Positions 1 to 64,000 of a stretch of DNA of 64,000 nt are shown one piece after another (the stretch's first letter is position 1; the number at the start of each line of letters is the position of its first letter). This stretch comes from a virus: IMG/VR virus record IMGVR_UViG_3300042923_000569, positions 1 through 64,000 of that record. One strand, given 5' to 3'. Under the pieces are notes generated by a model, which saw only the letters and a list, made by a program, of their open reading frames with translations, was not told where the DNA came from and did no database searches. Made by a program: the position numbers and the translations under genes.

Positions 1-258
1 ACCATGAAGGTAGATACCATCGCTAATCATACGACCTGCACATGATACGGTTTTAATTTCCCCGCTGATTTTGCTTAGGGTGAAGATTGCTTTACGTTGT
101 GAGTTTTTAAAACCGTCAATACCAGGTAGTGCACGGTCAAAAGTACTTAGAGCATATTCTAAGGATGATTGGTTAATATAATCTGAACTTCCAAAGTCCA
201 GTAGGGTTAATTCGTTTGGAACTACTTCTTGTGTTTGAGTTTTCTTTGATTTACGCAT
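1..258 (-). CDS. 52: DNA topoisomerase II, medium subunit (T4 gp52-like), N-terminal part
   Basis: The DNA-cleaving GyrA/ParC-type subunit of the phage type II topoisomerase, which acts with the large subunit encoded just upstream. Only the first 86 codons are visible; the gene runs off the left edge. Residues around 45-85 read GIDGFKNSQRKAIFTL and later SCAGRMISDGIYLHG, matching the conserved start of the GyrA/ParC/gp52 breakage-reunion domain, where the expected motif is a GxxDGxKxxQRR type sequence. The ATG at 258 has a GAGG ribosome site a few bases upstream. It follows the large subunit by 50 bp with a hairpin between them, so the two are probably co-transcribed. The catalytic tyrosine lies outside the window. 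Confidence 0.85.
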   Translation of the reverse strand, partial: MRKSKKTQTQEVVPNELTLLDFGSSDYINQSSLEYALSTFDRALPGIDGFKNSQRKAIFTLSKISGEIKTVSCAGRMISDGIYLHG

Positions 259-281
259 TCCATTTGCCTCTTTGTTATTTC

Positions 282-300
282 GGGGTACATCCTGTACCCC
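282..300 (-). terminator. Hairpin between topoisomerase subunit genes
   Basis: Seven-base inverted repeat GGGGTAC with a 5-base loop. It has no T-run on the minus strand, so it is a weak or partial terminator or an mRNA processing structure. Confidence 0.4.
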
Positions 301-308
301 ACTAATTC

Positions 309-2288
309 TTAGTCTTCTTTAGTCCATTCTTTTCGGTCGTCAGCACGTTCCTTATTAAAGATTAGGTCTAAGGTTGCCCCTAGATTGCCATCATCAGTAA
401 TAGCTACTGCAACGCCATTTTCTAATGCATCACGGAAGTTTGAAACTTCTAGAGTCCCAAGACCTTTTGCACGAGTGGCTTTCCAACCTTTCCATTCTTC
501 AGGATCGTATTCATGGACGTTATGACCATAGAAGTATCTTGATTCTTTACCCTTTTCTAGAATAATAAATGGAGTTTTGAAAATATAAATGAATGGATTT
601 TCTGTATCTGCGAATAGTTCAGGCCAGAACTTATAGAAAAAGTTCACGACTAGAGCACCGATGTTTTTACCATCTTCATCTTCGTCAGCACAGATATATA
701 ATTTACCGAAGTTTAAACTATCACGATCTAGTTTTTCTCCAGGAATAATATTTAATGAAGCCATAATGTCATGAATAGCCGATGGTTTGTCAGCCGTACC
801 CATTAGATCCTTAGTCTTCTCTTTACCGTTTACGTTTTGGATTTTACCACGTAATGGAAGAATACCATGAATAGCTGAGTTACGAGCTGCTGTCATTGAA
901 CTGACCGCTGAATCACCTTCTGCAATTAGAAGAATACATTCTTTACGTGGAACAGTATCGTTAACATCACGAAGCTTAGCTACTTTACCTTTAAGTAAAC
1001 GCTTAGCCATTTTGCGATCTTCATCTGCATCTTTCTTATTAGTACGCTCAGCACAACGAGCATAAATCTCTTCGACCCAATCATTATTCTTCTTGATTAG
1101 TTCTACAAAGAATTCTTCGCTTAGTGCATTCTGTACTGGTTTAATGACATTTTCATTAGTTAACTTGGTTTTGATTTGTGAGTTGAATGTTGGAGTATTC
1201 ATCTTAGTGACGTTATAAATCAACAAACCTTCTTCAATATCAGAACGGTTAGGAGTCATCTTCTTTTGCTTAGACTTACGTTCAAGTGCTTTAATTACAC
1301 CCAATGCAAACTTCTGCTGGAACGTATCTAAGTGTGTACCACCTTCTAAGGATGGTGCGTTGTTTACAAGACCTTGCATATGCAAGTTCTTACTCAAACC
1401 CTGTACTGCATTTGGTACGATTAAGAAAGTACTGTTCAAGCCTGTTTCTGCATCGTCAACTTGCAATGACATAGTTTTAGCAGAACCGAACAAACCTTTA
1501 CGTGCAACGGTAATTTTATCACCATTCAAATAAATTTTATAAGTAGGGTTAGCTGCTGCAATTTCTTTAAGAATACTGAAGACTAGTTCAGTAGGTAGAG
1601 TGTGTACTTTAAACACTTCTTTACTGATTTTAAATCTTACTGTAGTTCCTGTTTTTTCAGTAGCAATCTTACGAATAGATGGCTCGTCAATTCCAAGTTC
1701 AGGAAACATTTGCGTTCCTTCTGTGAATTTCTGAGTAAACTTATATGTACCATTATATTCGGAGTTTGCTTTATCTGTTTTGTAAGGCTTACCAGTACGA
1801 TGAATTTCAAGTTCAGCTTTCTCACTAACAATCATTACTACTGAACCACCAAGACCGTTCATACCAACTACGTTGTTACGTTCATCATCATTAAAGTTAC
1901 GTCCAGTTTTCATTTCTGTTAGAACCATAGTACAGACATGTTTCTGTGCTTCTGGTACATAGTCAATGGGAATACCACGACCATTATCGCTAATTTCGAA
2001 CTCAAGTTCATCTTCATTATATGTTACATGCAAAGTTGGGCTTTTAGCACCGGACTTTACGAATTCATCTAATGAGTTGTCCACGATTTCGCGGAATGAA
2101 GTTAGTAAAGCTGGAACCCAACGTAAATTTTGTACGTTAAAACCATCTTCACCGAAAAGTAGTACTGGTTGTTCATGTTCTGATTTAGAACCCAAATACA
2201 TTTCAGTACGGATACGAGCATGTTGATATTCAGTTAGTTGTTGAACACCGTGTTCTGCTAGGACTGAACTTTTCTTTTCCTTTGCCAT
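309..2288 (-). CDS. 39: DNA topoisomerase II, large subunit (T4 gp39/gp60-like)
   Basis: ATPase and TOPRIM subunit of the phage type II topoisomerase, used in replication. At 659 residues it is a single GyrB/ParE-like chain. The GHKL ATPase site is visible as EIVDNSLDEF, SDNGRGIPI and GMNGLGG near residues 65-145. The TOPRIM metal site is visible as AEGDSA and ADEDEDGKN near residues 460 and 545. In T4 the same functions are divided between gp39 and gp60; here they are fused. A strong sigma70-like promoter lies at 2323-2351, just upstream, which suggests early expression. Confidence 0.93.
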   Translation of the reverse strand: MAKEKKSSVLAEHGVQQLTEYQHARIRTEMYLGSKSEHEQPVLLFGEDGFNVQNLRWVPALLTSFREIVDNSLDEFVKSGAKSPTLHVTYNEDELEFEISDNGRGIPIDYVPEAQKHVCTMVLTEMKTGRNFNDDERNNVVGMNGLGGSVVMIVSEKAELEIHRTGKPYKTDKANSEYNGTYKFTQKFTEGTQMFPELGIDEPSIRKIATEKTGTTVRFKISKEVFKVHTLPTELVFSILKEIAAANPTYKIYLNGDKITVARKGLFGSAKTMSLQVDDAETGLNSTFLIVPNAVQGLSKNLHMQGLVNNAPSLEGGTHLDTFQQKFALGVIKALERKSKQKKMTPNRSDIEEGLLIYNVTKMNTPTFNSQIKTKLTNENVIKPVQNALSEEFFVELIKKNNDWVEEIYARCAERTNKKDADEDRKMAKRLLKGKVAKLRDVNDTVPRKECILLIAEGDSAVSSMTAARNSAIHGILPLRGKIQNVNGKEKTKDLMGTADKPSAIHDIMASLNIIPGEKLDRDSLNFGKLYICADEDEDGKNIGALVVNFFYKFWPELFADTENPFIYIFKTPFIILEKGKESRYFYGHNVHEYDPEEWKGWKATRAKGLGTLEVSNFRDALENGVAVAITDDGNLGATLDLIFNKERADDRKEWTKED

Positions 2289-2322
2289 TTTTTAATTCCC
2301 TTTATTGTTTCTTAGCCAGTAT

Positions 2323-2351
2323 ATTATAGCATAAATTGTTTCTTTGTTTCA
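2323..2351 (-). promoter_or_regulatory. Early-type promoter TGAAAC-17-TATAAT
   Basis: On the minus strand TGAAAC, a 17 bp spacer ending ATGC, then TATAAT (an extended -10 TGn). It faces the topoisomerase large-subunit gene. It belongs to the recurrent promoter family of this window. Confidence 0.85.
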
Positions 2352-2358
2352 AAAAAAT

Positions 2359-2379
2359 AACGACGCATATAGCGTCGTT
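2359..2379 (-). terminator. Rho-independent terminator
   Basis: Perfect 8 bp stem AACGACGC/GCGTCGTT with a 5-base loop, followed on the minus strand by ATTTTTTT. It ends the transcript of the DUF3307 gene, just before the next early promoter. Confidence 0.85.
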
Positions 2380-2384
2380 AATAT

Positions 2385-2750
2385 TTATAGAAGAACTAAG
2401 ATAGCAATAATGACGTAGTGAGTCAAATGGTGTGCCATCTGGTCTAATCCTAAGTACCACCAGAACTGAGGTTTAGTACTGTCAGTAGTTCGTGATGCCT
2501 CAACCTTTACTTTATCTACAATAAAATGCACTACAAAGTCTAATACTGCAACAGCAAGTGCAATTTTAAATCCAAAGAATAAACCAATTAAGAAAGTACC
2601 GATGAAATGTACCGCTGCGTGTGCAGTTAATGGTAATTCCCATCCTTCTTTCTTAAACTTACCTAACATGTAAGTACCCTGCAAAGGGTAATCACATACA
2701 AAATGCTTAATTTGAAATGCTATTAAAAGAATAAAAAGTGTGACAATCAT
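2385..2750 (-). CDS. DUF3307 family integral membrane protein
   Basis: A 121-residue hydrophobic protein with about four predicted membrane segments. The pattern KHFVCDYPLQ near the N-terminus, then LTAHAAVHF, LDFVVHFIVD and LDQMAHHLTHY, matches the DUF3307 family known from bacteria and phages, whose function is unknown. The ATG at 2750 has AAGG upstream. The gene lies 7 bp downstream of the 783-residue protein gene and ends at a strong terminator. The role is not known. Confidence 0.75.
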   Translation of the reverse strand: MIVTLFILLIAFQIKHFVCDYPLQGTYMLGKFKKEGWELPLTAHAAVHFIGTFLIGLFFGFKIALAVAVLDFVVHFIVDKVKVEASRTTDSTKPQFWWYLGLDQMAHHLTHYVIIAILVLL

Positions 2751-2757
2751 AATTACC

Positions 2758-5109
2758 TTATTTTACTAGTAGGAATTGAAGGTCGGCTGAAGGTGAATCT
2801 TCATCGCCCCAATATTTGTGAAATTTCTCTGGTGTTGCTCTTTGAATAATTTCGCCATCAGAAACTACATATACTTCATGATTGGAAATTAACTTCTGCC
2901 AAAAACGAATAGCATCTTCTGAATGCAACGTATCACTCAAAATCTGTAGACCGCTTTTAATCATATCCATATACATCTGATAGACTATTCCTTTACGTCC
3001 ACGCTTTGCTGCAATAGCTTCAATGTGAAATACCTTACCAATTAACTGACCACTAACTACTGCAATCTCATTACCTGAATCGTCATACGCCATATATCCA
3101 GAACCATTTTTTGATTTAGCCACGGAAAATCCATCATGTTCAGCAACAGGGATCATTTTATCTCTTGAATTCAACTTTGCAGTTTTATCAACAAATTCAA
3201 CAGGGTCTGTATCAGCAAATGCATCAAATCGTTGTGGCATTTCTTGTAATTGATCCTTATTAATTAATTCCTGTTCATCAGCATCATCAATATCGTGCTC
3301 TAACTCTGCATTCTGAACAATATCAGCTAACCCACGCATAGAAGATTCAGCCATTGCAGACATACGTTCTTTACGGGATGCAGTACGTTCTACGTAATAA
3401 TCTAGACGCTCATCAAAATCAGCAATATCACTTGCACTTAGGAGTGCTTTAGAAATATGTCTAGGTTCAACTTCCGGTTTGTAATAACTTTCAAATAACT
3501 TGTTGGCAAAAGATTCAAAATCTTGTTCCTTCAAATTATTGAACATGTTTTCACCACCATTCATGTCGAGTGAATATTTTTTACCAGAAGATTGAACTGT
3601 CATCTTGAATTTTACACCAGCCATCTCAATTTCAAAATAACCTTCATCTTCAATATAATCATTAAATGTGATGTTCTTAGTACTATCTTGATTTAAGAAC
3701 TCTGCACTTTCAGCAAGGTTTTCAACTGCAAATAATAACCCATTTAAATTTGCATCAGGAGTTGATTCATCTTCTAACTTGTCTTTTAGCTTTAGAATAT
3801 TTCTCATATTTCCAAGATATTCAATTGGTAATGATGCCATTTGTTCTTTAGTTAGATCAATGCGAAGCTTTTTCTCATCACCTTCTTTAACTAGTAGGAA
3901 ATATTCGTCTTCGTATCTTTTTCTAAAAACTACTGAATATGATGGTTGATACCCACCATCAACAAATAATGTAAACTGTTCTGGATCTTCCATATTCACA
4001 TCATTATTGGTGGTTGGTTGCTGATCATATTCTCTCCATACTCGAAGATATAAATCCCCCATTAGGCTTTGTCCAGCTTCAGGGTAATCTAAACTCTTTT
4101 GTGAGTGGTGCCCGTCGGAAATATCCTTCTCTGATGAATCAAATTCATGATCTTCATCTTGATTTAAATCATTATCATAAAAGTTATTTACGAACTTATA
4201 AATCAATTTCATTGCCTTATTTGCACGAGCATCCTCTTTGTACTTTCTAAGTACTGAAATGATTTTGGATTGACCAAGAGTTTTCATAGCATATTGTATG
4301 GAATTGGAAATATCTTTATTTTTATTTCCAGTAAGTTCATCTTTATTATTTTCAAGCCATTGAGTTGCACGCAACGCCAAATCTTGAACTTGTGGTCCAA
4401 ATTCAACCCCACCAGCATAATATCTGTCATCACCTGTATGGGAGCCACTATAGCCTTTAGCACGCATAGTTTGCTGATCATTTGGATTCAAATTTTTTAA
4501 AACTACTGATTGAATAGTGTGTTGTAACTCATGCTGTACAGTATCCATAAAGTAATTTAGATGATCCACTATTGCATTAATATCATTACTGTTTTTTATT
4601 TCAGCATTATAATTAGGAACACCAAGATCTAACTCATTATAAGTTTCATCAGTACCACTACTACCAGCTTTATCAATGAATTGATTACTGATTTTCATAG
4701 TAATACGCATTTTATCAATAAGTTCTTTGGTCTTTGGATTTTTCTTTAAATTATCAGGTAATTGATTAAAGATCTCATCTGCATCCAATTTAAGATTAGT
4801 ACTACTGTTAACATACTTTTTCAAGTCATTTGGTGAAAGTACCGAAGCATTATATTTTCGCTGGAACCTTTTGCACCAATTCAATAGTGCAGTGGCTTTT
4901 TCAGATTGGCCTTTATTTTGTAAATCATGCTGTTTCATTACAGCCATTGTTAAGAGTACTGAACCAATAAATTTCTGTACTCTCTGTAATAATGCTGGTG
5001 GTACATTTAAAACACCAACACCTCTAGCTTCATCCAGTACCTGTTCTTCTTCAGCCGGAGGCTGGATTGCAGCATTTAAATGCTCATGAGCCTTACTTAT
5101 ATTTGGCAT
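2758..5109 (-). CDS. Putative zinc metallopeptidase-like protein with C-terminal GNAT-like domain
   Basis: A 783-residue protein of unknown function. Residues 193-197 form HELQH, a HExxH zinc-peptidase motif, followed 39 residues later by E236 in GGVEFGPQ, a possible third metal ligand. The neighbouring 528-residue protein has the same two elements at the same spacing, so the two genes are paralogues. The C-terminal ~130 residues contain IEAIAAKRGRKGIVYQMY and then SEDAIRFWQKL, resembling the acetyl-CoA-binding core of GNAT acetyltransferases. The family assignment and a metallopeptidase plus acetyltransferase fusion are inferences; I recognise no named phage homologue. AAGGA precedes the ATG. 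Confidence 0.55.
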   Translation of the reverse strand: MPNISKAHEHLNAAIQPPAEEEQVLDEARGVGVLNVPPALLQRVQKFIGSVLLTMAVMKQHDLQNKGQSEKATALLNWCKRFQRKYNASVLSPNDLKKYVNSSTNLKLDADEIFNQLPDNLKKNPKTKELIDKMRITMKISNQFIDKAGSSGTDETYNELDLGVPNYNAEIKNSNDINAIVDHLNYFMDTVQHELQHTIQSVVLKNLNPNDQQTMRAKGYSGSHTGDDRYYAGGVEFGPQVQDLALRATQWLENNKDELTGNKNKDISNSIQYAMKTLGQSKIISVLRKYKEDARANKAMKLIYKFVNNFYDNDLNQDEDHEFDSSEKDISDGHHSQKSLDYPEAGQSLMGDLYLRVWREYDQQPTTNNDVNMEDPEQFTLFVDGGYQPSYSVVFRKRYEDEYFLLVKEGDEKKLRIDLTKEQMASLPIEYLGNMRNILKLKDKLEDESTPDANLNGLLFAVENLAESAEFLNQDSTKNITFNDYIEDEGYFEIEMAGVKFKMTVQSSGKKYSLDMNGGENMFNNLKEQDFESFANKLFESYYKPEVEPRHISKALLSASDIADFDERLDYYVERTASRKERMSAMAESSMRGLADIVQNAELEHDIDDADEQELINKDQLQEMPQRFDAFADTDPVEFVDKTAKLNSRDKMIPVAEHDGFSVAKSKNGSGYMAYDDSGNEIAVVSGQLIGKVFHIEAIAAKRGRKGIVYQMYMDMIKSGLQILSDTLHSEDAIRFWQKLISNHEVYVVSDGEIIQRATPEKFHKYWGDEDSPSADLQFLLVK

Positions 5110-5110
5110 A

Positions 5111-7275
<2,165 letters not shown>

Positions 7276-7288
7276 TAAGTATTAGTTA

Positions 7289-7819
7289 TTAAATGTCACC
7301 TGGGAAATCGCGACGGATAAGATTTTCAAGTAATTCCATACTATCCATTGATTCTGATTCATAAATTTCAATCATATCAGTTTCAAGTTCATTACCTGTT
7401 GCGACATTGGCAGTTTCAACCATACAAGAGAATGTATGCATTAGTTCCATAGTACCTTTCGCTACTACAGCAGAACCTTCATGATGAATAGCATTCACAA
7501 TGTTATGAGTTTCTTCATAATCTTTGCGGAAAATGTCAGCCACAATCTGTTCAACATAACTAGCTGAGGTTGTAGCATTATCAAGAATAACAAGTTCAAA
7601 TTGTGGAACTTTTAATGTTGAAACTGGATTGTCTTTAAGGAAAGCATCAAAGCCGTACTTAATTGCATCCAATTCTTCCAAATCAAAAGAATCTTTAATT
7701 TTTGAAACATAATCAGTAATATCATTCGTGCCGACAATATAATATACTGAGTTTTTGTAAGAAGCTTTAACCACATCAGTACCAAATAGTGAGAAAACTT
7801 CACGTACAATATTAACCAT
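7289..7819 (-). CDS. ClpS-like adaptor protein
   Basis: 176 residues. Residues 72-145 align by eye with bacterial ClpS, the adaptor that delivers N-degron substrates to the ClpAP protease: FELVILDN at the start, IVADIFRKD in the helix, AIHHEGSAVV, then a long helix. His112 sits where E. coli ClpS has His66 of the N-degron pocket, but the acidic pair there (Asp35/Asp36) is replaced by Asn/Ala. The first 70 residues are an extra domain not found in ClpS. A role in redirecting or blocking host Clp proteolysis is inference. GGAG lies 9 bases before the ATG. Confidence 0.6.
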   Translation of the reverse strand: MVNIVREVFSLFGTDVVKASYKNSVYYIVGTNDITDYVSKIKDSFDLEELDAIKYGFDAFLKDNPVSTLKVPQFELVILDNATTSASYVEQIVADIFRKDYEETHNIVNAIHHEGSAVVAKGTMELMHTFSCMVETANVATGNELETDMIEIYESESMDSMELLENLIRRDFPGDI

Positions 7820-7841
7820 ATAATAGAACTCCGAGATGAGT

Positions 7842-7869
7842 GGGTGTTAAAACTATTTAGTTAACACCC
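7842..7869 (-). other. Hairpin with late-like octamer in loop
   Basis: Nine-base perfect stem GGGTGTTAA/TTAACACCC with a 10-base loop that reads ACTAAATA on the minus strand, a variant of the late octamer. It lies between the IF3 gene and the ClpS-like gene. There is no T-run on the minus strand. Confidence 0.55.
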
Positions 7870-7886
7870 TTATAAATTTTTTGTAC

Positions 7887-8396
7887 TTATTTTGCTTTAA
7901 CTGTGCAGGTGATATTGTTTCCCTGTACTGCAATTTGTTGAACAAACTCAGACTCATTAATACGAGAAACTACTTCTTTCAAGCGTTCAGTATTTGCTTT
8001 AACGAGTTCAGGGTTTGCTCGTGTACGTCCTGCCATTTTCATGACAATACGAACATGTTTACCTTCTTCAATAAACTTTTGTGCAGACTTTAATTTAGTA
8101 CTCAAGTCATGTTCATGAGTGTTGTATGCGAATTGTACTTCTTTAATTTGAACTGCGGTTTCACGCTGTTTCTTTTTGTTGTTCTTTTCAGTTTGTTTTT
8201 GATCGTACAAGTACTTGTTAAGATCAGCAACTTTAACAACGGGAACATCTTGTTCAGATACTTGAATTAAATCTAATTCTTTACTGTAAGCAAAAGAAAG
8301 TGCAGCAGCGATTGCCATTACTTTGCTAGAACCGTCTTCTTCTACTAAACGAACGTTCTTTGCAGTAATTTTTTCGTTGGCAATAACAGATTTCAT
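7887..8396 (-). CDS. infC: Translation initiation factor IF-3 homologue
   Basis: 169 residues, nearly the bacterial IF3 length. The N-terminal domain reads NEKITAKNVRLVEEDGSS, then LDLIQVSEQDVPVVKVADLN, matching the IF3 pattern of NxxIRAxxVRLIdexG and PPVCRIMDYGK. A lysine-rich linker (residues 68-80) leads to the C-terminal 30S-binding domain, with VQIKEVQFAYNTHEHDL and KMAGRTRANPEL. Bacterial IF3 binds the 30S subunit and checks start codons; a phage copy may bias initiation towards phage mRNA (inference). GGAG lies about 13 bases before the ATG, a long spacing. It has its own promoter at 8435-8462. Confidence 0.85.
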   Translation of the reverse strand: MKSVIANEKITAKNVRLVEEDGSSKVMAIAAALSFAYSKELDLIQVSEQDVPVVKVADLNKYLYDQKQTEKNNKKKQRETAVQIKEVQFAYNTHEHDLSTKLKSAQKFIEEGKHVRIVMKMAGRTRANPELVKANTERLKEVVSRINESEFVQQIAVQGNNITCTVKAK

Positions 8397-8434
8397 ATAG
8401 GTTTTATAACTCCGAGGGGGTATTCATTAGGTAA

Positions 8435-8462
8435 ATCATAACATAAATTTCAGATTTGTCAA
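8435..8462 (-). promoter_or_regulatory. Sigma70-like promoter TTGACA-16-TATGAT
   Basis: Consensus -35 TTGACA with a 16 bp spacer and TATGAT on the minus strand, 39 bp before the IF3 gene. It differs from the common TGAAAC-type promoters of this phage in having a canonical -35. Confidence 0.7.
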
Positions 8463-8466
8463 GCGT

Positions 8467-8661
8467 TTATCGCTTGTCGTCTGCGTCTTTCAATGCTTTG
8501 CAGATTTCTTGTACAAATTTCAAATTTGCAATAGCAGTATCTGCAACACTGCGGGTACGTGGATAAGGGGCTTCTTTAGACATTTTTTCTAAATCATAAA
8601 TTATCTTATCAAAAGCAGAAACGTCCTCTAGAATCCTATCATAAAAAGTTTTGTCGTCCAT
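8467..8661 (-). CDS. Small hypothetical protein
   Basis: 64 residues, charged and mostly helical, with no recognised domain. It starts at an ATG 22 bp after the preceding gene, with GGAG upstream, and ends right at the IF3 promoter. It is probably co-transcribed with the late gene at 8683-9216. Confidence 0.6.
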   Translation of the reverse strand: MDDKTFYDRILEDVSAFDKIIYDLEKMSKEAPYPRTRSVADTAIANLKFVQEICKALKDADDKR

Positions 8662-8682
8662 GTCAACTCCATGTTGAAAATA

Positions 8683-9216
8683 TTATAGTGTAATGTAACT
8701 AACGGTAGTACTAACAGTTTCTGCTGGAACATCAACGTAGATCGTTTCTAGTTCATGATAATTGTTGGTAGTTGTTGCACCTGGATACGGAGCACGGTTC
8801 ACAGTTTTCTGTACTTCAACAAACTCACCAACGATTTCTTGTGCAAGTGATTCATCGATGATTGTCTTGATCACTAAACTTGCTACGTCTTCTGGTACTT
8901 GACCTTCAACAAAAGGAACCTGATTTACAAATGCATCATAGCTGATGTAACCAACGGTGATTTTTGCATCAGTTGGGATTGCAGTTGCAGATCCAGCCGT
9001 AGTGTAATCGATCTTGAAGTATACTGGAACAGCTAGTTCACTTAGTTTACGTTCAATTTGTTTTAGACGAACAAATGCAATACCTTTATCAAGGGTTTGT
9101 GCATCAGTAGGTACTGTAGTACTGGTATTGTCATAATCTGAGTACTGATAAAACTTTTTATCATCTAAAAGTTGACCAGGTACTTCGATAGTAAATGCTT
9201 GAAATAAATTGTTCAT
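8683..9216 (-). CDS. Hypothetical protein, probably late or virion-associated
   Basis: 177 residues starting MNNLFQAF. The ATG at 9216 is preceded by GGAG at a good distance; the longer reading at 9228 would need a TTG. The sequence is rich in beta-type stretches and threonine, like small virion proteins, but I recognise no family. A CATAAATA octamer 28 bp upstream points to late expression. Two AGTACT palindromes lie 17 bp apart at 9118 and 9141. Confidence 0.6.
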   Translation of the reverse strand: MNNLFQAFTIEVPGQLLDDKKFYQYSDYDNTSTTVPTDAQTLDKGIAFVRLKQIERKLSELAVPVYFKIDYTTAGSATAIPTDAKITVGYISYDAFVNQVPFVEGQVPEDVASLVIKTIIDESLAQEIVGEFVEVQKTVNRAPYPGATTTNNYHELETIYVDVPAETVSTTVSYITL

Positions 9217-9243
9217 TGTAGTCTCCAATATAGAACTTTATAC

Positions 9244-9251
9244 TATTTATG
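9244..9251 (-). promoter_or_regulatory. Late promoter octamer CATAAATA
   Basis: Late-type octamer 28 bp upstream of the gene starting at 9216, directly adjoining the hairpin at 9251-9276. Confidence 0.6.
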
Positions 9252-9276
9252 TGTGAACATATTAGAAAGTTCACAC
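9251..9276 (-). other. Hairpin after dda-like gene
   Basis: Eight-base perfect stem GTGTGAAC/GTTCACAC with a 10-base loop, just downstream of the helicase gene and touching the late octamer. It could be a terminator or processing site, but no T-run follows. Confidence 0.5.
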
Positions 9277-9292
9277 AAGGGCAGTTAACCCG

Positions 9293-10629
9293 TTAATATC
9301 TTCCGTTTTTACGTAACATTACGCTATAACGTGGACGGGTCAAAGCTGTATAAAGGATACGGCATTTAGTATCGTTGTTTGCAATGCGTTCGATAAAATC
9401 TGTATCGAACCAGATATTATTAAAAGTACTTCCCTGTGACTTGTGAGCAGTAGTTGCATATGGATAGTTTATAACGTTAATCTTATTCTTGATAACGTAA
9501 TAGTCCTGCCACATGTACGGCTTTTTAGTTAATGGATTTTCTGCTTTCTTTTCAATCTTATCTACCAAATCTTCAAGATGCTTATCCAATGTAAGTCGTG
9601 TATACGGCCCAACCCCAAGAATGAAATTACCATTTGGTAATTTAAACTGCCAACAATCAATACCTAGAAATGATTCTTGTCTTATTTCTGGACACTGAAT
9701 TATTTGCTGTACTGTGTATGGACAGTTCTCAGTAATGGTTTCAAACACAATTGGTTCACCTGCAACAAATTCTGATTCAGTATGTTCTGGAAACACTTCG
9801 TTTCTGATATACATGTTTGCAAAGTTTACACGATAGTTTGTATAAGCAATAATCTTATTCTCTTGAACAAAATCATATAATTTTCTTGAAGAAGTTCGGT
9901 TCTCATTAACATATTCTTTATAAATGTCCAGAAATAGCATCTCGTCATCAATTGGCGTGATGGTATCCATTCCTTCCAGATTATTAAGAATATCCATTGG
10001 TTCCCGACCAGTACCGATACATTCACGAATCTGAGTTGCGACATTGATAATTGGATTATCAAGTGCCTGACGTAAAACATCAGTAAGTTCATATTTTAGT
10101 GTAATGTCAAAGGTAGGACTTAGTTTTGTTACATTGTTAGTTCCTTCAGTTTCAACTGGAGGTAATTGACATGAATCACCAATGAAAATAATAGCCCTAC
10201 GAACACGGTGAATCTGGCTCATAATATGCTGATACATCTCTTCGGAAATCATACTACATTCATCAACGAATAGTACGTCAACCATAGCAGTACTGTTCTT
10301 TGATTGTGGGTCATGCTTAAGTACTTGACGACTCTTTTCATAGACTAACTTAAGTCCTAAAAAGGAATGGATAGTACTTACTAGTGCGTCATCTTTTGTC
10401 AATCCAACATTGACTAACATATCACGAAGCACAGCGTTAGCTTTATGTGTAGGTGAAGTTACTGCAATGTTATATCCTTGATAGATATTTTCAATAATTT
10501 TAGAAACTAAAGTACTTTTACCAGTTCCTGCAAAGCCGATGATTACAGCTTCCGACCGACCAGGAAAATTATTAATTCGGTCGATTACATCATCAAAAAT
10601 ATATTGTTGCTTATCCGTAAGCGTAATAC

Positions 10630-10633
<4 letters not shown>
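9293..10633 (-). CDS. dda: Dda-like DNA helicase (SF1)
   Basis: 446 residues, an SF1 (RecD/Dda branch) 5'-3' helicase as used by T4 early in replication. Motif I is GFAGTGKST (about residue 33), motif Ia TSPTHKA, motif II VDECSM, motif III GDSCQLPPV, and the late motifs ATTAHKSQGSTF and LYTALTRPR are all intact. T4 Dda has 439 residues. The ATG overlaps the RNase HI stop (ATGA), so the two are translationally coupled in the operon folA-like - rnhA-like - dda. Confidence 0.9.
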
Positions 10634-11955
<1,322 letters not shown>

Positions 11956-11980
11956 AGTTGGCTCTGTTGTTAATGTAGAT

Positions 11981-12009
11981 ATTATACCATAATCGTCTTA
12001 TACGTTTCA
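11981..12009 (-). promoter_or_regulatory. Early-type promoter TGAAAC-17-TATAAT
   Basis: TGAAAC, 17 bp spacer ending ATGG, TATAAT on the minus strand. It drives the membrane protein - DHFR - RNase HI - helicase operon. Confidence 0.85.
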
Positions 12010-12048
12010 CTTATTTGCTATTTTTATGTACGTATCGGTAAATATGTA

Positions 12049-12056
12049 TATAAATT
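12049..12056 (+). promoter_or_regulatory. Possible late promoter TATAAATT
   Basis: Seven of eight bases match T4 TATAAATA. It lies 30 bp before the plus-strand holin-like operon, and no better promoter is visible there. Confidence 0.45.
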
Positions 12057-12077
12057 ATTAAATAATGGAGAGGATAA

Positions 12078-12800
<723 letters not shown>

Positions 12801-12811
12801 GGAGAATAAAC

Positions 12812-13468
12812 ATGTTTAATCGTAAAGAACATCTACCTATCATCGGAAAGATGCTTACACTGGTTGCGTGTTTCGTACTTGGTTTGTTCATTCTGTTTAA
12901 TATGGATGCGATTCATAGAAAAACGGAAGCAGAAGTAGCTCCAGCAATAATGAAAAATATGTCTTCTGTTAATCAACAGAACACTGAAGTCATTAATATG
13001 GAGTTCAAGAAGATGATGATGAAATTTCCTGATATATCTTCTGTTGTCTTATACAAGTTTGTATCAGATAAAGGAACAAAGATGTACACTGGTCAGATTA
13101 ATATAACATCTGAAACCAATGACGGTACTAAATTACCAAACGATAGCACAGTTGTCCCGATGGTAGATGGTACTAATAATATTCAGGAAATACTCTTGAA
13201 TAATGTACATTACGAAAACATTGCAACTATACAACTACTTTGTGAAACCCGATATGATAATACTCAACCATATTCATGTGAACGGTATAAACGTAACGGT
13301 GAAACTTATAAAAGTATAGTGTCTATTCCCATTGTCCAAAACATCGATATTGGTGTTATTGGCTATGTGATGATAACTCTAGGATCTGAATACGATAACC
13401 TTCAAGTTCAAAATCTTGTTAACGGTCTAAGACCAAATCTGGCTAATGTCCAAATATTAGCTAAGTGA
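12812..13468 (+). CDS. T-holin-like membrane protein (second of pair)
   Basis: 218 residues, the length of T4 holin T, with one membrane helix at about residues 11-30 and a C-terminal periplasmic-type domain. SSVVLYKFVSDKGTKMYTGQ lines up with [18 protein letters not shown] in the preceding gene, and IGVIGYVMITLG with [10 protein letters not shown], so the two are diverged paralogues. They may form a hetero-oligomeric holin or a holin/antiholin pair (inference). It starts 11 bp after the first gene with GGAG upstream and is followed by a bidirectional terminator. Confidence 0.5.
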   Translation: MFNRKEHLPIIGKMLTLVACFVLGLFILFNMDAIHRKTEAEVAPAIMKNMSSVNQQNTEVINMEFKKMMMKFPDISSVVLYKFVSDKGTKMYTGQINITSETNDGTKLPNDSTVVPMVDGTNNIQEILLNNVHYENIATIQLLCETRYDNTQPYSCERYKRNGETYKSIVSIPIVQNIDIGVIGYVMITLGSEYDNLQVQNLVNGLRPNLANVQILAK

Positions 13469-13472
13469 ATAA

Positions 13473-13495
13473 AAAGGGAGCCAATGGCTCCCTTT
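13473..13495. terminator. Bidirectional terminator
   Basis: Ten-base stem AAAGGGAGCC/GGCTCCCTTT with a 3-base loop, T-run on the plus strand and a T-stretch on the minus strand. It separates the convergent holin-like operon and the MazG-like gene. Confidence 0.9.
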
Positions 13496-13497
13496 TT

Positions 13498-14205
13498 TTA
13501 TTGTACAATAAACTTACTTAGGTCTGGTTCAAAGAACCCCATACCTTTAAGTACTTTACCATCACCTGCACGATTGATAATATAAAATGTATTACCATTA
13601 TGTGTTACTTCACTAGTAGTTGCACCAATGTAATCATTTTTTCCTTCAATTACACGAGCTTTAATACTTTCATCTGCTTCAGTACGAGTTTTACAGAATT
13701 TGCTCATATTTGATTGGTGAACTTCATTAAATGCACCAATTAAATCAAAGTTATGTGCATGAGCAATACCAATTACTGAAAGTACAATGTTGTTTAAACC
13801 AATCTGAATAGTACGGCGGTCACCTTGAACTAGACCACGTTCAGTTTGATTGTAACCATCTTGAACATGTCTACGTGTGTCGTAAGCAGATGAAATTGTC
13901 ATTGCTTGAGACTTGACGCTCTGAAGATGAGAATACACTTCATGTTCAATTGATTCTAGACCAAACGTAGCATATGCACCATAAGCAACATAAAGTACAT
14001 CACAAATACCGTCTAGAATACCTTCTAGATTATCAGTATCAACTGAATCGAATAGTTCATTCTTACCGTTCATTTCTTCATCAATAAGACGTAAACGGAA
14101 GTTACCAACTTTAGTTGTAGGATTTTTCCATGAAGTGTTAACTTCTTGACCTGCAACTGACATAAACTCTACTACTGACTCAAATTGATTTGTTGTGGTA
14201 GTCAT
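13498..14205 (-). CDS. MazG-like NTP pyrophosphohydrolase
   Basis: About 235 residues. The helical pattern FRLRLIDEEMNGKNELFDS, then LEGILDGICDVLYVAYG, then FNEVHQSNMSKF matches the all-alpha NTP-pyrophosphatase (MazG/PRA-PH) superfamily, with the metal-binding EExxE-like and DxxxD elements. Members hydrolyse NTPs or dNTPs to monophosphates; phage copies are thought to clean or adjust nucleotide pools or alarmones. I chose the ATG at 14205 because GGAG is 7 bases away, while the alternative ATG at 14211 is almost in contact with it. The ATG overlaps the previous stop (TAATG). Confidence 0.7.
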   Translation of the reverse strand: MTTTTNQFESVVEFMSVAGQEVNTSWKNPTTKVGNFRLRLIDEEMNGKNELFDSVDTDNLEGILDGICDVLYVAYGAYATFGLESIEHEVYSHLQSVKSQAMTISSAYDTRRHVQDGYNQTERGLVQGDRRTIQIGLNNIVLSVIGIAHAHNFDLIGAFNEVHQSNMSKFCKTRTEADESIKARVIEGKNDYIGATTSEVTHNGNTFYIINRAGDGKVLKGMGFFEPDLSKFIVQ

Positions 14206-14582
14206 TACCATTCTCCATAATATGCATCACCGTACTGAACAGTGATGTGTCCGATTTCTGCGAATTGTGGTTCAATATTCGAAAGAATAAAAAGCAAATC
14301 CTCGCAGTACTTCTTAATGTATTCTTCACTAAAATCAGAACTTTTAATCTGAATTAGAATGTTTGTTGCATTTGATGAACCGCCAATAAAAGTACTATCA
14401 TCGTATTCATAAATGGCATCTAGTAATTCACCCTCAAAAGGTGAATCGAAAAGACCGGCGGTTAAATCAATTGATACTAACGATTCTGCAAACTCATTAA
14501 GATGTAATTTCTTAATTGTTCTTTTAGAACGTGCTGATGTTTTTGGTAATGATTCTTTTACTTTTGAAAATGTATACTGCAT
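14205..14582 (-). CDS. YggL-like (DUF469) ribosome-associated protein
   Basis: About 125 residues. SKRTIKKLHLNEFAE resembles the signature of YggL/DUF469 proteins (xRRLRKKLHxxEFxE), which bind the 50S ribosomal subunit in E. coli. The alternating strand-helix pattern after it fits a small alpha/beta fold. With IF3 elsewhere in the window, it suggests that the phage touches host ribosomes (inference). An in-frame GTG at 14591 overlaps the previous stop and is an alternative start. The assignment rests mainly on one short motif. Confidence 0.5.
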   Translation of the reverse strand: MQYTFSKVKESLPKTSARSKRTIKKLHLNEFAESLVSIDLTAGLFDSPFEGELLDAIYEYDDSTFIGGSSNATNILIQIKSSDFSEEYIKKYCEDLLFILSNIEPQFAEIGHITVQYGDAYYGEW

Positions 14583-14587
14583 TTTTA

Positions 14588-14821
14588 TCACTTGCGATTA
14601 GTACGACGAGCTTTACGAGCTACTTTATTTGAAGCACGACGTTTTGCTTTAATTTTACGCTTCAATGCTTTATCTGAATCTTTCTTCATATAATAACCAG
14701 AAAGACGTTCAATCATTTTACGAGTATATTCAAGGTCCGCTTCAGTCATTTCATAACCAGGAACTTCTTCTGCTGCTGCTTCTAGATTGTTGTTTACCAT
14801 TTGATTTAGTTTCTCGTTCAT
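14588..14821 (-). CDS. Small basic-tailed hypothetical protein
   Basis: 77 residues: an acidic helical first half and a strongly basic tail (KRKIKAKRRASNKVARKAR) likely to bind nucleic acid or ribosomes. It directly precedes the YggL-like gene with overlapping or adjacent signals. Its own early-type promoter lies at 14850-14878. The family is not recognised. Confidence 0.6.
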   Translation of the reverse strand: MNEKLNQMVNNNLEAAAEEVPGYEMTEADLEYTRKMIERLSGYYMKKDSDKALKRKIKAKRRASNKVARKARRTNRK

Positions 14822-14849
14822 AATTTTTCCTTTTTCTGTGAACTCAATT

Positions 14850-14878
14850 ATTATACCACAAATCTTTCGTCTGTTTCA
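14850..14878 (-). promoter_or_regulatory. Early-type promoter TGAAAC-17-TATAAT, inside an upstream gene
   Basis: TGAAAC, 17 bp spacer ending TGTGG, TATAAT. It overlaps the stop codon and last codons of the gene at 14851-15078, so the promoter sequence is also coding. It drives the basic protein, YggL-like and MazG-like genes. Confidence 0.85.
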
Positions 14879-15078
14879 TTTTCTTGCCGATTTAGAATAG
14901 GCATGAAGTATGCAATTTTATCTGTAGGAATATGCTGCAATCCCTGTAGTACTATGCCATTGTCATAAGTTTCAATGATCATGTCAGTAAACTGTTCACC
15001 CGATATTAGTTTAATGTAATACGGATATGATGGATCAAAAGAGAACACATCTTGAATTGTTGGATTTTGATTAGCCAT
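14851..15078 (-). CDS. Small hypothetical protein
   Basis: 75 residues starting MANQNPTIQDVF. The start at 15078 is preferred because an upstream extension to 15108 would run into the terminator hairpin. It contains beta-type stretches such as IKLISGEQFTDMI and NGIVLQGLQHI, a small barrel-like pattern recalling Sm-like or Hfq-like modules, but this is only a resemblance. Its C-terminal codons double as an early promoter. Confidence 0.55.
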   Translation of the reverse strand: MANQNPTIQDVFSFDPSYPYYIKLISGEQFTDMIIETYDNGIVLQGLQHIPTDKIAYFMPILNRQENETDERFVV

Positions 15079-15097
15079 TAATATAATTCTCATTAAA

Positions 15098-15118
15098 AAA
15101 GGAGGCATAGCCTCCTTT
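15098..15118 (-). terminator. Rho-independent terminator after nrdB
   Basis: Nine-base stem AAAGGAGGC/GCCTCCTTT with a 3-base loop, followed by TTTTTT on the minus strand. Confidence 0.88.
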
Positions 15119-15123
15119 AGTTA

Positions 15124-16245
15124 TTATAGTTCGAAACTTCCGAATGATTCTTCAGAAATATCATTTACAACACCACCAAGAATATAAGAACTGATTTCAG
15201 TTTCTTGTGGAGCTACCTGTACATCGGCACCAGCAATCCAGCTTTGTGTCCAAGGTAAAGGATTATTTTGACTTACACTGTACGGACATTTTACGCCTGC
15301 TGCCATCATACGTTTAGAACCAATCCAACGAACATACTGCTTAAGAATTGCTGCATTTAGACCAATGATAGAACCATCTTTGAATAGGAAATCAGCCCAT
15401 TCTTCTTCCTGAACAATTGCGTCCATGAACATTGTCTGTACTTCATCTGCACATTCTTCTGCAATTTTAGCGAAGTCTGGATCTTCCTTTTTCAATAAGC
15501 GTAACATCATTTGAGTTGCACCTAAGTGAATATTTTCATCACGACAAATGAAACGAATGATCTTAGCATTACCTTCCATTTTTTCATTCTCTGCAAAACT
15601 CCATGAACAAGCAAAGCTTACATAGAAACGAATACCTTCTAAGATGTTGATACTATTGATACATAACCATAGTTTCTTTTTCAATTCATAAAGATCAACT
15701 ACAACTTCTTCGCCGTTGACAACGTGTGTACCCACGCCTAATAGACGATACTTAAGAATGTAGTCATCAAGATCATCATAGTACTTTGCAATATCATCAG
15801 CACATGATGTAATTTCAGGAATATCTAACATGGTGTCAAATACTTCTGATGGGTTTGCATATACGTTACGAATAATATGTGTATACGAACGGCTATGAAT
15901 ACTTTCAAAAAACGCCCAAGTTTCAATGAATGATTCAATCTCAGGTAAAGAAGCAATTGGTAGTAGAGCTAAGTTAGGACCACGACCTTGTACTGAATCA
16001 AGAAGAATCTGACGCTTTAGATTTGATGTGAAAATATGACGTTCATGATCCTGTAGTGATTTAAAATCAATACGGTCTTTAGAAAGGTCAACTTCCTGTG
16101 GACGCCAGAAGAAACTCTGATGGCTCTCTGTCATTTTTTCAAATGGAGAGTACTTAACTGTATCATAACGCTGAATGTCAACTGACTCATCCAAGAACAT
16201 ATTTTTAAGTAGGTGAGAGGTTTCATTCTTTTTAAATACTGACAT
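15124..16245 (-). CDS. nrdB: Ribonucleotide reductase class Ia, small subunit
   Basis: 373 residues. It carries the diiron/tyrosyl-radical site that feeds the large subunit for dNTP synthesis. Motifs are DHERHIFTSNLKRQILLDS near residue 65, WAFFESIHSRSYTHI near residue 110 (iron-ligand E and H) and CRDENIHLGATQ near residue 235 (iron-ligand E and H). It is the same size as T4 NrdB. It lies downstream of nrdA with one repeat-protein gene between them and ends at a strong terminator. Confidence 0.94.
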   Translation of the reverse strand: MSVFKKNETSHLLKNMFLDESVDIQRYDTVKYSPFEKMTESHQSFFWRPQEVDLSKDRIDFKSLQDHERHIFTSNLKRQILLDSVQGRGPNLALLPIASLPEIESFIETWAFFESIHSRSYTHIIRNVYANPSEVFDTMLDIPEITSCADDIAKYYDDLDDYILKYRLLGVGTHVVNGEEVVVDLYELKKKLWLCINSINILEGIRFYVSFACSWSFAENEKMEGNAKIIRFICRDENIHLGATQMMLRLLKKEDPDFAKIAEECADEVQTMFMDAIVQEEEWADFLFKDGSIIGLNAAILKQYVRWIGSKRMMAAGVKCPYSVSQNNPLPWTQSWIAGADVQVAPQETEISSYILGGVVNDISEESFGSFEL

Positions 16246-16254
16246 TGTTTTTCC

Positions 16255-17028
16255 TTATGTGTTAATCTTTTTTCCAAGTTTATATGACAACCAGTGAATA
16301 TCACGTAGGCCGTCTTTAGAAGTAGCGTGAAGTTCTAATAGTTCGTTCCATGTTAGAACAGTAGTATCTAATGGTGTATGTGCATGATAACGATCAATAC
16401 CGTCTTGACATGGATCAAACGCCATAATTTGTGCACCGGTAATAGTTGCTGCTGGTGCGGCAAGACCTAATAAACTTCTTATATCATCCGAAATAATTTG
16501 GAACGTTGCTAATGCTGCAACACTCAACTGATCCCATTTTTCTTTGATGAAATCTACCGTTAATTTCTGGTAACGAGAAATATAATTACTATCCAAGTAC
16601 TCCCATTTTTCTTTGATAAAATCAACTGTCATCGTTTGATAACGGGAAATTTGTTCACCAACTTTATCTGAGAATGATAATAACTGATCCCACTTATCTT
16701 TCAAGAAATCTTCTGTTAGTGTTTGGTACTTAGTAATAGTTTCAATTGCGGTGGATTGAAAATCGCTCCACTTTTCTTTAATTAATTCAATTGGCATGAT
16801 TACGTACTGTGCAATCACATTTTTGTTAAACCAAGCCCACTTTTCTTTAATAAAATCCATTGTCATTGTTTGGTAACGAACTAATGCGTTTGCATCTAAA
16901 CGATGAAAATGTTTTTCAATAAAGTCTTGTGGTAGTTTTTGATATTGAATAACTTGGTTCATATCCAAGTCATCCCAAAATTCCTCAATAAATTCCAAAT
17001 CCATTGGTTTTGTATAATCGACTTTCAT
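16255..17028 (-). CDS. Tandem-repeat protein between nrdA and nrdB
   Basis: 257 residues, the first ~190 made of about seven repeats of 23-29 residues with the core YQTMTVDFIKEKWEYLDSN. Similar YQKLSEDFI-type repeats occur in uncharacterised proteins of phages, large viruses and bacteria; no activity is established. The remaining ~60 residues (HAHTPLDTTVLTWNELLEL region) are a non-repeat domain. The gene sits 9 bp upstream of nrdB, so it is in the same mRNA. A scaffold or regulator of nucleotide synthesis is conceivable but unsupported. Confidence 0.65.
   Translation of the reverse strand: MKVDYTKPMDLEFIEEFWDDLDMNQVIQYQKLPQDFIEKHFHRLDANALVRYQTMTMDFIKEKWAWFNKNVIAQYVIMPIELIKEKWSDFQSTAIETITKYQTLTEDFLKDKWDQLLSFSDKVGEQISRYQTMTVDFIKEKWEYLDSNYISRYQKLTVDFIKEKWDQLSVAALATFQIISDDIRSLLGLAAPAATITGAQIMAFDPCQDGIDRYHAHTPLDTTVLTWNELLELHATSKDGLRDIHWLSYKLGKKINT
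16450..17000 (-). repeat. Protein-coding tandem repeat, unit ~69-87 bp
   Basis: DNA-level counterpart of the seven YQxMTxDFIKEKW repeats. Segments encoding FIKEKW recur at roughly regular distances with divergent third codon positions, so the repeats are old rather than a recent DNA expansion. Confidence 0.6.
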
Positions 17029-17046
17029 TTATTACACCGATAAAAA

Positions 17047-17065
17047 ATCCCGTCAGTGACGGGAT
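17047..17065 (-). terminator. Terminator after nrdA
   Basis: Stem ATCCCGT/ACGGGAT with a short loop, followed by TTTTTTA on the minus strand, 9 bp after the nrdA stop. Confidence 0.85.
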
Positions 17066-17073
17066 ATTTAATT

Positions 17074-19404
17074 TTAAATTTTACAACTATCGCAATCTTC
17101 TTCATCTTCTTCCATTGGTGGAAGTTGAATCACGATACCTTTTTCTTTCTTCACATCTTCCAATTTATCCAAATCAACTTCACCTGAACCATCATTGGTA
17201 TTCATATAATAAAGATTTTTTAATCCGTACTTATAACACTTCATTAAGTCTTCAAGTAACATAGACATAGATAATTTTTTATCTGGATAGTTTTCTGGAT
17301 TATAACTGGTATTTGCACTAATACTTTGGTCAATGTATTTTTGTAATACCCCACAGATCTTAATGTAACCATCGTTACTTGTCTGTTCCCAAAGTAGGGT
17401 GTACTTATTCTTTAATTTTCCAATCTCAGGAACAACTTGTTTTAGAATACCATCTTTAGATGCTTTAACTGAAACTAAGTTACGTGGTGGTTCAATACCA
17501 TTAGTACTGTTACTGATTTGTGCAGAAGTTTCTGCTGGCATTAGTGCCATAGTTGTTGCATTGCGAATACCATATTGAGCAATGTCAGCACGTAGTGTAT
17601 CCCAATCCATTTTTAATTCTGTTCCTACTAGAGAATCAATACTTCTCTTGTAAGTGTCAATTGGTAGAATTCCTTTAGCATATTTTAGATTCTCAAACTT
17701 CTCACAACGACCTTGCTCTTTAGCAAGCTGTACTGAGGATTTAAGCAAATAATATGACCAAGCTTCTGACCACTCATTGATAGTTGCTAGTGCTCCGTCA
17801 TCGTAACGTAAGCCACGCTTAGCCAAGAAGTATGCTAAGTTGATGATACCTACACCTAACGGACGATAAGCCTTTGTAGCTCGTTCTGCGTGGATTACAG
17901 GGTATTCCTGATAGTCAAGTAGTGCATCTAATGCACGTACTGCCAAGTCACATGCTTCTTCCATTTCAGAAGGAGTGTCAAAGTTGCCCCAATTAATAGC
18001 AGCCAAAGTACAGAGACTTATTAAACCATTCTCATCATCTTTAACATCTTCAAACGGAATTGAAGGTAATGCTATTTCCTGACATAAGTTACTTTGCTCA
18101 ACTGGTGCAACTTTCTCATCGAATGGTGAGTGTTCATTAGTCAAGTCAATATTCTGAACATAGATACGACCTGTCTCAGAACGCTCTGTCATGAACTGTG
18201 AGAAGGCTTCAATAGCAGTCAATGTCTTGCGACGGATACTAGGATCATTCTCGTACTGAACGTATAGACGCTCAAATTCGGCCTGATCTGAACAGAACGC
18301 ATCATACAACCCAGGAACATCACTTGGTGAGAAGAATGTAATATTCTTACGATCAAGCAAACGCTGATATAGTGTTTTGTTAAACTGGAAACAATAATCC
18401 AACTGGCGAACACGAGAGTTCTCAGTACCTTTATTGTTTTTAAGAACAATCAGATCTTCAAATTCATAATGCCATAATGGAAAGTGGACTGTTGCTGCTC
18501 CGCCTCGAACACCACCCTGCGAACAGGATTTAACAGTTTTTGCAACTGCCGATAGGAATGGAATAAGACCAGTATGTACTGCATCACCGCCGCGAATCTC
18601 AGAACCAACGGCACGAACTCGACCATAGTTTACACCAAGGCCAGCTTTCTTAGAGATATATTTCATGATAGCAGAGTTACCTGCTGCAATACTATCTAGG
18701 CTGTCACCAACGTTAAGTACTACACAAGAGCTAAACTGGCGTGTATTAGTACGTAGACCTGCCATGATAGGGGTAGGTAAACTAATATCAAAATTACTTA
18801 CTGCATCATAAAACTTTTTAACCCACTGAATACGATTTTCAGTATAATTCATGAATACGATAGCTGAAATCATCATATATGCCATTTGAGGAGTTTCAAA
18901 GATTTTACCTTCGATTCCTTTTTTTGGATTGGCACGGTTTTGAAGTAAGTATTTTCCTTCCCATTGCTTCATTGCAACAAACGTAAATTTATCATCACGT
19001 TTGTGTTTGATATAACGACCAAGTTCTTCTAACTCTTGAGTAGAATACTTTTCAAAAATTTCTTTATCGTATTTTCCAATTTCTACTAGTTTGGTAACAT
19101 GGTCGATGAATTTGATTGGCTCATAGCTACCATATACTTGCTTGCGAAGAGAATAATTAATCAATCTTCCTGCAACATATTGGTAATTAGGAGTTTCTTC
19201 AGAAATTAGCTCCGAAGCGGCCTTAATTAGAATGTCGTGAATGGTTTGGGTATTCATACCTTCAAAAAACTGAAGCTGTGAACGCATTTCAATTTCTGAA
19301 ACTGAAACTCCGGTTAGACCTTCACACGCAAAAAATAAAATCTGGTGAATTTTATCTAAATCAAGTGCTTCCTTTGCACCATCACGTTTAGTAACGTTAA
19401 TCAT
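17074..19404 (-). CDS. nrdA: Ribonucleotide reductase class Ia, large subunit
   Basis: 776 residues, full length. The N-terminal ATP-cone starts INVTKRDGAKEALDLDKIH. Active-site elements are FSSCVVLNVGDS (redox cysteine), SNLCQEIALP (N, C and E of the thiyl-radical site) and the C-terminal pair in DCDSCKI, which relays electrons. It is followed by a terminator, then the repeat-protein gene and nrdB. An AATAAATA octamer lies 43 bp upstream, but no TGAAAC-type promoter does. Confidence 0.95.
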   Translation of the reverse strand: MINVTKRDGAKEALDLDKIHQILFFACEGLTGVSVSEIEMRSQLQFFEGMNTQTIHDILIKAASELISEETPNYQYVAGRLINYSLRKQVYGSYEPIKFIDHVTKLVEIGKYDKEIFEKYSTQELEELGRYIKHKRDDKFTFVAMKQWEGKYLLQNRANPKKGIEGKIFETPQMAYMMISAIVFMNYTENRIQWVKKFYDAVSNFDISLPTPIMAGLRTNTRQFSSCVVLNVGDSLDSIAAGNSAIMKYISKKAGLGVNYGRVRAVGSEIRGGDAVHTGLIPFLSAVAKTVKSCSQGGVRGGAATVHFPLWHYEFEDLIVLKNNKGTENSRVRQLDYCFQFNKTLYQRLLDRKNITFFSPSDVPGLYDAFCSDQAEFERLYVQYENDPSIRRKTLTAIEAFSQFMTERSETGRIYVQNIDLTNEHSPFDEKVAPVEQSNLCQEIALPSIPFEDVKDDENGLISLCTLAAINWGNFDTPSEMEEACDLAVRALDALLDYQEYPVIHAERATKAYRPLGVGIINLAYFLAKRGLRYDDGALATINEWSEAWSYYLLKSSVQLAKEQGRCEKFENLKYAKGILPIDTYKRSIDSLVGTELKMDWDTLRADIAQYGIRNATTMALMPAETSAQISNSTNGIEPPRNLVSVKASKDGILKQVVPEIGKLKNKYTLLWEQTSNDGYIKICGVLQKYIDQSISANTSYNPENYPDKKLSMSMLLEDLMKCYKYGLKNLYYMNTNDGSGEVDLDKLEDVKKEKGIVIQLPPMEEDEEDCDSCKI

Positions 19405-19446
19405 CGTACATCCTTGTCGTTGTTTTTCTTAAAAATCTTAGTTTTA

Positions 19447-19454
19447 TATTTATT
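19447..19454 (-). promoter_or_regulatory. Possible late-type octamer AATAAATA upstream of nrdA
   Basis: Fits NATAAATA and the usual 30-50 bp distance to a start codon. Use by an early-type gene such as nrdA would be unexpected. Confidence 0.35.
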
Positions 19455-19465
19455 AGGGGCGAAAA

Positions 19466-19479
19466 AAGGCGGGAGCCTT
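19466..19479 (-). terminator. Short terminator
   Basis: AAGGC/GCCTT stem with a 4-base loop and TTTTTTC on the minus strand, directly after the gene at 19478-20056. Confidence 0.7.
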
Positions 19480-20056
19480 AAAGTGCATCCCACCCGCGAA
19501 TTATGAATTCCACAGTACAACTTTCAGCACTATCATTTGATAATGTGATTGCCATTCTGTTTGTTCCCGTATCGAAAGCTGGGTCTTCAAATTCGATGAC
19601 CACTAAACCTTCTGTTTGATTTGTATTGTTTTGTTGGGCGATAAGTACTGTACCGTCCTGAACCACAAGTTGTACTGCACCAGATTCAAGCAATGTACTA
19701 CCAGACGCATTACTGAATGCTACGTATTCAATAAACACACGAGAAGTACTTTGTATGTTTACAGTAGCATTACCATTTGCTGGAACTGTTACTTTATATG
19801 GTTTGTTTACTAGTGTATTGATGATATTCCAAGGGGTGAATTCTGTAAGAATCTCTACGTTCTCTTTACCAGAATTAGGGGCGTTTTCCCAGGTGCGGCC
19901 TGCAACAATAGATGCAGGTTCAGATGTGCTTGGTAATCCAATGAATACACGACCAACATCAGTACTGAATCCTACCTGACCTTTCTCTAGTGCTAGAGGC
20001 AGGTCACGCTGTTTACCCATTCGAACTTGCATCAATGCAATTTCTTTTTGAGCCAT
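19478..20056 (-). CDS. Putative virion (fibre or decoration) protein
   Basis: 192 residues. The N-terminus MGKQRDLPLALEKGQVGFS followed by DVGRVFIG is a common opening of phage fibre and surface proteins (a short beta-hairpin attachment module). The remainder is Thr/Asn/Val-rich beta sequence. An ACTAAATA late-like octamer lies 30 bp upstream. A tail-fibre or capsid surface role is inferred from this style of sequence only. Confidence 0.5.
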   Translation of the reverse strand: MAQKEIALMQVRMGKQRDLPLALEKGQVGFSTDVGRVFIGLPSTSEPASIVAGRTWENAPNSGKENVEILTEFTPWNIINTLVNKPYKVTVPANGNATVNIQSTSRVFIEYVAFSNASGSTLLESGAVQLVVQDGTVLIAQQNNTNQTEGLVVIEFEDPAFDTGTNRMAITLSNDSAESCTVEFIIRGWDAL

Positions 20057-20084
20057 AACTAAAATCTCCTATTAAAGTATAGAA

Positions 20085-20639
20085 TTATTTAGTACTTTCG
20101 TCTTTCGCTTTAACTTCAGCAATACGAATGTCAATTAGCTCATTTACTTTAGCTCCATCTACAGCAGTAAGAATTGGTGCTGGTACAGCACTCTTAAGGT
20201 GTTTTAGATATGGTGCAAAAGATTTAAATTCTTTTTCTTGAAGTGCGGTGTTAATTACATCAACATCTTCTTGTGCACTTTCGGTGCGAACGATTTCAAC
20301 TTCATCATCAGCAATAACAACTGAATTTTTAATTTCTTCTAAATCTTGTTGTTGTTCAACAGTATTAGTTTTATAATTTTCAATGGTTTCATTTACTGAA
20401 GTAGTTTCATCAACTACTGGTTCATCTTGAATCATAATATCAGCGATTTCTTCAGCAATTTGTTCTGCTGTTTTTCCACCACGAACTTTATAATCTTTCA
20501 CTGCTGAAATTAGTTTTACTGGAAGCGGTAGTGCGTCAAGGTCAGCTTCTGATAATTTAATCAGTTCCTGAATATCATAGCCTTTTGCTTGTACTGCTTT
20601 AATTGCGAATAAATCTTGTTTCATTGCTCTAGTTCCCAT
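20085..20639 (-). CDS. Hypothetical protein
   Basis: 184 residues, acidic in the middle (residues ~70-130) between two helical ends. No domain is recognised. It may start at 20639 (GGAG upstream, adjacent to the nuclease stop) or at 20624 (MKQDLFAIK, GGGA upstream). It is co-transcribed with the nuclease gene. Confidence 0.55.
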   Translation of the reverse strand: MGTRAMKQDLFAIKAVQAKGYDIQELIKLSEADLDALPLPVKLISAVKDYKVRGGKTAEQIAEEIADIMIQDEPVVDETTSVNETIENYKTNTVEQQQDLEEIKNSVVIADDEVEIVRTESAQEDVDVINTALQEKEFKSFAPYLKHLKSAVPAPILTAVDGAKVNELIDIRIAEVKAKDESTK

Positions 20640-20641
20640 TT

Positions 20642-21343
20642 TTACATTTCTCCACGCTGAGTATAATATTGCTCTACTCGTTCAATCCACATACGTTTAG
20701 CTTCTTCGAAGTCTTCACCTTCTATAATAAATTCTTGATAGACAAGATTTTCAGGATCTGCTCGAACACAAATAAAAATAACACCACGTTGAATATCAGT
20801 TCCGTGTTGTTGATTGTGTGCCAAGGCATAAGCGGCTAACTGAAGACGATAGTTTTCAATATATTCCCACGTCTTAGGTTTTCGTGAATTTTTATAATCC
20901 ATTATAGAAGGGATACCGTTGTGCATTCCTACTAAGTCTGTCGTTCCAGCCCAAAGACCATTATAAAACAACGGAACTTCCTGGCCCCAAATCTCATTGA
21001 TAGCAGGCCATGCATTCATCTGAATACAATCTGCCATGTTTCGGGCAAGTACTCGTATTGGCATTCCACCATGATGATCAGGATCGCCAACTAATCTGCG
21101 TTCCAAATTCTCATGCATGAAGGTTCCGACTGTGGTTGCTTCTAATGTTATTTCTTTTGCTGCGGCTTCACCGACTCTTGCTCTCCACTTCTTCAATCCT
21201 TCATCATCAGAGGTGGCACTTAGTATTGTAGTCACGGATGGTAGGTTTCCACTTGGGGTAGAATAAAGGCGACCATCGGGGCCGCCTTCAATTCGTTCAT
21301 AACCGACATACGTGTACTTATTGATAATAGGTGGAATGTACAT
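20642..21343 (-). CDS. PD-(D/E)XK exonuclease (MGME1/RecB-like)
   Basis: 233 residues. LPSVTTILSATSDDEGLKKW near residue 34, GTFMHENLE, GTTDLVG and SIMDYKNSRKPK form the RecB-type PD-(D/E)XK core (D of GTTDLVG, D-x-K of MDYKNS). RLQLAAYALAHN is the QxxxY-type helix. Similar phage proteins are usually annotated as MGME1-like or Cas4-like single-strand exonucleases. It probably acts in phage recombination or host DNA degradation. It has its own TGAAAC-type promoter. Confidence 0.8.
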   Translation of the reverse strand: MYIPPIINKYTYVGYERIEGGPDGRLYSTPSGNLPSVTTILSATSDDEGLKKWRARVGEAAAKEITLEATTVGTFMHENLERRLVGDPDHHGGMPIRVLARNMADCIQMNAWPAINEIWGQEVPLFYNGLWAGTTDLVGMHNGIPSIMDYKNSRKPKTWEYIENYRLQLAAYALAHNQQHGTDIQRGVIFICVRADPENLVYQEFIIEGEDFEEAKRMWIERVEQYYTQRGEM

Positions 21344-21356
21344 CCTGTACTCCTAT

Positions 21357-21385
21357 ATTATAGCACATGTTTTTCGTTTGTTTCA
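21357..21385 (-). promoter_or_regulatory. Early-type promoter TGAAAC-17-TATAAT
   Basis: TGAAAC, 17 bp ending TGTGC, TATAAT on the minus strand. It starts the exonuclease - 20085 gene transcript. Confidence 0.85.
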
Positions 21386-21386
21386 A

Positions 21387-21719
21387 TTATCTTTGTTTTA
21401 AATTACTTGCTGCTGCTTTTGTTGCCATATCACTTACTTGTTCTTCTGAAGATTCTGCATTATCACCACTTGGAGTAGTGTCAGTACCTTGTAAAGTTAC
21501 TATGTCAGAATTTGCATCCTGAACAAAAGGAAGTGTGTTTAAAATGTCCATAATTACATTATACGGAACATCGATATTAGTTCTCTTTTTGATTTCATTA
21601 ACCAAAGATTGAACACTAACCTGTTCTCTGCCAGTGGCAATTAAGGATAGTGCTATAGTACTAATCATATTACGTATATCTTTACCTGGTGCATCTTCGG
21701 TTATTTGACTGAACCTCAT
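21387..21719 (-). CDS. Hypothetical protein
   Basis: 110 residues starting MRFSQITED. The middle (residues 15-75) looks like a small helical, possibly winged-helix, fold; the C-terminal 35 residues are polar and disordered. It is in a run of unknown genes (21.4-24.4 kb) that share this folded-plus-acidic-tail style. GGAGG precedes the ATG. Confidence 0.55.
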   Translation of the reverse strand: MRFSQITEDAPGKDIRNMISTIALSLIATGREQVSVQSLVNEIKKRTNIDVPYNVIMDILNTLPFVQDANSDIVTLQGTDTTPSGDNAESSEEQVSDMATKAAASNLKQR

Positions 21720-21731
21720 ATGTACCTCCGG

Positions 21732-22379
21732 TTATTTTAGGATCTTTAGAACCTTAGCAATTTTACTTTCGTTCTCTGATAACCATTGATTCATTTCAGC
21801 TTTAGAGCTAAAGTACTTGTTACCAACAGAACCTTTAACGCTTTCTAGTTGGATACCAATACGTTTAGACTTAGCTGATTCTTTCATCGCACGGTCAATT
21901 GGAGTTGGTTCAGGAAGTGCTTCAGCATCATCTGTTAGATCCGCATCTGATTCAAAATCAAAATCATCACCATCAACATCGATATTAACATCATCGAATG
22001 AACTTTCGTCAGAACCCAAATCAGAAACTGCTGGAGAACTTGTAATATCACCAGTTAGTTTTAGAGTTTCAGTACTGATCTTATCTTTAACATCCATAAT
22101 AGTTTTTACTGCATGGTCTAATAGACCACTGATGTTATTACGGAAGCTTTCTGCTGCATCCAAACCATGTTCAGCTTTAATACGGTCCAATAGTGGACCA
22201 AGTACGTCAACACCCATGTTGTTAATAACTTCAGCTTGACGTTGTAGTTTATCTACGATTTCACCCTTAACGGCTAGTACGATTTCAGCTTTCTCAATAT
22301 TTGATTCATTTAGATGAACAAAATTTAGAGCTTCAACACGACTACCGGATTCCATCATTTTTTGAAATTTCTTTGACAT
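21732..22379 (-). CDS. Hypothetical protein with acidic linker
   Basis: 215 residues: a helical N-terminal ~110 residues, a very acidic stretch (DDVNIDVDGDDFDFESDAD region, ~128-155), then a basic C-terminal ~60 residues ending KVLKILK. No family is recognised. An ACTAAATA octamer 34 bp upstream suggests late transcription; virion or assembly functions are possible. Confidence 0.55.
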   Translation of the reverse strand: MSKKFQKMMESGSRVEALNFVHLNESNIEKAEIVLAVKGEIVDKLQRQAEVINNMGVDVLGPLLDRIKAEHGLDAAESFRNNISGLLDHAVKTIMDVKDKISTETLKLTGDITSSPAVSDLGSDESSFDDVNIDVDGDDFDFESDADLTDDAEALPEPTPIDRAMKESAKSKRIGIQLESVKGSVGNKYFSSKAEMNQWLSENESKIAKVLKILK

Positions 22380-22411
22380 TTACTATTTCCTTATAAATGA
22401 AATTTATATCC

Positions 22412-23218
22412 TTATTTAGTTATGAAACCTTCTTCTTCTAAGAAGTTCAATACTTTTGTACGTAAGTCGCTTGCTTTCCTTTTATGTTCAGCAATAACTC
22501 CATCCAATTCTTGTGCCTTATCGTACCGTGATTCTTTAAGTACATTCTGACGTTGTTTAGCAGCTTCAATTGCTTCTTTAACAACTTTGGTATATTGAAT
22601 ACCTGAACTGATAATACCTAGAACTTTAGGATCAGTTAATGTTTTTCCAGCGTTCAAAAGATTACGAAGTGCAATTGCAGATTCATACATCATGATATTA
22701 TCAAGAATGATCTGATTCGTTGCATTACATTTAACACTATACGTTTTTGCATTTTTCATTCCAAGTACGTATTCTTCAATAATCGACCAGTGTAAACCCG
22801 GTTGATATGGCCTTTGTGTAGGCTGTACTGGAGTGTTGGTAGTTTGTGGATTGACCTGCCGCATTCTTACTTGAATTGGAGATTCAATATATTCCTCTCC
22901 TTCGTCTGGTATATATCTACCATATATACTGTCTAGGTCGGTGGACTCATCCATAAAGCCACCTTGATCATAAAATTGTGCATCTTCTTGATGAAGATTA
23001 CCATATTCACCAGTTAAATCATTTAGTGAATGTAAAAGGTTTTTTGTTTCAGCAAGATTAACCTGTGCAAAATCATTAACGAAAGTACTTCCGTCAGCTA
23101 ATCTTGTAGTTTTAGGTACGGCACGACCTTCCTCGATATCATCAAATGCAGACATGATATCAGACATAAGATCTACACCCTGTTTACGTTGTTCATATTC
23201 GCCATAATCGTCACTCAT
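22412..23218 (-). CDS. Hypothetical protein
   Basis: 268 residues: a polar, Gln/Asp-rich first half without obvious fold and a helical, partly coiled-coil C-terminal half (residues ~145-268). No homologue is recognised. Its start overlaps the stop of the gene at 23215 (ATGA), indicating coupled translation. The last codons contain an ACTAAATA octamer (22413-22420) facing the next gene. Confidence 0.55.
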   Translation of the reverse strand: MSDDYGEYEQRKQGVDLMSDIMSAFDDIEEGRAVPKTTRLADGSTFVNDFAQVNLAETKNLLHSLNDLTGEYGNLHQEDAQFYDQGGFMDESTDLDSIYGRYIPDEGEEYIESPIQVRMRQVNPQTTNTPVQPTQRPYQPGLHWSIIEEYVLGMKNAKTYSVKCNATNQIILDNIMMYESAIALRNLLNAGKTLTDPKVLGIISSGIQYTKVVKEAIEAAKQRQNVLKESRYDKAQELDGVIAEHKRKASDLRTKVLNFLEEEGFITK

Positions 23219-23433
23219 TGCTTACTCCTTTTAATTGATACAAAATATTCAGTGTCGCCATCTTCATCTATATTTAATACTCCACGAGATACGAGTTTAT
23301 AACCCAACTCTTGGTAATACTCTCCTAAAGATTCAACATCAACTCGAATATTTGCATCAATCTTTTTTAACAAACGGTATTCTTCATTAGATACAATAAT
23401 AGAATAACCATTTTTTGTATCTACTGATCTCAT
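23215..23433 (-). CDS. Small hypothetical protein
   Basis: 72 residues, alpha/beta in appearance, ending with a strand (DTEYFVSIKRS). It overlaps both neighbours by one to four bases, so it is part of a coupled trio. Its function is unknown. Confidence 0.55.
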   Translation of the reverse strand: MRSVDTKNGYSIIVSNEEYRLLKKIDANIRVDVESLGEYYQELGYKLVSRGVLNIDEDGDTEYFVSIKRSKQ

Positions 23434-24350
23434 TAACGACCTCTCATACGTGAACAGAAGTCGATGATTTGTGAAAGTACTTCATCAGCATTATGCATAC
23501 CTTCGTTACCTTCAACTGATTCTTCACCAGAGGTATTCTCTTCACCTTCAATATCACCAATAGCCTGTGCCAGTTGGCCCATACTTGGTTGTTCATGAGT
23601 TAGTGGTGAACTTGTTTGTTCAACATGTGCAACATCAGGTGGTGCCATAACATCTTCAGAATCATTTTCTTCATATTCAGCTTCTTGAACAGGCTGAACA
23701 TCATCTAAACCAAAAACACTTAGTTGGTTTGATTGATTAGGATCTTTAGTTACTACTAAGGTTTGGTCAGTAGTAGGGCCAACGTCCACACCAACAACTG
23801 GTTCAATATCAGTTGAACCTGTAGAATTACCAGGGACAGTAACTTTAAAGTTCTGATTATTAGCATTTTGCTGTAGTTGAGTTTGTTTTAACTTAGCAGC
23901 AGTTTGTGGATTGATTTGTGTTTGTTGGGTATTAGTATTCTTTTGATTAATCTGATTAGCAGATAAAGTACTTGCTAAATCTTCATTAAGTTCATCAAAA
24001 ACTAAAGTTTTAATTTCAGCTAATGTTAGATGAGAATTTTCACGCAATGCAAAAGTACAATGCTGCTTGAAGAAACGTTCTAATTCATTTACTGATAGTT
24101 TATTCAAAGAACTTACTTCAGCAGATTCATTAATCTTAGTATTTGTGAACAACTTATAACTCTCACTCATACGTGCTTTGTACTTTTGAAGTACTTGCAT
24201 AATAGCTCGGTTATCAGAGTTATCCATTGCTTGATTGATTTCGACGAAATCACCAGCATCCATAGAATTTAGTGCCTGGTTTACATCCATCTGTAAACCG
24301 TTTGCATCAGCAAATTTTTGCAATTCCTGTGCAGTTTGTTGTATATCCAT
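23433..24350 (-). CDS. Hypothetical protein with Gln/Asn-rich linker
   Basis: 305 residues: a helical first 130 residues, a Gln/Asn/Thr-rich linker (about 135-175) and an acidic C-terminal part ending in a helix (DEVLSQIIDFCSRMRGR). No domain is recognised. A GATAAATA late octamer inside a hairpin loop lies 40 bp upstream. It is the first gene of the late group 24350-21387. Confidence 0.55.
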   Translation of the reverse strand: MDIQQTAQELQKFADANGLQMDVNQALNSMDAGDFVEINQAMDNSDNRAIMQVLQKYKARMSESYKLFTNTKINESAEVSSLNKLSVNELERFFKQHCTFALRENSHLTLAEIKTLVFDELNEDLASTLSANQINQKNTNTQQTQINPQTAAKLKQTQLQQNANNQNFKVTVPGNSTGSTDIEPVVGVDVGPTTDQTLVVTKDPNQSNQLSVFGLDDVQPVQEAEYEENDSEDVMAPPDVAHVEQTSSPLTHEQPSMGQLAQAIGDIEGEENTSGEESVEGNEGMHNADEVLSQIIDFCSRMRGR

Positions 24351-24367
24351 ATTATCTCCAAAAAGAA

Positions 24368-24415
24368 AAACCTTTTCTGTACATGATGATATTTATCATG
24401 TACGGGAAAAGGTTT
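24368..24415 (-). terminator. Long two-part hairpin with late octamer
   Basis: Outer stem AAACCTTTTC/GAAAAGGTTT and inner stem GTACATGAT/ATCATGTAC with a 7-base loop. It overlaps the 3' end of the gene at 24396 and contains GATAAATA (minus strand). Confidence 0.7.
24390..24397 (-). promoter_or_regulatory. Late promoter octamer GATAAATA in hairpin
   Basis: Lies across the loop and 3' arm of the hairpin at 24368-24415, 40 bp before the start at 24350. Confidence 0.6.
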
Positions 24416-24794
24416 GCTTTGTGATGCTGATATTTCGCTCGGTTGTCGTATTATTAAATTTAGTTAGTCTAGTTCCATTAACTTCGGTAGGAAGAACTAA
24501 TGGAACACCCATAACTTTAATATCAACATTCATTGGCAGTGCAAATTTAAAAGTACTAACAACACATTCTCCCCACACTGACGGAAGATTGTAAAATGAT
24601 GAATTGTTGTTCTTACTTAAGTCAACCTCAGTTCGAACAACACTTACCATCATTGGTCTATCGAATTCCATAACACATTCAATTAGTCTAGACAGATTCA
24701 TTGCACCGGTAAACGTACCATCCACGATAGGAGGTGTTAGTCCATCACCAATATCAACTACTGTGTTGATCGTATAAAATGTATAGGAAATCAT
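24396..24794 (-). CDS. Hypothetical protein, possibly virion
   Basis: 132 residues from MISYTFYTINTVV; the ATG at 24794 has AAGGA upstream, so longer readings are rejected. It is beta-rich with short loops, like small structural proteins, with no specific match. Its 3' end forms half of a long hairpin. It follows the 54-residue small gene directly. Confidence 0.5.
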   Translation of the reverse strand: MISYTFYTINTVVDIGDGLTPPIVDGTFTGAMNLSRLIECVMEFDRPMMVSVVRTEVDLSKNNNSSFYNLPSVWGECVVSTFKFALPMNVDIKVMGVPLVLPTEVNGTRLTKFNNTTTERNISITKQTFSRT

Positions 24795-24795
24795 G

Positions 24796-24960
24796 TTAGT
24801 CCTTTTTCTTAGATGTTTGCTTGTATTCTTTATATCCAAAGAAATTAGATTTAGGTAAACGTGTTACTAATGGAAAATGTAATCCAGAACTAACAGACGC
24901 AATACCACCAGCACTCGTTGCACCGGCTGATGCATTTTCATCAATCTTTTTATTTTTCAT
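24796..24960 (-). CDS. Small protein with ENASAGATSAGG motif
   Basis: 54 codons from the ATG at 24960 to TAA at 24796. It is basic at both ends with a Gly/Ala/Ser-rich middle (ENASAGATSAGGIASVSSG), and it exactly fills the gap between neighbours. A very similar string, ATAGATSAGNIAT, occurs just after the probable cleavage site in the major capsid protein of this phage. No function is established. Confidence 0.5.
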   Translation of the reverse strand: MKNKKIDENASAGATSAGGIASVSSGLHFPLVTRLPKSNFFGYKEYKQTSKKKD

Positions 24961-24961
24961 A

Positions 24962-25231
24962 TTAATTACCTTTGTTCTTACGTTTATCTGTTAGGGCTAT
25001 GTTTTCAAGACCCTTTTCGAATTTACGATAGTCCCGGTTCTTAATACTCAAATAAAGACGCCGGGTTAAATCCTCAGCATCTTCTTCATCAAATTCTTCT
25101 TCAATACTGTCAAGAAGATTAATAATCGAATTTATTGCATGATCTGCACGATTACCAATGCTCTGTAACTTATCTTTATCGTTAGTATAGTTCATTATAC
25201 TATCTAAAAAATTGTGCTTGTTTTTTGACAT
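24962..25231 (-). CDS. Small helical hypothetical protein
   Basis: 89 residues, highly charged and helical. It lies 2 bp after the replicative helicase gene and directly before the 54-residue gene. A helicase-associated factor is possible from position only; no sequence match to T4 gp59 or others is evident. Confidence 0.5.
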   Translation of the reverse strand: MSKNKHNFLDSIMNYTNDKDKLQSIGNRADHAINSIINLLDSIEEEFDEEDAEDLTRRLYLSIKNRDYRKFEKGLENIALTDKRKNKGN

Positions 25232-25233
25232 AA

Positions 25234-26724
25234 TTACGTCCTACCATTCAAAAAGTTTCGCATACTGGAAACCTTGTCTTGAGCCTTTGGTGTATTTATG
25301 TCTGTCGAATCAGTACTGGTCAAATTTTGAGTAACCGGTTTTTTGGTTACTTGGGTAAGCTTATTTGATAATGCACCCAATGCAGATTGTCCTGGTAGTG
25401 TAGGAGTTGCCATTACGCCACCTTTACCAACACGACCTTTACCACTATGTTTGAATTTGGAGTTAATTTCCATTTCTTGAATAGTTTGTGGATGGTCTAG
25501 TACTCGCAATGAATCAATATCATAAGACATTACAAGTTTAGAACCTACTGCGGAGCTGTTACGTGTTTTCTGGAAGTCAAATACCATTTCACCACGTTCT
25601 TTACGTGCATCGATGTAAATTACGTTATCTGCGGTATAGATTTTGGAAATACCACCTGCGATCTGTGCTTGGCTCTTAACATCTTCACCACTAACACCAG
25701 AACGGTTGAACTGACATGCTGTAAAGACGGTTAAATCCATTTTCATAGCAAGAGCACGTAATTCTTCAGATACAAACTTATCTTTTACAAACGCATTTGA
25801 TTTATCATTGGGTCCACAACGGTCAGAAGTTAATAGATCAAGGTAATCGACACAAACATAATCAAGTTTTACACCAGTTTTAATCTGTAGTTCACGAATA
25901 TAACTTTCAATGTCATTAACAGTACTGACTGATTCTGGTAAACGGTGAATACGTAGCTTACCGTTTGTTTTTTCTTCAATTTTAACTTTTGCAGCAGTTT
26001 CGCTAATATCAACCTTAACACGACCCTGAGCAGTATCAACCATCATACCGTAGATACGTACTGCTACTAGTTCTTTAGCAAGTTCTAGTGAGATATAGGC
26101 ACCATTAAGACCAGCTTTACTGAAGTTTACTGCTAAGTTTTGTAGTACTACTGATTTACCACCACCTGATGCAGCAGCGAAGATTTCTAACTCCTGACGA
26201 CCAAAACCACCGAACAATTTATAGTCCAATGTTTCCCAGCCAGATTTGAAACTGCCTTGCATATCAGCTAGAGAGCTAATTACTTCTTCTGGATTTTCAT
26301 AAATGTCCAAACCTAAATCATTTTGGACTGTTACAAGCATAGCTTCACGAATAAGTTCTTCGATTCCACCGTAACGCTTTTGGTTAACGAGTTCCATTCC
26401 TTGCTGAATTGCTAAAGCAAGTGCTTTATGACGACAAAATTCACCAACACTATCAAGTACTGCTTGTTGATTTAATTCCTGTACTGGCGTTTCAGTATAA
26501 ACACCATCAGCGTTATGTTTAATGTCATTAAGCGTAGGAGCCACGTTGTACTTTGTTGAATAATCATGTACATATTGAATACTTGGTGCGAATTCCTTAT
26601 CAAAGTATTCAGGCTTTAGGACATTCTTGCACCGAACATATAGATCCGGTGTACTAAAAATCTGTGATAGAAGATATAGTTGATATTGAATGTCGTATTT
26701 TCTTACGTCCGTGTTAGTTGCCAT
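25234..26724 (-). CDS. 41: Replicative DNA helicase (T4 gp41-like, DnaB family)
   Basis: 496 residues, a hexameric 5'-3' helicase that unwinds the fork and recruits primase. The RecA-like core has Walker A AAASGGGKSVV (about residue 185), Walker B VCVDYLDLL, and motif QLKD-like AQIAGGISKIYTADNVIY. The N-terminal ~150 residues are the helical primase-interacting part. The gene follows the primase gene by 8 bp in one operon. The Gly/Pro/Ser-rich C-terminus is variable. Confidence 0.93.
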   Translation of the reverse strand: MATNTDVRKYDIQYQLYLLSQIFSTPDLYVRCKNVLKPEYFDKEFAPSIQYVHDYSTKYNVAPTLNDIKHNADGVYTETPVQELNQQAVLDSVGEFCRHKALALAIQQGMELVNQKRYGGIEELIREAMLVTVQNDLGLDIYENPEEVISSLADMQGSFKSGWETLDYKLFGGFGRQELEIFAAASGGGKSVVLQNLAVNFSKAGLNGAYISLELAKELVAVRIYGMMVDTAQGRVKVDISETAAKVKIEEKTNGKLRIHRLPESVSTVNDIESYIRELQIKTGVKLDYVCVDYLDLLTSDRCGPNDKSNAFVKDKFVSEELRALAMKMDLTVFTACQFNRSGVSGEDVKSQAQIAGGISKIYTADNVIYIDARKERGEMVFDFQKTRNSSAVGSKLVMSYDIDSLRVLDHPQTIQEMEINSKFKHSGKGRVGKGGVMATPTLPGQSALGALSNKLTQVTKKPVTQNLTSTDSTDINTPKAQDKVSSMRNFLNGRT

Positions 26725-26731
26725 TAAAACC

Positions 26732-27778
26732 TCAAATCCATTTGTCTGTTTGTACTCTTATGTCGAATCTGTCAGTGAATATGCTTTTATGTAGAAGTTG
26801 TAAACAAAACAACCTTCCGTACTTTGCACATGCCTCATCAAAATCCTTTATGTGACGAATTCCATTTTCATCACGAACTGTTCCGAAATCAGGCATTGCT
26901 ACACTGAATCCGTTTTCTATAGCTTGTTCTATTGTGACTAAACCATCCTTATCACGATCTGGAACAATAACTATATTTTTTCCACGTTCAGAGGCTTTAT
27001 GCAACAATTCTAATTGTGCAGAACTCATGAAGTAGTTATTAGAAGCCATGCCGCCCATTAATGCTGCGTCAATTGGTCCTTCTCCGACAAGAATAGTTTG
27101 TATTCTGTCATCATTTAGTAAATCGAAGTTATAAAAAATGCTCGTGCTAACTTGATTACGATATCTGTACTGACTATCTTTATCAATATGACGAGCGGTA
27201 TAACCGATAATGTTTCCATTCATATAGTACGGAATTATGAATCTCTGAAACATATAAAATTCTTTAGACGGACTCCAGTACAAATCTAAGTCCAACAGAT
27301 AGGGATTACGCTCATTTACTGCATTTACAACTTTAATAAAATCTGGCGGTATGTTTTCCATATTCACCCATTCTAAAAAAGGCTTTGCATCGCTTGGCAT
27401 CTCTCTCTGTACGATTTTCTGATATAACTTAGACGCAGCAGTATCCTGTACTTCATAGTCTCCACTTTCAACCATCTCTTTTGCAATTAACTTAATTGCA
27501 GCGAGTTGTTTATCGTTTGCACCATAAGAATTAAGAAGCGTTTCCATATCACGACTTAAGTATCTTCCAGGCGACCATCCAGTTTTTAAGTGGCAGTTAA
27601 AACAGTTATAGGTAACGGAACCATCGTTTCTAAACATATGGTTTCCGCGACCCTTGGTATCTGGTCTTGATTGCCCTCTGTACACACAAGCAGGGCAATT
27701 GTGTTGATTCCAGCGGTCCATTATTGGTGCCGGATCATGCATAATTGATGATATAATATCTTGTATCTGATTCATCAT
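26732..27778 (-). CDS. 61: DNA primase (T4 gp61-like)
   Basis: 348 residues. An N-terminal zinc-binding domain has NCPAC (about residue 28) and NCFNC (about residue 58). The TOPRIM catalytic part has VGEGPIDAALMGG and IVIVPDRDKDG. It makes RNA primers for the lagging strand together with the gp41-like helicase. Two adjacent ATGs are possible at 27778/27775. It starts the operon behind a TGAAAT-17-TATAAT promoter. Confidence 0.92.
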   Translation of the reverse strand: MMNQIQDIISSIMHDPAPIMDRWNQHNCPACVYRGQSRPDTKGRGNHMFRNDGSVTYNCFNCHLKTGWSPGRYLSRDMETLLNSYGANDKQLAAIKLIAKEMVESGDYEVQDTAASKLYQKIVQREMPSDAKPFLEWVNMENIPPDFIKVVNAVNERNPYLLDLDLYWSPSKEFYMFQRFIIPYYMNGNIIGYTARHIDKDSQYRYRNQVSTSIFYNFDLLNDDRIQTILVGEGPIDAALMGGMASNNYFMSSAQLELLHKASERGKNIVIVPDRDKDGLVTIEQAIENGFSVAMPDFGTVRDENGIRHIKDFDEACAKYGRLFCLQLLHKSIFTDRFDIRVQTDKWI

Positions 27779-27810
27779 TCATATCCTATGTCTGTGTCAG
27801 TACTTTGATT

Positions 27811-27839
27811 ATTATACCATAAATCTTAAATCTATTTCA
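27811..27839 (-). promoter_or_regulatory. Early-type promoter TGAAAT-17-TATAAT
   Basis: Same family as the TGAAAC promoters, with a last-base change at -35, spacer 17 bp ending ATGG. It drives primase and helicase. The -35 touches the end of the upstream gene at 27841. Confidence 0.8.
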
Positions 27840-27840
27840 T

Positions 27841-28812
27841 TTATCTACGGATCAAAATCTTAGGAATCGTACTTAAAGGATTGTAGTCTTTCTTTACGAT
27901 ATTAGGAGGGAAATTTTGAACAATTGGTGGAATAAGAGAAACAACTCTAAGCCACATTAACTGTCCACGGAAATTGAATGTCTGAATTCCATCTAAAGGA
28001 ATTGGAACACCATTAACATCAAAATCATTCTCGATGTAATCTTTACCGTCTAATTTAATAATGAACCATTTATAATCTTCTGCGTCTTTAGGAGTTTCAT
28101 TTAATAAACAACCCTGTAATTGAACGCGTCCAATGAAATTACGGAAATAATAAGCAACAGTACTTAATCCATCAACAAGTCCATATTGTGCAGCCGCTCT
28201 GATAGCAGAACTATGAAGAACATCAAAGTCTCCAACAACACCATTAGAAATAGGTTTTTGTTCTTTATCTTTGATTGGCAACCATGATGGATTATGGGTT
28301 GCACTAATTTCTTGACTTGGTGTAAATGTAGGTGCTGCAAGATTACTGATAATTAATTCAGAACTTGCCTCAAATCCTAATCCCGTATATAAGTATTCAG
28401 TAGGTTCAATAAGACTTCCGTCCATTGTTACTTTAGTAATACTCCAACGATATTTAGATCCTACGCTTAGGTCTTGTATAACACCTGCCGGTACTAAACA
28501 CCCATAATACACTTTTTGTTTGTTATTAATTGTAGGTCTTGCTTGTCCAGCTTCTGATACCCATGATGGTAGAACTTTCTCAAGTACCGTTTCAAAGATA
28601 CGTGTATCGCTTCGTGCATCATATATATTGAAGACTAGATATTGATTATCACTAATCAATGTATATTTTCCATCAGCATTATGTATGGTAAAGCTTAATG
28701 GATTGTTTGCACCTTTATAAATTGTAAGTTTCTCATTATTGAATGGCATATTGAAATTGCCTAGAGATACTTCATTGTTATAAGGATACATGTAAACGCC
28801 GTGATGTGCCAT
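27841..28812 (-). CDS. Putative virion protein
   Basis: 323 residues starting MAHHGVYMYPYNN. It has long beta-rich segments with several immunoglobulin-like strand patterns (for example YRWSITKVTMDGSL, YTLISDNQYLVFNIYDA), in the style of baseplate or tail-associated proteins. No exact family is recognised. A CATAAATA late octamer lies 39 bp upstream, and its promoter region interlocks with that of the plus-strand gene at 28867. Confidence 0.5.
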   Translation of the reverse strand: MAHHGVYMYPYNNEVSLGNFNMPFNNEKLTIYKGANNPLSFTIHNADGKYTLISDNQYLVFNIYDARSDTRIFETVLEKVLPSWVSEAGQARPTINNKQKVYYGCLVPAGVIQDLSVGSKYRWSITKVTMDGSLIEPTEYLYTGLGFEASSELIISNLAAPTFTPSQEISATHNPSWLPIKDKEQKPISNGVVGDFDVLHSSAIRAAAQYGLVDGLSTVAYYFRNFIGRVQLQGCLLNETPKDAEDYKWFIIKLDGKDYIENDFDVNGVPIPLDGIQTFNFRGQLMWLRVVSLIPPIVQNFPPNIVKKDYNPLSTIPKILIRR

Positions 28813-28822
28813 GTGTAACCTC

Positions 28823-28830
28823 TATAAATA
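28823..28830 (+). promoter_or_regulatory. Late promoter TATAAATA
   Basis: Exact T4 late octamer on the plus strand, 37 bp before the ATG at 28867. Confidence 0.75.
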
Positions 28831-28850
28831 ATATATATTATCAATAACAA

Positions 28851-28858
28851 TATTTATG
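28851..28858 (-). promoter_or_regulatory. Late promoter octamer CATAAATA
   Basis: Minus-strand octamer 39 bp before the gene starting at 28812. It lies inside the leader of the opposing plus-strand transcript, so the two promoters cross. Confidence 0.7.
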
Positions 28859-28866
28859 GAAGTCCT

Positions 28867-29220
28867 ATGAATGAACACAAAACTTATCCGTTCGTGACGG
28901 TCATAGAGCACGACGAGGTAATCTACTACGGAATCATTAAGATTAAGAGTAAACAATATATGACTTTGTATTGCTTTTCTGAAATGGATGAATCCAATCA
29001 AGAAGAACTGTTACTATTAGCGAATAACTGGTGGTGGCAAAGTAATCGAACAATTCCTATTTGCTTGTTTATGCAAGAAGAAATGGAAAAATTTGAACCT
29101 TATACTAAACGATTTAATACTGACCAAGTTAAAGTACACTCAGGTCCAGTAATATCATTAAGTGATCTACCGACAAAACGAATCAAACGCCGCAATGTTG
29201 CACTCAAGAAGAAGAAATAA
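28867..29220 (+). CDS. Hypothetical protein on isolated plus strand
   Basis: 117 residues; an alpha/beta core with the segment NNWWWQSNRTIPICLFM and a very basic C-terminus (KRIKRRNVALKKKK). It is late-expressed, to judge from the TATAAATA upstream. Its last 17 bp overlap the 3' end of the convergent gene at 29204. The family is not recognised. Confidence 0.55.
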   Translation: MNEHKTYPFVTVIEHDEVIYYGIIKIKSKQYMTLYCFSEMDESNQEELLLLANNWWWQSNRTIPICLFMQEEMEKFEPYTKRFNTDQVKVHSGPVISLSDLPTKRIKRRNVALKKKK

Positions 29221-29854
29221 TAAATTCTACTAGAGCGTTTAACTGTACAACAATCATCAAACTATATGCATAAGCATGAGGCTTTTTAAAGTACCTTAAC
29301 TTTTTACCTTCTGCGTCAAGCCCAATACTATCATAATCCCAAATCACAGCACGCACTTCATCCCAACTATTCATACTCTGACACTGACGTTTCCCAGGAC
29401 GGATCATTGCAATAAACATTGCAAGTTCATCAATGCTACGTGGACGCCATATATTAAGTAAAGTTATATGCTTCTTAATCTGTGATAATTCTTCTACGAA
29501 TTCTGGCACTAATAATAGATCCCAATCCGGCTCTTTGTTCATTAATTCCTTCAGGTGATCCCTATCACGCACATGTTCGTAAGCCGACTGAGAAAGAATA
29601 TCAACTTTTTGGTATCCTAATCTTTCGGCTTCTTTGTATTGAATACTAGCTAATCCACTAATAGGATCTACTGGTATATTATCAAAATGCACGCCACTAT
29701 TATGCGGGAATAACCCATCTTCCGTAATTCTCTCAACACTTCTAGTACAAGGTAGTTGCTCAATCACAGACTTTCCATCTTTGAAATCAATATCAATATC
29801 TGTTCTTGCTTTACGGTAATTAATAACCTGAGTATTCTTGTGATCCATATCCAT
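29204..29854 (-). CDS. DNA polymerase III alpha-like fragment protein
   Basis: 216 residues. The stretch HNSGVHFDNIPVD, then EAERLGYQKVDILS, then IDELAMFIAMIRPGKR resembles a segment of bacterial DnaE where HxAGVVI, LGLxKxDfLG and DLxAxxALxRPG occur. The catalytic aspartates of DnaE are not visible, so it is unlikely to be a working polymerase; the phage has its own family B enzyme. Similar short DnaE-like proteins are annotated in other phages. It overlaps the coiled-coil gene upstream by 35 bp. Confidence 0.45.
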   Translation of the reverse strand: MDMDHKNTQVINYRKARTDIDIDFKDGKSVIEQLPCTRSVERITEDGLFPHNSGVHFDNIPVDPISGLASIQYKEAERLGYQKVDILSQSAYEHVRDRDHLKELMNKEPDWDLLLVPEFVEELSQIKKHITLLNIWRPRSIDELAMFIAMIRPGKRQCQSMNSWDEVRAVIWDYDSIGLDAEGKKLRYFKKPHAYAYSLMIVVQLNALVEFIISSS

Positions 29855-30167
29855 TAGTAATTTCCTTCAATCTCTGAACTTCATTCTTTAATGTCTGAAC
29901 TTCACTAATCAGTACTGAGATAGCGTTATGTTGTTCTTTAATTCTATTCCGCATAGTACTTAACATATCTTCATGCCCTTTAAGGATCATAGCAACACGT
30001 TCTAGTTTAGCAGGGTCCGAAATTTGGAACTTACGATTCCCTAATGTAATCTCTGTTACTGAACCACGCTGAAGAATATCTAACTTAGACTGTGCTTGTT
30101 CTTTTAGTACTTCACTTTTCTTATCAAAACTTTCATCTGGTTTAGATGAATACATTCCTTTGCTCAT
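29820..30167 (-). CDS. Coiled-coil hypothetical protein
   Basis: 115 residues; residues ~55-105 form a heptad-rich coiled coil (ISVLISEVQTLKNEVQRLKE). The first 45 residues are polar. The start overlaps the stop of the zinc-finger gene (ATGA), so it is coupled with it. The role is unknown. Confidence 0.55.
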   Translation of the reverse strand: MSKGMYSSKPDESFDKKSEVLKEQAQSKLDILQRGSVTEITLGNRKFQISDPAKLERVAMILKGHEDMLSTMRNRIKEQHNAISVLISEVQTLKNEVQRLKEITNGYGSQEYSGY

Positions 30168-30883
30168 AAACCTGCCTCTACAAGTAGTTTTCTTATATCT
30201 ACCACTTCATCGCTGTATCGAATTTGAAGAATCTTGAAATATGTAGGATCGATAAATCTAGCAAGATAATCAAGTTCAGAATCTGAAAATCGATTAAGTA
30301 GTTTATTGCCACTTTCTGGAGATGCAATATATATGAGCCAGGGTGATAGTTTACCTGTCTCGAACCATAGAATTGCACGTTCGGTACTTACATTGTCAAA
30401 GAAACTCGTCCAGTCATTATCTGTAGCAACCCCCCACTCAACTAAAGCATTAATTGAGCGTTCAATTCCACGGCGTGGATGTTCATTGCGAATACATTTA
30501 ATAACCCATTCTTCATATGTTTTATGTGAACGCCATTCGTAAACGGTCATCCCACCAGTTAAAACATGTTCGATGAATTGTTCCTTATTTAGAATATCGT
30601 TCGTCAAAATATATTGAGCGAACTCATAGAAATCATTGAAGTATCGTGATTTGATAAACTGCATCAAAGGTTCTTCATTCTTTTTCATCTGGAATTTATG
30701 GGCTTCCATAAAAAGCATATACAAACGATATGCTTCACGCATTAAACGTGATTCACGATCATTATACCGGTCACGCTTGATACATGCATGAGTCAGTACT
30801 GTGTCTTCTCGTTTATATGACTTTCCACAAAATCTACATTCATAAGTAGGGGCTTTAGCAGCCCCTTTATTACTTTTTGCCAT
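30164..30883 (-). CDS. Zinc-finger-containing hypothetical protein
   Basis: About 239 residues. The N-terminus has a C2H2-like finger, YECRFCGKSYKREDTVLTH followed by AC, and then a long helical domain. Proteins with this layout are common in T4-like phages of marine bacteria, without known function. I use the ATG at 30883; an upstream in-frame GTG also exists. It overlaps the possible clamp-loader gene by 14 bp. Confidence 0.55.
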   Translation of the reverse strand: MAKSNKGAAKAPTYECRFCGKSYKREDTVLTHACIKRDRYNDRESRLMREAYRLYMLFMEAHKFQMKKNEEPLMQFIKSRYFNDFYEFAQYILTNDILNKEQFIEHVLTGGMTVYEWRSHKTYEEWVIKCIRNEHPRRGIERSINALVEWGVATDNDWTSFFDNVSTERAILWFETGKLSPWLIYIASPESGNKLLNRFSDSELDYLARFIDPTYFKILQIRYSDEVVDIRKLLVEAGL

Positions 30884-31715
30884 ACTTTTCACTTTCTGCT
30901 TTGAATAGTTTTAGAAGAGATTTAATCTCTTGTTCAGATGAACCAAGATCCTGAAGCAGTTCGCTAAAGGTTTCTTTGGTGTATCCTGCTAACAAAATTT
31001 TATATTCAGCTTCACTTAATTGTGCAGCAGTATATTCAGATTGTGTACGTTTGATAATCTCAAAAAGATTCTTATCAACGTTTTTTAAACCTTTACAATG
31101 TGGTAACCAGTTATGAGCACGCTTTTGCGGTCCAATCATTTCTGATACAGAACACATCAATTGGTAAACTAATTCAGGATGATTCTTCATTTCCCAAAAA
31201 TCTTGATTAACCATATCATTAAGTAGAATTAAGTGGTACTTAATAGTAGTGCTATCAATTAGCGATATAATTTCACTACCACCAATTCCAAATTCTTGCA
31301 TAGTACTGATTAATGCGTCAGCAGAGGATTTATCCTGGACTGCAAACTTAATACGCCAATCATACTTAGCATGTTCATACTTAGCAGCACTGATACAAAT
31401 TCCAGCATCAGTACTGTTAAATTCATCTTTTAGTTCATTAAGAGCATCTTTGCCACCGGCTGACCATTTTCCAAAGACAGTTTCAACTTTCTTTGCATTA
31501 TAAGTCACTTGAACAGAGTCGTCTAGAGAACTTACCCAACGTAAAACAATATACGGTTGGAAATGCTTCTTTTCTTTTTCGCTTAGTGTATCAAAATAAC
31601 CATAATCGGCCATATCAATCTTTTCAAGTAAAAGATTCATGTCTAATTTGGTATTTGAACCAGTAACTGAATCTTCATCCTCTGAAGTTGTTGGCAAACC
31701 GCTAAAATCGAACAT
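30870..31715 (-). CDS. Possible clamp-loader small subunit (gp62-like)
   Basis: 281 residues. The patterns FQPYIVLRWVSSL near residue 53 and LILLNDMVNQDFWEMKNHPE near residue 165, then HNWLPHC, resemble proteins annotated as phage clamp-loader subunits (T4 gp62 group). In T4, gp62 works with the gp44 ATPase to load the sliding clamp; no gp44 is present in this window. The identification is tentative. It is coupled to the next upstream gene (one-base ATG/stop contact at 31715). Confidence 0.4.
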   Translation of the reverse strand: MFDFSGLPTTSEDEDSVTGSNTKLDMNLLLEKIDMADYGYFDTLSEKEKKHFQPYIVLRWVSSLDDSVQVTYNAKKVETVFGKWSAGGKDALNELKDEFNSTDAGICISAAKYEHAKYDWRIKFAVQDKSSADALISTMQEFGIGGSEIISLIDSTTIKYHLILLNDMVNQDFWEMKNHPELVYQLMCSVSEMIGPQKRAHNWLPHCKGLKNVDKNLFEIIKRTQSEYTAAQLSEAEYKILLAGYTKETFSELLQDLGSSEQEIKSLLKLFKAESEKYGKK

Positions 31716-32218
31716 TATTCACCAATTCCTAAAAATAAATCTTGGATTTTTTCATTTTCATCTGCAAAGTACACACATGGTGGATTTTTACCATTAAACA
31801 ACGGTACTGCAAGTAAATTTTTCTTTGGTAGCATTGGAATTTGCCATTTAGTAGTTAGTGTGAAAACACGAAGTACTTTTACTGTCTCATAACGTGGATA
31901 CATCGAGCGAATTGGGTTATAAACAAACGCACGAGGGTCTTTCATGTTTAAGATATTCTCAATGGTACACATTTCCATCATACCAGTATCTTCATCGCCT
32001 AGCAAAATCTGCCAGCCCAACGGTACTTGTACAACGTGATTGCCGATTTGTAAATCAGCACTAATACTGTTAAAAGAAACAGTATTGTGAATGTGTTTGA
32101 AATAATAATCAGCATCTTCTACTGAGCTTAAATCAAGTACACAATACATTTCTTCTGGAATGGTATCTGAAACCAAATCCATTTCAAAAGAGTAGTTTTC
32201 AGGTGTTAAAATATTCAT
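31715..32218 (-). CDS. Conserved hypothetical protein
   Basis: 167 residues, beta-rich, with a distinctive centre GWQILLGDEDTGMMEMC and a C-terminal half containing IPMLPKKNLLAVPLFNGK. No known domain is recognised. It is encoded between the acidic protein and the possible clamp-loader gene in a tight operon, probably early. Confidence 0.55.
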   Translation of the reverse strand: MNILTPENYSFEMDLVSDTIPEEMYCVLDLSSVEDADYYFKHIHNTVSFNSISADLQIGNHVVQVPLGWQILLGDEDTGMMEMCTIENILNMKDPRAFVYNPIRSMYPRYETVKVLRVFTLTTKWQIPMLPKKNLLAVPLFNGKNPPCVYFADENEKIQDLFLGIGE

Positions 32219-32226
32219 GTAAATCC

Positions 32227-32664
32227 TTAATAATAATTGTTGTCTTCGTCTTCATCGTCCTGATAATAATCTTCGTCATCATCAGTACAGCCGTAGAACT
32301 CCAATCCATAAGTTTCACATAATTCCTGAATTTTATCGACGTCAGTATCAAGATACACATCAAAATTACCAGATACGCTAATCACATCAATGTAGGATTT
32401 AGCATCAGTACTGGCATAGATAATGTCATATTTGTGTTCTTTGTCGAATTTAGCATCAAGTCGTGTTTTAATGTCGTAGATATTAACCCACGAATCATCA
32501 TCCGCTTGGCAGCGGTACACATAGGTGTCATCTGTTTCTAGATCCGGTATGTAATCAACCGAAAACACCATATCATCGATTAATGATTCCTCTGTTATTA
32601 GGGTATCAATAATCTCCAAAATTTCAGAATCGCCAATAAAGGCAAGACTAGATCGAAGTTCCAT
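32227..32664 (-). CDS. Acidic hypothetical protein
   Basis: 145 residues, strongly acidic, ending in an Asp/Glu/Tyr tail (DDDEDYYQDDEDEDNNYY). Highly acidic small proteins of phages often mimic DNA, but nothing here proves that. It is the first gene after a promoter that lies inside the end of uvsW. Confidence 0.55.
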   Translation of the reverse strand: MELRSSLAFIGDSEILEIIDTLITEESLIDDMVFSVDYIPDLETDDTYVYRCQADDDSWVNIYDIKTRLDAKFDKEHKYDIIYASTDAKSYIDVISVSGNFDVYLDTDVDKIQELCETYGLEFYGCTDDDEDYYQDDEDEDNNYY

Positions 32665-32694
32665 TTCAAAATTCCTTTTGTTCCATATGCCTAT

Positions 32695-32723
32695 ATTATA
32701 TCACAAATTTTATTTTCATTCCA
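32695..32723 (-). promoter_or_regulatory. Variant early promoter TGGAAT-17-TATAAT
   Basis: TATAAT with extended TGTGA and a weaker -35 (TGGAAT) at 17 bp. The -35 overlaps the last codons of uvsW. It drives 32664-29204. Confidence 0.65.
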
Positions 32724-34200
32724 TATTTTCCCAATCAGAAACGATAGTTTGTTCATATGGGTATTGTACTTCATTGTAATATGCAATACGTTCTCGTTGG
32801 TGCTTAGCACTGTACTTATTAGAACCTGAAATATCAAAAATCTCTACGTGATCTTTATCTTCTGCACGGCGTAATCCACGTCCAATACTCTGAATAGTCC
32901 TTACAAAACTCTTACCGGGTTCAATGAGTACTACATTATATAAACGACTGATACTAATACCAGTACTTGCAACACCATAGGTAGCAATAAGTATTTTGTT
33001 ATCAGCCCAACGAATTTCACCATATGAAGCTTCACGATCTTTCTTCTTTGTCTTACCCCTAACAAACTCGGTAACTGGAATTCCTAAGAATTCACATAGT
33101 AGTTCCCCAGCTTCCAATCTATCTACTAGTACTAACGTGTTACCAGTTTCTGCAATAGCAGCTATGAATGTAGCAATATACTGCATTCTTGCTCTATCAG
33201 TAACTAGGTACTTTAATTCTTCCTGATAGTTAGAAAACTTCATCTTACTTTGCATCTTAATACAGTTAACGTTACATGTACTAAGAATCTTTTTATCTTG
33301 AAGTTCTTTTGCTGAGATTGTATAAATTATGTCACCAACATTACACTTAATCTTAGCTGCTAGTACTGGATCTTTTGGAATAGTACCAGTTAAACCCCAG
33401 CGTAACGGAATATTACACATGACCTGTCCAAGTACTGCATGTAGTGCTTCTGCTGCACTGGTATGTGCTTCATCTACAATAACTGCAATAACTCCACTGA
33501 TAAAGTCATTAACATCCTGTTCAGTTAGTTCTAGTTCACCCTTTTTGGTTTTCTTCCATAGGGAGTTAAGTGACTGCCATGTAGTAATAGTATGTTGGTG
33601 ATTAAGTTCTTTTTTATCACCATAGAACACACCAGCATCAAGACCACACATTTCATAGTCATTATATGTCTGCTGAACAAGATCTTTGTTAGGTACGATG
33701 ATAATACTTCTTCCGTACTTCTCAACACTTTTAGACATTGCAGCAGTAATTAGTGTTTTACCAGAACTAGTACTTGCTAATAGCAATCCATGTGGATTTC
33801 TTAGACACGCATTTACAGCATTTACCTGGTGTTCACGAAGGATTATTTTTTCACCTTCCATGTGGTGACCAGCAGGAAATTCTACATAATCGAAAATATT
33901 CTCATCAATTTCTTCAAACTCAAAGTTATGTTGAATACGTTGATCTTCGATATCGATCATTATGTTATGTTTTTCAAGAATAGGTAGTAATTGCTCTAAC
34001 ATATGATAGCTAGTAGCACCACCGATGTTCATAAAGTTCACTTTACCATCCCAGCGGCCCATTCTTCCCGCTGGGGTAAATTTTGCATATGGTAGTGTGA
34101 ATGAAACCTTACGAATCATTTCTTGACGAATATTAGGGGCAAGCCCCTCAAATTTACAGTTAACTTCATCCTGAAGAATTAACTTACAAGTTCCACTCAT
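32716..34200 (-). CDS. uvsW: UvsW-like recombination helicase
   Basis: 494 residues, an SF2 helicase acting in late replication, R-loop removal and branch migration in T4. It has an N-terminal DNA-binding domain (residues 1-110, RMGRWDGKVNF), Walker A LLASTSSGKT, a DEAH box in VIVDEAHTSA, WGLTGT (motif III) and RTIQSIGRGLRRAEDK (motif VI). It lies just downstream of the DexA-like exonuclease. Its coding region holds an unusually dense cluster of AGTACT palindromes (six between 32927 and 33774). Confidence 0.93.
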   Translation of the reverse strand: MSGTCKLILQDEVNCKFEGLAPNIRQEMIRKVSFTLPYAKFTPAGRMGRWDGKVNFMNIGGATSYHMLEQLLPILEKHNIMIDIEDQRIQHNFEFEEIDENIFDYVEFPAGHHMEGEKIILREHQVNAVNACLRNPHGLLLASTSSGKTLITAAMSKSVEKYGRSIIIVPNKDLVQQTYNDYEMCGLDAGVFYGDKKELNHQHTITTWQSLNSLWKKTKKGELELTEQDVNDFISGVIAVIVDEAHTSAAEALHAVLGQVMCNIPLRWGLTGTIPKDPVLAAKIKCNVGDIIYTISAKELQDKKILSTCNVNCIKMQSKMKFSNYQEELKYLVTDRARMQYIATFIAAIAETGNTLVLVDRLEAGELLCEFLGIPVTEFVRGKTKKKDREASYGEIRWADNKILIATYGVASTGISISRLYNVVLIEPGKSFVRTIQSIGRGLRRAEDKDHVEIFDISGSNKYSAKHQRERIAYYNEVQYPYEQTIVSDWENME

Positions 34201-34222
34201 CCTTGAGTCCTTATTTTATTTC

Positions 34223-35068
34223 TTAGTGCGGTTGTTCATCCAATGTAATCGAACCGTCTTCCATTCTGCGTGTAATTTCAGTTTCTACTGTATACGCTAG
34301 ATCAGCATCAAAGTTTGGCATATTAGAATTTAGTACATCCATATTCATAATCATCCACATTAGATAATTCTGAGGTACTTCTTCCATTAACATTCCTTTG
34401 TGCTTACCAATAGTCATTACACTGTATAGGATTGGAGTATTTGCTAGTGCAACTACTTGTGAACCAATTTCCATACTGGTATCAATTAAACCACGTTCAA
34501 TCGCTATATTTACTAAGTGTACAAGTACCTTATATGTCATATATACATCATCTTCAGCACTGTGTGGTACAATTTTACGAGTACATGTTGTATGTAACCC
34601 AAATTTAAACCACAAGAAGCTTAATGTTAGGTTTTTAAACTCAGGGTCTTCAGCAAATAGTTTCTTTGCAAGTTTTAGTGTACAAATCCAACGGCTATCA
34701 TCAACAAACGGTGCAAATTCCGTTGCATCAACACGTTCACTGTTTTTAAGTAGCATTCTACGGTCAAACTGCACATTGTGTCCTACAAAGTACTGTTTTA
34801 GTTCAAAGAATGGATAAAACTCATTATGTCCATCAGCATAAGTTTCATGTCCAACTAAATCTTCTTCAGTAATGAAATGAATAGCAGATGCGTCGGCAGG
34901 AATACCATTTACTGGTTTAAAACGTTCGGTGTAATTTACCATATCCTCAAACGAATCATTTGAACTATTAGGAAATGACGCACTGAATTCAATAATTTCA
35001 GATACATCATCTACACCAGTAGTTTCAGTGTCAAGTACTATAATATTGTTAAAAAAGTCTTCTAGCAT
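34223..35068 (-). CDS. dexA: DEDDh 3'-5' exonuclease (DexA-like)
   Basis: About 281 residues. The exonuclease motifs are LDTETTG (Exo I), VGHNVQFDRRML (Exo II) and PHSAEDDVYM (Exo III, DEDDh type). T4 DexA (exonuclease A) is the closest named relative by type. I chose the ATG at 35068, with AGGA upstream; the longer frame to 35104 runs into the terminator hairpin. It may degrade DNA or trim recombination ends. Confidence 0.8.
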   Translation of the reverse strand: MLEDFFNNIIVLDTETTGVDDVSEIIEFSASFPNSSNDSFEDMVNYTERFKPVNGIPADASAIHFITEEDLVGHETYADGHNEFYPFFELKQYFVGHNVQFDRRMLLKNSERVDATEFAPFVDDSRWICTLKLAKKLFAEDPEFKNLTLSFLWFKFGLHTTCTRKIVPHSAEDDVYMTYKVLVHLVNIAIERGLIDTSMEIGSQVVALANTPILYSVMTIGKHKGMLMEEVPQNYLMWMIMNMDVLNSNMPNFDADLAYTVETEITRRMEDGSITLDEQPH

Positions 35069-35094
35069 TGTATTATTTTGTCCTAAAAAACAAA

Positions 35095-35115
35095 AAGGAC
35101 GCAATAAGCGTCCTT
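35095..35115 (-). terminator. Terminator after UvsY-like gene
   Basis: AAGGACGC/GCGTCCTT stem, 5-base loop, TTTTTG then TTTTTT on the minus strand. Confidence 0.85.
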
Positions 35116-35120
35116 AAAAA

Positions 35121-35585
35121 TTAATCTAATCTTGCGTCTTCGATGCCTGCTGTTCTCAATCGAACAATATTGTTCAACTGGAATGCTTTCATCTCTAACG
35201 ATTTTACTACGCCTGCTAATTGATTCCGAATATATGACACATCAGCTATCAATTGCGATAACGCCACAACATCAGGATCGCCATCAACATATTTCTTACA
35301 GTCTGCACTTGAAAGAGCACGTTTGTAGTGCTCTAAGAATGTTTTAAACTTTTCAGATTCGAGTTGTCTCATTTCTATTTCTAGAATTTCGAGTACTGCC
35401 TCTACTTGTTGAAATTGGCTGAAGCGTAATTCATGGTATGCAGGCAACTTTTGAGCAATTTGTTCAATTAAACCTATTTGTTTAATCTCACGGCGAGCTT
35501 CTTCAAGTTCTTCTTCGAAGAATTCAACCATGTCAAGTATTTTGGATTTATCATCTTTAATAATCCAGTGCCATGCCTTAGCCAT
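35121..35585 (-). CDS. UvsY-like recombination mediator (candidate)
   Basis: 154 residues, entirely helical with coiled-coil stretches. The C-terminal part HYKRALSSADCKKYVDGD, then SYIRNQLAGVVKSLE and a QLNNI stretch, resembles the order of features in T4 UvsY, which loads UvsX on gp32-coated single strands. It starts 2 bp after uvsX stops, the expected functional neighbour. Similarity is modest, so it could be another helical accessory protein. Confidence 0.5.
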   Translation of the reverse strand: MAKAWHWIIKDDKSKILDMVEFFEEELEEARREIKQIGLIEQIAQKLPAYHELRFSQFQQVEAVLEILEIEMRQLESEKFKTFLEHYKRALSSADCKKYVDGDPDVVALSQLIADVSYIRNQLAGVVKSLEMKAFQLNNIVRLRTAGIEDARLD

Positions 35586-35587
35586 TA

Positions 35588-36724
35588 TTATTCTCCGGTT
35601 AGTTCTTCGTCTGGTGTTTCAACATCAAGACCGAAATCTTCATCGCCCTTTTCTTCTTCAGGGACATGTGAGATTAATGGATGACGAACGAATTGTTCCA
35701 TTACTAAATCTAGACAATCAGATTCATTATTCATCCAACCTTTACGATATAGTAGAATTTGCTCACCAGTATCAATATCAACATATGATAGACGGTTTCC
35801 TGATTTCTCAATTAGGCCGTACTTCTCAAACATGTCAAGAAGACCACTGCGAGGATTCATACCTTTATCCCAAGGAATTTTGATTTCCACATCTTCAAAT
35901 GGTTTGTTGTAACGTGTTTTCATGACTTTACATTTAGAACGAATACCACTTACATCAGAAGTTTTATTACCATCTTCATCTTCTTTTAGTTTTAGTTTAC
36001 CCATCGCAACAACGATTGAGGAAGCGTATACTAAACCAGAACCACCACTGATTTTAGGATCAGGACTGAACATATCTTGGCTTTCATATGAGTGGTTTAC
36101 ACATACCATTCCCATATTCAATGCACCAATACTGTTTACACAGTTAGTGATGAATGCTTTTAACTGCTTAGGTTTATGACCCATGTCACCTTTTAGATTA
36201 CCCGCTTTCATTTGATCGTTAGCAATTTCAGTATTCAACATACCGATACTATCAATAATGAATAGAACTTTTTGACGTTCATCACGTGGTACATCTTCGT
36301 ATTCTTTACGATAACCTTCAATGAATTCATAAGTGAATTTAGCAACGTCGCCAATCATACCCATGTTCATTTTAAGTAGTTTTTCAGGTGAGGTATCTAC
36401 ACCAAGTGCCTGAAGCCATTCTGAATCCAATGCGTTCTCAGAGTCGATTATAACTACAAAAATGCCTTGTTTCTGTGCTTCACGAGCAATATTACCAGAT
36501 ACGATGAATGATTTACCGGAACCGGATTCACCAGCAAACATTGTTACTTTGCCAAGTGGAATGCCCTTTTTAAAATCGCCACTAATACGGTAATTAAGTG
36601 CGAAGTTACCAGTACTAACCCAAGTATCAGGATCGTGGAATCCAATACTTACACCAGAGTTCTTTTTAACTGAGGCGGTACTGTTTTTAATAATGCTTGC
36701 AAGACCTGCTGAAAAATTCTTCAT
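35588..36724 (-). CDS. uvsX: UvsX recombinase (RecA-like)
   Basis: 378 residues, the phage strand-exchange protein for recombination-dependent replication. Walker A is AGESGSGKSF (about residue 65), Walker B VLFIIDSIGML (about residue 147), and VCVNHSYESQD lies in the L-loop area. T4 UvsX has 391 residues. It is followed directly by the UvsY-like gene, and the gp32-like SSB gene lies just upstream behind a hairpin. Confidence 0.94.
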   Translation of the reverse strand: MKNFSAGLASIIKNSTASVKKNSGVSIGFHDPDTWVSTGNFALNYRISGDFKKGIPLGKVTMFAGESGSGKSFIVSGNIAREAQKQGIFVVIIDSENALDSEWLQALGVDTSPEKLLKMNMGMIGDVAKFTYEFIEGYRKEYEDVPRDERQKVLFIIDSIGMLNTEIANDQMKAGNLKGDMGHKPKQLKAFITNCVNSIGALNMGMVCVNHSYESQDMFSPDPKISGGSGLVYASSIVVAMGKLKLKEDEDGNKTSDVSGIRSKCKVMKTRYNKPFEDVEIKIPWDKGMNPRSGLLDMFEKYGLIEKSGNRLSYVDIDTGEQILLYRKGWMNNESDCLDLVMEQFVRHPLISHVPEEEKGDEDFGLDVETPDEELTGE

Positions 36725-36745
36725 ATTTTTCTCTCCATGAAATGA

Positions 36746-36768
36746 TTAAGGCCAATCCTTGGCCTTAA
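36746..36768 (-). terminator. Hairpin after SSB gene
   Basis: Ten-base perfect stem TTAAGGCCAA/TTGGCCTTAA with a 3-base loop. Only a weak T-rich tail follows on the minus strand, so it is probably a partial terminator that lets some transcription into uvsX. Confidence 0.6.
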
Positions 36769-36786
36769 TTTTTTACTTACTACTTA

Positions 36787-37827
36787 TTAGCCGCCTTTAG
36801 CTTTTAGCTTAGCAACTAGCTCGGCTGGAGATAGTTTAGCGGTGGTAGCTGCTGGAGTTGCTGCTTTAACAGGTTCTACAGGAGCAGATTCAACAGCGGC
36901 TGGTTTAGTTTCAGCTACTACTGGAGTAGATGGAACTGAAGCAGTTTGTGCTGCTGGAGTAGTTGGAGCGGTAGTGCTTGAACCAGTTGCTGGTTTTTGA
37001 ACGCCTGCTGGACGATAGAACTCAGCCCAACGTGCAGGATCGTATGCTTCACCGTTACAAGATGCTTCGAACATCTCACGAATCGCATTCAATTCTTCTG
37101 GAGTTGGTTGTTTTGGCATGAATTCACTTAGAGTGAATAGACCATATTGTTCAATCGCTTCTAGTTCATCACCGTTTAGTGGACGCTCGGAGAATTTGAA
37201 CTGAGATGAGTCATAGGTATTGAAACCACCACCATTTTTAGTCTTGATTACACGGAAATCACGTCCATGCTGATAATCAGTTGGTAGTTCTGCCACATCT
37301 GGATTCAAAATGATAGATTTGATTTTTTCAAACAAATCTTTGTTCACTAGAACACGGCGAATTGGGTTTTCAGGTGCGTTGTCGTCTTTAACTTCAACTG
37401 AGCCTGGTGCAATCATGCATTGGAATAGATAAGTTTTCTTTTTCCAGTACTGTGATGCTTGTTTAGATAGATCTTCGTTACCTGTCTCTTTAGCCACTTT
37501 ATACCACTGACGAATCTCGGTAAGAATAGGACAAGAGTTTGGAACCCACATTTCGTTGCATGGAACTTGTAGACGTACTTTATCAGTGTGTACACCTTTC
37601 ACGCCGTTGAAAGTAAGATTAATCATCTCACGCTCACGCCAGAAGTAAGTGTTATTCTGATCTGCGTCTGGTAGAAAACGTAGATTTAGATCTTGGTTTT
37701 CAGGAATGTTCCAGAACGCTAGAAATGCGTCAGGTTGACCATTTCCGGTAAAGGTTCCGCTTTTTGCTGCTTCAGCTTTTGCCGCTTCAGCCGCTAGTAA
37801 TGCACGAATTTCTGCTAATGATGCCAT
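36787..37827 (-). CDS. 32: Single-stranded DNA-binding protein (T4 gp32-like)
   Basis: 346 residues from MASLAEIRALL; AAGGA precedes the ATG at 37827. The OB-fold core has NQDLNLRFLPDAD and VPCNEMWVPNSCPILTEI, aligning with the gp32 zinc-loop region, but one of the T4 zinc cysteines is replaced by leucine. After residue ~270 it is a Pro/Ala/Thr linker, and the C-terminus is basic (ELVAKLKAKGG) instead of the acidic tail of T4 gp32. Two tandem strong promoters upstream fit the need for abundant early protein. Confidence 0.85.
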   Translation of the reverse strand: MASLAEIRALLAAEAAKAEAAKSGTFTGNGQPDAFLAFWNIPENQDLNLRFLPDADQNNTYFWREREMINLTFNGVKGVHTDKVRLQVPCNEMWVPNSCPILTEIRQWYKVAKETGNEDLSKQASQYWKKKTYLFQCMIAPGSVEVKDDNAPENPIRRVLVNKDLFEKIKSIILNPDVAELPTDYQHGRDFRVIKTKNGGGFNTYDSSQFKFSERPLNGDELEAIEQYGLFTLSEFMPKQPTPEELNAIREMFEASCNGEAYDPARWAEFYRPAGVQKPATGSSTTAPTTPAAQTASVPSTPVVAETKPAAVESAPVEPVKAATPAATTAKLSPAELVAKLKAKGG

Positions 37828-37909
37828 TTTTGATTTCCTTATCAATTTGCTTCTTGGTTTCTTTGTTTAATTTGCTTATTGTCGCCAGCTTCATGCCGTT
37901 GACTTTCAT

Positions 37910-37938
37910 ATTATACCACAATATTTCGTGGCGTTTCA
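37910..37938 (-). promoter_or_regulatory. Early-type promoter TGAAAC-17-TATAAT (proximal)
   Basis: TGAAAC, 17 bp ending TGTGG, TATAAT. It lies 83 bp before the SSB ATG and is the downstream member of a tandem pair. Confidence 0.88.
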
Positions 37939-38039
37939 TTTTTCTCTACTATACACAGGTAAAATACCTAAAGTACAATAAAATAAAATGGCTTTTAAGT
38001 CTGTGCTGACTATATCTGAGTTGCCTCAAATCTATTTAC

Positions 38040-38068
38040 ATTATACCACAAAAAGGTATAACGTTTCA
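38040..38068 (-). promoter_or_regulatory. Early-type promoter TGAAAC-17-TATAAT (distal)
   Basis: Second identical-class promoter (spacer ending TGTGG), 130 bp upstream of the first. A ~210-base leader to the SSB gene results. Confidence 0.88.
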
Positions 38069-38080
38069 TTTATTTAACGG

Positions 38081-39389
<1,309 letters not shown>

Positions 39390-39406
39390 TCAAATCTGTA
39401 TAGATA

Positions 39407-39412
39407 TATTTA

Positions 39413-39414
<2 letters not shown>
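39407..39414 (-). promoter_or_regulatory. Late-type octamer AATAAATA
   Basis: 30 bp before the start at 39377, overlapping the terminase stop codon. Confidence 0.45.
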
Positions 39415-41122
<1,708 letters not shown>

Positions 41123-41150
41123 CTAGTTTACCCATGCGGGTTTTCTAGAC

Positions 41151-41158
41151 TATTTAGC
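41151..41158 (-). promoter_or_regulatory. Variant late octamer GCTAAATA
   Basis: 41 bp before the terminase ATG. It shares TAAATA with the consensus. Confidence 0.4.
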
Positions 41159-41179
41159 AATTAAAAAAGTAAAAATTAG

Positions 41180-41695
41180 TTACGATGATCTAACAGTTAC
41201 AACTCTGTTATACATAAATGCATGATTTTTAGGTATTTCATAATTATCAACAAAAATATATTCAAAATTCCTTCCACGTAATCCATTTTCTACATCTTGA
41301 ATAAAATAAATCTTAGAATTATTAGAGAAAGTGAATGTATTTGAGGTACGTTGTTCAAGAGTAATAAATCTTTGGTCTTCTGGTAGACGTTCTTGGAATT
41401 TATCAAATAATTCATTAATAATATCAAAATTATATCTAAAGATACTATATGACTTTCCACAAAGTGCCACATTAATATTTTTATTGAATAAAACTGTCCA
41501 TAATGCAGCTATCATAATTGTTGTTGTAGTTCCATCACCACGATTTGTAATAATTTCGTAATGGTCTGAATGATCCATATTAATAATATGGTTCATATCA
41601 TTCATTTGATGTTCTCTAAGACATATTTCTAGATATTCTTCTATAAAATAGAAAATAGTTTGTCTACAAATTTCATATTCTAATGCATAATTCAT
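41180..41695 (-). CDS. Degenerate terminase-ATPase-like protein
   Basis: 171 residues that align along most of their length with the ATPase domain of the adjacent large terminase. NRGDGTTTTIMIAALWTVLF (51-70) corresponds to [20 protein letters not shown], and GLRGRNFEYIFVDNYEIP corresponds to [14 protein letters not shown]. The P-loop lysine and the catalytic glutamate after the Walker B aspartate are lost, so it should not hydrolyse ATP. It sits immediately upstream of the terminase gene, where T4 has the small subunit gp16. A regulator or structural partner of the motor is inferred. Confidence 0.6.
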   Translation of the reverse strand: MNYALEYEICRQTIFYFIEEYLEICLREHQMNDMNHIINMDHSDHYEIITNRGDGTTTTIMIAALWTVLFNKNINVALCGKSYSIFRYNFDIINELFDKFQERLPEDQRFITLEQRTSNTFTFSNNSKIYFIQDVENGLRGRNFEYIFVDNYEIPKNHAFMYNRVVTVRSS

Positions 41696-41710
41696 AATCT
41701 TCCTTAAAAA

Positions 41711-41730
41711 GTACCGTCAAGTGACGGTAC
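41711..41730 (-). terminator. Terminator
   Basis: GTACCGTCA/TGACGGTAC stem with TTTTT on the minus strand, ending the transcript of the gene at 41740. Confidence 0.85.
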
Positions 41731-41739
41731 ATAGTACTA

Positions 41740-42239
41740 TTAAATCTGTTTTTGTGTATATGTTAGGTCCATATAAGTCTTAAATGGTCCATATAGTGCT
41801 TCAGTATTGTTTCGTTCGTTGTAAATATCGATACTTAGAGTTAAACGAGGAAGATATGTTCCATTTTCACTACGAACCAACCACCAGCCAGGATAAAAAC
41901 GCTTTTTAGAGCGTGTACTTTTCCTGAAAGTACCGATACCTAATGGATCATCATATAAAATATCAATAATAGTGTCTGTATCATTAATCGGATAGTCGCC
42001 TAATGCTTTTGATGCATTGGTCGAATCAGTCACTACAATTTCTGCATATGTGAATGTTTCATTAAGTAATTCTTCAAGTTCTGAAATAGTTTTGAATTTC
42101 AATATTCCAGTACTGGTAAAGAACTCTAAACCTGTACGTTCGGTAGTACCTTCATCATAATTAACTAGAATACCCATCTTTTCACCAGTATTAGTTTCAA
42201 CAATAAATGAATATTCAGTTAGTACTTTAAGAATTGCCA

Positions 42240-42240
<1 letters not shown>
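41740..42240 (-). CDS. Hypothetical protein
   Basis: 166 residues with an alpha/beta N-terminal part and a C-terminal part containing [20 protein letters not shown]. No family is recognised. It contacts the RNase H stop (one-base overlap at 42240), so it is co-expressed with that early gene. Confidence 0.55.
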
Positions 42241-43286
<1,046 letters not shown>

Positions 43287-43361
43287 GAAAACAAATAAAT
43301 AATTGCATATAAACACTTTACATCATTTTTTATTCGTTATTAATACCAACGAAATGAAAAT

Positions 43362-43369
43362 GATAAATA
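43362..43369 (+). promoter_or_regulatory. Late promoter octamer GATAAATA
   Basis: Plus-strand late octamer 48 bp before the ATG at 43418. The predicted transcript start (about 43375) is right at the base of the following hairpin. Confidence 0.7.
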
Positions 43370-43376
43370 ACATTAA

Positions 43377-43392
43377 GCAGGCAAAAGCCTGC
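43377..43392 (+). promoter_or_regulatory. 5' leader hairpin
   Basis: GCAGGC AAAA GCCTGC, a perfect 6 bp GC-rich stem with a 4-base loop at the very 5' end of the late mRNA. Such terminal stem-loops protect transcripts from RNase E-type decay (inference). Confidence 0.6.
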
Positions 43393-43417
43393 ACCAAATT
43401 AGACAAGGAGATTTCTT

Positions 43418-43978
43418 ATGAGTCTTAATTCTTTTGATCGTAACTATGGTATGTCTGCTAATAGTCGCGAATATTGGGGTGGTAATAACGGTTTCGTTAC
43501 TGTTGTTGTTTCTCTACCAGCCGATGTTGAAATCGGTGTATCAACAGTAGCATTCGATGGTACTGAACTTGGTAATAACGCTGCTCAAACAGCACTATCT
43601 GCTGCTGAAAAGAACCAGTTCATCATCGCACAAGCTCTTGCACAACGTGCGGTTCTAGTAACTACTTCTGCCCTATCTACTTCAGTAAATCCTACTGCTG
43701 CTGGATTCGGAACAGTCGGTGGAAACGTTATCGCTTTCGGTTCTGCTGGTACTCTTGCTACTAATTCTTTCGGTATTACTTACATTGTTGAACGTCAAGA
43801 CGTTTTCACTAAACAAGAAAACAAACCTGGTTCTACTTATGCTCTAACTGTAGATCCTGCTGCTGAGATTGCTGCAAATCTAGCACAAGCTGGTGTATTC
43901 CAGAAGAAAGATGGTACTCCTGCTGCTGCTGCCGGTGTTGCAATTAAAGTATTTGCTGCACTACCAGTACTACTATAA
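43418..43978 (+). CDS. Putative abundant late/virion protein, paralogue A
   Basis: 186 residues, Ala/Val/Thr/Gly-rich, starting MSLNSFDRNYGMS. No family is recognised. The C-terminal half matches the next gene: ITYIVERQDVFTKQ against ITFLVERANVFDKD, and AGVAIKVFAALPVLL against NFAIKVYKAIPALSI. Codon choice (GCT, GGT, CGT, GTT) and AAGGAGAT upstream suggest very high expression. It lies in a separate plus-strand late operon with a protective leader hairpin and strong terminator. A capsid or tail decoration role is possible. Confidence 0.6.
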   Translation: MSLNSFDRNYGMSANSREYWGGNNGFVTVVVSLPADVEIGVSTVAFDGTELGNNAAQTALSAAEKNQFIIAQALAQRAVLVTTSALSTSVNPTAAGFGTVGGNVIAFGSAGTLATNSFGITYIVERQDVFTKQENKPGSTYALTVDPAAEIAANLAQAGVFQKKDGTPAAAAGVAIKVFAALPVLL

Positions 43979-43993
43979 TAAGAGGAATATAAT

Positions 43994-44650
43994 ATGTTAG
44001 AACGTATTAATGGTTTCTCCGAAAGTGGTGTTTTGGGTTATTTCTACGGAAAAAATGCCCTAGTTTCAATCGCTATCGGTGGTGCATCTGATGTTGTTGT
44101 TAAGGTTACTGGTGCTGTATGTTCTTTCGTAGAACTTCAACGCTTCCTTAATACCGAAGATGCTGATGTAATTGTCGCATTCCTAAATGACAAAAACGTT
44201 GTTCGTGTTGACGGTACTGATTTCGTAGTTGGTACTCTAGCTGCTGATTATACCGCTGCTTATGCTGCTCAAACTAACGTTAAACGCGTAATTGACATTG
44301 TTCAACAACGTGCTGTTATCCTAAGTACTTCACTAACTGCACAAGACGTTGCTGTTGCTGGTTTCAAAAATGCCCCTGCTGGTGTTTCTGCGGCTGCTTC
44401 TGTAGCTGATGCAAACGTGATTACTTTCCTAGTAGAACGTGCGAATGTGTTTGATAAAGATCTTACTTCATTCCAAGGTGTTCCAGATGGTACAATTGAT
44501 GAAGGTCGTCTACTAATTGATGATCTAACTGCTGTTCCAATGCTTTCAGCTACTGCTACTGAAGTGATTCTTGCTTCTTCTGCAACTGCTGCTGCGGCTG
44601 GTAACTTTGCGATTAAAGTGTATAAGGCTATTCCAGCACTATCAATTTAA
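43994..44650 (+). CDS. Putative abundant late/virion protein, paralogue B
   Basis: 218 residues, starting MLERINGFSESGV. It is related to the preceding protein through the central RAVILSTSLTAQDVA stretch (RAVLVTTSALSTSVN in A) and the C-terminal strands. The N-terminal ~80 residues differ, so the pair share only part of their fold. It begins 15 bp after paralogue A with GAGGA upstream and shows the same biased codon use. Its function is unknown. Confidence 0.6.
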   Translation: MLERINGFSESGVLGYFYGKNALVSIAIGGASDVVVKVTGAVCSFVELQRFLNTEDADVIVAFLNDKNVVRVDGTDFVVGTLAADYTAAYAAQTNVKRVIDIVQQRAVILSTSLTAQDVAVAGFKNAPAGVSAAASVADANVITFLVERANVFDKDLTSFQGVPDGTIDEGRLLIDDLTAVPMLSATATEVILASSATAAAAGNFAIKVYKAIPALSI

Positions 44651-44663
44651 TAGAATAAAAAGA

Positions 44664-44693
44664 AAAGGGAGAACATTATATGTTCTCCCTTTT
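44664..44693. terminator. Bidirectional terminator
   Basis: GGGAGAACA/TGTTCTCCC stem with a 5-base loop, T-run on plus and T-rich stretch on minus. It separates the plus-strand paralogue operon from the convergent gene at 44695. Confidence 0.92.
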
Positions 44694-44694
44694 T

Positions 44695-45414
44695 TTATTC
44701 ATAGATTTTGAAATCAGTAGAACCAGTCGTTTGATTCATTTCGTCGTTTACGCTTGTTAACTTTGTGTCGTAGTCACCACTGTAATCTTCAGTAGCTAAC
44801 TTACGACCCCAATCTTTAATAAAGTTATCAATGATTTCGTGTTCATCAATTCCCGGATGACCTTCAGCTCGAAGTTTTTTCCAGAAATATTCATTATAGT
44901 CAAATGACATTATTAGGTCATTTGTCTCTTCGTCAAATTCCACATCAAATGCAAACCAAGGCTCCTTATTAAAGGTTGCAACCTCTTTATCATATTCATT
45001 CTGTGAAATAGACTCATATTTCAATGCATATGCCAATGCTGCTAAGTACTTTTTACCTTCGTCCTTAATTAACTCAACATACTCTTTATCGTAAGTTTGT
45101 TGGTCAATCTTTCCGAATTTCAATTGTAACTCAAGAGAACGTTCGTTAACTACACTAGAAGGTATAACAGAAAACTCTTCATCGATGTGGATTTTATTTA
45201 ATTCATATTGAAATTCATCAATTTCTTCATGATTGAACTGAATTTCATTCTTTGCCTTTTGTAAGTCGTACTTAGTCAAGTACTGCACTTCTGCACGTTT
45301 CAAATCTGCTTCTAATCCTTCGTAATTAAAGTCGATTAAAGCAAGCTCTTTAGCTTTACCTTTAAGACCCCAATGAGAAGGATATAACCAGAATGGTATA
45401 ATCTTTTTAGCCAT
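44695..45414 (-). CDS. Conserved hypothetical phage protein
   Basis: 239 residues starting MAKKIIPFWLYPSHWGLKGK, an opening common to unknown proteins of T4-like phages. The body is helical and charged and the C-terminus is acidic. The ATG at 45414 lies within the co-chaperonin gene end (8 bp overlap), with GGAAAG upstream. It may act in head or tail assembly, judging only from its neighbour. Confidence 0.6.
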   Translation of the reverse strand: MAKKIIPFWLYPSHWGLKGKAKELALIDFNYEGLEADLKRAEVQYLTKYDLQKAKNEIQFNHEEIDEFQYELNKIHIDEEFSVIPSSVVNERSLELQLKFGKIDQQTYDKEYVELIKDEGKKYLAALAYALKYESISQNEYDKEVATFNKEPWFAFDVEFDEETNDLIMSFDYNEYFWKKLRAEGHPGIDEHEIIDNFIKDWGRKLATEDYSGDYDTKLTSVNDEMNQTTGSTDFKIYE

Positions 45415-45691
45415 TTTTCTTTCCAAATATATCACCAATTTTCATAACAAAGTACTTTTTATCACCTTCATCATGTGGCATATTTAGTGAAGATTTACCA
45501 AAAACAACAACGTCGCCATCGGCTAGGTTATGTTCTTCACGTTCACCATTATCAAGAAAACGACCTGGACCAACACTGATAATTGTGCCGGTGCATGGTG
45601 GTTCAACTTGAGTAAGAATAATGCTAGTTGTAGTTGGTGTTACATCAGATAGTTCGATGAACACATAATCATTAATAGCTTGTAAACTCAT
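45407..45691 (-). CDS. GroES-like co-chaperonin (functional analogue of T4 gp31)
   Basis: 94 residues, GroES length. GTIISVGPGRFLDNGEREEH corresponds to the GroES strand-turn G(K/T)VxAVGxGRxxxNGExxP, followed by DGDVVVFGKSS and YFVMKIGDIF. The mobile loop is residues ~15-30 (VTPTTTSIILTQVE). Phage co-chaperonins replace GroES so that GroEL can fold the large capsid protein. It overlaps the conserved gene downstream. Confidence 0.8.
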   Translation of the reverse strand: MSLQAINDYVFIELSDVTPTTTSIILTQVEPPCTGTIISVGPGRFLDNGEREEHNLADGDVVVFGKSSLNMPHDEGDKKYFVMKIGDIFGKKNG

Positions 45692-45716
45692 TTATTCGAC
45701 TCCATTCAAAAATAAA

Positions 45717-45923
45717 TTAGTATCCGCCAGTATTGGCGAAGAAATTACCACGGAAATACAGATTACTTCCTTTATCACCTGCGGTATATGCTTCGTACTT
45801 CATGGTTTGTTCCCCTTCACATTCAGGGCAATCATGGGGGTTTTCTCGATCATTAATTTTAACGATCTTTTCCATTGAATGTTCACATGCTTCAGTACTA
45901 CAGCGATATGTATATAGTGGCAT
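45717..45923 (-). CDS. FmdB-type zinc-ribbon protein
   Basis: 68 residues. It begins MPLYTYRC, the hallmark of the FmdB/CxxC_CxxC_SSSS family, with zinc-binding cysteines at 8, 13, 32 and 35 (CPEC). Family members are small putative regulatory proteins. It is encoded between the phosphoesterase and co-chaperonin genes. Confidence 0.75.
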   Translation of the reverse strand: MPLYTYRCSTEACEHSMEKIVKINDRENPHDCPECEGEQTMKYEAYTAGDKGSNLYFRGNFFANTGGY

Positions 45924-45936
45924 TTTTCTTTCCTTA

Positions 45937-46551
45937 TTAAACAGTAATTTTTCGAGAATCTTCTAGTGCTTTGTAGTATGCAGCTTTTGCAACTGGATTA
46001 CTTTCAATAACAGCTAATGAGTTTTCCTGTGAAACACCCGCGAAGATTTGTTGTGTACTATTTACTGTCTCAAAAGCAGTGCGAACTTCGTGAAGAGTTC
46101 TAGGGAAGAAATTCATGAAAGAACTATCTACTGACACATTCAAATATTCCAAACCACTTACTGATTCTGTGTGTACGTGACCGTGAACATTATTTTTTCC
46201 ACGTAATTCTTCAGGGTGAAGTGGTGCGTGGGAAAGCCAGAACTCTTTATACTTCAGTAGTCCATGAACTTCGTCAAAAGCTTCACATAGTTTTTTGGTA
46301 GAAATATATTCAGAACAGTGGTTACCCAAGATAAGAATTTTACTACCAGGAAGTTCTTTAATAAAATCTAAGTACTTTTCATCAAAGATAACATCACCTA
46401 AGAAGAACATAGTATCTCTTTTTGTACAAACTTCAGAAAGAATATATTGAAAGTACAAATCATTGTGAAGGGTGCTTTCAAATACCGGACGATATTTCCA
46501 AATATTCCGGTGACCCATATGGGTGTCTGCTATAAAGCGTGGGGTACTCAT
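45937..46551 (-). CDS. Calcineurin-like metallophosphoesterase
   Basis: 204 residues. Metal-binding motifs are in order: ADTHMGH (DxH), FLGDVIFD (GD), LILGNH (GNH), SHAPLH and VHGHVH (GHxH). The motif set is complete, so it should be active. The substrate is unknown; similar phage proteins are usually annotated simply as phosphoesterases. It follows the sliding-clamp terminator and precedes the FmdB-type gene. Confidence 0.85.
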   Translation of the reverse strand: MSTPRFIADTHMGHRNIWKYRPVFESTLHNDLYFQYILSEVCTKRDTMFFLGDVIFDEKYLDFIKELPGSKILILGNHCSEYISTKKLCEAFDEVHGLLKYKEFWLSHAPLHPEELRGKNNVHGHVHTESVSGLEYLNVSVDSSFMNFFPRTLHEVRTAFETVNSTQQIFAGVSQENSLAVIESNPVAKAAYYKALEDSRKITV

Positions 46552-46569
46552 TATTTTATATTCAAAGAA

Positions 46570-46591
46570 AAAGGGAACCGAAGTTCCCTTT
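46570..46591 (-). terminator. Terminator with UUCG tetraloop after clamp gene
   Basis: AAAGGGAAC/GTTCCCTTT stem. On the minus strand the loop is TTCG, an extra-stable tetraloop, and TTTTTC follows. Confidence 0.9.
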
Positions 46592-46601
46592 AATTTTACT
46601 A

Positions 46602-47333
46602 TTATGCACCACTTACGTAGATGCTATATACTGCAACACCAGTATCAACTGTTACGTTTAACATACCAGTTTTGGTAAATCCTAATGACTTACTTTCAGC
46701 ATTAGATACGCGGTTTAATGCTTGAAGTACGCGGTCAATTGGATAACCGTAACCTTTGGTTAGTTCACCTTCTGTTTTAGAGAATAGTAAAGTACCGGTA
46801 TGGTTGTTTTTATTCTTTTCACCAACGTAAAAATATAAACTATCGTCTTCAGTGAAGGGAGTGACTAAAGCAGAGAATGATTTAAACACACCTGAGAAAC
46901 TTTTTAGTTCATTGACCTTAGAAGCACTAGGTGTAACCTGTACGTCATAAGCTTGGTCAGTAAAACGTGGTTGAGGTGGAATATATTTTTCCGCAACAAC
47001 TAGATAGTTGGTATTTGCATCGTCTGAATTGAAAGTTAAGCTTTTAACTACATTATCTTTCGCATTCACACTAATTTTAGTACTTTCTGATTTGTAGACA
47101 TTTAAGTTTAGTAGACCTTGAAGCATTCCAAGATTACCAATACCAAAACGACCAACAACTTCAGGTACATCTTCCTTGGTATATGCACGCATAACCAAAG
47201 TTTTATCGGCTGTATAAGCTTCCATGTAAACACGTTGACCTTGACCGCGATCTTCGCTAGAAACTGCGATACAATCAAAATCAATACCAGATGTGGTTGT
47301 TACTAGGTCGCGTAGTACGTCACGTAATTCCAT
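46602..47333 (-). CDS. 45: Sliding clamp (T4 gp45-like)
   Basis: 243 residues, close to T4 gp45 (228). The pattern GNLGMLQGLLNLN in the first half, VTPSASKVNELKSFSG in the middle and FSKTEGELTKGYGYP later fits phage processivity clamps, which tether polymerase and in T4 also activate late transcription. The similarity is structural rather than close. It has a strong early promoter and a UUCG terminator of its own. Confidence 0.75.
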   Translation of the reverse strand: MELRDVLRDLVTTTSGIDFDCIAVSSEDRGQGQRVYMEAYTADKTLVMRAYTKEDVPEVVGRFGIGNLGMLQGLLNLNVYKSESTKISVNAKDNVVKSLTFNSDDANTNYLVVAEKYIPPQPRFTDQAYDVQVTPSASKVNELKSFSGVFKSFSALVTPFTEDDSLYFYVGEKNKNNHTGTLLFSKTEGELTKGYGYPIDRVLQALNRVSNAESKSLGFTKTGMLNVTVDTGVAVYSIYVSGA

Positions 47334-47365
47334 TTGTTAAATCTCCATTTTGTGTTAACGGGTAT

Positions 47366-47394
47366 ATTATACCAGAATAATTCTACCCGTTTCA
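47366..47394 (-). promoter_or_regulatory. Early-type promoter TGAAAC-17-TATAAT
   Basis: Spacer 17 bp ending TCTGG. It drives the sliding clamp as a single-gene unit. Confidence 0.87.
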
Positions 47395-47400
47395 TTTTTG

Positions 47401-47877
47401 TTAGATATTAGTAGTATTACTTTCGTTTGTCATAATAGCAGTATGTTCAGACATATTTTCATTATTTTTAAACATAGCAAGACCCATTTCATATATTCTT
47501 GCTGAAACACTATAGTCAATTTCATCGCTAACTACTGTACTGCCATCACGATACAACCAATCTGGTTGATTAACAGTCCCAAATGTCGCGGTATATGGTT
47601 GATTACTTACCCAAGGTTTATTATTCCAAGGAGTAGTATCAATTGGTGGGTATGGTTTGATTGTTGGTGAAACAATAGGTACTTGAACAACCTTTTCAAT
47701 AGTTTTAATTTCAATTTTATAAAGGGAAACTACCTTTTCCCCTTCTAATATTGATCCAACCTTTTTGAAACCAGAACCTTCAAGAATTTCTGATTCTTCT
47801 TTAGTTTCAGCACGAACAATATCGTACTCACCGCATGAAGAGATTGCTCTCCCAATGCGTTCATAAATGTTAGACAT
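47401..47877 (-). CDS. Hypothetical protein
   Basis: 158 residues with a small alpha/beta N-terminal part (1-60), a Pro/Trp-rich middle (IKPYPPIDTTPWNNKPW) and a polar C-terminus. It follows the DNA polymerase gene by 14 bp and is in the same transcript. The family is not recognised. Confidence 0.55.
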   Translation of the reverse strand: MSNIYERIGRAISSCGEYDIVRAETKEESEILEGSGFKKVGSILEGEKVVSLYKIEIKTIEKVVQVPIVSPTIKPYPPIDTTPWNNKPWVSNQPYTATFGTVNQPDWLYRDGSTVVSDEIDYSVSARIYEMGLAMFKNNENMSEHTAIMTNESNTTNI

Positions 47878-47891
47878 ATTTTATCCTCTTA

Positions 47892-50800
47892 TTACCAAGC
47901 GAAGAAACCAGTGTTTAATTCGATGGTACTTTTCTCTGTTATACCAATATCCATATCAAGAATACCGAAGATATTACCTAATTTCTTAGTTAGTACTGCC
48001 ATTTCCATAGTATCGTCATCGAATGGTAATTCCATGAACCAATTTGGTAAGTAGTCTGCACAGTCAATTGGGTATCCAACTTTAGTAATCCCTAGTGGAT
48101 TAGGTTTTAGGTCACATACGATAACTTTTGTACCGTCTGTTGCTTCTGGAACTGATTTATCATCGTTTAATTCACGAAGTTTATTCCAGTAGATTGCTGC
48201 TTTAACATGACCAACTGAACATTTTCCTGTTTCCTGGAATTCTTTCTCTTTGTTGGTATAGTTCTTAACAGTTTTTGGTGATCCCTTCTCTACGCTTGGT
48301 TTATCTTTAAACTCACGTTTAAAAGTACGTACTCGGTTACGTAATTCTTCCTCAGATTCACCAACTAGTAATGCGATTAGTGTTTCTTCAAGGAAATTCT
48401 GGATGTATTTTGGTGTGTCTGAACGTTTAATTTCAAGACCCATTGCCTTAATTTCACCAGGTGAACCGTTTTCATCCTTACGGAATCCATCTTCCCAAAA
48501 CTTTAGAATTGCATAACGTTTCTTTTTCAAGAATAAACCACGAGAACCGACCATTTCTAGATCTGCACCAACGATTTTACCGTTTTCAAGACCAGTATTG
48601 AAAGTTGTATCCATAAATTCAGGGAATGATGAACCTACTGTATCACCAATCATCTGATATAGTTCAACTACTTCAGAACGTGATAGGTTAAATTCCATAT
48701 CATTTTCTTTATAGTAGTGTGCAACACTGAAATATACTGAGTCAGTATCGCCATATACTACTACACCACCATTATGATCGTAAGTTTCAGTACATACTTC
48801 ATTAATCTTACTTGCAAGGTGTTTAGTCATACTACGACCAGTTAAAGTAACTGATTGTCCTAGTCGTTTATCGAAGAAACGAGAACCTTTATTCAACAAC
48901 GCACCATATAGTGAGTTTAAAAGAATCTTACGAATCTGTTGGTTCTGCTTCCAGAAATCAGACTGAGTTTTACAGTACTTTTTATCAGAATCAGCCACAA
49001 ATAAACGACCATCTTCAATTCTCATGCCATTTTGTGCAATAATCTTTGCTATTTCAGCAGGATTCTTATCAGCAATTGCTAGACGAAGCAAATAAATTGG
49101 ATCATCTTCATGAAGGTTGGTTTTATGTAGTCCATTTCCAGATTGTAATGACTTTAACTCATTTTCTAAGTCAGCTAGCATATTTTCAGGCATTTCCCAG
49201 CCATCGGTAGCCAAGTGCTTATAGTCAATTACCATTTTCTGTTGTGCTTTACGTTCAGAATACCAAACTGTAAGAATTTCTGGAATTACACCATACTTCG
49301 TCTTATCAAAAAGTGTTCCATTTGCACTTAATACAATAGTACTGTCAGAATTAAAGATAATGTCATATAATTCTTCGCCGGTTGCTTGGAAACTCGTACC
49401 ATCTTCTAAATCTACGGTAATTACTTCCTGTGATTTCTCACGAACCATAGTGAATTCGACGCTTGCAAACAAACCATGCCATGCTTCAGTCCATTTAGGA
49501 TCGAATTTACCACGACCACCATTTTTAGCCCATTTAACACGCTGTTCTTCAATTTTAGATGCCAAATATGCATCAGTGTAATCCTGTCGCAATTGTCCAA
49601 GAATACATTCAGTACTCATGCCTAATGTGCGAAGAACTGTTGGGTATAGTGAGTTAAAGTCCACGCAACCTAACATATCAATCAATCCAAGAATAGGATC
49701 TTGTACCCATGCTCCAGCAGCTTTAGAACCACTTTGTGATTCACCATCTTCATCATCATCTAAGTCAATATCATAATCTTGATACGCAAAATCTTCTTCT
49801 TCTTCAACTTTACGTTTATTGAATACTACTTCACCACGTTGGTGAGCAAGATTTATAATTGCGGTGTCAATTAGTGCTACTGAACCCATAGTTGTTGTGA
49901 TTAACACACATTCTTTATGAGCAAGACGGTTATGTAGGTTGATAAAGTCCATCTTTTCATCGATTTTCTTAAGTAAGATACTATCTTGCTTAGAATAACG
50001 AAGAAAACGCATATAATCTTCACGATATAGCTTATCTAATGAACCATCATATGGTACTTTGTTCTCGCCAGTTACTTTCTCTGCAATATAATCAAGTTTA
50101 TATGACTGTTCAACTTGACCAGCATGTTTTTTGTATAGTGCAAGGTAATCTAAGTGGACGCGTCCAACTAAATCGTAGGTAACGATGGTTTTACCGAACA
50201 TATCTGCTTCACGTGCATTTGGTTTTTTATTCCATAAGCACCAGCGAGCTAATGTAGCTTCATTGAAAACCTTTCTGGTACGGTTAACCATATATGGAAT
50301 ATCAAAGAACTCACTATTCCAACCAGTAAGAATGTCACTATCTTCAATTAGCTCAAAGAAGGTTTCAAACATCTCTGATTCTTCAGTATATAGTACTACT
50401 ATACTGTTTGGATCATTGGTTTCAGCATTTAAACGATTAATAATGTCCTGTGCCTCAATATTATCCATACCAGTAGGTGCCATAGTAAGAACATAGTCTT
50501 TACCTGACCAACTTTGGTATAGTGATATTGCAGTTACACGGTTAAATGGATCACTTGGGGAGGCATAACCAAATTTAGGGTGAAAGTCGGTTTCGATATC
50601 GAAATAAGCGATGTTTAAATCGGGTGAAGGCTTACCCATGTAGTGTTTTGCAAGGGTTTTAAACGTAACATTACAATCCGCTTCATAAATCTTAGCAGAT
50701 GCAGGTAATGATTCCATTTGGCGTTTCATTTCAGAATACCGGGAGAATTCAAACTTCTCGGCCATAGTACCGTTGATAGTTTTATGCTCACCGTTTGGAG

Positions 50801-50921
50801 ATTCTACATAGTATTCATATACTGGCTCAATTTCACGCAGTATACGACGACCATTGACACGTTCTGCTACATGCAAAACTTCTCCGGTGCGTTTTCTATC
50901 CATATATCCATCTATATACAT
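47892..50921 (-). CDS. 43: DNA polymerase, family B (T4 gp43-like)
   Basis: 1009 residues, somewhat longer than T4 gp43 (898). Proofreading motifs are IAYFDIETDF (Exo I), LTGWNSEFFDIPYM (Exo II) and YSKQDSILL (Exo III). Polymerase motifs are VDFNSLYPTV (A), ILLNSLYGALLN (B) and YGDTDSVYF (C), plus KKKRYAI. All catalytic acids are present. An acidic insertion (DLDDDEDGESQ, about residue 400) precedes motif A. It is transcribed with the DsbA-like gene from the promoter at 51346. Confidence 0.96.
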   Translation of the reverse strand: MYIDGYMDRKRTGEVLHVAERVNGRRILREIEPVYEYYVESPNGEHKTINGTMAEKFEFSRYSEMKRQMESLPASAKIYEADCNVTFKTLAKHYMGKPSPDLNIAYFDIETDFHPKFGYASPSDPFNRVTAISLYQSWSGKDYVLTMAPTGMDNIEAQDIINRLNAETNDPNSIVVLYTEESEMFETFFELIEDSDILTGWNSEFFDIPYMVNRTRKVFNEATLARWCLWNKKPNAREADMFGKTIVTYDLVGRVHLDYLALYKKHAGQVEQSYKLDYIAEKVTGENKVPYDGSLDKLYREDYMRFLRYSKQDSILLKKIDEKMDFINLHNRLAHKECVLITTTMGSVALIDTAIINLAHQRGEVVFNKRKVEEEEDFAYQDYDIDLDDDEDGESQSGSKAAGAWVQDPILGLIDMLGCVDFNSLYPTVLRTLGMSTECILGQLRQDYTDAYLASKIEEQRVKWAKNGGRGKFDPKWTEAWHGLFASVEFTMVREKSQEVITVDLEDGTSFQATGEELYDIIFNSDSTIVLSANGTLFDKTKYGVIPEILTVWYSERKAQQKMVIDYKHLATDGWEMPENMLADLENELKSLQSGNGLHKTNLHEDDPIYLLRLAIADKNPAEIAKIIAQNGMRIEDGRLFVADSDKKYCKTQSDFWKQNQQIRKILLNSLYGALLNKGSRFFDKRLGQSVTLTGRSMTKHLASKINEVCTETYDHNGGVVVYGDTDSVYFSVAHYYKENDMEFNLSRSEVVELYQMIGDTVGSSFPEFMDTTFNTGLENGKIVGADLEMVGSRGLFLKKKRYAILKFWEDGFRKDENGSPGEIKAMGLEIKRSDTPKYIQNFLEETLIALLVGESEEELRNRVRTFKREFKDKPSVEKGSPKTVKNYTNKEKEFQETGKCSVGHVKAAIYWNKLRELNDDKSVPEATDGTKVIVCDLKPNPLGITKVGYPIDCADYLPNWFMELPFDDDTMEMAVLTKKLGNIFGILDMDIGITEKSTIELNTGFFAW

Positions 50922-50953
50922 CTTATTTCCTTATAATAAACGCAATTAAAAAC

Positions 50954-50980
50954 ATAATGCCCCATTCATTGGGGCATTAT
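50954..50980 (-). terminator. Terminator/attenuator between dsbA-like gene and polymerase
   Basis: ATAATGCCCCA/TGGGGCATTAT stem with a 5-base loop and TTTTTAATTG on the minus strand. It probably limits readthrough into the polymerase gene. Confidence 0.75.
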
Positions 50981-50986
50981 TTACTA

Positions 50987-51292
50987 TTAGTAGTCTGAGT
51001 CATCCATTTGTGCAAGATTACCAGATACAGTAAGAATAGTTTCTACTTCGTCTTGTGCACGAACTTTATCAAAGAAGTCTTGTTTGTAGATACGCATTGC
51101 AGCAGATTTTAGTTTAGCCTTATCAAGACCAAGCTCATCAGCTAGGGTATCCATGAAGTCACCATATGATTCTTTGATGGTATCAATATGAGTTAGTTGG
51201 ACTACAGCAGAATTGAGGCCATCTTTAAGTTTTTTACGTTGAACGTCATTTAACTCAGTTGCTTCAATTTTAGATTCAGTTTTCTTAGCCAT
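50987..51292 (-). CDS. DsbA-like double-stranded DNA-binding protein (candidate)
   Basis: 101 residues from MAKKTESKIEATE; GGAG lies before the ATG at 51292. The C-terminal segment DTLADELGLDKAKLKSAAM and IYKQDFFDKVRAQDEVETI resembles T4 DsbA, a small dsDNA-binding protein tied to late promoters (there RAKDELGVDGKMFNRLLALY with a following acidic tail). The match is short and helical, so moderate confidence. It lies directly upstream of the polymerase gene. Confidence 0.55.
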   Translation of the reverse strand: MAKKTESKIEATELNDVQRKKLKDGLNSAVVQLTHIDTIKESYGDFMDTLADELGLDKAKLKSAAMRIYKQDFFDKVRAQDEVETILTVSGNLAQMDDSDY

Positions 51293-51315
51293 TGTATTCT
51301 CCATGTTATAAAAAA

Positions 51316-51342
51316 AGCACCCTAACTCTCCGTTAGGATGCT
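51316..51342 (-). terminator. Terminator after fibre-chaperone gene
   Basis: AGCAxCCTAAC/GTTAGGxTGCT stem with one mismatch and TTTTTTT on the minus strand. It lies just downstream of the promoter at 51346-51374, so it may also attenuate that transcript. Confidence 0.75.
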
Positions 51343-51345
51343 CAT

Positions 51346-51374
51346 ATTATACCAGATCATTTTTTAGCGTTTCA
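51346..51374 (-). promoter_or_regulatory. Early-type promoter TGAAAC-17-TATAAT
   Basis: Spacer 17 bp ending TCTGG. It is placed between the stop of the gene at 51376 and the terminator at 51316-51342, facing the dsbA-like and polymerase genes. Confidence 0.85.
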
Positions 51375-51375
51375 T

Positions 51376-51819
51376 TTATTTGGTGTATTTTTCGACAAGG
51401 ATTGTATGTAGTTCACTTAAACGTACTAACTTTTCAGTTGTTATAATTCCCAAATCGGATTGTAATCTCAGTTCTCTATATTCATCTTTGAGTTGTTCTA
51501 ACTCGCGAATTTCCATCTTATTTTTGTAGTACTCAGTCTCAGTAACATGTTTAAATTCACCATCAATATAATACCACCCATAAGGGTTTTCATTAAATTC
51601 AGAAGGTAAATCTTCTAAAGTTATAATTGAACAATCTACTGGAAATATTTCATAAGGATCAACGAAAGAATATCTAACAAAACAGTTTTCATCAACTGCT
51701 ATCTTAACACTGTTATTATCTAAAGTTTTTCTATATTCATACCAATCAATGCCAGTTGCTGTATCTTTAAGATACAAAACATTGGCAAGTTTTTGTTCAG
51801 GACTATACGTTTTAAACAT
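51376..51819 (-). CDS. Tail-fibre assembly chaperone-like protein
   Basis: 147 residues from MFKTYSPEQKLAN. The pattern NVLYLKDTATGIDWYEYRK, then FPVDCSI and GWYYIDGEF, resembles Tfa-type proteins encoded just behind tail-fibre genes, which help fold the fibre tip. The ATG overlaps the fibre stop codon (TAATG) with GGAG upstream, so the two are translationally coupled. The C-terminal ~50 residues are a coiled coil. Confidence 0.6.
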   Translation of the reverse strand: MFKTYSPEQKLANVLYLKDTATGIDWYEYRKTLDNNSVKIAVDENCFVRYSFVDPYEIFPVDCSIITLEDLPSEFNENPYGWYYIDGEFKHVTETEYYKNKMEIRELEQLKDEYRELRLQSDLGIITTEKLVRLSELHTILVEKYTK

Positions 51820-53432
51820 TATAATACTCCAACGGTGTACCAAACACCACCAATCTGTTTCTGTACATATCTATAAAAAATAGCATCAACATCTTCGATC
51901 CAAATTTTGCTAGTTTCAGTATCGGCAACACCAACCATAACAGAACCATCAGGTGCATATGCTGCTCTACCTTGATCAAAATTAACAAAGTTTCTGTTAA
52001 CTAGAGTACCCATTGCACTTAATCTAATATCTTGAACTCCAATATCGATATTTAATGAACCATTACCATCAGCAGTTATGCCATTTACTGAACGTAGTAC
52101 GTTTCTTCCACCTACAATAGAGGTATTTCCAGTAACAATAGAACCAGACGAAGTGATATTACCTGAACTATCGATAACGACTTCTGAACCACCTGCACTA
52201 CGTAAACGTAGACTGTTTGTTGTCGCATTATGATATATAGCACCACGTTCACCACCAGTACTGTTCTGGAACCATAGTATGACGTTAGTATCATTTGCAC
52301 GAATAGCAGCAGAGTTTGCTATAGTTAATGAACCGGTCATTGTATCACCAGCTTTTAGTACATATCTAGAATCCCCTGCTGATTGGTTCAATGCGGTACT
52401 TGGTTGTGCAATGTTATATAAAATAGCAACATTAAAATGTCTAACATCAACATCAGTTAAATTATGGCTGTGAACCGTTGTATTTCCATTAGGGTAAACA
52501 CCATACGTAGTACTGAATGCTGTTCTACTATCTGAACCACTTACTGATTGCACAGTTCTTGTATTTGCTTCACCATTAATACGTAAACCATTATAAGATA
52601 AGCCATCATCCCAAGTTTTTCCAGAAATGAACAAACCATCATCACCATTACCACCAGAAAGACCAACCATCATACCAACACCATGATAGTGTAATGGTTC
52701 TTGAATTGTTGTATTAGATATAGTTCCTGAACCTGATACTACTGAATCAGTTTTAGTTACACCAGAAGTATTGATACTTTTTAAATAAGCGTTTTGGTTC
52801 AAATTAGGAACTTGTTGTGTAACTGATGTTATTCCATTCCACGTCCAGTAAAAGCCATCAGAGAAACACCAACCAGTTTTAGTTACAAATGGTGCATTTA
52901 TAGATCCATCACGTCCATTTTGACCACCACTAACGCCACTCATTTGTTCACGAATACTTTCAACAGACTGACCTGAAGTTAATGAATAATGCATTAAACT
53001 TCCTGGTAGTGATGAAGTGAAAAGTCCAGGAACATCAGTAGGACTAGTGGTGCTTGATGGGAAAACAATATTAAGGTTAGTTCCGCTTACTGAAGCAGAA
53101 GCAACTGAACTTGATGAATAGGTTACAGTACTGACACGATTAGCCAGTTTGTTATTAATTTCTGTCAATGAAATATTAATAGGTGCAAGTACTTCGTCTT
53201 TTGAAAGTAATTCTACCCACGATACGCCATTATGGTACTTTAACGATTTAGTGTTAATGTCAAATACTACCGCACCTGCTTCACCTACTGGCAATTGTTT
53301 ATTAGGGAATACAACTGACGATGCATCAAGTCTTAATGGACGTGGTGATGTTGGTGTTCCACCTTCGATTACAATAGTCGCAGTATTCGTGCTAGTGATT
53401 TTATTACTAGCATGATTAAATCTTATACTCAT
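51819..53432 (-). CDS. Tail fibre / receptor-binding protein
   Basis: 537 residues. The N-terminal ~90 residues hold a pattern like VVFPNKQLPVGEAGAVVFD and KYHNGVSWVEL that is typical of fibre attachment ends. The middle includes TVHSHNLTDVDVRHFNVAIL, like tail-collar domains. The C-terminal half is made of short beta repeats rich in Gly/Ser/Asn (ITSSGSIVTGNTSIVGG). No intramolecular chaperone peptidase motif is seen. The ATG at 53432 has GAGGA upstream and a CATAAATA late octamer 35 bp away. Confidence 0.75.
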   Translation of the reverse strand: MSIRFNHASNKITSTNTATIVIEGGTPTSPRPLRLDASSVVFPNKQLPVGEAGAVVFDINTKSLKYHNGVSWVELLSKDEVLAPINISLTEINNKLANRVSTVTYSSSSVASASVSGTNLNIVFPSSTTSPTDVPGLFTSSLPGSLMHYSLTSGQSVESIREQMSGVSGGQNGRDGSINAPFVTKTGWCFSDGFYWTWNGITSVTQQVPNLNQNAYLKSINTSGVTKTDSVVSGSGTISNTTIQEPLHYHGVGMMVGLSGGNGDDGLFISGKTWDDGLSYNGLRINGEANTRTVQSVSGSDSRTAFSTTYGVYPNGNTTVHSHNLTDVDVRHFNVAILYNIAQPSTALNQSAGDSRYVLKAGDTMTGSLTIANSAAIRANDTNVILWFQNSTGGERGAIYHNATTNSLRLRSAGGSEVVIDSSGNITSSGSIVTGNTSIVGGRNVLRSVNGITADGNGSLNIDIGVQDIRLSAMGTLVNRNFVNFDQGRAAYAPDGSVMVGVADTETSKIWIEDVDAIFYRYVQKQIGGVWYTVGVL

Positions 53433-53466
53433 ATAAATCAATCCTCGCGTTTATATATTATAGAGA

Positions 53467-53474
53467 TATTTATG
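53467..53474 (-). promoter_or_regulatory. Late promoter octamer CATAAATA
   Basis: 35 bp before the tail-fibre ATG, inside the gap after the GIY-YIG gene. Confidence 0.65.
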
Positions 53475-53476
53475 AT

Positions 53477-53788
53477 TTAGTCTGTCTCTTCTTCTAAATC
53501 ATCAAATACTGTATCTATCATATTAGCAGCAAGTTTCTTTGGCATTTTATACCATTCTTTTCCTGCACCTTGAGTTGCATTCATAAGCTTCAAGCGTTTA
53601 TTAACTTCTTTTTCGGCGGCTTTAGCATCTTCAAAATACACTTCATGATAGACTTCATAGTCTCTAAACGGAGAACCTGTCTGATAAGTACTTAGACGTG
53701 TTTTCATTTCTTCTTTTGATGTAAATCCAATCTTAACCCATTCAGGCCATGCTTGGTTTACGATTACATAACAGATCTGATTAGACAT
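53477..53788 (-). CDS. GIY-YIG-like (T5orf172/MUG113) protein
   Basis: 103 residues. The pattern CYVIVNQAWPEWVKIGFTS, then RLSTYQTGSPFRDYEVYHE, ending GKEWYKMP, is the T5orf172 domain of the GIY-YIG nuclease superfamily: the GIY/YIG tyrosines correspond to YVIV and VKIG, with R31 in the conserved position. Such small proteins are frequent in phages. Lying beside the tail-fibre gene, it could be a free-standing mobile endonuclease or a host-attack nuclease. A GATAAATA octamer lies 26 bp upstream. Confidence 0.7.
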   Translation of the reverse strand: MSNQICYVIVNQAWPEWVKIGFTSKEEMKTRLSTYQTGSPFRDYEVYHEVYFEDAKAAEKEVNKRLKLMNATQGAGKEWYKMPKKLAANMIDTVFDDLEEETD

Positions 53789-53813
53789 AGTTCTACCCTC
53801 TTTTTTAGTGGGG

Positions 53814-53821
53814 TATTTATC
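53814..53821 (-). promoter_or_regulatory. Late promoter octamer GATAAATA
   Basis: 26 bp before the GIY-YIG-like gene, overlapping the end of the gene at 53817. Confidence 0.5.
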
Positions 53822-54251
53822 CTCTCAAAATCTGCACTTTTACACCGTGATTATTCAAATTTGACAGTACTGGATTAGCATTAATAACCTGTCTGGTGAT
53901 ATTTTGCTGACCGTACAGATTTACTGGATTACTCATTTCCTGCATAGTGGTTGAAGGTAACTCATTCAACATAGGAGCATGAGGATTATCTCGTACCAAT
54001 TTTTCCTGATATTTTTTTAGATATTCTGTATATGTCATTTCCTCAAAATCAGTATACATTATATCATCGACATATGAATCCATACTGTAGTATACCGCAT
54101 CAGTACCACAGCATAGAATTCCAAGGTCTTCGATATAGCCAACCATTTTATTATCTTCATACAATATCTGAAACCGGCTATGAACGCTTTGGTGATAGTA
54201 TTGGCGAGGATTACGATAGACTACTACTGTTGAATTTGGTTTTATGATCAT
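53817..54251 (-). CDS. Hypothetical protein
   Basis: 144 residues. The N-terminal part is beta-rich (STVVVYRNPRQYYHQSVHSR) and the rest polar. It is preceded by a TGAAAC-type promoter only 15 bp from the ATG, so it is probably early. No family is recognised. Confidence 0.55.
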   Translation of the reverse strand: MIIKPNSTVVVYRNPRQYYHQSVHSRFQILYEDNKMVGYIEDLGILCCGTDAVYYSMDSYVDDIMYTDFEEMTYTEYLKKYQEKLVRDNPHAPMLNELPSTTMQEMSNPVNLYGQQNITRQVINANPVLSNLNNHGVKVQILRG

Positions 54252-54265
54252 ATTATTTCTCCATG

Positions 54266-54294
54266 ATTATACCACAAATTTGAAAGTCGTTTCA
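54266..54294 (-). promoter_or_regulatory. Early-type promoter TGAAAC-17-TATAAT
   Basis: Spacer 17 bp ending TGTGG, TATAAT, 15 bp from the ATG of the gene at 53817-54251. Confidence 0.86.
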
Positions 54295-54336
54295 TATGGT
54301 ATCGAACGTATTTAGTTTAGGGATATTAGAAACGCG

Positions 54337-54360
54337 AAAAGGACGCCGAAGCGTCCTTTT
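54337..54360 (-). terminator. Terminator with UUCG tetraloop after major capsid gene
   Basis: AAAAGGACGC/GCGTCCTTTT stem with TTCG loop on the minus strand and a T-run. It ends the capsid transcript. Confidence 0.9.
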
Positions 54361-54404
54361 TCTTTTTAACATCAGATTTTTTTAAATCTAAACGTTACTT
54401 CAAA

Positions 54405-55580
54405 TTACATGAAGGTTACGTTGCGGATAGCAATTTTGCTGTAGTAGTCAGCAGCGTTACCTAGTGATGAAGTACTGTCAGTTAGCTGTACATAACCATA
54501 ACGAGTTAGGAAGCTAGTAACTAGTTCACCAGTGTTAGGGTCCATTACAGTACCAGAAGCCATCAATGGGATGTAAGGGCAGTAGAATGCACCAGCATCA
54601 GTTTCTTGATTACCTTTATAACCGATTAGTACATCAGTACTGTCATCAGCATAGGTATCAACATAAACACGCATTGTTGAGTTTAGAACACCAACGAATT
54701 TAACGTTAGTTGGAGCTTCGAAAGTACCTTCAGTAGTACGTGCAAAACTAGAAGTAGTTGCAGACTGTAGAATGGTTAGAGCAGTTGGAGAAACAACAGC
54801 CCAATTCGCTGCACCACGTTTGGTACGACGAGCAACTTCGTTAGCTTGACGGTTGATTAGAGTAGCTAGAGCAGCGTGTTCATCACCAACGAAGGTAGCA
54901 ACACCGGTAACTTTAGACTGATCGTAAACAACAGCAGCAGCACCTGGAAGTGCACGTAGACGAGCTAGCAATTCTTGGTCGATTTCAGTAGTGATTTCTT
55001 GTGCGATAGCAGCCATTAGTTCAGCTTCAACGTCAATACCGTGTTGTGCTTGTGCATCTTGTGCAGATTCAACAGTCCAACGAGCAGATAGACGACGAGA
55101 TTGAGCTTCTACGGTTTCACGTAGAATACGGATGTTAACACGACGACCCATAACACCTTCTAGTTGAGAAGTAGGTGCAGCACGTGGTGCAGTGTTATCA
55201 GAGTTTACTTCACCAGTGTAAGACTTAGCGATTTTGTAAGGTGATAGAGCTTCTTCACCAGCAACAACGCCTGGAGCGTTATCAGCATATTGAACACGTA
55301 GTGTATGAATCTGACCAACTGGACCAGTCATAGGTTGAACACCAATAATTTCGTTAGCAATAACGGTTGGCATAACACGACGGATAATTGGTAGAATTAC
55401 TTTGTTTAGTGTAGCGATGTTACCAGCAGAAGTTGCACCAGCAGTTGCAGATTCGCGTAGCATTACTTTACGTTGGTTATCTAGAACTGATTCCATTACA
55501 GTTTTACGATTACCACTTAGACCTTCAACAAGCTTATCCTTTACAGCAGCCCATTTAGATTCAGTTAATAGTTGTGACAT
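54405..55580 (-). CDS. 23: Major capsid protein (T4 gp23-like)
   Basis: 391 residues from MSQLLTESKWAAVKDKL; GGAG lies before the ATG at 55580. HK97-type capsid features follow: ILPIIRRVMPTVIANEIIGV, QPMTGPVGQIHTLRVQYA and YKGNQETDAGAFYCPYIPL, as in gp23. The N-terminal helical propeptide ends at LRE (residue 43), a fit to the LxE|A/S-type cleavage by the gp21 protease. It is shorter than T4 gp23 (521) because no insertion domain is visible. A late octamer lies 44 bp upstream. Confidence 0.94.
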   Translation of the reverse strand: MSQLLTESKWAAVKDKLVEGLSGNRKTVMESVLDNQRKVMLRESATAGATSAGNIATLNKVILPIIRRVMPTVIANEIIGVQPMTGPVGQIHTLRVQYADNAPGVVAGEEALSPYKIAKSYTGEVNSDNTAPRAAPTSQLEGVMGRRVNIRILRETVEAQSRRLSARWTVESAQDAQAQHGIDVEAELMAAIAQEITTEIDQELLARLRALPGAAAVVYDQSKVTGVATFVGDEHAALATLINRQANEVARRTKRGAANWAVVSPTALTILQSATTSSFARTTEGTFEAPTNVKFVGVLNSTMRVYVDTYADDSTDVLIGYKGNQETDAGAFYCPYIPLMASGTVMDPNTGELVTSFLTRYGYVQLTDSTSSLGNAADYYSKIAIRNVTFM

Positions 55581-55623
55581 TATAAATCTCCTCAAAAGAT
55601 ATTTTTTACTTTTCTGTATACTT

Positions 55624-55631
55624 TATTTATC
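55624..55631 (-). promoter_or_regulatory. Late promoter octamer GATAAATA
   Basis: 44 bp before the major capsid ATG. Confidence 0.75.
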
Positions 55632-55656
55632 AGACAGAAAAATTAGCATTTAATAA

Positions 55657-56778
55657 TTAACGATTTTTATCCATTCCTGATAATTTAGTAATTTCGTTTA
55701 GGAAATCTAAGTCATCAGAAGATAGCTCATCATTTTTAATGATACTTTCACGGTTTCCAGTTACTACTTTACCTTCCGTTAGAGCATTTTTAGCCTTATT
55801 ATTAACTGCTGGACGGCTAGGATTAGCAGCAGATTCATTTACAGTACCCTTAAGAACAGATTTGTGGTACTTGCTGAAATTTTCTTTTAGCTTCTCGGTT
55901 GGAGATGTTGCTAGTAGAGATTCCATAATTTGTTTTTGTTGAATAGTAAGTGGCTTAGTTAGTTCAGAGATGATTGCAGAACGTGCTGCGTTATCTTCCA
56001 TAATACGAACTTTACGTTTAGCATTTTCAGCTTCTTTACGAGCTTCGCTTAAAGCTACTTTCGCAGAGATTGCTTCTTCTTCAGCTTCTTTAACAGATTC
56101 ATTAAGCTCACGTAGAATAGAACTTTCGTTATATTGTTTGCTGTAGAATTCATTTGAGAATGCTTCGAAAATCTTACGACCGAACATGTTTTGTTTTGCT
56201 TCTAGTAGATCAACTTTAAGAGCATTTAAGTTCTTTTCGGTAGTCTCAGCAATATAAGTCGCTGCGGTTTCAGCAGTACGCTTAATAAAGTTTGCACGTG
56301 CTTCCGCAATTTGCTTACTTCCTTCTGCAATCAACTTAACGCGAGTTTCAACTAGTTCACGTTTTTCTTGATGGAAATCTTTAAGTTCTTCTGCTAGGAC
56401 ACGATTACTGAATCCCATGAATTTACTTAGACTTTCATTAATATGTTTGCGTTCTTGACGCATAGTTTTTACTTCTTCAGCTAGTACTGTGTTAGCGAAG
56501 TCTGAGAAATTACCCAAAGTCTTACGAAGTTTAACGCGGTCTTCTACAAGTTTACGCTTTTCAGCATATACATCTGACATTTGTTCGCTGATTACTTCAG
56601 CCATCATTTTGTCTAGACCTTCTGTTAGTTTCGATAAGTCTTCTTGGTAACGTTCTTTCATTTCTTCACGCATTTCAGCAGCTACGATAGCTTTTTCTTC
56701 ATTCCATGCTTCCTGAATTAGCTTTTTAGCTTCGTCAGAAAGAGATGATTCTTTTAGAAACTGATCCAATTTTGACAT
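55657..56778 (-). CDS. 22: Prohead core scaffold (T4 gp22-like)
   Basis: 373 residues, almost entirely charged coiled coil (for example MREEMKERYQEDLSKLTEG and EAISAKVALSEARKEAENAK). Its position between protease and capsid genes is as in T4. It contains several xxE sites suited to cleavage by the prohead protease. Identity rests on position and coiled-coil character more than on conserved residues. A TATAAATA octamer lies 50 bp upstream. Confidence 0.85.
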   Translation of the reverse strand: MSKLDQFLKESSLSDEAKKLIQEAWNEEKAIVAAEMREEMKERYQEDLSKLTEGLDKMMAEVISEQMSDVYAEKRKLVEDRVKLRKTLGNFSDFANTVLAEEVKTMRQERKHINESLSKFMGFSNRVLAEELKDFHQEKRELVETRVKLIAEGSKQIAEARANFIKRTAETAATYIAETTEKNLNALKVDLLEAKQNMFGRKIFEAFSNEFYSKQYNESSILRELNESVKEAEEEAISAKVALSEARKEAENAKRKVRIMEDNAARSAIISELTKPLTIQQKQIMESLLATSPTEKLKENFSKYHKSVLKGTVNESAANPSRPAVNNKAKNALTEGKVVTGNRESIIKNDELSSDDLDFLNEITKLSGMDKNR

Positions 56779-56795
56779 TCGTTCTCTCCTTTAAA

Positions 56796-56835
56796 GTACA
56801 GATATATCTGCACTCTTGATGTACAGATATTTATA
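56796..56835 (-). promoter_or_regulatory. Late promoter TATAAATA with short direct repeat
   Basis: Exact T4 octamer at 56828-56835 (minus strand). GTACAGATAT occurs twice, at 56796 and 56821, flanking the expected transcript start. Confidence 0.75.
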
Positions 56836-56846
56836 AATTTATTTTA

Positions 56847-57479
56847 TTAACCTTTCAAATTCTTAAAAAATTGATGAATTTCATCATCAATAGTCTGAGA
56901 GGTTCCTTTGGTAGATTCAAACACTCGTTTTGAACCAGTTACAGGTGATCCGTACTTACTATTTAGAGATTCAAATACCGCTTTTGGATATGCATCTGGA
57001 GCACTAGGTTGTGCTACAATATCAATAGTTACGATTTCAAAATCTGATACAATACCGTTATGGTCAACATTACCTGAACCACGTGAACTCACACCCAATT
57101 TAACGCCACTTTCAATCATTGTACGAATATCTTTACCATGAGTGGTATCTAGTAACATAATGGTAGCCATACCATTTGCACCTTCCATCCAAACTTCAGT
57201 AATCATACCCACTACACGATCTAAATTAACAGTTAGTGTTTCAGGGTGGTCACATTCACATAAAATACTTTCGCCACGACGAATCCTTTCAGCCATATTA
57301 TTTACTGCTCTCGCAATTTCAGCGAAAGGATATACGCGTTCGTTCAAGTTTCTACGGTCAGCTTGAATTGCAATACCACGAAGGTAGCAATTCTTACGTC
57401 CAGTAACCTGATCCTCTTTGTACTCTAGTACTATTCTAGAATCATTGAATGAAGACCATTCTCTAATCATATTGCTCAT
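56847..57479 (-). CDS. 21: Prohead protease (T4 gp21-like)
   Basis: 210 residues, almost the T4 length (212). A serine protease that matures the head: the catalytic His is in ILCECDHPETL (about residue 77), the Ser in KLGVSSRGSGNV (about residue 130), and the N-terminal fold shows NCYLRGIAIQADRRNLNERV. It lies between the acidic core-type gene and the scaffold, as in T4. A second ATG (MIREWSS) 3 codons in is possible. Confidence 0.93.
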   Translation of the reverse strand: MSNMIREWSSFNDSRIVLEYKEDQVTGRKNCYLRGIAIQADRRNLNERVYPFAEIARAVNNMAERIRRGESILCECDHPETLTVNLDRVVGMITEVWMEGANGMATIMLLDTTHGKDIRTMIESGVKLGVSSRGSGNVDHNGIVSDFEIVTIDIVAQPSAPDAYPKAVFESLNSKYGSPVTGSKRVFESTKGTSQTIDDEIHQFFKNLKG

Positions 57480-57501
57480 AAAAATGATCTCCCTTCTTTA
57501 A

Positions 57502-58326
57502 TTATTTTTGTTTTGGTAGTGGTGATTTAGAAGTTGCAGCAGTATTTTTAGGAACACTTACTGGTTTCAATACATTCTTACCGCTGTCCATAACGTTGTT
57601 GTTATCTTCAACTTTCGCAGATAGTGCATCTGAGTTTTCGAATTTGTCATCAGTCGCATCAACAGTGCCGTCTTTGATAGTTACTGGCTTAACACCGTCT
57701 ACTGGAGACTTAGCATTAGAAGCAACTACTGACTTCTTGTTAACACCTGCTTTTTCACTTTTTTCTGGAGCAGTTACACTTTTCATTTTGTAAGCTTCAC
57801 CAACTTTTTCAGCACCGAAATCTACATCAGAGAATTCGTCTTCAGTTTCTTCTTCAGAATCACCGAAATCATCAGATTGATCATCGAAATCAGCATCTCC
57901 ACCTTCGATTTCATCAAACATACGTTCTAATGAATCAAATGCAGACTTAATAGATTCCCATTGGTCAGCGTCTGGTTGTGCACCAGCTTCTTCACCACCG
58001 AAATCTTCTTCACCACCGAAATCACCGTGTGCTTCTTCAGCTTCTGGTTCTTCTTCTTCAGCTAGGCCAGCGAATCCGAACATACCTTCATCAAGTTCTT
58101 CTTCTTCGTCTAGTTTGTAGCCAACATCGTCAGTCATATCTTCTGAAGGATCGGTGTCTACGTCTTCGCAAACTTCTTCTTCTTCAGCTTCCATTTCTTC
58201 TTCTAATTTTTTATTAATTTCTTGTGCTTGTTCAACAAAGTACTTACGCATTTTTTTATCAGCTACTTCGTTATCGCCATTAGCAAAAGCTTGGATAGCT
58301 TCTTGCAATAGTTTAATATTTGCCAT
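57502..58326 (-). CDS. Very acidic prohead-core-like protein
   Basis: 274 residues from MANIKLLQEAIQAF; GGAGGA precedes the ATG at 58326. Residues ~40-180 are extremely rich in Asp/Glu (runs such as EEEMEAEEEEVCEDVD), followed by a Lys/Ser/Val-rich tail. It occupies the position of T4 core genes 67/68, between portal and protease, so an internal core or DNA-mimic role in prohead assembly is inferred. No direct similarity to gp68 is apparent. Confidence 0.55.
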   Translation of the reverse strand: MANIKLLQEAIQAFANGDNEVADKKMRKYFVEQAQEINKKLEEEMEAEEEEVCEDVDTDPSEDMTDDVGYKLDEEEELDEGMFGFAGLAEEEEPEAEEAHGDFGGEEDFGGEEAGAQPDADQWESIKSAFDSLERMFDEIEGGDADFDDQSDDFGDSEEETEDEFSDVDFGAEKVGEAYKMKSVTAPEKSEKAGVNKKSVVASNAKSPVDGVKPVTIKDGTVDATDDKFENSDALSAKVEDNNNVMDSGKNVLKPVSVPKNTAATSKSPLPKQK

Positions 58327-58370
58327 TATATCCTCCAAAAGATATACAAAAATTTATTTTGGTATGTCAT

Positions 58371-58378
58371 TATTTATT
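58371..58378 (-). promoter_or_regulatory. Late promoter octamer AATAAATA
   Basis: 45 bp before the ATG of the acidic core-like gene, 12 bp from the terminator at 58390-58419. Confidence 0.6.
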
Positions 58379-58389
58379 GATTCAAAAAA

Positions 58390-58419
58390 TACCATTTTCA
58401 AAAAAGCTTAAAAATGGTA
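58390..58419 (-). terminator. Terminator after small core gene
   Basis: TACCATTTT/AAAATGGTA stem with a 12-base loop, TTTTTTG on the minus strand. Confidence 0.7.
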
Positions 58420-58437
58420 CTTTTCAACTAAAATAAC

Positions 58438-58665
58438 TTACATCATGCCGCCAGACTGTTCAGCAGGTGCAGCCGCATATACGACTGCTACTACTGCATC
58501 ACGCTTGGAGGCTTCGTTTTTCTTAAATTCCCTGTACTTTCTCAAGTTGTTGAGAATTTGCAATGTCAATTTAGGTTTGCGAGTATCGGTGATTTGATAT
58601 ACCGTCTGATCATCTTCAGGGTCATACATCGAATCATCTTTAGCTTCAAAAATTTCGTCCAACAT
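58438..58665 (-). CDS. Small prohead core-like protein (position of T4 gp67)
   Basis: 75 residues: an acidic start (DDSMYDPEDDQTVYQITDTR), then a basic helix RKPKLTLQILNNLRKYREFK, and an Ala/Gly end. Proteins of this form lie between portal and protease genes in many T4-like phages and are called gp67-like. The assignment is from position and charge pattern. A CATAAATA octamer lies 46 bp upstream. Confidence 0.55.
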   Translation of the reverse strand: MLDEIFEAKDDSMYDPEDDQTVYQITDTRKPKLTLQILNNLRKYREFKKNEASKRDAVVAVVYAAAPAEQSGGMM

Positions 58666-58710
58666 AACCTACATCCTTATAATTAATCGTTCATGAGAAC
58701 GAATCATAAC

Positions 58711-58718
58711 TATTTATG
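58711..58718 (-). promoter_or_regulatory. Late promoter octamer CATAAATA
   Basis: 46 bp before the small core gene, in the gap after the portal gene. Confidence 0.65.
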
Positions 58719-58722
58719 GTCG

Positions 58723-60462
58723 TTAAAATGAATTACCTAAACTATTAGGGTCAAATCCACCACCACCAGATTGTTCCTGATATTCGGCGTCAGCACTTGC
58801 TAAATTACCATCATCATCTAATCCTAAATCGGATTCTGGTGAATTAGGTGATTCAATACCTACTGATTGTAGACCCGCATCGGCTCCTGGAGCACCTTCA
58901 CCAGCAGCATTAGTAATAGCTCCCGGATTTTCTTGCATCCATAGTCTTTCATTCTCTACAATATCGTCTTGTTCGAAGCCCATTTGCTTCATAATGAATT
59001 GTTTAGAGAAGTATGGAAGATCATTCAATGGCATATATGTTTGGATTAATTTAGCATCCATTTCTGCTCTGCGGTTTGCTGCAAAGTTCATTGGTGGATT
59101 GAAATTAACTTCAAATGATGATGCACTGATGTTATATCCATTTTTAATCATATAACGTTTAAATTCTTCATCAAAAATACGACTAATAATACGTTGATAA
59201 CGCATACATTCATTATTAAAACGCAATTCACTAGCCATCGCTTGTGTTGCACCATCACCAAACATAGCTACACCGCCATCATCTGGTCCCATTGGTAGAT
59301 ATGAAGCAGGAATCTGTAAACCACGAATTAATTTGTTATTGAAATAACGTAAATCGTCAATTTGTCCTAAATTATCACCACCTGGTAAAGTTTCCACTGA
59401 AGAACCACGTCCTTCCGCTGTTTGAGGGAAGAAATAGTCTTCTAGAATACTTAATGGGTTATATGCTGCATCCATTAATGAAGTACTGCCACCTTTATTG
59501 GAAGGAATTCTTCGCTGGTGGATATCATTCTTAACACGCTCAACATATGCCATCGCTTGGTGCGGTTGCATATCACCAACATCGATTTTAAATACACGAC
59601 GTTCTGGAGCACGCTGAACACGGTAGATAATAATACTATCTTCCAATAGTTCTTTTTGTTTGTAGACTTTAAAGATATTTTCTAAGATACTTGTACCAAA
59701 AGGCCAGAAAGGATCTTGTCCAGTATTTAGGGATAGGTGAATTACGTGTTCAGCCGCTACTGGTAACACATCTAATTGACCGTTAGTGCCGAATGGATTA
59801 GAACTATCTGTTCCACCGCCTCCGGCAGCTCCACCTACTGAACCATATTGGTTTCCAGCACCAGATAATGAATTAGGTAATGTACCGTAAGCCTGTTTAT
59901 CAAATCCTAATTGAGTATTACTCATTACTTTGTCACGGATATTAAGAGAAATATCACGCATGTAATAAATTATTGGATTTTTACCAGTAGATTCATTTAC
60001 TACTACCTTATCGACATTCATTGGGTTGACCCAATACCATTCAAAGGTTTCTGGATCACGAACAAAGAATTGATCGCCGTATTTTAGAATTCCACGAATA
60101 ATGTCATAAATTCTAACCTTAAATTCATTAAGGTCACTCCATGACTCCAATCTATCTTCTAATGTAGTTACTTCGGTATCACCCATTGTATCTTTATATT
60201 GAATATTAAATGGCAATCCAAAATCTTTAGTACTTTGTGTACAGAAATCCGCAATAATGTTTAAAGCGGTGCGAATTTCAGGGTCTTGGTCCATTTGATC
60301 GTACTGACGATAACGGTCAACACGGTTTGATAATCCGGTATATACAGCAGGTAGATAAGAAGCGAAATTTGTTTTCGCTCCTGATGACTGTACGGGATTG
60401 TTGTTTTGTGGGGTGCTCGATATTTTCGAACGCCCCATTGTCATATGACGTTTCCAACTCAT
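58723..60462 (-). CDS. 20: Portal protein (T4 gp20-like)
   Basis: 579 residues, the dodecameric ring at the packaging vertex. Conserved stretches are RYRQYDQMDQDPEIRTALNI near residue 52, ILKYGDQFFVRDPETFEWYW, YRVQRAPERRVFKIDVGDM and LPGGDNLGQIDDLRYFNNKL, all typical of gp20. T4 gp20 has 524 residues; the extra length is in a Gly/Ser/Asn loop (residues ~207-235) and an acidic C-terminal tail. It follows the probable tape-measure gene by 15 bp. Confidence 0.94.
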   Translation of the reverse strand: MSWKRHMTMGRSKISSTPQNNNPVQSSGAKTNFASYLPAVYTGLSNRVDRYRQYDQMDQDPEIRTALNIIADFCTQSTKDFGLPFNIQYKDTMGDTEVTTLEDRLESWSDLNEFKVRIYDIIRGILKYGDQFFVRDPETFEWYWVNPMNVDKVVVNESTGKNPIIYYMRDISLNIRDKVMSNTQLGFDKQAYGTLPNSLSGAGNQYGSVGGAAGGGGTDSSNPFGTNGQLDVLPVAAEHVIHLSLNTGQDPFWPFGTSILENIFKVYKQKELLEDSIIIYRVQRAPERRVFKIDVGDMQPHQAMAYVERVKNDIHQRRIPSNKGGSTSLMDAAYNPLSILEDYFFPQTAEGRGSSVETLPGGDNLGQIDDLRYFNNKLIRGLQIPASYLPMGPDDGGVAMFGDGATQAMASELRFNNECMRYQRIISRIFDEEFKRYMIKNGYNISASSFEVNFNPPMNFAANRRAEMDAKLIQTYMPLNDLPYFSKQFIMKQMGFEQDDIVENERLWMQENPGAITNAAGEGAPGADAGLQSVGIESPNSPESDLGLDDDGNLASADAEYQEQSGGGGFDPNSLGNSF

Positions 60463-60477
60463 TTTTATATAACTCCA

Positions 60478-64000: not shown

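Follow-up and report, generated by a model that had tools for sequence, protein, structure and literature searches.

A pseudo-ATPase paralogue of the large terminase encoded beside terL in RaK2-like jumbo phages

Directly before the large terminase gene (terL) of a RaK2-like jumbo phage lies a gene for a 171-residue protein that is a paralogue of the ATPase domain of TerL and has lost its catalytic residues. The best single reading of its function, to which we give a probability of about 0.4, is that the protein is a partner of the TerL motor that performs no catalysis itself and paces or regulates packaging; a reading as a dispensable relic stands close behind.

Results

The window analysed here is a stretch of 64,000 nucleotides (positions 1–64,000 of the virus record IMGVR_UViG_3300042923_000569), and the source record comprises 357,873 bases and belongs to the RaK2-like jumbo phage group. 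An ORF check bore out the coordinates, strand and length of 171 residues that the original prediction had given for the gene (Table 1), its start codon being 41693–41695 and its stop codon 41180–41182. The gene occupies the slot between the PHROG 15898 gene and terL. PHROG 36964 spans the window terL to its end, and Terminase_6C, the nuclease model of Pfam, stays below its cut-off; the encoded TerL is 85.6–89.9% identical to the TerLs of XbC2, CBB, Kaldavass and BF over 94% of its length. We discarded the possibility that the short gene is part of a split or intein-interrupted terL, because the adjoining terL is complete and has both motifs.

Table 1. Features of the paralogue and its surroundings (positions in the window)
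Feature	Position	Strand	Basis or remark
Pseudo-ATPase paralogue of TerL, 171 aa, RecA-like core only	41180..41695	-	ORF, Pfam, PHROG, AlphaFold
Dead P-loop R52-G-D-G-T-T-T; Arg and second Gly retained, Lys replaced by Thr	41522..41542	-	
Arg140 codon, aligned with trans-acting finger R139 of Thermus phage P74-26 TerL	41276..41278	-	
Walker B Asp150-Asn151; catalytic Glu replaced by Asn	41243..41248	-	
terL, full-length large terminase, ARQMGKTT and LDEFAF intact	39413..41110	-	
GCTAAATAGTCTAGAAA, late-promoter-like element before terL	41142..41158	-	putative promoter role
AGAGGA, probable ribosome-binding site of terL	41119..41124	-	putative role, from sequence
Upstream conserved neighbour, 166 aa, PHROG 15898, function unknown; defines the paralogue slot	41740..42240	-	
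Downstream conserved neighbour of terL, 429 aa, PHROG 13484 (virion structural protein)	38088..39377	-	
Terminator-like hairpin GTACCGTCACTTGACGGTAC then TTTTT, directly upstream of the paralogue	41711..41730	-	pattern match only

The protein was matched by Pfam Terminase_6N (E = 1.5e-5; 25.2 bits, cut-off 22) and by PHROG 5989, ‘terminase large subunit’ (E = 6.5e-19). Its best phage match was GAP32_268 (33.1% identity, E = 5e-18), and its identity with CBB_274 was 32.5% (E = 2e-16). Within its own genome TerL was the sole other match at E ≤ 1 (E = 3.1e-4). Profile–profile comparison, proposed as a check with the original prediction, pointed the same way: the family profile A1 matched the TerL profile A4 over 216 columns (E = 1.9e-17), and T4 gp17 was found by the family profile A7 among PDB sequences (E = 6.9e-16).

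An AlphaFold model of the paralogue was built from alignment A7 (13 family rows, TerL rows excluded), and had a pLDDT of 87 and a pTM of 0.87. The first structural match of this model was T4 gp17 (Z 17.9, 163 of 171 residues, rmsd 2.2–2.3). Unrelated RecA-like proteins (NAT10, helicases) matched it at Z 13 and below, so that the fold class is common but the TerLs are in the lead. The model of the long-form relative L039 (229 aa, pLDDT 83) matched T4 gp17 over 219 of 229 residues (Z 20.3) and extended past the end of the window copy. The RecA-like fold of T4-type terminase ATPases is present in the paralogue, as indicated by the Pfam and profile matches and by the AlphaFold match. The likeness to TerL noticed in the original prediction is therefore real, and the fold found is not an unrelated one; the likeness is longer than the Walker A to Walker B stretch that had been proposed, beginning near residue 4 and reaching the C-terminus. 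The C-terminal RNase H-like nuclease domain is missing: the window protein stops at the motif III strand, and the longest paralogue among 23 family rows has 281 aa.

Both active-site changes proposed earlier were confirmed. The P-loop reads RGDGTTTT, with Thr56 at the place of the Lys, and Walker B reads IFVDN, with Asn151 at the place of the catalytic Glu. Neither residue occurs in any of the 23 family rows (22 distinct), where the Lys is replaced by T, S, V, L, I or N and the Glu by N, D, S, M or L. Among the TerL control rows, 14 of 15 have the Lys and 15 of 15 the Glu, the exception for Lys being the Atu_ph07 row, which is cut at its insertion. Retained in the 23 family rows are the P-loop Gly (23), the P-loop Arg (21; missing in 121Q and PBECO4), the Walker-B Asp (20), the pocket Gln, which we take to be the adenine contact (19), and the finger Arg (19; missing in RaK2, K64-1, Phosso and Atu_ph07). 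When positions invariant in TerL (all 15 rows filled) were considered, only K106, E196 and the neighbouring A198 were kept in no paralogue; many others survive in a minority of paralogues. The paralogue shares with the ATPase domain of T4 gp17 (PDB 2o0h, 3cpe; PF03237) the RecA-like fold, the pocket Gln, the P-loop Arg and Gly, the Walker-B Asp and the Arg before Walker B, but is without the P-loop Lys, the catalytic Glu and the nuclease domain; the window copy is also without the lid region.

The place of the finger was located by profile alignment, in which the Arg of the TerL ARGL motif aligns with R139 of P74-26 TerL; as a cross-check, PDB 4znj (R139A) shows Ala exactly there. In the window copy this is Arg140, kept alongside the loss of the Lys and the Glu. 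According to PMC5727402, R139 is the trans-acting finger of P74-26 TerL and T4 also has an Arg at this place, the D6E finger is located elsewhere and the T4 finger is unconfirmed; HK97 appears to have no trans finger (PMC7617512). Retention of the P-loop Arg and of the finger Arg may serve the fold alone.

Because the fold is kept and both catalytic residues are lost, an idle motor partner is possible. Such a paralogue would be placed within the TerL ring or against it, and would give an arginine finger to the active site of a TerL neighbour, or just fill a place, without hydrolysing ATP. Packaging would thereby be paced or regulated, as by non-catalytic subunits in mixed ATPase rings. In a more specific form, the motor would be mixed, with a dedicated dead TerL twin that donates its finger, never fires and makes one place in the ring differ from the rest; we consider this form unlikely. 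The loss of the finger Arg in four phages and of the P-loop Arg in two speaks against the partner reading, as does the fact that a trans finger at this place is confirmed for P74-26 only.

The original prediction also hinted that the gene might replace the small terminase subunit (TerS), which would make the protein a substitute that brings TerL to the DNA or starts packaging. The gene does lie directly before terL, like T4 gene 16, a likeness of position alone, and a relative in the phage Phosso is annotated ‘terminase small subunit’. As had been noted, a T4-type TerS is unrecognisable in the window phage: searches with PF11053, PHROG 735 and PHROG 445 were empty there and the T4 control was positive. 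PF11053 was found in none of 12 records, and PHROG 735 and PHROG 445 were each found in 1 of 15 records, that one being the T4 control. A T4-type TerS thus went undetected (PHROG 735, 445) in 14 of 14 giant phages whether or not the paralogue was present, which weakens the idea of a substitute; since these include Munch, fENko-Kae01, Vibrio 2.275 and PA5oct, where the paralogue went undetected, the gene does not track the absence of TerS. Moreover, the best fold matches of the protein are TerL ATPase domains, its Pfam and PHROG matches include no PF11053, PHROG 735 or PHROG 445, and the Phosso and Atu_ph07 relatives are not beside terL. Replacement of the small subunit was consequently dropped as the main reading and is very improbable, though a very diverged TerS may still exist in these phages. 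One jumbo group, ‘group 2’, is reported to have a classical small subunit (PMC7824862).

Relatives were searched for the same gene pair, as the original prediction had suggested. The paralogue was found in the same slot before terL in 12 of the 14 named RaK2-like records whose terL region was viewed (GAP32, CBB, XbC2, Kaldavass, BF, SNUABM_12, Hallingskeid, 121Q, PBECO4, RaK2, K64-1 and XaC1); the slot was empty in Munch and fENko-Kae01. It was filled in eight of 11 additional IMG/VR contigs (L002, L036, L037, L039, L041, L042, L043 and L047) and empty in three (L045, L046 and L049), IMG/VR copies of named isolates being counted once only. A search of 18 records with profile A6, whose L036 row begins one codon late, gave a match separate from TerL in 12. 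These were the window phage, the records of L037 and L043, GAP32, CBB, BF, Hallingskeid, 121Q, RaK2, XaC1 and Phosso, all at E ≤ 2e-9, and Atu_ph07 at E = 1e-6; eight of the 12 matches arise partly by construction (model rows or near copies), which does not hold for Hallingskeid, XaC1, Phosso and Atu_ph07. The six records without a paralogue in this search were Munch, fENko-Kae01, Vibrio 2.275 (a partial record), PA5oct and those of L045 and L046. Given these absences, the paralogue is not generally needed for packaging, a point against a motor partner. The relatives in the rhizobial jumbo phages Phosso and Atu_ph07 sit away from terL. Atu_ph07 gp110, a candidate orthologue by its slot, was rejected because its sequence represents the N-terminal part of a split TerL; the relative of the dead family is gp627, by profile.

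In the tree, a branch with support 61/94, present in 62% of bootstrap trees, set 15 rows apart from the others; the tree has seven long branches, six of which are paralogues. The 121Q/RaK2 members matched the other paralogues at E = 7e-5 (probability 62%), partly through the tail with the promoter motif, and TerL at E = 0.0031 (probability 10%). One origin of all paralogues, including the Phosso and Atu_ph07 relatives, is not decisively supported by these results. The TerLs of RaK2, K64-1 and fENko (insertions) and other close TerLs were excluded from the tree and from the comparison of TerL-invariant positions, as were the near-copy paralogues of PBECO4, K64-1, Kaldavass, SNUABM_12, L002, L037, L039 and L042, which were restored for the 23-row residue count.

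Slot members with the full ATPase domain, including the lid region, have 226–252 aa, and the window copy is 55–81 residues shorter. This short form is common to L002, L036 and L037 and, separately, L043. The window copy paired with that of L036 (100/97) and L043 paired with the long BF form (100/99); as each short form thus has its own well-supported pair, and the partner of L043 is long, the shortening probably occurred twice. In both cases the protein stops at or shortly past the motif III strand, which leaves the RecA core in place.

This distribution bears on the reading of the paralogue as a dispensable relic, that is, a duplicated front of terL that is being lost piecewise and part of whose conservation belongs to DNA serving terL. 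We regard it as possible but rather unlikely. It is favoured by the two separate shortenings and by a gene that is long in some lineages, short in others and gone in the Munch clade; the slot is empty in Munch, fENko-Kae01, L045, L046 and L049, and the first four have no copy in a second place. Against a relic, both shortenings spare the RecA core, and the pocket residues beside the lost Lys and Glu survive in most rows.

Long-form pairs gave dN/dS values of 0.22 (GAP32/CBB, dS 1.46), 0.15 (XbC2/Kaldavass), 0.16 (XbC2/L039), 0.23 (L039/L041) and 0.27 (Kaldavass/L041), five comparisons that have rows in common; these low values also argue against a relic. The dN of the paralogue was nonetheless about 3–15 times that of TerL in five close long-form pairs. 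RaK2/K64-1 gave 0.14, on 5 differences, and the 121Q and PBECO4 paralogues differ by 2 nonsynonymous and 0 synonymous changes. Values for short-form or distant pairs, in which dS exceeds 1 and is saturated, were 0.30 (window/XaC1), 0.32 (BF/L043), 0.40 (window/L036), 0.53 (window/GAP32), 0.66 (121Q/RaK2), 0.71 (window/BF) and 0.73 (window/121Q). Between the window and L002 the paralogue shows 7 nonsynonymous changes and 1 synonymous (8 differences, one pair), compared with 0 and 8 for terL and 4 and 7 for the upstream gene. This pattern indicates constraint on the long form; for the short form, the one close pair gives no sign of it. The 7:1 ratio favours a relic and, together with the 0.30–0.73 of the distant pairs, counts against a partner.

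The window and L036 paralogues are 31% identical and both open, at a dS of 1.64 (1.02 for terL). In a neutral simulation without indels, stop codons arose in all 400 runs at 0.5, at 0.75 and at 1.0 changes per site; 5 of 400 runs remained free of them at 0.2 and 30 of 400 at 0.1. The two open frames, at about one silent change per site, therefore argue against a simple, long-standing decay of the short form; recent decay is still possible, because simulated frames sometimes stay open at 0.1–0.2 changes per site. The relic reading suits the branch of the window better than it suits the whole family.

A fast-changing protein that is patchy among relatives might also be a counter-defence decoy, a mimic of the TerL fold that would occupy Avs sensors without triggering them. 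The phage proteins sensed by Avs1–Avs4 are the large terminase, the portal or another one (PMC12931631), and the paralogue model shares the fold of the Avs3-bound TerL 8dgc (Z 15.5) without the catalytic residues. TerLs generally match 8dgc, however, so this match does not discriminate, and the long-form dN/dS values, well below 1, give no sign of an arms race. A decoy seems quite unlikely.

The end of the long paralogue overlaps DNA that probably controls terL. The hexamer TAAATA, which forms the core both of T4 late promoters and of an ATAAATA motif described for late genes of CBB, lies inside GCTAAATAGTCTAGAAA at 41151–41156 on the minus strand, at -46 of the terL ATG. It is found at -57 to -60 of terL, within the coding tail of the paralogue, in GAP32, CBB, XbC2, Kaldavass, L041, BF, Hallingskeid, 121Q and RaK2. 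In the short forms of the window, L036 and L043 it stands in the spacer, at -46 to -48 (-48 in L043), and in the paralogue-free Munch, fENko, L045 and L046 it lies at -50 to -57 in the terL spacer. No TAAATA was seen near terL in XaC1, L047, Vibrio 2.275, PA5oct or Phosso. In XaC1 and L047 it precedes the paralogue instead, at -51 and -54 respectively, which suggests joint late expression. No TAAATA-led promoter was found within 700 nt upstream of the window paralogue, and this, with the terminator-like hairpin before the gene, is a further point against a partner.

In the window, 16 of 25 TAAATA occurrences upstream of 58 ORFs (of 75, overlapping or doubtful ones being excluded) lie at -31 to -60, a raw count without shuffled control; this clustering likely marks late promoters of the window phage. 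The longer word GCTAAATAGNNTA had 2 window matches at ≤1 mismatch against 1.57 expected, and our claim is hence confined to the TAAATA core and based on where it lies. The 17-base window element has counterparts, at 1–2 mismatches, in the tails of the GAP32, CBB and BF paralogues and in those of two IMG/VR relatives, where it encodes LNSLG; the reversed pattern, used as control, gave 1 match in 15 records. The window phage has a second 2-mismatch match far off, at 275185–275201.

For the LNSLG codons, the same codon was used in 27 of 30 same-residue pairs, compared with 333 of 547 elsewhere (Fisher p = 8e-4, the pairs not being independent), as a relic with DNA serving terL would have it. N-terminal codons were equally conserved (DIFYF 27/30, FYFIE 21/21), so the promoter codons are not alone in being conserved at the DNA level. 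The DNA of the terL ribosome-binding site corresponds to the paralogue codons CTRG in full-length relatives, and these were not more conserved (17/24, p = 0.40). Since the tail carries probable control DNA of terL, conserved peptides close to its end need not reflect the protein. The short forms shed the protein tail yet retained the control DNA as noncoding sequence. It may be noted that their terL spacers (window about 41130–41141, L036 and L043) each hold a small hairpin, seen by eye, between TAAATA and the ribosome-binding site, with differing sequences (ACCC/GGGT, CTC/GAG and AACCA/TGGTT); it is perhaps a 5' leader structure.

Several observations were made on other contigs. Among L015 2953–5622, L048 2759–5428 and L021 2953–5144, the RaK2 TerL is broken at the P-loop (ARQMGK then AISNN), the Atu_ph07 TerL seems to be divided near that point, and the CBB paper reports an intein at the TerL P-loop. 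In L033/L034 (3878–4549) the terL ORF is broken just after Walker B (IDECIAGESMITV) in the manner of an intein junction, and another ORF follows. An ORF resembling, by eye, a GIY-YIG homing endonuclease lies directly before terL in L031 (1997–2899). The dead TerL relative of the Sinorhizobium phage Phosso (L060 3809–4654; 249808–250653) probably owes its small-subunit label to misannotation. The T4-like contigs L029, L030 and L032 have at 3193–3825 (+) a 210-aa TerL-like ATPase-only ORF before a full terL (3872–5761), possibly a separate case of a short ATPase gene in this position.

Discussion

The truncated-terminase gene itself is already known. A ‘truncated terminase’ was reported for RaK2-like phages in 2017; CBB_274 and GAP32_268 were called a ‘truncated large terminase’ and considered unusual (PMC5259590 and PMC7760394), and phiM12 and phiN3 were named as sharing the feature (PMC5259590). 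CBB_274 and GAP32_268 are homologous to the window copy, occupy the same slot and comprise the ATPase part only, beside a complete terL; the window copy belongs to their orthologous family and is shorter than members of their type. Their descriptions, in the available text of PMC5259590 and PMC7760394, say nothing about rates, about a loss of the catalytic residues or about a promoter within the tail. In the open-licence PMC literature we found no dead terminase twin or its promoter in print; not met there were the pseudo-ATPase pattern with the finger mostly kept, the rhizobial relatives sited apart from terL, the recurrent shortening and a promoter motif inside the tail. The short ORF of L029, L030 and L032 likewise directly precedes terL, but has an intact P-loop (CPRRRGKST) and belongs to another phage group.

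That the paralogue is a motor partner is favoured by its homology and fold, by the selective loss of the Lys and the Glu with the frame of the pocket kept, by the constraint on the long form, by the recurrent slot and by the joint late expression that the TAAATA positions in XaC1 and L047 suggest. Inactive gp17 in T4 motors in vitro provides a model for a dead subunit in a working ring: the motor can hold inactive subunits and still run, though motors so doped package worse, which also tells against a partner (PMC8589836). That inactive gp17 is a laboratory point mutant of the full protein, whereas the paralogue occurs in nature as a gene of its own and has no nuclease domain. In the branch of the window, a motor partner would have been trimmed to its RecA core, with the late-promoter motif of terL persisting in the remnant of the lost tail, and the window copy may be a reduced form or a form on its way out.

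A duplicated enzyme can drop its catalytic residues yet keep its fold, and the tail of a gene can hold the promoter motif of the next gene and outlast the protein end that it encoded. Packaging motors are usually seen as rings of one kind of subunit. An always-dead twin by the motor gene offers a natural route to ask if the packaging ring is mixed, and if the roles of its subunits are equal.
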